A stretch of 31,883 bases of DNA, from IMG/VR virus record IMGVR_UViG_3300025736_000107, positions 1 through 31,883 of that record. One strand, written 5' to 3'. Under the pieces are notes generated by a model, which saw only the letters and a program-made list of their open reading frames with translations, searched no databases and was not told where the DNA came from. Positions within the stretch are counted from its first letter, which is position 1. Each line of letters opens with the position of its first letter. The stretch comes from a virus. Made by a program: the position numbers and the translations under genes. Of the stretch, positions 1-31,883 are shown one piece after another.

Positions 1-673
1 CGATTTTGGCCGCCTCGGTGCCGGTGGCGGTAGCAGAATTAAACGTCCTCAATAGTAAATACCTGCACCCTCGCATATCGAACGACATGGTGCAGATCCG
101 ATTATTGCCACTGTCGCTTATCGTCACGCCAGAGGGCCAACAGTCAGTTCCGGATATAGTATCCACCCATAAACCGCTCGCCTGGGCCGTGCCTGTCGTC
201 GGGTGATAGTCACACTGGCCTGTCCCGACCGCACAGTTCGTTGACGTGGTTAAGTACACAGGCAGAGCAGGTCCGTACCTACTGTCGTCAGCGAAGGCGT
301 ACAGTTCAAATGCGAAGGTATCGTCAGCAGCGTCAGACTCAGTAAAAAAGGAGATCGTGACGCCGTTAATGCCCCAGCCCAACTCACTCCAAACGTCGAT
401 TAGACCGTTAGTGGCACCGATATAGGTATTGACGGTCGATGGGACGGTCGACGAGTTCGCGACCAGTGCGTAGAAATTCATATCCGCCGACGTCCAGACA
501 TAGCCAGCCGCCGCAGTCTCTGCCGCCGCAGTCCGCATACTCTTCCAGCCCTTGGCCGCGGTATACAGTTCCTGACCGCTGCCGGCAGGACGTGAGAGCC
601 ATACCTGACCGAACGCGAAATATGCTGATAACGACATTGCCACTAAGACTAAGATCAATAAATACTTTTTCAT
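1..673 (-). CDS. Signal-peptide protein of the late operon, 3' end beyond window edge
   Basis: Open reading frame of 224 visible codons, starting ATG at 673 after GAGGTAACAAA and running off position 1. The first ~22 residues (MKKYLLILVLVAMSLSAYFAFG) form a lysine-led hydrophobic signal peptide. The rest is rich in Ser, Thr, Gly and aromatic residues, with several Cys, as in an exported beta-rich protein. I do not recognise the family. The start overlaps the stop of the upstream methyltransferase (ATGA type), so it belongs to the leftward late operon. Position 1 is the first base of a codon, and the fragment at 31813-31883 begins with the last two bases of a codon, so the two would join in frame to give about 248 aa if the genome is circular. 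Role unknown: surface, receptor-binding or periplasmic protein are guesses. Confidence 0.75.
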   Translation of the reverse strand, partial: MKKYLLILVLVAMSLSAYFAFGQVWLSRPAGSGQELYTAAKGWKSMRTAAAETAAAGYVWTSADMNFYALVANSSTVPSTVNTYIGATNGLIDVWSELGWGINGVTISFFTESDAADDTFAFELYAFADDSRYGPALPVYLTTSTNCAVGTGQCDYHPTTGTAQASGLWVDTISGTDCWPSGVTISDSGNNRICTMSFDMRGCRYLLLRTFNSATATGTEAAKI

Positions 674-1275
674 TTTGTTACCTCATTCCTTACTAGAACG
701 CTGATTGTGCCACTGGGGCTATTGCCGTTACTTTCGACAATCCGGGTATGCACAACCTTCCACCCGGTCGCAAACACTTCGAGCCTCTCAATCCACCAAT
801 CGATATCTTCGATCGTGACGTGCAGTTTGCCGACACTCTTACAGTGGGCCAGAGATATTACATGCCGACGTCCATATCGCACGAAGTTCGATAAAGTCAA
901 CATGATATCGTCGCTATGAATATGCTCGAAGACGTCAAACGCCATGGCCACGTCATAGACTTTTGGTTCTGTGGGCCATAACGCCCGAGTAATGTCACAC
1001 TGGTGGAAGGTGTAGCTGGTGCGATCGTAGTCGCCTATCGCCACATCGAGGCCGGTGACGTCATGCCCCTCATTAGCCAGCCGTCGACAGAGTTTACCGT
1101 TACCGCATCCGACCTCTAGTACAGTGTCATCTGGACGCAGGACGCCGGTAGGTTGCCAGTGCTCTCGATAGTTAAGGCCCCAGTTGCGGGCCTTGTAAGA
1201 TACATGCCGGGCGTGGGTGTGGTCATACGTCGCCCTGTAATCGATTTTACCTTTCTTTGTCATTATCAAAGTCAT
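670..1275 (-). CDS. Class I SAM-dependent methyltransferase
   Basis: 201 aa. The glycine-rich SAM-binding motif I (VLEVGCGNG) lies at residues 52-60, the acidic ribose-binding residue D77 follows in GLDVAIGD, and motif IV is in YDVAMAFDVFEHI at 107-119. This is the Methyltransf_11/23 type fold, which transfers a methyl group from SAM. The substrate cannot be read from sequence. The ATG overlaps the stop of the upstream gene by 4 nt and its own stop overlaps the next start, so translation is probably coupled. It sits among virion genes next to an unidentified 209-aa enzyme-like protein, which suggests modification of a sugar, small molecule or surface component rather than DNA. That last point is inference. 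Confidence 0.85.
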   Translation of the reverse strand: MTLIMTKKGKIDYRATYDHTHARHVSYKARNWGLNYREHWQPTGVLRPDDTVLEVGCGNGKLCRRLANEGHDVTGLDVAIGDYDRTSYTFHQCDITRALWPTEPKVYDVAMAFDVFEHIHSDDIMLTLSNFVRYGRRHVISLAHCKSVGKLHVTIEDIDWWIERLEVFATGWKVVHTRIVESNGNSPSGTISVLVRNEVTK

Positions 1276-1901
1276 GCTTTACCCCCTGGCCAGTATTCCG
1301 ATTCGCATCGATGCTCTCTGCCACGCTCGATCGGAGTTTCACTGGGGAATAACCCGTGCGAAAAAGGCAGCAAGGTGGGGCTTCCATAGGGGGAGAAGTT
1401 CATCAGGGTGATGTTGTCCCGAACACAAAAACCATCGATAAACCCCAGCCAATGCAGCAGACTCTTGCGGGGATATTTCAGGGGGTCAGGGCTGCCGGTA
1501 CCATAGATGGTATTGTCGCCCACTTCTGGATAGTACATATCGCAGCCGACAAACCCCACCACCTTCGGCTTGAGCGTCTCCAGTATCCACCAGAACGACG
1601 AGAAGAACATGGTTTTGCCGTAGCCGGTATGTTTACGCCAGAAGCCAGCATGCGTCTCGTCCTTAAAGTTCTCCATGACCCACTCGTAAGTGGTCACTAA
1701 TTTCTGTTTACTTTCGTCGTAATTGATAGGCTTGCGTTCTTCCGGAAAATCCAAGGCATGGAGAAGAATGTCCCATCGTTCAGGGACTATCTTCCAAGCG
1801 TTATGGATCACGCAGACTGTCCAGCCTGTCAAGTCCCAATCGGTGGCTAGCTTGGCCGTCAGCCCGCTACCGACCAATAACACTTTATCCGAATGCGCCA
1901 C
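1272..1901 (-). CDS. Unidentified enzyme-like protein (209 aa)
   Basis: GTG at 1901 is chosen as start because GAGGAG (1909-1914) stands 7 nt upstream; an ATG 60 nt further up would precede that site and has none of its own. The N-terminus KVLLVGSGLTAKLATDW looks like a Rossmann-type first strand and glycine turn. Later segments VCVIHNAW, WDILLHALDFPEE and VGFVGCDMYY recall metagenomic phage proteins related to DUF115/MptE-like or glycosyltransferase-like folds. I am not certain of any family. It is directly followed, with a 4-nt overlap, by the methyltransferase; the two probably act on the same substrate. No membrane segment or signal peptide is seen. Confidence 0.6.
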   Translation of the reverse strand: MAHSDKVLLVGSGLTAKLATDWDLTGWTVCVIHNAWKIVPERWDILLHALDFPEERKPINYDESKQKLVTTYEWVMENFKDETHAGFWRKHTGYGKTMFFSSFWWILETLKPKVVGFVGCDMYYPEVGDNTIYGTGSPDPLKYPRKSLLHWLGFIDGFCVRDNITLMNFSPYGSPTLLPFSHGLFPSETPIERGREHRCESEYWPGGKA

Positions 1902-1930
1902 AGTTAAACTCCTCAGTAAGATCCACGCCA

Positions 1931-1958
1931 GCCAGGAGCGGTTAAAGCCACTCCTGGC
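1931..1958 (-). other. Intergenic hairpin
   Basis: Perfect 8-bp inverted repeat GCCAGGAG / CTCCTGGC with a 12-nt loop, in the 81-nt gap between the 278-aa structural gene and the GTG start of the next gene. No T-run follows on the minus strand, so it is not a standard intrinsic terminator. It may be a processing or stability element that sets different expression of capsid and enzyme genes. Confidence 0.5.
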
Positions 1959-1982
1959 CAACGGGATGGGTAATGGTTTTAG

Positions 1983-2819
1983 TTAAACAACGACGCCCTT
2001 TAGAACCTGTACGTGGATAAACGCCTGAGATTCCTGGTCGGCGTGGGCATTCTCGTAGTCACCCTTGACCGAGATCGCTACATCACCGGACATATCCTCG
2101 GTATTACCTGCCAGCCCGCAGATGCCGGTAGGCGAGGCACAAGGTGCAGCCGATACCACACCACTAAGCTGCTTCTTGGCATCACCCCAGAACATGATGG
2201 TTCCAGACGTACCGGCAACCAAGACCTTGACCATACAGTCAAAGGTGATCGCATCTTCATTGGCGGTAAAGGTCACATCGCCGGTCTGGAGGATGACCTC
2301 GGCTCCGAACAGGACCTGGATCGCCAACTCAGCCGATGCCGCATGGATGTCGTCGGCAATAACCTGGCCGAAGATGTGTATGACATCACCGGCTCTTAGC
2401 AGATCGCCAGCGATGGTAACGGATTCGGCGTAAGCCACGAATACACCCTCGTCATCAGCCAAGTCCGTGCCGGTGATGTTGTTTAAGACACCACCCACTG
2501 CCTGACGGGAATCGAAGACGATCTTGTTCTGGCTGGGGGTCAGGCTTTCGACCTTGACCAAACGGCCAAGGGCGTCATTGATCACCACGTCGCAGGTCGG
2601 AGCTCCGTACCAGAAACTGATCCCACCGGCGGCGGCGTCGTAAACAGTTTCGGTGACCGGATTAGTCATCGCCGTCTCGTAGGCGTCAGCGTACACCGTG
2701 GCAGCAGTACTGCCAGCGATGAAGACGCTTACCCGCAGACCGCTTTCGATGGGGTTATTGTTTTCGTCCACAACCCCGAAGTGGAACTTCTGCAATGACG
2801 TATTCTTAATAGTCATCAT
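1983..2819 (-). CDS. Probable virion decoration or accessory head protein
   Basis: 278 aa. The start ATG (second ATG adjacent) follows AAAGGGACA. The sequence is rich in Val, Ala, Gly and Thr with few charged helices. The N-terminal part (FGVVDENNNPIESGLRVSVFIAG...TVYAD) resembles the short beta-sandwich modules found at the start of phage fibre, spike or decoration proteins. The C-terminal half reads as alternating beta strands (DVTFTANEDAITFD, GTIMFWGDAKKQL). It lies immediately downstream of the major capsid gene in the same direction, the usual place for head decoration or head-fibre proteins. No family is recognised with confidence; a receptor-binding role is a possible alternative, because no other fibre is evident in the window. 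Confidence 0.6.
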   Translation of the reverse strand: MMTIKNTSLQKFHFGVVDENNNPIESGLRVSVFIAGSTAATVYADAYETAMTNPVTETVYDAAAGGISFWYGAPTCDVVINDALGRLVKVESLTPSQNKIVFDSRQAVGGVLNNITGTDLADDEGVFVAYAESVTIAGDLLRAGDVIHIFGQVIADDIHAASAELAIQVLFGAEVILQTGDVTFTANEDAITFDCMVKVLVAGTSGTIMFWGDAKKQLSGVVSAAPCASPTGICGLAGNTEDMSGDVAISVKGDYENAHADQESQAFIHVQVLKGVVV

Positions 2820-2852
2820 TGTCCCTTTCTATTTTTCTCAAAAGTAATTGTT

Positions 2853-2887
2853 AATGTCTCAAGCCGCGTACCAATGTCTCAAGCCGC
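2853..2887. repeat. 15-bp direct repeat in capsid-decoration gap
   Basis: AATGTCTCAAGCCGC occurs twice, at 2853-2867 and 2873-2887, a 20-nt period, between the capsid stop and the next gene. It could be a slipped duplication or a small regulatory/processing site; nothing in the sequence decides. Confidence 0.5.
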
Positions 2888-2903
2888 TTATCGGGGTTAC
2901 GGG

Positions 2904-4130
2904 TTAATGTTGCTCGATGGTGTCTATGCACATCACAGCCATGTCCTGCTGGGCCGTATCGGACTCATTGTCGAAGGTGGTCTTGGAGATGCCCTTGATC
3001 ATGTCGATCCCGTAGAACGGTTTGCGGTTCGTCCCGGAGTCCAGGTCGCCGTTGAAGCGATCGATCATCTGACCGTTTTTCGTAGCTCCATAAGCGATAG
3101 TTCCAGCACCGGCACCCATTAGAAGGGCTCTACCGACATTGACGCCACTAGCTACCGCGTCGGAGGTCGCAGAGTTGGCAGTGTTCAAGGTGAAGCCTTC
3201 AGTTGGCGTAGTGCCGCCCGCTCCGGTTCTCGACTCCATACGACCGTATTCCTTCAGTAGGACGCTTACCTCACCGCAGTTCCAGAAACCCATCGAGTCA
3301 GACAGCAACGGATTCTTGTTGCCGCGGACCTGGGCGTACTGGTTACGGTTGATGTAGATGGTGTTCTGCCTCATATCGGCCCCCTGCCAGGGGGTCATTA
3401 TAAACAGCAGGCACTTACGGCCATCGATTGTGAGTAACCGGGGACGGGGTTCGGAGTTCATGAAGTGGATTACACACTTCTCGAGGAAGTTCGGACCCAT
3501 CAGGTTGTCTGTTTCAGTCTCTGCACTCAGCAGTGCGTCCGTCGTCGCTTTGGTCCCGGCGGCATACGGTCCCAGTGTGGTCCCGTCAGCTAAACACGCA
3601 TTGGCCTCGATCACTCCGGCTTTCGTCTCGCCACCGTAGGCGATTCGACGCGTAGTGGGCGCGTGTTCGTTGACCGATTCGACAGAGGTGGAGAGATTGT
3701 AAAGACCCGAGAGGGCCTTGATGATCTCTTTCTCGTCATTAACGCCGGCCCAGGAGGCCAGCTTCTCGGTCGCCTGACGCGGCCAGTCCTCGATCATGTG
3801 TTGCTTGGTCATCGGACCAGAGAGTCCGGTCGTATGGCCACGCTCATGGATTTCGACGTCCATGTAGAAGGCGTCGTACGCTTCCATGATGTCTTCAGAA
3901 CTGAAGTTGTCACCGCCGCCCACACCGGTCAGGGGTCCGGTCATCGGGATCCTGACTTTGTTGCCCTTGGTAACGGTCAGATCTTTGTATATCCGGATAA
4001 GTGCGTCATTGCCCTCTCCGATCAGACCCGAACGGCCAAAGAAATTCTCTTCCAACGAATACTTGATGAATCTCGTCAACCATTTCATTGGTGTTAAAGC
4101 ACTTGAAGATGTTCTTGCTTGTCGTCCCAT
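2904..4130 (-). CDS. Major capsid protein, N4 gp56-like family
   Basis: 408 aa. It shows the N4-gp56 capsid pattern: an N-terminal KWLTRFIKYSLEENFFG segment, then DLTVTKGNKVRIPMTGPLTG, GGGDNFSSEDIMEAYDAFYMD and IHERGHTTGLSGPMTKQ near residues 50-110, followed by an alpha/beta body typical of HK97-fold shells. Length fits the family (about 350-420 aa). GGAAGGA stands 8 nt before the ATG. It follows the scaffold-like gene in the same operon, the standard order scaffold-capsid. It forms the icosahedral shell around the DNA, built on the portal encoded upstream. Confidence 0.88.
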   Translation of the reverse strand: MGRQARTSSSALTPMKWLTRFIKYSLEENFFGRSGLIGEGNDALIRIYKDLTVTKGNKVRIPMTGPLTGVGGGDNFSSEDIMEAYDAFYMDVEIHERGHTTGLSGPMTKQHMIEDWPRQATEKLASWAGVNDEKEIIKALSGLYNLSTSVESVNEHAPTTRRIAYGGETKAGVIEANACLADGTTLGPYAAGTKATTDALLSAETETDNLMGPNFLEKCVIHFMNSEPRPRLLTIDGRKCLLFIMTPWQGADMRQNTIYINRNQYAQVRGNKNPLLSDSMGFWNCGEVSVLLKEYGRMESRTGAGGTTPTEGFTLNTANSATSDAVASGVNVGRALLMGAGAGTIAYGATKNGQMIDRFNGDLDSGTNRKPFYGIDMIKGISKTTFDNESDTAQQDMAVMCIDTIEQH

Positions 4131-4157
4131 CGTGATAGTTCCTTCCTACGCCACTTC

Positions 4158-5033
4158 TTACCCGTCGTCCTCCTCGGAAGGCCCGCTTACGAAGCTGGCT
4201 GCCAGAGTGCCCGTCTGGTCGTCGTCGGGGAATAATTCCGATAATGTTGGGGCATCACCTGGGCCTGCTGGAGGGGCAGGGGTCACCGGGGTAACAGGGG
4301 TAACAGGGGCATTATTGTTTGTTTGAGAGTCGCCAGAAGGAGGATTGTTCTTCTTAGCCGCCGAGATGTACGGGCACCGCTGGACACAACGGTCATACAT
4401 TTCCTTGGTGGGGTCGGCGCTAGACAGAATATCCTTGGCGTCCTGGGGAGTGAGCCAGGAGCGGCCAGTCTTACAGATACTGTCATAGTCGAACCCTTCG
4501 CCCATGGTTTCGGTACTGAAACGCTGACGTGCCTGCTGCTCGAGCTGGAGGTTGTGGTTCTCTCTGGTGAAACTGGCCTTACGGCCATTCTCACGCTCAA
4601 GCCACGCCTCATGTTCACGCTGTATCCGTCGCTGCTCAGAGGGGAACATGGCGTCGTATGACTCGTCATCGATCGCCGCAGACGGATCAGGATCCTGGGG
4701 GTCCAGTGATGCCGGTGCCTGCTCGGAACTCGGTGGCTCCGCGACCGGCGTACCCGGTGTCTCCATCTCCGAGAGTTTCAGTTGAAGCTCCTGGCGTTTG
4801 ATGCGTTCCTCTTGCAGGGCACTTAGCGGGACCATCGTCGGTGGTTCCTCTGTAACTGGAGGGGTCGACACAGCGTCAGGGTCAGGCGTTACGGGCGTTT
4901 CAGGTACTTCCGGTACCGCAGGTACTTCCGGTACCGCAGTCGCCTCAGGCGTTTCGGGTGTCTCTGGCACCTCGGGCGTCTCGGGGGTTTCCTCTTCGGG
5001 ACTCTCTTCGTTTACAAATTCTTCGACTTCCAT
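4158..5033 (-). CDS. Scaffold-like protein, acidic and proline-rich
   Basis: 291 aa from ATG 5033, chosen because AGGAG lies 9 nt upstream; an ATG 48 nt further up has no ribosome site. The N-terminal ~65 residues are a low-complexity run of Glu, Pro, Thr and Val (repeats of PEVPETPE type). A predicted helix with VPLSALQEERIKRQEL at about residue 80 is a phrase common in phage scaffold or capsid-assembly proteins. The middle part is helical and charged. Near the C-terminus is PVTPVTPVTP, then an acidic tail. Position directly before the capsid gene supports scaffolding, i.e. guiding procapsid assembly and leaving before DNA packaging. Function is inferred from context and composition. Confidence 0.7.
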   Translation of the reverse strand: MEVEEFVNEESPEEETPETPEVPETPETPEATAVPEVPAVPEVPETPVTPDPDAVSTPPVTEEPPTMVPLSALQEERIKRQELQLKLSEMETPGTPVAEPPSSEQAPASLDPQDPDPSAAIDDESYDAMFPSEQRRIQREHEAWLERENGRKASFTRENHNLQLEQQARQRFSTETMGEGFDYDSICKTGRSWLTPQDAKDILSSADPTKEMYDRCVQRCPYISAAKKNNPPSGDSQTNNNAPVTPVTPVTPAPPAGPGDAPTLSELFPDDDQTGTLAASFVSGPSEEDDG

Positions 5034-5112
5034 AAAACACACTCCTGTCTGGATGACGGCCCAAACTGCCGCACAAGGCATTTACTCCTGCCCTGGGGGA
5101 TCATCCCGCATG

Positions 5113-5125
5113 TACCGCTGCGGTA
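5113..5125. promoter_or_regulatory. Palindrome upstream of scaffold gene
   Basis: TACCGCTGCGGTA is a perfect odd palindrome in the 125-nt leader between the terminator at 5159-5205 and the scaffold start. Since transcription should stop at that terminator, a promoter for scaffold and capsid is expected here. I cannot find a convincing -35/-10 pair, so the palindrome is recorded only as a possible operator or leader hairpin. Confidence 0.25.
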
Positions 5126-5158
5126 ACGGGCACACAGCTACCTGCTGTGACGGACAAT

Positions 5159-5205
5159 AAAAAAAGCCCTGCTCTCCTGGATTAAACCAAGAAAGCAGGG
5201 CTTCG
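5159..5205 (-). terminator. Intrinsic terminator between portal block and scaffold-capsid block
   Basis: Read leftward: AAGCCCTGCT, a 20-nt loop that itself has TTGG/CCAG pairing, then AGCAGGGCTT followed directly by a T-run. This is a textbook rho-independent terminator, 31 nt after the stop of the 65-aa gene. It splits the late unit into TerS-TerL-portal-small genes and scaffold-capsid-downstream genes, so read-through or a second promoter must feed the capsid part. Confidence 0.88.
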
Positions 5206-5236
5206 TTTGTTCGATTAACCCTACAATATTCAGTTG

Positions 5237-5434
5237 TTATTTAGGACGCCTGTGGTCCCTTTCGTACTTAAAGCCTTGATAACCGTCAGCAAAGTTGAAG
5301 GTTATCTTGCCGAACTTCGGAGCAACACCGGCCAAATGACCACCGACGGTATCTAAAAACTCATCGGTATGATCAGGCTCAATCTCTGCCTGATCCTGTT
5401 CTCGCATCCGTTTGCTCATAGCTTCAACATCCAT
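5237..5434 (-). CDS. Small protein of unknown function
   Basis: 65 aa, charged (MSKRMREQDQAEIEPDHTDE...). The ATG at 5434 lies 4 nt after the stop of the preceding gene; an in-frame ATG five codons later is preceded by GAAG and could also be the start. It ends just before the strong terminator, as the last gene of the portal block. No motif is recognised. The C-terminal FGKITFNFADGYQGFKYERD looks folded, a short beta segment. A role in head assembly would fit the position but is unsupported. Confidence 0.6.
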   Translation of the reverse strand: MDVEAMSKRMREQDQAEIEPDHTDEFLDTVGGHLAGVAPKFGKITFNFADGYQGFKYERDHRRPK

Positions 5435-5438
5435 TACG

Positions 5439-5789
5439 TTAGTCGTCCAGCTTCAGCTGACGCAACCCCTGATCGATCAGAGCGATGACATTCTTATGGA
5501 ACATCATATAACCGTGGTCGAGGCTCCTGTTGCCGGCGTGGAGCTCCATGATCGGTGCGAGCAGCTCGTCTGCCTTACGCAGGTGATCGACGATCGTCAT
5601 CGGCTTGGCGCGGGGCGGAGGGGCCGGCTTGCTGTTCACCATCGGCTTGGCTTCCTGGGGAGGAGGACTTGCCACAACTGGTGTCCGCGGAGTCACCGGG
5701 GTTACCGGAACCTCCGCTTTGGTCGGGGTCGCCTTCGGTGGTTGAGAGAACCGCGTGTAGGTCTTTGGTTTTGTGGTATTCTTTGCCAT
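5439..5789 (-). CDS. Small protein with proline-rich N-terminus
   Basis: 116 aa. Residues 1-65 are a basic, proline-rich stretch containing PVTPVTPRTP, which resembles the PVTPVTPVTP tract of the scaffold-like protein two genes on. The C-terminal ~50 residues (IVDHLRKADELLAPIMEL...IALIDQGLRQLKLDD) look like one or two helices. It lies between portal and scaffold genes. A head-assembly or portal-associated role is plausible from position; no family is recognised. Confidence 0.65.
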   Translation of the reverse strand: MAKNTTKPKTYTRFSQPPKATPTKAEVPVTPVTPRTPVVASPPPQEAKPMVNSKPAPPPRAKPMTIVDHLRKADELLAPIMELHAGNRSLDHGYMMFHKNVIALIDQGLRQLKLDD

Positions 5790-5806
5790 GCAATAAATCC
5801 TTCACA

Positions 5807-7792
5807 TTAAGCTGGCTGCGCCCGCGACGCTGCCTGGGTTATAGCTTCGAGTTTTTCGACCATCTCGTCCTTCTGTTCTTTTGGTAGCCCGGTGGCCAGG
5901 ATCATGTACTTACCAAGTATCTCCGGTGGCACCAGGTCCTTGAGTGCTTCTAGCTCGTAGAAGTTACTGATCTGCGTCGTCGGGGCGTTGGGGCTCTGGA
6001 TTACGGTGACAGAGTATTTGCCGGTGCGGTAGGCCTTGAGCTGCTCGAAAAGCTCCTCTTTGCCCTGCTTGATCGCCATGGCCTCTGCCTGGGCGGTATA
6101 CTCCTCCAGCAGCTTCTCGTATTTCTTATAGATAAATTGCTGGTTCTCAGGAGCCAGCTGAATGAACATGGGATTCTCCAGGGGGCTCGGGGGCGGCGGC
6201 TGCTGTTCGACAATCGCTTTGCGGGCCTTTTCTAACAGGTCACCGGCGACCAGGTCCTTGTCGGTCACCATGTAGCCAATCTCTTGCTCGGTGTAGGTTT
6301 GAGTGTGTCGGATCATACCGATCGCTGTGTATGACATGATGCGGCAGGTGTGATCAAAGCGGTCATAGATTATCTGATTGGTCGCCATCGACTGCTTGAC
6401 CTTCTCACGATAGAGACGGCCCGACTCTTGCCGGCTGGGATCGTAGCCGCGCGAAGATCCGGAGACGCTGCTGATCTCTTCGATGTAGTTCTTGTCGGTG
6501 GCTTGCAGCTGCATGTGCCCCTGGGACAGCTGGTTCGGTTCGATCTTCTCCCAATGCCCGCCGCACTTATCCAGTTCAACCACCATATTGGGCGATGACC
6601 CGAAGTCTCTCAGCACCCGGAGGTACCCGGCGCTGGTTTCCTTACCAATCACCATGCCGCCGTTGGCGGTCTGGTTGAGGATATGCACCGCATTGGTCAT
6701 ACGCTTATTGAGCTCGTCCTGTGGTCCTATGAGGTTATCGACCACCCCCATATCGTATTGGGCTTCGCCGAACGGGGAGTACGGGATCAGAGGGAACATG
6801 CTCATGCCGTTGTAGGGGTCCTCGACGTTATCGAGGAGCAGCTGCCCGATACGCACCACCTTGTGCATCAGCGGCATGGGCGTCTTCTCTTTGATCTCAA
6901 AAGCCTGTGGGTACTGATTAGCAACGAGCTTAAGCTGTTGGAGTTGAGCCCATTCGCTCTTCTTCTTGGGATTGAGCCAGCGAACTTCCCAGTTGCGTTT
7001 ATCGCACACCAGCGTCCGGGATACGTATTCCTTCATCCAGGTGGTCTGCACCCTACACCGCCATTTGGCCATCAAGTCCGTATCGAACAACACCTCGGAG
7101 TCTTCGATGTCGTCGACAGTGTTGCCGACAACATAGTCAACCAGCCTCTTCACTAATCCTCTACCCTGGCCCCCGACATAGTCATTAACTGCCGAGTCGA
7201 TATCGTCTGCTTTCTTGGGATACTGTGCTTTGAGTTTGGATTTTAGCTCGAAGTCGCTGTCAATTATGAACTGAGCCCCATTCTTGGGATCGTTTAGATC
7301 GTAACTCATACAGGCCGGATCCGATCGTACTGCCAGCGTGGGCCTCGATCGCAGGATTATCTGGCCGGTCACCGGATCGGAGTCATAGTCGACCTCAAGG
7401 GAGAACCAGCCCATGCACGACTTGACACCGTTTAGGAAGACGTCGCTCTTGACGTAGTCGCCGCCACATGAGTCCATCATGTGCTTAAACATCTCAGTGA
7501 GTAGCTCCGCCACGCAGGCGTAGCCACCGCGGCGTTCGACAACTTTAGCGTCCTTGCGGTTGTCTCTCTCCACACTGGTCAGGTAGTTGATCACAGGTAG
7601 TATCTCGTTGAAGACGAGGCAGGATTTGCCCTCTCGCTCCAGCCGGGCTCTCACCTCGGCGGCGTAGGTCTGTAGGCCAACGTAGTAATCTGATCCCCGC
7701 TTGCTGCGTTCGATGAAGTCACTCCATCGGTCAGAGCTCTGAACCACGTTGCTGTATTCAAGGCTTAGATCTAAGGCTTTTTGGTCATCCAT
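5807..7792 (-). CDS. Portal protein, P22-like
   Basis: 661 aa, the usual size for P22-type portals. Family signs are an N-terminal helical region (WSDFIERSKRGSDYYVGLQ), the conserved NEILPVINYLTSVERDNRKD segment at about residues 62-81, a central region with WFSLEVDYDSDPVTGQI, and the crown/barrel helices towards the C-terminus with EYTAQAEAMAIKQGK and a Gln/Ala-rich end. The protein forms the dodecameric ring at one capsid vertex through which DNA enters and leaves. The ATG lies 3 nt after the TerL stop. The gene order TerS-TerL-portal is standard. Confidence 0.9.
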   Translation of the reverse strand: MDDQKALDLSLEYSNVVQSSDRWSDFIERSKRGSDYYVGLQTYAAEVRARLEREGKSCLVFNEILPVINYLTSVERDNRKDAKVVERRGGYACVAELLTEMFKHMMDSCGGDYVKSDVFLNGVKSCMGWFSLEVDYDSDPVTGQIILRSRPTLAVRSDPACMSYDLNDPKNGAQFIIDSDFELKSKLKAQYPKKADDIDSAVNDYVGGQGRGLVKRLVDYVVGNTVDDIEDSEVLFDTDLMAKWRCRVQTTWMKEYVSRTLVCDKRNWEVRWLNPKKKSEWAQLQQLKLVANQYPQAFEIKEKTPMPLMHKVVRIGQLLLDNVEDPYNGMSMFPLIPYSPFGEAQYDMGVVDNLIGPQDELNKRMTNAVHILNQTANGGMVIGKETSAGYLRVLRDFGSSPNMVVELDKCGGHWEKIEPNQLSQGHMQLQATDKNYIEEISSVSGSSRGYDPSRQESGRLYREKVKQSMATNQIIYDRFDHTCRIMSYTAIGMIRHTQTYTEQEIGYMVTDKDLVAGDLLEKARKAIVEQQPPPPSPLENPMFIQLAPENQQFIYKKYEKLLEEYTAQAEAMAIKQGKEELFEQLKAYRTGKYSVTVIQSPNAPTTQISNFYELEALKDLVPPEILGKYMILATGLPKEQKDEMVEKLEAITQAASRAQPA

Positions 7793-7795
7793 GAA

Positions 7796-9115
7796 TTAAC
7801 TCGCCTGTTGATAGAATTGTGACCAGTCATCATAACCACCACCATCACCACCGGGGACGCCCAGTCCGGACCTGATACCCAACGCCAGGTAGCGGAAGGC
7901 ATCGGCGGCGTGGCTCGACCAGTCGTGCAGTGGGATTACTGAGTACACGTTGTTTTTCTCGTCGAATCGTTTGCGGTAGTTTTCGAGGCACTTGATGCCT
8001 TGGGCACATCTCTGCTCGTCGAACCAGCTTAGAGGCAAGCAGGTGCGAGCAGCCTCGATGCCGTCTTGCAGCGGCAGTCGTGGCAATACCTCAAACTCCA
8101 GGCCTAATTGCTGGGCGAACTCACGGCGGGATATGCCGGTGGCCAGCTCCCTGACCTCGATGTCATGGGGTGCGATGTGACACAGATATGTCCAGCCTCG
8201 TTCCTGCCGCATGTCTTCGAGCACCTTGACATAATGTGCCAGCCCCTCACCTGAAGTGGAGTAGAAGTCAATCAAGTGGATCTCTGTGCCGATCACCTGA
8301 GCGAACCAGATGGTTGTGTCGTCGCCGACGCCCAGGTCCCAGGCTGTCACCACCAAGGCCGCCGGGTCATAGGGGACGGTGGTGAGCCGCCCATCAGTGA
8401 GAGCCTTGGCCATGAACTTGCCGTAATATGAGCCCTCAGCGCCCAGCAGGAATGAGCAGTAGAATTCTTGCTGCACCATATCCTCGCTCATACCCGATTC
8501 TCGCTCGTCCTGGATGGCATCCAGGCTGACAGCGTGGGTGCTGTCGACGGTGAGGATCTCGCTGAACCATTTGTCGTTCGCCTGACCCATCTTGACGAGG
8601 TCATAGGCGTGGTTCTTACCGCGGGGAGTGAAGTTAAACGCCGCCCAGCCATCATTTTCCGCCAGGATTGGGCGAACTAAATCCCATGCTCTGGGGTTCT
8701 GTAAGCTGAACTCACAGAAGACACAGCCGATGGGGTTGATGCCGACGTTGTCTATGTGATCCGTGCCGATGATCTGCCATATCGAGCCGTTAGTGAGCTC
8801 GATAAGCATCTCAGACTCGTTGATTCGCTTGACGATCTCGCGTGGGAAGTGGTCGCGGAAGCGGAAGCCGGTGCGGTCCATGCCCTCCCACAGGATCCTA
8901 CGGCCCATCTTGGTCGTCGGGAAGAAATACGGATAATATCCCCGCCGTTGATAAGCCCTTGCTACCTGGTAGTTTAGGAATGTCTTGTCTTTCCCCGCCC
9001 GACGGTGCCATACCGCAATAGATCGCTTACAGCCCTCGTCCATAGCCCGTAGGAACGGGACCTGGTATGAGCGTGGCTCGAAATTATGTGGGAGTTTTAC
9101 CCTTGTTTCCAGCAT
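7796..9115 (-). CDS. terL: Terminase large subunit
   Basis: 439 aa. The ATPase domain has a Walker A variant at residues 36-45 (WHRRAGKDKT), a Walker B strand ending in E135 (GCVFCEFS, with Cys where Asp or Ser is more usual), and the coupling motif NFTPRG at 161-166. The nuclease domain starts with TAWDLGVGDDTT (D260, D265/D266) and ends with SSHAADAFRY. FCEFSLQNPRAWDL matches the FSEYALQNP-type terminases of podovirus-like phages. It packages DNA into the procapsid with TerS and cuts it at the portal. The start overlaps the end of TerS by 32 nt. Confidence 0.93.
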   Translation of the reverse strand: MLETRVKLPHNFEPRSYQVPFLRAMDEGCKRSIAVWHRRAGKDKTFLNYQVARAYQRRGYYPYFFPTTKMGRRILWEGMDRTGFRFRDHFPREIVKRINESEMLIELTNGSIWQIIGTDHIDNVGINPIGCVFCEFSLQNPRAWDLVRPILAENDGWAAFNFTPRGKNHAYDLVKMGQANDKWFSEILTVDSTHAVSLDAIQDERESGMSEDMVQQEFYCSFLLGAEGSYYGKFMAKALTDGRLTTVPYDPAALVVTAWDLGVGDDTTIWFAQVIGTEIHLIDFYSTSGEGLAHYVKVLEDMRQERGWTYLCHIAPHDIEVRELATGISRREFAQQLGLEFEVLPRLPLQDGIEAARTCLPLSWFDEQRCAQGIKCLENYRKRFDEKNNVYSVIPLHDWSSHAADAFRYLALGIRSGLGVPGGDGGGYDDWSQFYQQAS

Positions 9116-9548
9116 AGTTTACGATCTCAACAGTTACGTTACCGCCAACCTCGTACTCTTGTTTCTCGTTCATATCGTGGTTGCAACTCAGCAGCAGCTT
9201 GGCGATGGTGGAGTTATACTTGCCATCGAGCCCTTTGCTGATCAGCATCTGCTTCTGGAGCCGCTTGAGCCTGCCGAGTACCCGCTCGAACGCTGGATAC
9301 CGCTTGGACCAATTCCATAGTGTTTTTTCACAGACTCTCAATAAGTGACATAATCCCTCGATGGTCGGCACCACTGAGCCGTCCTCGGTGTAGCCGGTAG
9401 CCATGTAATACTCGACTCGACCGGCTACCCATTGGTTGTACTTGGTGGGCCGACCAGGCTTTAGATATTTTACCGGCTGACCATTTTTTGGCCTCGCTTT
9501 CTTCTTTGCGACCTTCGCCTTTGGTTTTGATCTTGCTTTAACAGCCAT
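9084..9548 (-). CDS. terS: Terminase small subunit
   Basis: 154 aa from ATG 9548. A highly basic N-terminus (KARSKPKAKVAKKKARPK) precedes GRPTKYNQWVAGRVEYYMATGY and VPTIEGLCHLLRVCEKTLWNW, a helix-turn-helix typical of gp3/TerS-type packaging proteins; KGLDGKYNSTIAKLLLSCNHD is the oligomerisation part of the same family. It recognises the packaging site and delivers DNA to TerL. In-frame codons extend 30 residues further up, but this extension has no ribosome site and would overlap a good -10 box, so the shorter start is preferred. With it the mRNA would start at or next to the ATG (see promoter). Confidence 0.85.
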   Translation of the reverse strand: MAVKARSKPKAKVAKKKARPKNGQPVKYLKPGRPTKYNQWVAGRVEYYMATGYTEDGSVVPTIEGLCHLLRVCEKTLWNWSKRYPAFERVLGRLKRLQKQMLISKGLDGKYNSTIAKLLLSCNHDMNEKQEYEVGGNVTVEIVNYAGNKGKTPT

Positions 9549-9554
9549 GAGGGC

Positions 9555-9583
9555 AGTATACGACATTCCCGCAGATGACGCAA
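9555..9583 (-). promoter_or_regulatory. Sigma70-like promoter for the late operon, leaderless
   Basis: Read leftward: TTGCGT (9578-9583), a 17-nt spacer, TATACT (9555-9560), then 6 nt to the TerS ATG. The -10 matches TATAAT in 5 of 6 positions and the spacing is ideal; the -35 matches only TTG. The expected transcription start falls on the A of the ATG, so the message would be leaderless, in agreement with the lack of a Shine-Dalgarno site before TerS. Confidence 0.55.
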
Positions 9584-9671
9584 ACCATATACCAAAAATA
9601 GTGATTTCCCCAAAGTCGGTAATTATTATTTCCCACAACTTGAGAATTGGGGGTCACGAGATTGTTTACCG

Positions 9672-9694
9672 CACAAATACACAATCTATTTGTG
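9672..9694. promoter_or_regulatory. 8-bp inverted repeat in int-terS gap
   Basis: CACAAATA-7 nt-TATTTGTG, perfect arms, about 90 bp upstream of the late promoter. It could be an operator, or the core of an attachment site next to the integrase gene. The gap from 9584 to 9886 holds this repeat, an AAACGAGAAACGAAACGAG tract at 9735-9753 and the 64-bp inverted-repeat copy; no gene is convincing in it. Confidence 0.4.
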
Positions 9695-9795
9695 TAACTT
9701 TTTGGTGGGGGGGACAGTATTGGGGTGGGCTCTTAAACGAGAAACGAAACGAGAAGAGGGATTTTTAAAACGAGATCCTCGCACGCGTCTTAATA

Positions 9796-9859
9796 TTATC
9801 CTTCTCTTTATCCTTCTCTTTATCCTTCTCTTTATCCTTAGCCCCTTGCAAGGGGCTTG
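9796..9859 (-). repeat. 64-bp repeat, copy A (iterons plus palindrome), inverted relative to copy B
   Basis: Read leftward, this stretch is identical over 64 nt to 19298-19361 inside the putative replication-organiser gene: a perfect 18-bp palindrome AGCCCCTTGCAAGGGGCT followed by AAGGATAAAGAG repeated at 12-bp period (three full units here). Outside the 64 nt the two loci diverge, though the flank also reads AGCCCCTTCC here against GTCCTTG in the gene. It may be a cis-acting replication or integration site, or the relic of a second copy of the same gene: the reading frame of the gene copy stays open in it. Confidence 0.9.
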
Positions 9860-9886
9860 GAAGGGGCTTATTTAATTTACGCACTT

Positions 9887-10780
9887 TTAAATCCGCCCCA
9901 GGATATCGTCAGAGTGCCTTTGCTGCAAATAGGCGTAGCTCCGCCGGGTGGTGTCGACAGATCGATGCCCCAGATATGCTGAGAGCTGGTAGATATCGCC
10001 ACCGGCCTGTACGTAACGACTTGCGAATGTTGATCTTAGACCGTGGAGCAGGTTTCCCATCCGCTTAAACGCTTTGACTTGCTTTAGGGGCTGGAATAGT
10101 GCCCGCCACTGCTTTCCTCCGATCGCACCGCCGCGATGGCCGGGGAACACGTACCCGGACGGCTGGGCATATTGCTTGAGTAGTGCGGCTAATTCTGGGT
10201 GCAGGGGGACCGCACGGCCCCTCTTACCGCGTTCCTTGCGAATCACGAGTAAGTTATCGGGAAACATCACATCGTCCCACCTGAGCCGCCTGGCTTCGTC
10301 TGAGCGTAAGCCAGCCTTGAGGATGATGAACACACCCAGATATGCCAATTTGCCCATCTTGGCGGCAACTGATAAGACTTGATCATATTCCTTGTTGGTC
10401 AGGAATCGAGGCGGCGGGTCGAGTATCTTTGGGAGCCTTACCTGCTGGCAGGGGTTGGATGGTAAGTGGCTATGATTAACCAGGAACGTACAAAAGCCGC
10501 TGATAGTTATTTTATAACCCCTGACTGTTCGGTCTTTGACCTTGAGGATATTGCAGAACTGCTGAACTGAGGTGGTGGTGATTTGGGATATATCAACGAT
10601 CTTGGCGGCGGACAAATACTTCCCGAGCCTGCATTTTACGTTCGAGTAATGCTTAGGGCTGCTGGTGTTGCGTTTGATCGTTTCAAGATACATGTCTTTG
10701 AGGCTGTCTAGGTCGGTTTTTATGCCCTTGGCGGCATTATCAAGTCGTAACCGCTGGGCCTTGGCCAGTTCTTCGGCCAC
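9887..10780 (-). CDS. int: Tyrosine recombinase (phage integrase)
   Basis: 297 aa from GTG 10780. The catalytic residues are present: R159 (AGLRSDEA), a lysine in the beta hairpin (about K182-K187), H246 and R249 (HGLR), H272 (LGHRS) and Y282 (RRSYAYL). A SAM-like core-binding domain lies at about 25-115. The N-terminal arm-binding domain usual in phage integrases is missing. No ribosome site is seen at the GTG; in frame 14 codons upstream stands an ATG followed at once by TGA (10825-10820), so the 5' end may be truncated or mutated. It catalyses site-specific integration into and excision from the host chromosome, with the divergent HTH gene as likely partner. Confidence 0.88.
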   Translation of the reverse strand: MAEELAKAQRLRLDNAAKGIKTDLDSLKDMYLETIKRNTSSPKHYSNVKCRLGKYLSAAKIVDISQITTTSVQQFCNILKVKDRTVRGYKITISGFCTFLVNHSHLPSNPCQQVRLPKILDPPPRFLTNKEYDQVLSVAAKMGKLAYLGVFIILKAGLRSDEARRLRWDDVMFPDNLLVIRKERGKRGRAVPLHPELAALLKQYAQPSGYVFPGHRGGAIGGKQWRALFQPLKQVKAFKRMGNLLHGLRSTFASRYVQAGGDIYQLSAYLGHRSVDTTRRSYAYLQQRHSDDILGRI

Positions 10781-10871
10781 GCCTTTGCCCGGCGTCCTGA
10801 GGGATCGCCGTAGAGCTACTCACATGGGCAAATTGTGCGCCCACAAATTGATTTATAGAAAGGATTCACGG

Positions 10872-11084
10872 ATGAATCAGGCAGATTTGAAGGTGAGCCC
10901 ATCGGGGCTTGTGGATTTGACGGGGGCGGCGGCGTATTTGGGGTGCGGATTAAGTGCTGTGCGGTATCTGAGGCGGACAAAACAGCTACGATGTCTGACA
11001 CTGGGGGGGCGACTTCGCTTTAAGATTAGCGACCTGGACGCCTATGTTGAGCGTAATCTGGCCGCGGAGGGGGTGGAAGTATGA
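10872..11084 (+). CDS. Small HTH DNA-binding protein, excisionase-like
   Basis: 70 aa. SGLVDLTGAAAYLGCGLSAVRYLRRTKQL followed by GGRLRFKISDLDAYVERNL is the MerR/HTH_17 (excisionase-type) winged helix: first helix, recognition helix, then the short wing and the DLDAYVE helix. AAAGGA precedes the ATG by 8 nt. It is divergent from int with a 91-bp gap that contains CAAATTG twice, 15 nt apart, and a GGGC...GCCC inverted repeat, possible binding sites. Likely it controls int/excision direction, or acts as an early regulator. It overlaps the next start by 4 nt. Confidence 0.75.
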   Translation: MNQADLKVSPSGLVDLTGAAAYLGCGLSAVRYLRRTKQLRCLTLGGRLRFKISDLDAYVERNLAAEGVEV

Positions 11085-11554
11085 CCAAAACAACCAAACT
11101 CAAGCTAACCACCATCAGCACCAACGGCGGCACCGAGTCCCACGGGATAATCGACTTGGAACGGGTGGCTGATCACGGTCCCGATACGAAGGTTGAAAAT
11201 AATCCCAAAGTGCAAGGGGAAGAGCAGGTAACTACACGTCCAGCAGCTACAGTCTCTAAAAACGCCTCTGACGGGCGTTTTCTCGGCACAGAATCGCATA
11301 AGTCACGCCAAAAGGTATCACAGGCCATATCGCCCCAGGTCGAGCAAAAATTGGCCCAAATGCCCTCTGCTTATCGAAAAACCTACCGCAAGGCGATGAC
11401 AGGCAAAAGCCTACGGGCGGCGGTCAATGCGTTCTGCTCGGAATGTGTATGTTGGCAGCGCGAAGAGGTGAAAAATTGTACCTCCCATACCTGCCCACTC
11501 TATCAGTATCGACCTTATAGCGGGAAAGTCGCTTCGCCGAGGGTGCAAATATGA
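11081..11554 (+). CDS. Cys-rich protein of unknown function
   Basis: 157 aa. The N-terminal ~80 residues are polar and probably disordered. The C-terminal part holds a helix-rich segment (MPSAYRKTYRKAMTGKSLRAAVNAF) and a cysteine cluster CSECVCW...CTSHTCPLYQYRPY, a presumed zinc-binding motif that I recognise from uncharacterised phage and plasmid-borne proteins with the ending CPLYxYRP. Strong GGAGG lies upstream. It overlaps both neighbours by 4 nt, thus is part of a tight three-gene unit. The coding sequence contains a terminator-like hairpin at 11259-11281. Confidence 0.7.
   Translation: MTKTTKLKLTTISTNGGTESHGIIDLERVADHGPDTKVENNPKVQGEEQVTTRPAATVSKNASDGRFLGTESHKSRQKVSQAISPQVEQKLAQMPSAYRKTYRKAMTGKSLRAAVNAFCSECVCWQREEVKNCTSHTCPLYQYRPYSGKVASPRVQI
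11259..11281. terminator. Terminator-like hairpin inside a coding region
   Basis: AAAACGCC-7 nt-GGCGTTTT, perfect 8-bp stem, with TTTTC on the plus strand and TTTTT on the minus strand. It meets the form of a bidirectional intrinsic terminator yet lies within the 157-aa gene (encoding SKNASDGRFLG). It could reduce expression of the downstream gene or stop antisense transcription. Confidence 0.45.
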
Positions 11555-12075
11555 TTGGACAGAAATATTCTAAGGGTACATATCTCGATGGGAGACTGAT
11601 TCAATCGAAGGCTTTTTCAGACTTGGCACGACAGAGAAACGGGGGTTCAGCGATTCAAATACTTTTGTATTTCCGATTGAAACTGGTTTATGGAGGCGTG
11701 TCGGGAAAGCCGGAAATGAGAAAAAAGAAAGAGCCTATCAACCACCGGGAATTGCAGTTCACCTACAAAGAAGCGGAGTCCCTTGGATTCTTAGCAGGTA
11801 GGTTCAACCGTGCCTTGGACCTACTAGTGGAATATGGATTTATCGATGTAGTAGATACCGGAATGGGATTGCACAAAATAACGACCGTTTATGGAATAAG
11901 TGATCGTTGGAAAGCATGGGGAACCCCAGAATTCAAAGAAGTCAAGCGCCCAAGAGCCTGTCAATACAACGTGGGATTCCAACCGGGAAACGATTTGTGG
12001 AAACGAGGCAAGAAAGAAACAACTGCTACCAGCAAACATGGCGCTATGTTCACCGATGAGCATGGCGGCAGGTAA
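11551..12075 (+). CDS. Winged-helix-like protein, plasmid/phage replication type
   Basis: 174 aa. GTYLDGRLIQSKAFSDLARQ near residues 9-28, then ELQFTYKEAESLGFLAGRFNRALDLLVEYGFIDVV and YGISDRWKAWGTPEF, match a family of uncharacterised proteins in phages and plasmids with a winged-helix fold, often near replication genes. The ATG overlaps the previous stop by 4 nt. The 3' end carries the first of three ATGTTCAC repeats. It could be a DNA-binding regulator or an initiator; no repressor of CI type is visible in the window, so a lysogeny-control role is not excluded. Confidence 0.65.
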   Translation: MIGQKYSKGTYLDGRLIQSKAFSDLARQRNGGSAIQILLYFRLKLVYGGVSGKPEMRKKKEPINHRELQFTYKEAESLGFLAGRFNRALDLLVEYGFIDVVDTGMGLHKITTVYGISDRWKAWGTPEFKEVKRPRACQYNVGFQPGNDLWKRGKKETTATSKHGAMFTDEHGGR

Positions 12076-12197
12076 ACAGAGATAGTAACCATGTTCACCA
12101 ATAAACATGATCAAAAGCAAAAGACTTTATATAGGTTCAACGGGCAAAGGTGGTTAGCGTGTAAAATTGCCTAGATTATCACCATGTTCACTGATAA
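12046..12197 (+). repeat. Three direct repeats ATGTTCACYRATRA
   Basis: ATGTTCACCGATGA at 12046, ATGTTCACCAATAA at 12091 and ATGTTCACTGATAA at 12184, spaced 45 and 93 nt. The middle one is part of an inverted repeat CATGTT-8 nt-AACATG. The first lies in the end of the 174-aa gene and the others just after it. Spacing and partial symmetry suggest binding sites for a regulator. Confidence 0.55.
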
Positions 12198-12881
12198 CAG
12201 CGCCTTAAAGCTTACCATCTACCTTCTGGAGCTATAGGCTATCAGAATACTCCCTGTGAGCGATCTCTGCTGGTGGTGATGACAGCGAGTATAAAACTAG
12301 GTCGTTGGAAAAATGTAAGAGGATATTGGCAGTTGAGAGTGAGAAAACAGCCTGAGCCTTCTGGCGAAAACGAAACGAAAGAAGATTTATAAGAAACGAA
12401 ACGAACCCGGGCCGTATCCGTAACGAAAACGTAACGAAAACGAAAACACTCTTAAAAATTTTAGCGCGACGAAAATTGTTTTTTTATTGCATAAGCCGAG
12501 CCTGAACTTGATAGCACCTACTTGACACTGGCAGGGGGGATGCAATCTCTGGTGCCTAGTGAGCCCCGACCGTGGCACCAATGCTGGCCACTTTTTCACG
12601 GATTGCACTATGGGGGGTATATCCTGGAAAATGCGGCGGTGACTTATGGGCCCAACTTGGCCAAGTCCTTATGAAGCAGTCAAAGCACGCATTCTGGCGA
12701 TGGTGAAGGCTGGTCAATGTGGCTAACGCAAATGTTATATTTAACCACTTGAGCGTATAGGACTCATAAACTCTTACATTTTATTGTAGTCTTTAGTCTT
12801 TTATTAGCAATGACTTAGAGAGAACAGCAAAAAACAACCAATAAAGGATGTTGCTAAAAAGAGTCGCGTGAACTAACCTCC
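12198..12881. other. Non-coding region with CGAAAC repeats
   Basis: No convincing gene. A short frame at 12279-12392 (37 codons, weak GGTGGTG before its ATG, containing KLGRWKNVRGYWQLRV) is possible but unproven. At 12364-12452 lies a cluster of CGAAAC/AACGAAAACG units, partly resembling the tract at 9735-9770. ACTTGGCCAAGT at 12653-12664 is a perfect 12-bp palindrome. The AT-rich part 12730-12860 probably holds the promoter of the long early operon, but I see no clear -35/-10 pair. The region could also hold an origin or enhancer-type sites. Confidence 0.5.
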
Positions 12882-12947
12882 AGGGGTGCCGGTGTTACAG
12901 ACGGGCTGCGGAGCCCACGACTATGACGCAGGTGCCCCTACTTTTTT
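12882..12947 (+). promoter_or_regulatory. Attenuator-like leader hairpin directly before an RBS
   Basis: Outer arms AGGGGTGCC (12882-12890) and GGTGCCCCT (12931-12939) pair over 9 bp with two G-U wobbles; inside is a perfect hairpin GGGCT-GCGG-AGCCC (12903-12916). Six T residues (12942-12947) follow and lead straight into AAGGAG and the ATG at 12961. The layout is that of an intrinsic terminator or riboswitch-like attenuator controlling the whole early operon. Confidence 0.6.
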
Positions 12948-12960
12948 AAGGAGATTCGTG

Positions 12961-13149
12961 ATGGTACTCGGATCAAAGAAACGCGACTACGCAACAGAAC
13001 ACAGGACTATTAAGGCACGGCTGAAGAAGCACTCAAAGGTCATGCAGCGTTTTATGGCCGGGGGCCTTGACCATGAAGAGGCTTCAGCTCGATCGTTTGA
13101 AATTCTCGCCGGGTATCGTCTTGACGGTAAAGTAACCCCTCAACCCTAA
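12961..13149 (+). CDS. Small basic protein, first gene of early operon
   Basis: 62 aa. AAGGAG stands 7 nt before the ATG at 12961; an earlier in-frame ATG-like start at 12886 falls in the leader hairpin and is rejected. The sequence is basic and helical (KKRDYATEHRTIKARLKKHSKVMQ at the start in pieces, then MAGGLDHEEASARSFEILAGY). It looks like a small nucleic-acid-binding or host-takeover protein; no family is recognised. Expression would depend directly on the attenuator in front. Confidence 0.7.
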   Translation: MVLGSKKRDYATEHRTIKARLKKHSKVMQRFMAGGLDHEEASARSFEILAGYRLDGKVTPQP

Positions 13150-13164
13150 AACAGGAGATTTGTG

Positions 13165-13395
13165 ATGGAATCTATCAAGGATTCATTTTTGGGATTGATT
13201 AAAGCCCACAGCCCCTGCCCGATAGATTTTTTGTTGGATGATGTTCAAGAGCAACGATGGGCGGCTCACCAAATTGCAATGGACGAAAAAGAAGCGAAGC
13301 TCGCGTTGAATGACTTAGTGAGAGATGGCTATGTGGATATAGGTTTAAGTGGGGATGTCGTGGTGTTTGAACTACCTTCAAAAGACAAAACTTAA
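13165..13395 (+). CDS. Small protein of unknown function
   Basis: 76 aa from ATG 13165 (AGGAG 7 nt upstream; a GTG stands in frame directly before the ATG). Sequence: KDSFLGLIKAHSPCPIDFLL, then helices EAKLALNDLVRDGYVDIGL and a short strand DVVVFELPS. The pattern of two or three helices followed by a beta wing suggests a small winged-helix domain (the phrase LNDLVRDGYVDI is typical of such wings). DNA-binding is thus possible but not shown. Confidence 0.68.
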   Translation: MESIKDSFLGLIKAHSPCPIDFLLDDVQEQRWAAHQIAMDEKEAKLALNDLVRDGYVDIGLSGDVVVFELPSKDKT

Positions 13396-13407
13396 GGAGA
13401 TTTTGTG

Positions 13408-13902
13408 ATGGAGTCTATTTTAGTTCTTTGTTTGCCGTTCCTGATCCAGTTGGAATCTGGCGGCGACCCCAACGCAGTCGGCAAACATGATGACGTGGGA
13501 ATCCTCCAGATCACCCCGATCATGGTGCGAGAGTGTAACCGTATCAACGGCTTACGCAAAGTAAAGACCCGTTACACGTTAAAGGACCGTTGGGACGTCG
13601 AAAAGTCAATTGAGATGTACCGTATCTACATGAGATGGTGGTGCCCCCGTTCCATGTTTTTTCGCGGCATGAGCACAGAGGACAAGCTGGCCATGATGGG
13701 ACGCCTCTGGCAGGGTGGACCGAAAGGCCACCTGAAGAAGTGTACCTTGAAGCGAGCCAAACAAATGCGGCAGTTGTACCGCGAGCACCTCAAACAGAAG
13801 TCCATCACGAAGGGTCGTCGCACCGCGCAGCGGCGGCCCCTCCTTTCTGTTGGACCGTTCGGTATTGATGGGGATTGTCAGAGAAATTACTACACCCTCT
13901 AA
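13408..13902 (+). CDS. SLT-type lysozyme-like protein
   Basis: 164 aa. QLESGGDPNAVGKHDDVGILQITP is the signature of lysozyme-like/lytic transglycosylase (SLT) domains: E16 as catalytic acid, then the N-A-V-G turn and G-I-L-Q (31-34). Downstream YTLKDRWDVEKSIEMYRIYM and LWQGGPKGH fit the same fold. It cleaves the glycan strands of peptidoglycan. No signal peptide is seen because the catalytic Glu is only 16 residues from the start, though the first 15 residues are hydrophobic. The tail beyond residue 130 is basic and divergent. It lies among early genes, 11 kb from the lysis cassette; since no other endolysin is visible it is the best endolysin candidate. Confidence 0.75.
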   Translation: MESILVLCLPFLIQLESGGDPNAVGKHDDVGILQITPIMVRECNRINGLRKVKTRYTLKDRWDVEKSIEMYRIYMRWWCPRSMFFRGMSTEDKLAMMGRLWQGGPKGHLKKCTLKRAKQMRQLYREHLKQKSITKGRRTAQRRPLLSVGPFGIDGDCQRNYYTL

Positions 13903-13916
13903 AACAGGAGAGATTC

Positions 13917-15923
13917 ATGATGGAGATCAGACTGGTTAGTTTGAACATTGACAACTTCAAGGGGATAAAGACTCTTAAGTTGAACCTGGTCCAGATGTCA
14001 CTCGACGAGCAAAGCATCTCTAACGCGGTCATCAGGGCCGCGAACGGATCAGGCAAGACCAGCGTTTATGACGCGTTCTTGTGGTTGCTTTTTGGCAAGG
14101 ATTCACTGGGCCGTAAGGAGTTCGGCCGTCACCCACAAGACGAGAATCGCCAGCCTATCAGCGGCGTGGTGACCTCTGTAGAGGCGGTGTTGAGTATCGA
14201 CGGCATGGAACACGTATTCCGCAAGGAGTGCAAAGAGAAGAGTGTCAAAGGGCAGATAACCGGCTTTGAGACAGCGACCTGGATCGACGAGGTGCCCAAA
14301 AAGATCGGGGTATACGCCAAGGCCATCGAAAAGATCATCAAAGAAGACACATTCCGGGCGTTGACGGATCTGTCATACTTCAACCAAAAGCTCAGCTGGC
14401 AGGAACGACGCAAGATCCTGCTCGATATCGCCGGTGATATCGGCACTCCCAAGGGATTTGGTGAGCTCATCGGTGCGGCCAAGGGTCGCCCTCTGGCGGA
14501 TTACAAGAAGGTGCTCACAGACGAGAAGAAGCTGCTGACGACGGAGCGAGACGAGATCGGACCTCGCATGGACGAGATACAAAAAGGTGGGATTCAGGCG
14601 GAGCAGGTGGAGTCTGTGGACGGCAGTGCAGACTTCGGAAAGCGGCGGGTTGAGGTCTTAAAACGCCTTGATATGCTCACAGAACAGCGGGCAGTCGCTG
14701 CCACTAAAGAGGCGGATCGTCGCCAGGCCATAGATAACGCGACAGACCTGAAGGCCCGTAAGGCCCAACGAGAGATCGACCTGAAATCTCAAGTCAATGA
14801 GGCGGTCCAAGGACTGCGAGAAGAGCAGCAGAAGTACCATGATGGTCTGGCCACGCAGGCCGCAGAAATTACTATCCTCAAGAATCAGACAGGGCTTAAG
14901 ACGACCCTCTTGGATGGCCACAAGGCGATAAGAATCACAGCCCAGGAGTCGTTGGTAAGGATTAGGGACGAGCACAAGCGCCTTAAGGATGAGACTAAGA
15001 CAGCTGCTAATGTATGCCCCACCTGCGGCCAGCAGATTCCGATCGAGGATATTAAGAAAACCAACGATTCGCACAAGCAGCTCCTGGCTCAGATCGGCAG
15101 CCGTGGTGCCGTTGCCAAAAAGAACGTGCAGAACGAACAGGAAAAGATCCAGAACATACAACAGCAGCTGGTCGCACTGGGCGACGAACTCACTCATGCC
15201 GAGGAGGACCTGGTTAAAGTGACTCCGGAGGCTCAGAAGGCAATAGCCAAGCTCCAAGATATAATCGATACCCACACCACCCCGCCGCCAGAGAAAGATG
15301 TCATCTGGTTGACGATTTGCGAAGAGATAAAAAAAGCCGAGCAAGAGGCTGGCCCCAACCTCACCGAGCAGATGCAGGTGTGTGAGTCTCAACGCACCGA
15401 ACTGACTAATGAGTTGGCATACCTCGACAAGAAGCTGGCAGCCGCCGACCGGGAGAAGCAGGACAAAGGCCGACTGGTTGAGCTCACAGAACGCAGGGTC
15501 GATCTAGCTCAAAAGATCGCATACTGTAACAGCCGACTTAATGATATCTCTGAGTATACTGCCGAAGAGGGCAACCTACTCGAAGAGGCGGTCAATGGCA
15601 GGTTCAAGCATGTCCGGTGGGTATTGCACAATGAGATGTTTAATGGCTCAGTCGAGGATACCTGCTTAGCCACGTTCCACGGGGTTAACTATCCTGATTT
15701 CTCCAGCGGCGAGGAGATATATACCGGGATCGACATAGTCAACGTGCTCTCGGATCACTATGATGTCAAGGTGCCCCTCTTTGTCGACCATGCCGAATCC
15801 CTGACGCTACCTATCGAGGCCAAGTGTCAGGTTATACAGCTCGAGGTGGCCTCATCCAAAAAAATAGACGTCGTGTTACTTGATAAAAACCTACAAACCG
15901 ATCTTTTTACCCAAGGAGTTTAA
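13917..15923 (+). CDS. SMC/Rad50-SbcC-like ATPase
   Basis: 668 aa. RLVSLNIDNFKGIKTLKLNL at the N-terminus is the typical start of SMC-like ATPases; Walker A AANGSGKTS lies at residues 41-49 (first Gly replaced by Ala). A long coiled coil follows with a CPTC zinc hook at C367/C370, then a second coil. The C-terminal lobe has FSSGEE as signature-like motif and VPLFVDHAES as Walker B near residue 625. It binds DNA ends and, in Rad50/SbcC, works with an Mre11/SbcD nuclease; no such partner is seen here. AGGAG precedes two adjacent ATGs (13917, 13920). Directly followed by the probable recombination protein, hence a recombination or replication-restart role. Confidence 0.85.
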   Translation: MMEIRLVSLNIDNFKGIKTLKLNLVQMSLDEQSISNAVIRAANGSGKTSVYDAFLWLLFGKDSLGRKEFGRHPQDENRQPISGVVTSVEAVLSIDGMEHVFRKECKEKSVKGQITGFETATWIDEVPKKIGVYAKAIEKIIKEDTFRALTDLSYFNQKLSWQERRKILLDIAGDIGTPKGFGELIGAAKGRPLADYKKVLTDEKKLLTTERDEIGPRMDEIQKGGIQAEQVESVDGSADFGKRRVEVLKRLDMLTEQRAVAATKEADRRQAIDNATDLKARKAQREIDLKSQVNEAVQGLREEQQKYHDGLATQAAEITILKNQTGLKTTLLDGHKAIRITAQESLVRIRDEHKRLKDETKTAANVCPTCGQQIPIEDIKKTNDSHKQLLAQIGSRGAVAKKNVQNEQEKIQNIQQQLVALGDELTHAEEDLVKVTPEAQKAIAKLQDIIDTHTTPPPEKDVIWLTICEEIKKAEQEAGPNLTEQMQVCESQRTELTNELAYLDKKLAAADREKQDKGRLVELTERRVDLAQKIAYCNSRLNDISEYTAEEGNLLEEAVNGRFKHVRWVLHNEMFNGSVEDTCLATFHGVNYPDFSSGEEIYTGIDIVNVLSDHYDVKVPLFVDHAESLTLPIEAKCQVIQLEVASSKKIDVVLLDKNLQTDLFTQGV

Positions 15924-15927
15924 CGTG

Positions 15928-16866
15928 ATGGACAACCAAGCAATTGTAGTATCAGCCCCGCGATCGATGGAGGTTGCGGAGATCGAGTCTCAGATCGCCA
16001 CGGCCAAACTCTACCCGCGAAACATCGCCATTTTTAAGGACAAATTGATGTCGATGGCCAACCTCGATCAGGAGACGGCAGAAGGCTGCTACTACGCCAT
16101 GCCGCGTGGTGGTAAGGCGGTCGATGGCCCCTCTATCCGACTGGCGGAGATCGCTCTGGCCTGTTATGGCAACTGTTGCGCCGAGGCTGACGTGCTCTCT
16201 GAGGATGACCGATTTATCTACGCCATGGGCCAGGTCCGCGACCTCGAGAACAACATCGCTGTCCGTGTCAAGGTCCGCCGGCGGATCACCAAGGCCGACA
16301 CTTTTATCTGCGAAAAATGCACCACCCGGCATAAAAAAATGCCCTACGACAACACCTGTCCTAAGTGCAAAAGCACGGTCGTTATGCAGCCTGGCGAACG
16401 CTACAACGATGACATGATCGCGGTGACGGCCAACGCCGCCTGCTCGATCGCTCTGCGAAATGCCATATTCCGCGTGGTGCCGGGTGCGTACATCAGGCCC
16501 GTCTTTGAGCAAGTAAAACTAACCGCCGTCGGCAAAGCCAAGTCCTTGGGTACGATGCGGGCTGACGTCATGAAGCGGCTACTCCAATTCGGTGTGACTG
16601 AGGAACGTATTCTTGGGGTGATTGGCCGCAAATCGATCGAGGAGGTCACAAAAACTGACGTGGCAACGCTGATCGGCCTGGGTACATCCATCAAGGACGG
16701 GGATGTAAGCATCGAGAACGCCTTTCCGCTGACCGGCTTTGCAGAGGTCCAGGCTGACGTCATGCAGGACATCGACGCCGCTATGGCCACTGGGTCTGAC
16801 GCACCCGAGAAGACACCGCCAGCGGCCACACAGGGGTCCAGGGATCCTGACTTCTACCAAGACTAA
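15928..16866 (+). CDS. Conserved phage protein, probable recombination/annealing protein, with zinc ribbon
   Basis: 312 aa. The block AKLYPRNIAIFKDKLMSMA, LDQETAEGCYYAMPRGGK, GPSIRLAEIALACYGN and RYNDDMIAVTANAACSIALRNAIFRVVP is a family widespread in phages, usually left as hypothetical, found beside exonuclease or SMC genes. By context I infer a single-strand annealing (Erf/RecT/Rad52-like) function; I cannot prove it. Unusual here is a zinc ribbon (C128, C131, C144, C147) placed between RRITKADTF and GERYNDDM, where the relatives I recall have only a short loop. A C-terminal helix-hairpin-helix-like part (VMKRLLQFGVTEERILGVIG) follows. AAGGAG precedes GTG-ATG at the start; the gap to the SMC gene is 4 nt. 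Confidence 0.65.
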   Translation: MDNQAIVVSAPRSMEVAEIESQIATAKLYPRNIAIFKDKLMSMANLDQETAEGCYYAMPRGGKAVDGPSIRLAEIALACYGNCCAEADVLSEDDRFIYAMGQVRDLENNIAVRVKVRRRITKADTFICEKCTTRHKKMPYDNTCPKCKSTVVMQPGERYNDDMIAVTANAACSIALRNAIFRVVPGAYIRPVFEQVKLTAVGKAKSLGTMRADVMKRLLQFGVTEERILGVIGRKSIEEVTKTDVATLIGLGTSIKDGDVSIENAFPLTGFAEVQADVMQDIDAAMATGSDAPEKTPPAATQGSRDPDFYQD

Positions 16867-16910
16867 GAATTGATGTTGCGAAATTGCGAACCTAACAGAA
16901 GGAGTTAGTG

Positions 16911-17633
16911 ATGAACGAAGATCGAAATTGTACTTTACCAGATTGTACTACGCAGGAGGTAATTGATAGCCTGCTTCAAAACGTTGTCCGGCCTGGTATG
17001 TGTGAGTTGCGGACGTACTTGAAGTGGGAGGGGTTTTACACCTCACCAGCCTCCACCAAGTACCACGGCTGCTATGAAGGTGGCCTGGCACAACACTCAT
17101 ACGACGTGTATTGTCAGTTGGTCGCAAGAGTTGCCACCTTACGGCTTGGTGAAGTGATGTCTTTTGGCCAAAAGCCCTTACCCATCAAGCCTGAGAATCT
17201 TATTGTCGCGGCCCTGCTGCACGATGTCTGCAAGATCGGAGCCTACCTGGGGGACGCCAAGCCCTACAAGTGGAATCGGGCACAGCCCAAAGGGCATGCG
17301 TTACTGTCGATTGAGCGAATCTCGCAGTATATCGAACTCGAACCCATCGAGGAGCTAATGATCCGCTACCACATGGGCCTCTACGGGCTGCATGAATTTG
17401 AGGGTAAGGGTGAGTACCCGCTGCAAGGGAAATCCCAAGGCAGCAAAGAGGATCGGTACGGTAAATCATTACGCAACGCGTGGTATCACAATCCTATCTG
17501 CAAAGTGATATATTTCTGTGACGAACTCGCAACCCTATCGGAGAAAGCCCGTGAATTTCAAACAGCTCAAGAGCTCCTCAAAAGCGAACCTGTATCTTGT
17601 GACGGCGGCGAACGGGCGGCGGCTGCTGATTGA
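16911..17633 (+). CDS. HD-domain phosphohydrolase
   Basis: 240 aa. The metal ligands of the HD superfamily are visible: H52/H62 (YHGCYEGGLAQHS), H104-D105 (ALLHDVCKIG), H129, H154 (RYHMGLYG) and D204 (FCDELAT). HD proteins hydrolyse phosphate ester bonds in nucleotides or nucleic acids; the substrate is not deducible. A strong GGAG precedes the ATG. The last 83 nt overlap the MBL-fold gene in another frame, so the last ~27 residues (AREFQTAQELLKSEPVSCDGG and on) are poorly conserved-looking and may be dispensable. The location between recombination genes suggests nucleotide or nucleic-acid processing. Confidence 0.8.
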   Translation: MNEDRNCTLPDCTTQEVIDSLLQNVVRPGMCELRTYLKWEGFYTSPASTKYHGCYEGGLAQHSYDVYCQLVARVATLRLGEVMSFGQKPLPIKPENLIVAALLHDVCKIGAYLGDAKPYKWNRAQPKGHALLSIERISQYIELEPIEELMIRYHMGLYGLHEFEGKGEYPLQGKSQGSKEDRYGKSLRNAWYHNPICKVIYFCDELATLSEKAREFQTAQELLKSEPVSCDGGERAAAAD

Positions 17634-18324
17634 GTGCGGTGACGCGTGGGACAAGATACAGAAGGCCCTCGACTTTAAGTTGGCTGGCATCCACAGCTGC
17701 CTGCTGAGTCACGAACACAAGGACCACAGCAAGTCAGTTAAGGACGTCATAGATGCCGGCATACACGTAGTATGCAGCAGCGCCACAGCTGCCGAAGTGG
17801 GTATCAGGCCGACCCTGGCCGAGACAAAAAAGTGGAAGATACAGGAGTCGCAAGAGCAGTTCAAGATGGTGCATACCGTTAAGGCTGGCGATTTGATAAC
17901 GCTGACCGACACTTTTATAGTCCGAGCGATGAGCATGGTGCATGATGCCGTTGACCCGTTGGGCTACCGGGTGGTAGACACATCGTCGGGTGACAGTTTG
18001 TTCTTCGCCACCGACACCAGCTACCTGCACCTTCGCAAGGATCCATTTCCACCCCAGAACATCATAGCGATCGAGTGCAACTATGACGAGAAGATACTAC
18101 GCGAGCGGGTGCATTCTGGTGAGGTGAACCCGCACCTGGCTATGCGGCTGCTGACCTCACACATGTGCAAACGGGTGTGTCTACGCTACCTCAAATACTC
18201 ATTCGACCTATCGGGTTGCAGAGAGATACACCTGTTGCACATGAGTGCCAGTAACATCGACCGAGAAGCCACCCGCCGAGAATTTGAAGAACAGTTATTT
18301 ACTAAAGTGATAACCATACAATAG
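17551..18324 (+). CDS. MBL-fold metallo-hydrolase, possible exonuclease
   Basis: 257 aa from GTG 17551, chosen for GGAG 7 nt upstream and because the first beta strands (ANLYLVTAANGRRLLIECG) need this start. The HxHxDH metal motif is SHEHKDH (H54, H56, D58, H59); further ligands are in MVHDAVDP, FATDTSY and the late LLHMS. The order resembles the YycJ/WalJ group of phage and bacterial MBL proteins, some of which are 5' to 3' exonucleases. With an SMC protein and a putative annealing protein next to it, a DNA-end-processing role is attractive but inferred. It overlaps the HD gene by 83 nt. Confidence 0.78.
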   Translation: MNFKQLKSSSKANLYLVTAANGRRLLIECGDAWDKIQKALDFKLAGIHSCLLSHEHKDHSKSVKDVIDAGIHVVCSSATAAEVGIRPTLAETKKWKIQESQEQFKMVHTVKAGDLITLTDTFIVRAMSMVHDAVDPLGYRVVDTSSGDSLFFATDTSYLHLRKDPFPPQNIIAIECNYDEKILRERVHSGEVNPHLAMRLLTSHMCKRVCLRYLKYSFDLSGCREIHLLHMSASNIDREATRREFEEQLFTKVITIQ

Positions 18325-18337
18325 CAGGAGTCTGATG

Positions 18338-18922
18338 ATGAGCAGGATGAAGTACGAAGAGATGACAGTTGCGGAGTTAATGAGTCTGGCGTTGGAGAAC
18401 AACATATCTCTAATGGGAGCCCGGCGAAAACATAAGATAATCGACGTCCTGGAGGCTGGGTTCCTGGCTATGGCCCAAGCAGCCCAAGTAGCTCCAGCCC
18501 CCGAGGCCCCTGTTGAGGACGAGGCCCCCGAAGATGGCGAGGAAGTGGAGGAAGTTGATGAGGAGGCCGAGCAGATGCCCCACGTTATAAAATATGAGCA
18601 ACGTGTAGCCGCGTTGCGTGAAGCTGTGTCGTCAAGTGCAATGGGAATGGCACACACCAAGAAAGACGCCAAGGTGGCCAAAGATACCTTCGAGTCCTAC
18701 ACTAACCAATTGTGCGACCTGATCGACACCGGCCCTGTCAAGCCAGAGCCGACCTTATTTGGTGATGCGACACCTAAACGCTGCCGCGAATGCGACTGCA
18801 CTGAGGATGACGATCACTTCTTCGCCACCGATGACCTCTGCCAGTATTGTGCCGACAACCTCGACAGTCTCAGTGACGAAGAAGAGGAATCCGACGAAGA
18901 AGCCGCCGAAGCTGCGGAGTAA
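18338..18922 (+). CDS. Rho-N/SAP-like protein with zinc motif and acidic tail
   Basis: 194 aa. Residues 5-40 (MTVAELMSLALENNISLMGARRKHKIIDVLEA) form the short Rho-N/SAP/HeH-type helix-extension-helix that binds nucleic acid. A Pro/Ala and Glu-rich linker (51-80) follows, then a helix at 85-130, a cysteine motif C149-x2-C152-x-C154...C168-x2-C171, and a very acidic C-terminus. AGGAG lies 7 nt before the second of two ATGs, preferred over the first. Proteins with this CRECxC...CxxC motif are common in phage early regions, with no assigned role. The acidic tail may mimic DNA or contact the replisome; this is inference. Confidence 0.72.
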   Translation: MSRMKYEEMTVAELMSLALENNISLMGARRKHKIIDVLEAGFLAMAQAAQVAPAPEAPVEDEAPEDGEEVEEVDEEAEQMPHVIKYEQRVAALREAVSSSAMGMAHTKKDAKVAKDTFESYTNQLCDLIDTGPVKPEPTLFGDATPKRCRECDCTEDDDHFFATDDLCQYCADNLDSLSDEEEESDEEAAEAAE

Positions 18923-18933
18923 AGGATAATTAC

Positions 18934-19860
18934 ATGGCAAAGAGATTTGCAGACACTGATAAGTTTAAAAAACCTTTTTATCGAGGCTTGCCAGGAGCGT
19001 ACAAGCTACTCTGGGATTATATCTGTCTAGACTGTAATCACGCTGGGGTTTGGATAGTTGATATGGAAGTTGCGGAGCTAAGAATAGGGAAGGATATGCC
19101 AGTAAAAATTGCGGTGGCATTACAACTTTTTAACTCTGGAGAGTGGCGAGTTATTGAGTTTTCCAGCCATGAAAAATGGTTCATAAGGCCGTTTATCGAG
19201 TTCCAGTATGGCACGTTAAATCCTACTAACAGGGTACACCAATCCGTTATAAATTCCTTACAGAATTATAATTTACTTCACACAATTGAGGTCCTTGCAA
19301 GCCCCTTGCAAGGGGCTAAGGATAAAGAGAAGGATAAAGAGAAGGATAAAGAGAAGGATAAAGAGAAGGATAAAGAGAAGGATAAGGATAAAGACCAAAA
19401 ACAAGTTTTTGAATCTGTCCGAAAATTATATCCGGGGACCAAACGGGGTCTTGACGTTGAATGGGGTGACTTCCGCAAGAAGCATAAGAACTGGCGTGAG
19501 ATTCTGCTGTTGTTGGAGCCAGCGATTAAAAAACAAATTGAGCGACGACGGGTGACTAAAGAGGCAAAAGCGTTCGTCCCTGAATGGAAGCACTTTAAGA
19601 CGTGGGTAGGCCAAAGTTGTTGGGAAGAGGAGTTTGGTGAAACACAGAACGCGGACAACGTCAAACTTTGTGTGGTTGATAGAAAACCGGGTTGTAAATT
19701 CCAAATGAATCGTGAACACAAAAAGGTGTGGTTATGCCAAGGATGCCACGATGCAATTAGAAAGGTCGGCGTACAAAACTTTGGGGACTTGTCACAAGAT
19801 AAGATTGAAGCGTATGTGTTGAAGGGCAAGGCGGATCGTACAGTTACTGGAGTTGGCTAA
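18934..19860 (+). CDS. Putative replisome organiser / replication initiation protein
   Basis: 308 aa. The N-terminal domain (1-115) with FYRGLPGAYKLLWDYICLDCNHAGVWIVD and KWFIRPFIEFQYGTL matches a winged-helix family of phage replication proteins. A charged linker of Lys-Asp-Lys-Glu repeats spans about 129-154. The C-terminal domain (LYPGTKRGLDVEWGDFRKKH ... FVPEWKHFKTWVGQSCWEEEF) is like the helicase-loader-interacting part of replisome organisers. Then Cys pairs (PGCKF, LCQGCH) suggest a small zinc site. AAGGA precedes the ATG. It would bind the origin and recruit host helicase; the window has no polymerase or helicase. The DNA encoding the linker is a 12-bp iteron array next to an 18-bp palindrome, a layout recalling origins located inside initiator genes. 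Confidence 0.72.
   Translation: MAKRFADTDKFKKPFYRGLPGAYKLLWDYICLDCNHAGVWIVDMEVAELRIGKDMPVKIAVALQLFNSGEWRVIEFSSHEKWFIRPFIEFQYGTLNPTNRVHQSVINSLQNYNLLHTIEVLASPLQGAKDKEKDKEKDKEKDKEKDKEKDKDKDQKQVFESVRKLYPGTKRGLDVEWGDFRKKHKNWREILLLLEPAIKKQIERRRVTKEAKAFVPEWKHFKTWVGQSCWEEEFGETQNADNVKLCVVDRKPGCKFQMNREHKKVWLCQGCHDAIRKVGVQNFGDLSQDKIEAYVLKGKADRTVTGVG
19298..19393 (+). repeat. 64-bp repeat copy B with extended iterons, candidate origin
   Basis: AGCCCCTTGCAAGGGGCT (19300-19317), then five full copies of AAGGATAAAGAG (19318-19377) and a partial AAGGATAAGGATAAAG. The first 64 nt (19298-19361) recur inverted at 9796-9859. Iterons next to a palindrome, within the gene of a replication organiser, resemble the arrangement of lambda-type origins. 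Confidence 0.88.
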
Positions 19861-19936
19861 AGACTGCCGACCAAAAAGAAACCCCAGGGCGTATTTTATG
19901 AGTGAAGAAAAACGCATTTACTAAAGGATGAAACCG

Positions 19937-20455
19937 ATGAAAAAGATGACAGTAGGCCTTAACGAATGCGGATCTTTCGATCTTCGCTTTGGCAATGTGG
20001 TTATGGCCCAATTGATGACTTTAGAAAACGCCGAACACCTCGCCGACCTCTACAACGCCGAGCAGGAGTTCAAAGATAAGCAGCAGGAGTATGATAACTT
20101 AAAGAAGGAGCGGAGTGAATGTTTCAAGCTGTTATATGCTAATACGCATCTGAAATCAGTGGACACTATACCGGGAGGCACTCGACTTGACTCGTTTATG
20201 AGATCACTAATCAATCAGGCAGAGTGCTTGCGTTCAACTGAGAGGCACGACTTTCAAATGATCGGTGGACGGTTAAGTATTTGTGGTAAGTGTGGGAGTA
20301 GTCCTGACGAGCAATCACCGCCGCCAGAGCAGGAGAAGCCTGAGCCAGAGCCGAAGCTGAAGAAAGAGCTAAAAGAACTCGGTAGTGGCTGTAGTTGCGG
20401 CAATCCTATCGACCATAGTTATTGTAATAGTTGTCGCAAAAAGTGGGAAAGTTAA
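19937..20455 (+). CDS. Coiled-coil protein with terminal zinc ribbon
   Basis: 172 aa from ATG 19937, 8 nt after AAGGA; an ATG nine nt earlier lies within that ribosome site. Central coiled coil EQEFKDKQQEYDNLKKERSE, a Pro/Glu-rich hinge, then cysteine pairs CGKCG and CSCGN...CNSC which can bind zinc. The first ~30 residues (VGLNECGSFDLRFGNVVMAQL) look like a small beta unit. No family is recognised; it is one of a row of small early genes. Confidence 0.62.
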   Translation: MKKMTVGLNECGSFDLRFGNVVMAQLMTLENAEHLADLYNAEQEFKDKQQEYDNLKKERSECFKLLYANTHLKSVDTIPGGTRLDSFMRSLINQAECLRSTERHDFQMIGGRLSICGKCGSSPDEQSPPPEQEKPEPEPKLKKELKELGSGCSCGNPIDHSYCNSCRKKWES

Positions 20456-20481
20456 GCAAGCCCTGAAAGGTGGTGCATAAA

Positions 20482-20745
20482 ATGGTAAACCCATTTGCTG
20501 CTAATTACCCAAACGGACAAATAGACCCTGGATTACGGGAGAGCATTGAGAAGATGAATAGTCCTGAAAATGATCTACCATTGTTGCACCAACGAATCAA
20601 AGACCTCGAAGCCGAGAACGCGAAGCTGAAGAAAGAGAGGTTCGATCTTGCTCGTTTAGTGGCAGATTCTCCGCAATTCTATAACCCGCTTCTTGTTTAT
20701 GAGGTCAAAAAGCTCAGAGACAGCATACTGAAAGGTGATAAGTGA
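20482..20745 (+). CDS. Small coiled-coil protein
   Basis: 87 aa. The central LHQRIKDLEAENAKLKKERF heptads predict a coiled coil; the C-terminus (YEVKKLRDSILKG) is helical. GAAAGG lies 11 nt before the ATG; GTG codons at 20470 and 20473 are alternative starts. The stop TGA overlaps the next ATG by one base (TGATG), so translation is coupled. Unknown function. Confidence 0.6.
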   Translation: MVNPFAANYPNGQIDPGLRESIEKMNSPENDLPLLHQRIKDLEAENAKLKKERFDLARLVADSPQFYNPLLVYEVKKLRDSILKGDK

Positions 20746-20966
20746 TGACCAAGAAGATTATCACGCTGGAAGTGGATGAGTTAGACTATAAATCGATATA
20801 CGAAGCAATATTGATTCGCAACGTAAAATTCAAGGACGTCCACGGTAACGTGGTGATGCCAGACATCGACACGTCAAACGGTGCGGTTGTTGCAGAGATA
20901 TGTCGCGGGTGGATGGATTTTATGTTCTTCGCTTGCGATAAAAACCCGGAAGGCGGTGACAAGTGA
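20745..20966 (+). CDS. Small protein with a deleted paralogue nearby
   Basis: 73 aa (KKIITLEVDELDYKSIYEAI...). GAAAGG lies upstream and the start shares TGATG with the previous gene, the stop does the same with the next. Its first 20 codons and its last ~25 nt are found again, fused together, at 22471-22560, which proves a duplicated gene family within this phage. The protein looks like a small alpha/beta domain. Function unknown. Confidence 0.7.
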   Translation: MTKKIITLEVDELDYKSIYEAILIRNVKFKDVHGNVVMPDIDTSNGAVVAEICRGWMDFMFFACDKNPEGGDK

Positions 20967-21709
20967 TGCGAGAGATAAAACCCTTAAAGGAACCAGAACA
21001 GGAGACAGACATGACGTGGGATGAGCTAAAAAAAACAATGCCTGACGCAAAAAAGAGCAAATGGCACCGGCACGAGAATGGTGACGGGTGGGTTGAGAAC
21101 ACTGCAACGGTAGAAGCATCAGCGTGTGTGTCTGGCAATGCGTGTGTGTCTGGCAATGCGTGTGTGTACGGCAATGCGTGTGTGTACGGCAATGCGTGTG
21201 TGTACGGCGATGCGTGTGTGTACGGCGATGCGTGGGTGTACGGCGATGCGAGGGTGTACGGCAATGCGTGGGTGTACGGCGATGCGAGGGTGTCTGGCAA
21301 TGCGTGTGTGTCTGGCAATGCGTGTGTGTACGGCAATGCGTGGGTGTACGGCGATGCGTGGGTGTACGGCGATGCGTGTGTGTACGGCAATGCGAGGGTG
21401 TACGGCGATGCGAGGGTGTACGGCGATGCGTGTGTGTCTGGCAATGCGTGTGTGTACGGCAATGCGTGGGTGTACGGCGGCAAATGGGGCAAATCTCCGT
21501 TGCATATCATAGGAAGCGTTCACAGTCTGACAGCTTGCCAACCTGGATATATCAAGATAGGGTGCGTCGCAAACACTATAAAATGGTGGCAGGAAAACAG
21601 GGTTAGTTGTGGCGAGAAAAACAATTATACAAAGGATCAAATAGAAGAGTACGGGCATTACGTTGAATTGTTCTCAAGGATATACGGAGATAGACATGAC
21701 GAAAGTTAA
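20966..21709 (+). CDS. Hexapeptide-repeat left-handed beta-helix protein
   Basis: 247 aa. After a ~45-residue N-terminus (MTWDELKKTMPDAKK, HENGDGWVENTATVEAS) come 20 perfect hexapeptide units A-[C/W/R]-V-[Y/S]-G-[N/D] (residues 53-172), which should form about 6-7 turns of a left-handed parallel beta helix, as in polymer-forming YdcK-like proteins. The C-terminal domain (HIIGSVHSLTACQPGYIKIGCVANTIKWW...GHYVELFSRIYG) is the ending common to phage members of this group. The start overlaps the upstream stop (TGATG). Role unknown; a scaffold or surface role is possible. A stacked Cys, Trp and Arg ladder would run along one face. Confidence 0.8.
   Translation: MREIKPLKEPEQETDMTWDELKKTMPDAKKSKWHRHENGDGWVENTATVEASACVSGNACVSGNACVYGNACVYGNACVYGDACVYGDAWVYGDARVYGNAWVYGDARVSGNACVSGNACVYGNAWVYGDAWVYGDACVYGNARVYGDARVYGDACVSGNACVYGNAWVYGGKWGKSPLHIIGSVHSLTACQPGYIKIGCVANTIKWWQENRVSCGEKNNYTKDQIEEYGHYVELFSRIYGDRHDES
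21122..21481 (+). repeat. Twenty tandem 18-bp units
   Basis: Each unit is GCG-NNN-GTG-TAC/TCT-GGC-AAT/GAT. The GCG, GTG and GGC codons never change; codon 2 is TGT, TGG or AGG, codon 4 TAC or TCT, codon 6 AAT or GAT (last unit GGC). The invariance of synonymous positions shows recent expansion or homogenisation at the DNA level. Confidence 0.95.
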
Positions 21710-22157
21710 GATGATTGTGTGCGGGTGTTTTATAATATCAATCGTAGCGTTAATTGCAAAGGCAGACCTCGGCGTTGACGAGGATTACTGGCTGGTAGCC
21801 GGTCGCAACTATCGATTCCCAATCATGGCCGGCGACGACGATCCTGGAGAGACGCTGCTCTTTACTAAGATCGACGGCCCTGAATGGTGGACCTTAGAGG
21901 AGTTTAACGAAACATGGTCGGTTGATCCATGCACACCGCCTCTATCCTGCGTTGAGTGCAGTGCGATCGCCAGGATACCGTCAGAGATTAGCGGGCACTT
22001 CGATTTGTCGATCAAGGTTACTGACAGAAAAGACTCAGTGTATAAAACGATAAGTATATACGTGCATGACATGAGCATCAACCATGTTCCTACGCTAGAG
22101 ATCGGAGAGCCCGAAGAGTTCACCGAAGACGTTCCTCCTGATGCAGATTTGGAGTAA
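21696..22157 (+). CDS. Secreted Ig/cadherin-like domain protein
   Basis: 153 aa from ATG 21696 (GGAG 6 nt upstream); it overlaps the end of the hexapeptide gene by 14 nt. Residues 1-23 are a signal peptide (basic start, VCGCFIISIVALIAKA). The mature part, YWLVAGRNYRFPIMAGDDDPGETLLF ... PEWWTLEEFNETW ... IPSEISGHFDLSIKVTDR...ISIYV in pieces, follows the plan of He_PIG/dystroglycan-type cadherin-like domains (v-aG-f-f-v-aDdDpgetL...Ps-G-f--tv-vtD). An exported protein in the early region is odd: it may act in the periplasm or on the cell surface, e.g. in superinfection exclusion; this is inference. Confidence 0.68.
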   Translation: MTKVKMIVCGCFIISIVALIAKADLGVDEDYWLVAGRNYRFPIMAGDDDPGETLLFTKIDGPEWWTLEEFNETWSVDPCTPPLSCVECSAIARIPSEISGHFDLSIKVTDRKDSVYKTISIYVHDMSINHVPTLEIGEPEEFTEDVPPDADLE

Positions 22158-22160
22158 GTG

Positions 22161-22448
22161 ATGGCGAAATTTGATATGAAATATAGAGGGTTACTTGTAG
22201 ATGCCGATGTCGGTGACGAATATTATTGTACAAAATGCGAATACCTCGGGGAGATGGCCCGCCGAATATGTGTTGATTGCAAAGGCAGCGAGGAGGATGA
22301 CAGCGGAGATTGTGCCAGATGCAAAACCGGAACCATGACGCCCCAATGCCCGCAATGTCAGACGTATACCGGTCAGGCTGACGGGGCAGAATTCGCAATG
22401 CTCGACACCTTTCCAGAGGATTTGAGAATAAGGCAGAGCCCGGAGTGA
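22161..22448 (+). CDS. Small protein with four CxxC pairs (zinc ribbons)
   Basis: 95 aa. C23/C26, C37/C40, C51/C54 and C63/C66 form four CxxC knuckles, enough for two zinc sites, as in double zinc-ribbon (DZR) or RanBP-like modules. GGAG stands 6 nt before GTG-ATG. The acidic loop EEDDSGD lies between. No function can be assigned; such proteins often bind nucleic acids or other proteins. Confidence 0.68.
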   Translation: MAKFDMKYRGLLVDADVGDEYYCTKCEYLGEMARRICVDCKGSEEDDSGDCARCKTGTMTPQCPQCQTYTGQADGAEFAMLDTFPEDLRIRQSPE

Positions 22449-22470
22449 TAAATAAAAAAGGCTGAAAGAT

Positions 22471-22560
22471 ATGGGCAAGAAAATCATAACTCTAGAAGTA
22501 GATGCGTTGGATTACAAAGCTATCCATGTGTGATAAAAAACCCGGAAGGTGAACATGTGT
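22471..22560 (+). pseudogene. Internally deleted paralogue of the 73-aa gene
   Basis: ATG at 22471 begins a 20-codon frame (GKKIITLEVDALDYKAIHV) that matches the first 20 residues of the protein at 20745, with 15 identities, then stops. Directly after comes GATAAAAAACCCGGAAGG, matching the last codons of that gene (GATAAAAACCCGGAAGG). About 120 nt of the middle are lost. The remaining GGAAGG now serves as ribosome site for the next small frame. Confidence 0.8.
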
Positions 22561-22686
22561 GACGAAAAAAATCGGCAAGACAGTCAGGAAGAAAAAGAAA
22601 ACGGCGGCGGTAGCGAAAAAGAAGGCGGCGCGGGCCAAGGCGGCTGGCGGCTGGTGGATGAGACGGTAGAAGGAGGTGGCAGGTGA
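22555..22686 (+). CDS. 43-residue Gly/Glu-rich peptide
   Basis: MCDEKNRQDSQEEKENGGGS then EKEGGAGQGGWRLVDETVEGGGR. GGAAGG lies 5-6 nt before the ATG and the stop TGA overlaps the GTG of the next gene, so it fits the coupled string of small genes. The composition is low-complexity, hydrophilic. It may be a true micro-protein or a by-product of the decayed paralogue whose ribosome site it uses. Confidence 0.45.
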   Translation: MCDEKNRQDSQEEKENGGGSEKEGGAGQGGWRLVDETVEGGGR

Positions 22687-22871
22687 CGGTTGTGAGTTTG
22701 ATAATTTTTTTTATGCTGGCGTCCATAGTTTGCAGTGCAATGTGTGGCTTGTGCGTAAGAGAGGCTGTAATGCATAGTACAAAACGAGAACCCTATGTCT
22801 GTGCAGGAGTGTATGGTGCTTTGTCGATATTATGTATAGCACTGGCGGTTACATGTTTTATTTTATCTTGA
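22683..22871 (+). CDS. Small membrane protein
   Basis: 62 aa from GTG 22683, preceded by a near-perfect AAGGAGGTGG. Two hydrophobic segments, VVSLIIFFMLASIVCSAMCGLCV (split: residues 3-25) and YGALSILCIALAVTCFILS at the end, predict two transmembrane helices with a short loop. Several Cys lie within them. It overlaps the preceding stop by 4 nt. A small early-expressed inner-membrane protein could affect host physiology or superinfection; no family is recognised. Confidence 0.65.
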   Translation: MTVVSLIIFFMLASIVCSAMCGLCVREAVMHSTKREPYVCAGVYGALSILCIALAVTCFILS

Positions 22872-22886
22872 AGGGTGACAAGTGAT

Positions 22887-23303
22887 ATGACCAAAGTGAA
22901 AAAAGAACTCACGGACGAGGACTATCGGCAAATACGGATCGGGCTTCGCAAGGTAGATAAGGAGTTGCAGAAGTTTGGACATCGACGCGCGAAGGAAATG
23001 TTAGCAAAGGTTAAGGTCCTCATAATGCGGAGCCTGGGCGTGTTGAGCTCGGTCCCGGAGGAGCTCGGAGAATATTCGTACTTCTTGAACTGCTGGAAAG
23101 ACAGGCACGATATGACCGACAATGACTGCGAGATGGTGCCACTCGAAAAAAAGGAAGGGGAAGAAGAAGAGGAAGTTGACAGTGATGATAACGACGAACC
23201 GAAAGGAATAGATCATGACGCAGACGAAACGGAGCTACTTGACCTTCGAGCAGAAACAGAAACTACATCAATTCATGAAGGCGAACCGGAAACAAATCCG
23301 TGA
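22887..23303 (+). CDS. Protein with helical N-terminus and overprinted acidic tail
   Basis: 138 aa. Residues 1-80 are helical and basic (DEDYRQIRIGLRKVDKELQK, AKVKVLIMRSLGVLSSVPEEL), followed by a strongly acidic tail (EEEEEVDSDDNDEPKG and on). GAAGGGTGACAAGTGAT precedes the ATG; GTG 22875 is an alternative start. The final 89 nt overlap the next gene in a different frame; that next gene begins with its own AAAGGA and looks the more constrained, so the acidic end here is probably secondary. Function unknown. Confidence 0.6.
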   Translation: MTKVKKELTDEDYRQIRIGLRKVDKELQKFGHRRAKEMLAKVKVLIMRSLGVLSSVPEELGEYSYFLNCWKDRHDMTDNDCEMVPLEKKEGEEEEEVDSDDNDEPKGIDHDADETELLDLRAETETTSIHEGEPETNP

Positions 23304-23661
23304 CGGCGAATGGGACCGAGATAGTATCGCCAGGAATTTCTTCCTCTGCGCCAATCTCAAAGTGACAGATAGCAACATAGACCATTGTGCCAAGATGCTG
23401 GGCATAAAATTCCCCCGGCGTAAATACACCCCGCGTGCCCCAAAGTCGCAGCCGCCCGCGATGAGCAATATGGATAAGCGGACCCAGGAGATACTGCTGG
23501 CCCTCGTCCATGGGGTATGGAACCTGTACCAAGACTCAGATTGCTCGCCCTCGATACCACTGGAGCGATTGTTCACGGAGATTCTAACCACCCCCACCGG
23601 CGAGCCTGAACACACCCCAAGCCCTGCCTCACTATTCTCCCAGAAAAAAGAAGGAGCGTAA
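23215..23661 (+). CDS. Hypothetical protein, helical N-terminal domain
   Basis: 148 aa. AAGGA lies 8 nt before the ATG. The N-terminal part (TFEQKQKLHQFMKANRKQIRDG then DSIARNFFLCANLKVTDSNIDHCAKMLGI) is an all-helical unit resembling small DNA-binding domains of phage early proteins. A basic Pro-rich linker (RRKYTPRAPKSQPP) and a second helix (QEILLALVHGVWNLYQDSD) follow. The stop TAA shares a base with the RusA start (TAATG). A regulatory role is possible. Confidence 0.62.
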   Translation: MTQTKRSYLTFEQKQKLHQFMKANRKQIRDGEWDRDSIARNFFLCANLKVTDSNIDHCAKMLGIKFPRRKYTPRAPKSQPPAMSNMDKRTQEILLALVHGVWNLYQDSDCSPSIPLERLFTEILTTPTGEPEHTPSPASLFSQKKEGA

Positions 23662-24107
23662 TGGAAAGCATCAAGTTCGTAGTCTACGGCAAACCCCAGT
23701 CGCTCCAGAGGCACCGAACCGGAAGCAACGGCCACAGGTATGACCCCTCGGAAGGATCGAAGAAAGACTTCCTGGCCCAGGCCATAGCCCACAAGCCAGA
23801 TAAGCCGCTAACCGGAGAGATGGAGCTGAAGGTGACATTGTATTTTGCCAGGCCCAAGAAACACTACCACACCGGCAAACGGTCTGATGTGTTGCGTGTC
23901 GACGCCCCTGATCGACATAAAAATACGCCCGACGCGGACAACGTGCTCAAGTTCGTCGGCGACGCCCTGAATGGCATATTTTGGCAAGACGATAAGACAA
24001 TCACAGACGCAAACATACGTAAACGATACTCAGACACCCCAAGGATCGTGGTCGAGATCAACGAGTTAAGCCCCTTCGTGCGGAGAACACGGGATGGCAA
24101 TATCTGA
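23661..24107 (+). CDS. rusA: RusA-like Holliday-junction resolvase
   Basis: 148 aa. KFVVYGKPQSLQRHRTG is the usual start of RusA proteins. The catalytic core is TPDADNVLKFVGDALNG (D91, D93, K97, D101) followed by FWQDDKTITDANIRK (D110/D111), the standard acidic cluster. It is a dimeric metal-dependent nuclease which resolves four-way junctions formed in recombination and cleans branched DNA before packaging. Length is close to the family mean. It is the only clear junction resolvase in the window and completes the SMC/annealing/exonuclease set. Confidence 0.9.
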   Translation: MESIKFVVYGKPQSLQRHRTGSNGHRYDPSEGSKKDFLAQAIAHKPDKPLTGEMELKVTLYFARPKKHYHTGKRSDVLRVDAPDRHKNTPDADNVLKFVGDALNGIFWQDDKTITDANIRKRYSDTPRIVVEINELSPFVRRTRDGNI

Positions 24108-24420
24108 AGAGGAGCGAGCCCACGTTAATGGGTATTATACTGATGATCAATATGAGTTTATCCGGGCTGTTGAACAGTTCCAACATGATAAAAAATGCCC
24201 ATTTCCCCGCCATACCGATTATCTGGCGGTAGCAAAAACACTGGGATATCACAAAGATACCCCTCTTCCAGAAGGAGATCAAATCATGCCTAAGAAGGAC
24301 GGAACAGGACCACGAAGCGGATCACAAGGTCCACGTGATGGAAAAGGTAAAGGTAAAGGTCAGGCGAAAGGGAAAGGGACCGGCAGCAAGACTGGCGGTA
24401 AGAAGGGACCGTGTAAATGA
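24094..24420 (+). CDS. Small HTH-like domain fused in frame to a Gly/Lys-rich peptide
   Basis: 108 aa. GGAG stands 8 nt before the ATG at 24094, overlapping the RusA end by 14 nt. Residues 14-55 (YTDDQYEFIRAVEQFQ...PRHTDYLAVAKTLGYHK) match a short phage domain with a helix-turn-helix look (FLxAVxxF...FPxxxEVLxVxxxLGY). From residue 65 begins a second unit, MPKKDGTGPRSGSQGPRDGK, of a kind normally found as a separate small protein. A strong AAGGAG with 8-nt spacing precedes that internal ATG, thus two products are likely. Confidence 0.65.
   Translation: MAISEEERAHVNGYYTDDQYEFIRAVEQFQHDKKCPFPRHTDYLAVAKTLGYHKDTPLPEGDQIMPKKDGTGPRSGSQGPRDGKGKGKGQAKGKGTGSKTGGKKGPCK
24286..24420 (+). CDS. Gly/Lys-rich DUF5320-like small protein from an internal start
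   Basis: 44 aa, in the same frame as the preceding entry. AAGGAGATCAAATC before the ATG is among the best ribosome sites of the region. MPKKDGTGPRSGSQGPRDGK followed by GKG repeats and a CK ending is the pattern of widespread small phage/archaeal-bacterial proteins (MPxxDGTGPxGxGPxTGxxxGxC). Function unknown; basic and flexible, possibly nucleic-acid-binding. Confidence 0.6.
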   Translation: MPKKDGTGPRSGSQGPRDGKGKGKGQAKGKGTGSKTGGKKGPCK

Positions 24421-24428
24421 AGTGGGCA

Positions 24429-24552
24429 GCTCCCGTGGCGGAATGTAGACGCAGGAAGGTGATCATCAACGTGTTTGCCGTTGACGATATAAAGTCCTGG
24501 CCAAATTAGCAAGCTGAACAAGGCCGTGCGGGTTCGAGTCCTGCCGGGAGCA
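24429..24552 (+). ncRNA. tRNA-like RNA 1 with enlarged anticodon arm
   Basis: Acceptor stem GCTCCCG (24429-24435) / CGGGAGC (24545-24551), 7 perfect pairs, discriminator A, no encoded CCA. T-arm: GCGGG-TTCGAGT-CCTGC (24528-24544), five pairs, standard loop. D-arm-like GCG-9 nt-CGC at 24438-24452, close to tRNA-Leu (TGGCGGAAT...GTAGACGC) but short of the GG pair. Variable arm GGCC (24499-24502)/GGCC (24522-24525), as in class II tRNAs. In place of a normal anticodon arm: AGGA/TCCT enclosing about 38 nt, with an inner hairpin ATCAACG-loop TGTTTGC-CGTTGAC whose loop lacks U33. So no anticodon can be assigned. It is either a tRNA with an insertion or a tRNA mimic. Confidence 0.7.
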
Positions 24553-24644
24553 TTAGGCGAAAGCCAACGAAGTACCACAAGCTGCGTGAGCGGTGAATGC
24601 GAGATATGGCTCGCCCAGAGGAAAGCTGGCACAAACCTGCTTCT

Positions 24645-24670
24645 CCGGTTGAACCGTAACCGGGTTTATT
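24645..24670 (+). terminator. Terminator-like hairpin after RNA 1
   Basis: CCGGTT-7 nt-AACCGG followed by GTTTATT. It stands about 90 nt behind the tRNA-like RNA and shares the pattern TTCTCCGGYTGA...TAACCGGGTTT with the hairpin at 24829-24853, hence both belong to a duplicated unit. The T-run is weak, so termination may be partial. Confidence 0.5.
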
Positions 24671-24675
24671 AAAAG

Positions 24676-24819
24676 TGAATAGCTCCCGTGGCGGCACGTA
24701 GCCGCTGAAGTCGCTTAGACGCATGGTTGGCACGTCAATGAAAAGGGCAGTGCCGGAAAAGTCAAACTGTTCCCTTTGACGGAATCGACCGCCGAGAACT
24801 CCATGCCGGGAGCTATTCA
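24676..24819 (+). ncRNA. Structured RNA 2, relative of the tRNA-like RNA
   Basis: Closed by a perfect 13-bp helix TGAATAGCTCCCG (24676-24688) / CGGGAGCTATTCA (24807-24819). It shares AGCTCCCGTGGCGG at the 5' side and TGCCGGGAGC at the 3' side with RNA 1, and TTAGACGCA with its TGTAGACGCA. A hairpin GCGGC-ACGTA-GCCGC follows the closing helix. GGCAC/GTGCC and GTCAAA-8 nt-TTTGAC add two more stems. The T-arm of RNA 1 is missing. The interior has no open frame with a ribosome site. Unknown class. Confidence 0.6.
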
Positions 24820-24828
24820 TTATCTTCT

Positions 24829-24853
24829 CCGGCTGAGAGTAACCGGGTTTTTT
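24829..24853 (+). terminator. Terminator after RNA 2
   Basis: CCGGCT-6 nt-AACCGG with one mismatch, then G and six T residues. It lies 10 nt behind the closing helix of RNA 2. It would end the RNA transcript and separate the early unit from the lysis-type genes. Confidence 0.6.
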
Positions 24854-24896
24854 GAAGCGAACAAATAGCCCTGACGGGCGGAAAGGACGGTGAGTT

Positions 24897-25151
24897 ATGC
24901 TAATGTTAGCGGAATTCGATTGGACCCAGCTACTCGTTGTACTGGGTCCGGTGACTGCCGGTGTTTTGGGTATCGGCGTGGTGTGGGCGAAGGCGAGTAA
25001 GATTCAGGCCGCCTTCGTTCAACTGGGCGAACTGTTTGCCTCGATAGGCGCCTCTCTGGAAGATAAGCAAGTCACTTCGTCTGAAGTGCAGACCATCATC
25101 AAGGAGGTCAAAGAGACCGGCGAGGCCATCAAAGGGATCTTTACAAAATGA
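24897..25151 (+). CDS. Small membrane protein, holin candidate
   Basis: 84 aa. One hydrophobic segment LLVVLGPVTAGVLGIGVVWA (about residues 11-30) is followed by an amphipathic part (KIQAAFVQLGELFASIGASL) and a charged helix VTSSEVQTIIKEVKETGEAI. This plan, one membrane helix plus a soluble helix with the phrase ...VTxxEVxxIIKEV, is frequent in phage lysis cassettes. GGAAAGGACGG precedes the ATG. First of four tightly spaced genes before a terminator. A holin-like role, forming membrane lesions at lysis, is inferred from context. Confidence 0.6.
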   Translation: MLMLAEFDWTQLLVVLGPVTAGVLGIGVVWAKASKIQAAFVQLGELFASIGASLEDKQVTSSEVQTIIKEVKETGEAIKGIFTK

Positions 25152-25339
25152 AGGAGCTATTAATAGTGCTCGCCCCGGTGGTCACTGGCGGACTTCTATT
25201 CCTCCGCTGGTGGCTGTCGGAGGGGCAAAAAAAGAAAAGGAAGCGTAAACGTGAACGAAAAAGGATTCAAGAATTGGGTAAGGCTTACCGTGACGGTGAT
25301 GCTGGTGATGTTCACGATATGTTCGATGATCTGCTGTAG
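25148..25339 (+). CDS. Small membrane protein with basic tail, possible inner spanin-like
   Basis: 63 aa. N-terminal membrane segment LLIVLAPVVTGGLLFLRWWL, then a very basic stretch (KKKRKRKRERKR) and an acidic end (GDAGDVHDMFDDLL). The ATG overlaps the previous stop by 4 nt. The second half is overlapped by the lipoprotein-like gene at 25251 in another frame, reminiscent of Rz/Rz1 pairs; however it is short for an inner spanin and lacks a clear periplasmic coiled coil. It may instead be a holin partner. Confidence 0.55.
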   Translation: MKELLIVLAPVVTGGLLFLRWWLSEGQKKKRKRKRERKRIQELGKAYRDGDAGDVHDMFDDLL

Positions 25340-25466
25340 GAAGCCTACTCCGGTGTACATAAACCAGAGCGACCAATGGTACTACGATCCGAACGGGTGC
25401 CTGTGTATACCACAGCACGACATCGAGAACATCATGCGGCAGCTTATCGAGTGTGAGGAACAATGA
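25251..25466 (+). CDS. Lipoprotein-like small protein, possible outer spanin-like
   Basis: 71 aa from GTG 25251, with AAGGA 9 nt upstream inside the preceding gene. The N-terminus NEKGFKNWVRLTVTVMLVMF then TICSMICC has the basic start, hydrophobic core and Cys-containing end of a lipoprotein signal (possible lipid-modified Cys near residues 26-29). The mature part contains WYYDPNGCLCIPQHDIENIM. It overlaps the 63-aa gene by 89 nt. Nested or overlapping lipoprotein genes at the end of a lysis cassette are typical of o-spanins (Rz1), which would imply a Gram-negative type host. Confidence 0.55.
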   Translation: MNEKGFKNWVRLTVTVMLVMFTICSMICCRKPTPVYINQSDQWYYDPNGCLCIPQHDIENIMRQLIECEEQ

Positions 25467-25717
25467 CCCACTACTACCTGATACCCCACTACCGAATCCC
25501 AGTAGTCTGTTATAGCGTCCCACGCCTTGACAGGGTGCGTTATATCGACCGCGTGAAACACCAGCTCATGCTGCTGTTCTTCACACATATAGGCTGGGAT
25601 GTCTGGCATGAGTTTTGTCTGGTGGTGACCAGTGAGTCAAACTCTATCCTTAACCGCGGACCCCAGCGGGATGTGTTCAGTATTCCCCTGGAGAGATATT
25701 ATAGCGGGTTCGTTTAG
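25463..25717 (+). CDS. Hypothetical small protein, last gene of rightward unit
   Basis: 84 aa. GAGGAACA precedes the ATG, which overlaps the upstream stop by 4 nt. Aromatic- and Tyr-rich, with YRIPVVCYSVPRLDRVRYID and VKHQLMLLFFTHIGWDVWHEF; no signal peptide or definite membrane helix. It stands 46 nt before the terminator. No family is recognised. Confidence 0.6.
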   Translation: MTHYYLIPHYRIPVVCYSVPRLDRVRYIDRVKHQLMLLFFTHIGWDVWHEFCLVVTSESNSILNRGPQRDVFSIPLERYYSGFV

Positions 25718-25763
25718 GATGGCATGGCTTTTTGTTCGACTCATACTACTTTTGATTAAGTGA

Positions 25764-25797
25764 GGGCCAGGTACCCATTGCGGGGCTGGCCCTTTTT
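25764..25797 (+). terminator. Strong intrinsic terminator at the convergence point
   Basis: GGGCCAG (25764-25770)-15 nt-CTGGCCC (25786-25792) followed by TTTTT. It closes the rightward early/lysis unit just before the end of the leftward giant-gene unit. No T-run on the other strand, so it works for plus transcription only. Confidence 0.9.
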
Positions 25798-25799
25798 CT

Positions 25800-26117
25800 T
25801 CACTTAGCCTGTTCGCGAAGGATGCGGAAGATCTCTTTGAAATTTCCGTCCTGCTTGTCAAGTTTTTTGTGAATATCTTTCCCCTGCTGGATTACTTGCT
25901 TTTTCAAACCATCAACCTTATCTTCGATGTTCTTACTTCGCAACTCGCAGTTCTTGTCCGTCACATAACCGTTTTTCTCGCTAACGTGAATATTGGGGTT
26001 CTTGATGTGGTCGAGTACGCTTTTAACCGCCCACCCTATAACTGCGGTCCCTGCAGCACCGCCGCCAATCGCACAAGCCACTACCCCTGTCGATGCCTCT
26101 GCTAAGATGTCTATCAC
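25800..26117 (-). CDS. Membrane plus coiled-coil small protein
   Basis: 105 aa from GTG 26117 (GAGG 7 nt upstream, within the 3' end of the giant gene). A glycine/alanine-rich membrane segment ACAIGGGAAGTAVIGWAV lies at about 13-31, then a linker, then a coiled coil (NIEDKVDGLKKQVIQQGKDI and KLDKQDGNFKEIFRILREQ). The design resembles XhlA-type or other holin-associated proteins, but it is transcribed with the virion genes on the minus strand, thus a virion or DNA-ejection role is also possible. Last gene of the leftward unit. Confidence 0.65.
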   Translation of the reverse strand: MIDILAEASTGVVACAIGGGAAGTAVIGWAVKSVLDHIKNPNIHVSEKNGYVTDKNCELRSKNIEDKVDGLKKQVIQQGKDIHKKLDKQDGNFKEIFRILREQAK

Positions 26118-26121
26118 GTTG

Positions 26122-29100
26122 TCACCTCTTCCTTTTCTGGCTTGAGTTGTTTCGGTATGTCTTCTTCGCCGGGGCTTCTATTACCTCTTCCTCTGGCTCG
26201 GGCTCGTAGGTACTGAATGTCATCAGGCCCGCACTCTTGGTGAGCATGTCGAACGCATCGATCTCACCGGCCAGGAACGCGATCGCGTTTTGCACCTGGA
26301 TCGGCTGCGTGGATCTGATCTGGTTGAGTAGGAAGCTGGGCACTCGCTCGTAAGACAGCGGCTTCATCCCGGTCGGGGACCACTTGACAGTCTGTCCCTG
26401 GAGCTTACCGCCTTTGGGGTCGCCTTTCTCGTACTTGCCCTTTTGGGTGGTTTTATACTCACCCTTATCGTCGACGCCCAGGAGCTCTGCCAGCGTCGTA
26501 TACTGCCGACCGGCCCAATCACTACCAGATATCGCCTCCATGGCCATCTTGAGGACGATAGAGCTCTTGTGCTTCAGTGAGATAAGCGGATGCCGAATGA
26601 ACTTCAGGGGATCCCGAAAGTGGCCCATGATGGAGAAGTATTTTCGCTTCTCGTCATCACCTCCCAGTGCCTGGTAGATCGGGGTGACGTCGACATCGAG
26701 CCATCGCAGGTATCCGGTCTTCCAAGCCTTCTTGTAGCGTTCGATGAAATTATCATCGTCCTTTAATGACAGCAGGAAGTTGGCGATCATCGTGGCGGTC
26801 AGGCCCTTCAACGCGATACGGAACCAGAAGTCCCGGTACATTTTACCTTCTTCGCCCAGCTTGAACGCCTTGGCCATCGACCGAATATTAGATTCGGTCC
26901 AATCCGGGGCGAGTAACAACAACCTGCCGATGTGCTGAGTAGTGGGGTTGCGGCCCATACGCTGGAGATGCAGGCCCCCGAAATCGTCGTTATACAGATT
27001 GGCCACCATCTTGGCCAACTTCTCATTAGTGATCGTGCCAGCCTCAAGTCGTTTACGGTACTTATGCTTGAGGTGTCGGTATTCTAATAAGGCTCCCTGA
27101 ACCTTGAGGAACGGTCCTAATTTTTGGAACAAGAACTTATTCTGCACCTCACGGAATTCCATAATCTTTTTCTTGATCGGTCCGGCAACTGGTATCTTAT
27201 CGAGGAACCGACCGATCATCGTCGTCTGGTGCTGCCAGATGCTCTCATCCCAATCCTGAGTGCGTCCAACGGTCAGGCCCGCCCCTACGATTTCCTGGAG
27301 CTCCCCGTCGAATCGCTGGATCGCCGCTCGCCCTGCCCGGTAGCCCTTGACGGTGGTGCCGATGGGATCGACGAGGCCACGGATCCCGGTCTTGCCGCCC
27401 AGAACGTACGAACGGATGAACGCCTGATGGTGGAATAGCGAAGTGAACAGTACGTTATGCTTGAGGATCATGTTCCATTTGGAGAGAGAATCCCACGCCC
27501 ACCCGTCAAGCGTAGAGCGACCGAGTGCGTTGTTGAGCTTCCTGGCGAGCTTCGGTTCGGCGAACAGCGGCTGCCATTCCAGAGCGTCCCGCTTGCCCGC
27601 ATCTTCTGGCAGGATCATAAAATTGTTGCTTCTGAGTTCATCATCCATACTGGTCAGCTCGCCGACCGGGGACCACTGGCCCAGGTGCGGGTGCACCAGC
27701 TGGATCCAATCTTGCCCCTTATCCTTGGCGGTCTTAAAAACACCTTGCTCCAGGGCAGCCTTAACCATGTATCTGTCAGCCTGAGCCTGCTCAACCTGGA
27801 TGTGAGCGGCCTGATATGCGGTTGTGGCGCCCTTAACCCATAACTCCTTACCATCGGCCCATCCTTGCAGGATCGACGAGTACAGCCGCTCCTCAGAGCG
27901 GTCAGTTTCCTGCTCGAACTTCTGGTGTCTGCCGTGCTGTCGTTTCTTCTTGGGATTGATCTTCTGGGTTTCAGCGCCCCAGAGCCGCATGGTGTAGTTG
28001 TCCACCACGTTCTGGATCATCCCGGCTGACATCTTTTCCAGACCCGCCTGGTAGTTTAGGTTGATGATTTTCTCGGCGAACTTCTTAATGGCGGGAGGTA
28101 GGTTCTGACTCTCGTCGACGAGCCCCTGCTGATCAGGAGTCAGATCGGCGTAAAACTTATCGATCTCGACCGCCTCTTTGCCCTTGAGGTCGATATACAA
28201 CTGCACCGCCGCATCGATCCGCTTGAGCTCCCGCGTGGTCTTGGCGTTAATCTTCTTGATCCCAGCGGCCACCGCCAACTCCTGCTGTAGGGCGTCGGTC
28301 GCGCCGTTAATACCCATCGCCGCCACGTCGCGATCATACCACCAGCTATCCCAGATCTCTTCGATCTTCGCGACCGAAACCTGCTTAATGTCCTTGATCC
28401 ACTTGTCTTTCTTGTAACTGCGTCGACCTTCCAGATAATCGAACACTGCCTTAGCGACGTCCTCCTTCGCGATCTTCTTCTGCTCGTCTTTAGGCGGGAC
28501 CATCGGGTCGGGTTTGCGGCCCATCTTCTCAAGAGCCTCACGGTCACGTTTATGGAGTTCCTGGTTCGCCGGGGTCATCTCCTTGAGCTCGTCGTAGTAA
28601 TCGTCCCAGCTTTCCAGGTTGTCCTTGTATTTTGGGCGGGAGATTTTCTTGTCGTCTTCCTCGCCCTCCTCGCGGATCTGGAAGGATGGACCTGGCTTGA
28701 TCTCTTCGCCCGCGTAGAATCGCTTAATGATGCCAATAACCTTGATCGGTTTCGTCCCTGCCTGAAATTCTACATTGGTGCGACGGCCAGACACTTGGTA
28801 ATACTCGTTGTGCTTGTCATAATCACCTAACCCGTCCTGTAGGTCCAGCATGACCTCACCGTTGTGTTGTCCGATCCACCCGGTAAGTTTTGATAGTTGT
28901 TTGGCGTTTGGCAGTTGCATCAGGTCGATACCACCGGACTCTGGTAACAAACGGATATTACCCAAATTCATATATTCCAACATACCATTGGTGCCGCCTG
29001 CCTCTCGGTGGTCGTAGGATCGCTCGCCATGCGGTCCACCTTCTCGCTTGCCTGAGAGGTCTATATATGTGCCTGTGGTGGTGAGATAACCAGCCTCGGC

Positions 29101-31800
29101 GATGTTGGTGGTGGTGCCCAGCTTCTTGATCCGCTTACGATCGATATTGCCGGTGGGTGCCGGCCCCTTGGCGATCGGCTCGCCCTTAGCGGCCTTGTAC
29201 GCCTTTTGCCAATCGGGCTGATACTCGAAGATCGTCGGGTTCTTATCGAACAATCCCTTGACATCCTTGGCACCGCGGACATCATAGCCCTGGCGTTTAA
29301 GGTGCCGGGATATCTTAGACCACTCTTCGTTAGTGATCGATTTGGGATCTATATCACGTACCTGGAAGGACACATTAGCCTTAACGGCCCGAGAGTCGAT
29401 GGCTTTCGCCTTCATTGGCGCGGCCTTGGCTGGCTTTCTGACCCCTGTCCCGGACTCTTGGTACATTTCTTCAATTTCTTTGGGAATCTTAGCACCACGC
29501 AGCGTCCGGATCCGCTGGATCAGAGCTCGCAGGGACTTTCTGGCCCCGGCAAACAGCTCTCTAATTGGGCCTGCCGTCTCATGCAGCTTCCGTCCGAAGT
29601 GGAAGTCTCGCCCCTCCTGCCCGTAATGCTCTTCTACGCTCCGTCCGTCTTCTGAGGCGACATGATATTTCCGATAAACCGCTTGCTTTTGGGGTGATAG
29701 GCGATACCAGGCCCGGTGATACCACTCTTCGACGAGGGTGTCCGCATCGTGACCGCGATAGAGTTGGATGGCTGTTCGGGTGGCAGAGCTTTCAAGGTTA
29801 GGGAAAGTGAACCCCATGACCCCGTATTTCTTTTTTGTTCCGTCGGCATTGTATTTCGTCAATCCTTCCGCTTCTATAATCTCGTCGGTCGCCGCCATGA
29901 CCTCACCGGAGATCATCAGAGCGTCGTTGGCGTCGAAATCAGGGTCCGTTTTTATCAGCTGCTTGGCCAGCCGGGCAGTGCCTTTGGACGTGGTGCCCCA
30001 TTTGACCTGGCGATCGATCTCGGCGATCGTCTTGTTCGCCCCGGTCCCCTCCGGTTCCGTTGCCGTAGCTGCGATCGCCTTCGGGGGCTTCTCAACTACC
30101 GCAGATTCCTCGGCAGTTGGCTTGGTTTTTGCTATTTCTCGTTCAACTGATTTAATTCTATATAACGGTACTCGATGGTTACCAATAACCGCTACGGCAG
30201 CTTCCGCACTATCTACAGAACCAGCAGAATTACCCTTGAACTCACCCACCACCTCGCCGCCATTAGTGGTCCTGAGCCGAATAATATCACCTTCACGCAA
30301 TCGGCCATATTCTACTTCCTCCCACTGCGGTTTCCAATCCACGTCCTCAGTCGCACCCTGCTCGCTCAAAGGCGTTATTTCCGATTCTAAGGGCTTATCT
30401 TTTTTGGAGGTAGTTTGAGAGGTCTTCTCGGGGATCGTCGGTCCTGGGACCGTAGAGCTGCCCTGAGGGGCGTCCTTTGGTGCTCCAGGCTGTGGCTTAC
30501 CCGCAACTTCGGGGGCAGAGCCTGGCGGTGGGACGGGTCTTGGTTTGAACTCCGAGGTCCTGCCGTGAAGAAAGTTAGATGCATCTGTCGCATTAGCAAA
30601 CTCAGCCTCCCTGCCGGTCCCGACAATATCCGGGTGAGTCTGGTGCGATTTTGCTCTATAAGCCTTTTTGATTTGTGATTCTGTGGCGTTACTCGGCAGC
30701 CCAAGCTCAGATAGAGCCTGCTCCCGCATCCGCCACAGCTCCGAAGTTGCCTTCTCCATCTCCATCAGGCTCTTACCGGCCAGCATGGATTTTGCTTTCG
30801 CTCGCACGACGCCGGACAATCTCAGGGCCGGCGGCAATAAAGCGGCAATGATTACATCCTCGAGTTCACCACCCTGGGACGCCGCTAAACTTGCAAACAG
30901 GGCAGATTCCGCCCCCAGCTCCCCAGCCGCCCCCATCTTGCCTAATTTTCGCAACTTGCCCAGAGTCTTAAGCGTACCGCTCATGGCGGCCCCTTCGCCG
31001 GGCAATCCGCCAGACGCCCGACTCTCGACCTCCCAGGCCAGAGCGTCGTGTAAGGTTCCGACTTCCTTGGGAACTATTTTTTTGGCAACGTACAGCCTGG
31101 CAAGAAAAGCCGACAGGCCAGCACCAACATCGGTCACCTTTTCGCCTAATCCTTCTGGTTGCGGCACCTGTATCGCATAGCTGCCGCGTTCTTTTTCAAG
31201 TGCCTGATGAACACCTTCTCGTTCTTGGGTTTTTTCAGGGCTAAAATACGCCTTATTCATCCCGTAGACGAACTTGCCCACCTGCTTGGTATCGTGCCAC
31301 AGTTCACCTAATAGACTGCCCCCCTGGTAATCCTGTGGTTCCCCTAACGACTCGGCAGTTTGTGCTAAAACACCCATCGATTCGGCCACGTTTGAACTGG
31401 GCCTCGCCCGCTCAAGGTCTTCCAGAATGAAACGGTTCATAAACTGCTGGACGGCGCGTTCTGGTAACGCTGGACGTTCTTTATTAAATAAATCGGGCCT
31501 GGTATCTCGCACGTCCGCTGGTGTACCTGAAGGGAACTGCGGACCGGGCATGGCGGGGTTGGCTATCGGCGGTGCAGCCTGCATCGGCATCGGCGGACTG
31601 GACGGATCGGGGATCGACACGCCGGCGGATATGGACGGATCGTACTGCGGTGGTTCCTGGTAAGTGAAGCCCTGCTCGTTAGGGGCGACTGGTAGATTTG
31701 CCACAACACCAGACAGTCGGCTGGTGCTCTCTTCCGGTTCCGGACCCTCTAATTCAGGCGACCGAGGTAGGTTTGCGACGATACCAGATAGTCTGCTCAT
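26122..31800 (-). CDS. Giant multidomain internal virion / ejection-type protein with J domain
   Basis: 1892 aa. ACGGAG stands 7 nt before the ATG. Residues 2-13 and 27-38 repeat SRLSGIVANLP. A Pro-rich stretch follows to ~100. At about 358-420 lies a DnaJ-type domain: ALSELGLPSNATESQIKKAY, then HPD at 389-391. Around 660-760 (TLVEEWYHRAWYRLSPQ) and 890-1010 (AEAGYLTTTG, SYDHREAGG) are blocks like the large polyvalent protein domains of phages and conjugative elements. Residues ~1420-1870 form the long helical C-terminal domain of such proteins (FHHQAFIRSYVLGG; GLTATMIANFLLSL). It is probably packed in the virion and injected with the DNA. The tail is basic (KKTYRNNSSQKRKR). This gene takes 18% of the window. 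Confidence 0.8.
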   Translation of the reverse strand: MSRLSGIVANLPRSPELEGPEPEESTSRLSGVVANLPVAPNEQGFTYQEPPQYDPSISAGVSIPDPSSPPMPMQAAPPIANPAMPGPQFPSGTPADVRDTRPDLFNKERPALPERAVQQFMNRFILEDLERARPSSNVAESMGVLAQTAESLGEPQDYQGGSLLGELWHDTKQVGKFVYGMNKAYFSPEKTQEREGVHQALEKERGSYAIQVPQPEGLGEKVTDVGAGLSAFLARLYVAKKIVPKEVGTLHDALAWEVESRASGGLPGEGAAMSGTLKTLGKLRKLGKMGAAGELGAESALFASLAASQGGELEDVIIAALLPPALRLSGVVRAKAKSMLAGKSLMEMEKATSELWRMREQALSELGLPSNATESQIKKAYRAKSHQTHPDIVGTGREAEFANATDASNFLHGRTSEFKPRPVPPPGSAPEVAGKPQPGAPKDAPQGSSTVPGPTIPEKTSQTTSKKDKPLESEITPLSEQGATEDVDWKPQWEEVEYGRLREGDIIRLRTTNGGEVVGEFKGNSAGSVDSAEAAVAVIGNHRVPLYRIKSVEREIAKTKPTAEESAVVEKPPKAIAATATEPEGTGANKTIAEIDRQVKWGTTSKGTARLAKQLIKTDPDFDANDALMISGEVMAATDEIIEAEGLTKYNADGTKKKYGVMGFTFPNLESSATRTAIQLYRGHDADTLVEEWYHRAWYRLSPQKQAVYRKYHVASEDGRSVEEHYGQEGRDFHFGRKLHETAGPIRELFAGARKSLRALIQRIRTLRGAKIPKEIEEMYQESGTGVRKPAKAAPMKAKAIDSRAVKANVSFQVRDIDPKSITNEEWSKISRHLKRQGYDVRGAKDVKGLFDKNPTIFEYQPDWQKAYKAAKGEPIAKGPAPTGNIDRKRIKKLGTTTNIAEAGYLTTTGTYIDLSGKREGGPHGERSYDHREAGGTNGMLEYMNLGNIRLLPESGGIDLMQLPNAKQLSKLTGWIGQHNGEVMLDLQDGLGDYDKHNEYYQVSGRRTNVEFQAGTKPIKVIGIIKRFYAGEEIKPGPSFQIREEGEEDDKKISRPKYKDNLESWDDYYDELKEMTPANQELHKRDREALEKMGRKPDPMVPPKDEQKKIAKEDVAKAVFDYLEGRRSYKKDKWIKDIKQVSVAKIEEIWDSWWYDRDVAAMGINGATDALQQELAVAAGIKKINAKTTRELKRIDAAVQLYIDLKGKEAVEIDKFYADLTPDQQGLVDESQNLPPAIKKFAEKIINLNYQAGLEKMSAGMIQNVVDNYTMRLWGAETQKINPKKKRQHGRHQKFEQETDRSEERLYSSILQGWADGKELWVKGATTAYQAAHIQVEQAQADRYMVKAALEQGVFKTAKDKGQDWIQLVHPHLGQWSPVGELTSMDDELRSNNFMILPEDAGKRDALEWQPLFAEPKLARKLNNALGRSTLDGWAWDSLSKWNMILKHNVLFTSLFHHQAFIRSYVLGGKTGIRGLVDPIGTTVKGYRAGRAAIQRFDGELQEIVGAGLTVGRTQDWDESIWQHQTTMIGRFLDKIPVAGPIKKKIMEFREVQNKFLFQKLGPFLKVQGALLEYRHLKHKYRKRLEAGTITNEKLAKMVANLYNDDFGGLHLQRMGRNPTTQHIGRLLLLAPDWTESNIRSMAKAFKLGEEGKMYRDFWFRIALKGLTATMIANFLLSLKDDDNFIERYKKAWKTGYLRWLDVDVTPIYQALGGDDEKRKYFSIMGHFRDPLKFIRHPLISLKHKSSIVLKMAMEAISGSDWAGRQYTTLAELLGVDDKGEYKTTQKGKYEKGDPKGGKLQGQTVKWSPTGMKPLSYERVPSFLLNQIRSTQPIQVQNAIAFLAGEIDAFDMLTKSAGLMTFSTYEPEPEEEVIEAPAKKTYRNNSSQKRKR

Positions 31801-31812
31801 GGGTGTGCTCCG

Positions 31813-31883
31813 TTATTTCATCAGCTCAGCAAGTGCCTGCCGCATACTAGGAATGTCTTTCGATCCGAGCACCAGCTTAGCTT
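31813..31883 (-). CDS. C-terminal fragment, likely the end of the signal-peptide protein at 1-673
   Basis: Twenty-two codons plus stop entering from the right edge: AKLVLGSKDIPSMRQALAEL then MK. It ends 12 nt before the giant gene. Its frame (last two bases of a codon at 31883-31882) fits exactly the frame left open at position 1. Either it is the 3' end of that gene in a circular genome or the end of another late gene. Confidence 0.6.
   Translation of the reverse strand, partial: AKLVLGSKDIPSMRQALAELMK

Follow-up and report, generated by a model that had tools for sequence, protein, structure and literature searches.

Why should a phage keep, between its integrase and small terminase genes, an inverted copy of a repeat block that also lies inside its putative replication-initiator gene? 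The window analysed here is the whole viral contig IMGVR_UViG_3300025736_000107 (31,883 bp), which encodes a P22-like portal (PF16510), a PF13252 capsid, terminase genes and a tyrosine integrase. The contig is that of a temperate phage, and its early region is on the strand opposite to the late genes. The best relatives of the large terminase among named phages are about 48% identical, and no close relatives were found with the integrase and the large terminase in the viral contigs searched. Comparison of the int-terS gap with named phages by blastn gave no match, the repeats probably being masked by the low-complexity filter.

Two inverted copies of one repeat block

The genes and elements that concern us are located as follows.

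7796 to 9115, minus strand: large terminase gene
9084 to 9638, minus strand: terS, small terminase gene (GP3_package, E 6.3e-15); ORF start 157 bp from the gap element
9796 to 9873, minus strand: gap element, words AAGCCCCTT-cc-AAGCCCCTT-gc-AAGGGGCT, then 3.7 copies of the 12-mer AAGGATAAAGAG
9887 to 10780, minus strand: int, tyrosine integrase gene (PF00589, E 3.5e-20); 13 bp separate its stop codon from the gap element
18934 to 19860, plus strand: replication-initiator (replisome-organizer-like) gene, 308 aa, predicted to encode an N-terminal winged-helix-like domain, a charged linker and a variable C-terminus
19298 to 19394, plus strand: origin-like element of the initiator gene; words 2 and 3 occupy 19299-19317 and are followed by five AAGGATAAAGAG iterons and some partial units

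Positions 9796-9859 are the reverse complement of 19298-19361 at 64 of 64 nt, as the initial annotation had reported, and the match extends to 78 nt at 94% (9796-9873 / 19284-19361). The domain matches of the two neighbouring genes agree with its placing of the block between int and terS. Its judgement that the identity is beyond chance even for simple repeats also held: dispersed inverted exact matches in 10 dinucleotide shuffles of the window reached 13-15 nt at most. Although the 12-bp repeat accounts for over half of the 64 nt, the 8-bp words AAGGGGCT/AGCCCCTT number only six in the whole window, of which the gap copy has three and the gene copy two. A difference appears just beyond the 64 nt, where word 1 is canonical in the gap copy and carries three mismatches in the gene copy. 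As all three words are canonical in the gap copy and word 1 is degenerate in the gene copy, the former is no simple duplicate of the gene copy in its present state. The inversion of the 9.4-kb segment raised by the initial annotation is possible only in principle and would split the initiator gene.

The gene copy and the putative initiator

The gene copy lies in frame within the initiator gene, where it specifies SPLQGAKDKEKDKEK... as part of the protein's linker. In a structure model the N-terminal 115 residues form helices plus a beta hairpin with high pLDDT, which we read as a winged helix. Several of the fold matches among viral proteins are named replisome organizer, RepL or DnaD-like, with weak E-values (0.01-0.05 for the proteins named replisome organizer); PHROG matches to initiators were also weak (E about 0.002), and a fold search against the PDB gave no significant match. 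Based on the winged-helix-like model and these weak family matches, the 308-aa product is predicted to be a replisome-organizer-like replication initiator.

The arrangement of 8-9-bp words (AAGCCCCTT/AAGGGGCT) followed by purine-rich 12-bp iterons makes the gene copy origin-like, as if built for an intragenic origin. Fourfold-site G/C counts differed between the plus-strand genes on either side of the initiator gene (255/353 vs 171/163, p 0.008), a weak sign of an origin at this gene. The GC skew of the whole window has its minimum near 9.5-10 kb, where it is confounded with gene orientation. A skew change at 10-11 kb was rejected as origin evidence since it coincides with the gene-strand switch, and no skew-based origin is claimed for 9.8 kb because gene orientation also changes there.

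The free-standing copy

The second array with the same words is distant and non-coding, and lies in the late region directly before terS, on the strand shared by int, terS and the late genes. Its parts are the following.

9861 to 9869, minus strand: word 1, canonical AAGCCCCTT, degenerate in the gene copy
9850 to 9858, minus strand: word 2, AAGCCCCTT
9840 to 9847, minus strand: word 3, AAGGGGCT, forming with word 2 the 18-bp palindrome AGCCCCTTGCAAGGGGCT (9840-9857)
9796 to 9839, minus strand: purine-rich 12-bp iterons, A or T at 8/12 bases per unit

The iterons are about 67% A+T against a window average of 48%, and no strongly A+T-rich island was found beside the arrays. The gap copy retains the full array with no coding need, in a more canonical form than the gene copy. 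An intrinsic terminator was considered for this element and rejected, as no terminator was called and the same block lies inside coding sequence in other phages.

Array words in the initiator family

Among the initiator relatives recovered by sequence searches, nearly all arrays consist of 2-5 copies of an 8-9-bp word in both orientations, followed by purine-rich repeats. The word varies among phages (AAGGGGCT, AAGGGTAT or AAGACTAT) and the array plan is unchanged. Although the search pattern did not include word 1 of the AAGGGGCT type, 10 of the 19 elements from other phages carry this word exactly and 15 of the 19 carry it with at most one mismatch. It occurs either as AAGCCCCTT, encoding KPL, or as its reverse complement AAGGGGCTT, encoding KGL. 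Retention of the word in either orientation despite the different tripeptide indicates a constraint on the DNA and not on the protein, and such a constraint is the mark of an origin-type binding array, as in lambda O or SPP1 gene 38. Most matches to the 18-nt palindrome pattern outside initiator genes resembled ordinary terminators or unrelated coding sequence and were set aside. Extra AAGGGGCTT words were observed in the N-terminal region of the initiator gene of record G019 (L115:1040-1070; KKPFIRGLQGAYKLLW), about 300 bp upstream of the main array.

Second arrays in other phages

The initial annotation had suggested looking for the same pair in related phages. Most phages with this initiator have the gene array only, and the 28 records with such elements in a first check carried essentially one copy apiece. 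A clear second word cluster outside the initiator gene was found in 3 of the 40 records with a word array, a count that is a lower bound because many records are fragments; the second site is therefore dispensable for the initiator family. The second cluster of record G065, with two words only, was not counted.

Pairs were nevertheless found in two phages of the same initiator family, G042 (IMG/VR 3300033141_004712) and G064 (IMG/VR 3300021057_000006), and in one flavophage with a different initiator, G029. The second copy of G042 is inverted (87% over 135 nt, E 1e-35) and forms the C-terminus of an uncharacterised ORF, to which it is fused in frame, 34 bp before a terS-like gene (PHROG E 4e-4) that is followed by terL; here the free-standing copy is the one with decayed words. 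G064 carries a non-coding array about 370 bp before terL, with three exact AAGGGTAT words and further near-copies, but without the purine tail, and matching words lie in its own initiator gene. Like the phage studied here, both thus combine a gene array with a second array close to the terminase genes; they differ from it in their words (AAGGGTAT) and in their second arrays, with partial decay in G042 and no purine tail in G064. The array of G029 lies between the tape-measure and head-protease genes and matches the array in its own initiator gene (74% identity over 126 nt, E 1e-15); no other dispersed repeat in the G029 genome is as strong. Self-comparison of flavophages G030 to G038, which have no intergenic array, showed no gene-plus-free-standing pair.

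Gene-copy-only relatives, which the initial annotation had named as evidence against the pair, are thus the rule in the initiator family at large. They do not decide the matter, because the collections searched yielded no relative with the same int-terS gap.

Further free-standing arrays were found on contigs too short to show a partner array; the set was collected by word patterns, and its bias towards late modules was noticed only afterwards. They lie in the terL/portal gap beside a DnaA-box match, TTATCCACA (L326, L327 and L337), after terS (L078), in the tape measure/protease gap (L036 group), among head genes (L127 and L031) and at the end of the late operon (L329 and L335). At the L036 site, relatives whose flanks are about 70% identical bear arrays built from quite different words, which argues for a position that is kept although the word recognised there varies. 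Relatives of the L326 terminase lacked arrays in the neighbourhood of terL, so the presence of an array is not tied to the terminase lineage. On the minus strand of L326, after terL (1201-2451), the DnaA-box-like TTATCCACA is just upstream of the free-standing array. The arrays of L127 (5427-5760) and L031 (6479-6518) are non-coding, consist of AGGGGCT words and adjoin head genes, and no initiator gene was identified on these two contigs.

Comparison with known phage origins

The replication of Bacillus phage SPP1 offers the closest experimentally known arrangement: oriL is situated within gene 38, which encodes the initiator, oriR occupies a gap of the late region, and each consists of direct repeats and an A+T-rich unwinding element (PMC6316719, PMC3485210). 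Theta replication starts from oriL, and G38P bound at oriR is thought to stall the fork and to trigger concatemer synthesis (PMC6316719, PMC3485210). In both phages one origin or origin-like element is carried by the initiator gene and the other by a non-coding stretch of the late region, each copy being a repeat array (with an A+T-rich stretch in SPP1 and with A+T-richer iterons here), at a spacing of about 12-13 kb in SPP1 and 9.4 kb here. SPP1 is lytic and transcribed essentially from one strand, whereas the present phage has an integrase; its copies, unlike those of SPP1, are inverted and share 64 identical nt, and the second has int and terS as its neighbours and a putative attP close by. 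In its array layout the window fits the two-origin anatomy of SPP1.

The iterons inside gene O of lambda form an intragenic origin. A comparable case is P1, with oriL inside repL (PMC9948254). Both resemble the present phage in that the initiator gene carries its own origin, and differ from it in their words and initiator family. The intragenic origins of lambda and P1 are not known to have a matching free-standing second array.

By analogy with SPP1, we favour with moderate confidence the reading of the gap copy as a putative oriR-like second initiator-binding site. Of the interpretations offered by the initial annotation, the one with the best support is a second origin or initiator-binding site coupled to packaging, given the pairs in G042, G064 and G029 and the late-module arrays; its proposal of arm-type integrase sites fared poorly, as described below.

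Alternative explanations

The main rival is that the gap element is a functionless fragment of another or earlier initiator gene, left beside int by module exchange. The initiator reading frame continues through the gap copy on the minus strand (..LNKPLPSPLQGAKDKEKDKEKDKEKDN..; NKPLPSPLQGAKDKEKDKEKDKEKDN; NKPLPSPLQGAKDKEK), which makes such a derivation possible, and NKPLPSPLQGAKDKEKDKEKDKEKDN still resembles rep linkers; the absence of a second copy from most relatives and the in-frame fusion in G042 point the same way. However, the homology does not extend past the array with its three words and iterons, no other initiator-coding sequence was recognised beside it, and neither the words nor the 44 nt of iterons have decayed although no coding constraint acts on them. 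Random relics would also not be expected to recur in late modules of several lineages. We consider this explanation unlikely, though deserving to be kept in mind.

A packaging start (pac/cos region) or a late promoter, bound by TerS or a regulator and only secondarily like an initiator array, would suit an element on the terS strand so near the start of that ORF, and near-terminase placement is seen again in G042, G064, L078 and L326. Yet the words match the initiator array of each phage itself and not any terminase family, the L326-terminase relatives lack arrays near terL, the arrays of the L036 and L329 groups are far from the terminase, and no sigma-70-like promoter was found at 9500-11100. 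This makes a packaging or promoter element distinctly improbable.

Arm-type or core sites for the integrase, as the initial annotation had envisaged, would be in place so close to the int stop, a frequent attP location. The same words, however, occur in the initiator genes of many phages irrespective of the integrase they carry, and a separate core-like inverted repeat lies in the gap, surrounded by ACGAGA words.

9672 to 9694, no strand assigned: candidate attP core, CACAAATA-CACAATC-TATTTGTG, perfect 8-bp inverted repeat with a 7-bp spacer, in the int-terS gap
9656 to 9775, plus strand: ACGAGA words around the core (9656, 9737, 9749 and 9770), possible arm-type sites

Such an inverted repeat turned up in 7 of 1000 shuffles of the gap, and the repeat at 9672-9694 is a better candidate for the attP core than the origin-like block, for which a role as integrase site seems very improbable. 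Hardly credible is an assembly artefact, in which one copy was misjoined through the repeat: the record is a single metagenomic contig with no close relatives found, but the sequence on either side of the gap copy does not resemble the rep gene, the gap copy has one canonical word more than the gene copy, the neighbouring int and terS genes are intact, and other contigs contain similar pairs.

A possible link between replication and packaging

If the gap copy is indeed an oriR-like site, the intragenic element at 19.3 kb would be the primary origin, where the winged-helix domain of the initiator would bind the AAGGGGCT words and the adjoining A+T-richer purine iterons would open. The int-terS copy would then be a second, free-standing site for the same initiator, filled as the initiator accumulates, at the edge of the packaging module. 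Once bound, it may fire as a late origin, stall the fork coming from the first origin, as proposed for SPP1, or do both; a stalled fork could break, and theta replication would switch to concatemer synthesis beside the packaging genes. What the sequences show is the identity of the two copies, the build of the arrays, the conservation of their words and the repeated finding of such pairs, with the free-standing member in late modules; initiator binding, origin activity, fork stalling and packaging coupling are inferred.

How double-stranded DNA phages switch from circle-to-circle replication to terminase-ready concatemers is a long-standing question, and an initiator bound at a second origin is one proposed trigger, studied mainly in SPP1. 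The similar arrangement in unrelated phages suggests that a link between replication and packaging, earlier studied mainly in that phage, is wider. We further propose, tentatively and with rather less than even confidence, that unrelated lineages repeatedly place a copy of the origin array at the packaging or head module as an initiator-controlled fork barrier or late origin, setting the start of concatemers relative to the terminase, and that this is a general unrecognised layout and not a peculiarity of SPP1. If so, word-matched second arrays at packaging and head modules would make the trigger testable in new systems, and a simple sequence screen would be available, namely a second copy of the initiator gene's own array in a phage genome.

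Other features of the window

A cluster of AACGAAA words, all on the plus strand, was observed at 12368-12445 in the non-coding region at 12.1-12.9 kb, with one further AACGAAA in the int-terS gap (9743) and TTTCGTT absent from the window; the cluster is possibly an operator or an integrase-related array. A metallo-beta-lactamase-fold protein is encoded at 17518-18324 on the plus strand; its match to the anti-Pycsar protein Apyc1 is weak and falls below the cutoff (E 0.005). The plus-strand ORF at 20963-21709 contains a long 18-bp tandem array (21050-21532), giving hexapeptide repeats of the NACVYG/DACVYG type in a 248-aa protein, and an ORF of 1892 aa on the minus strand (26122-31800) fills the right end of the contig.
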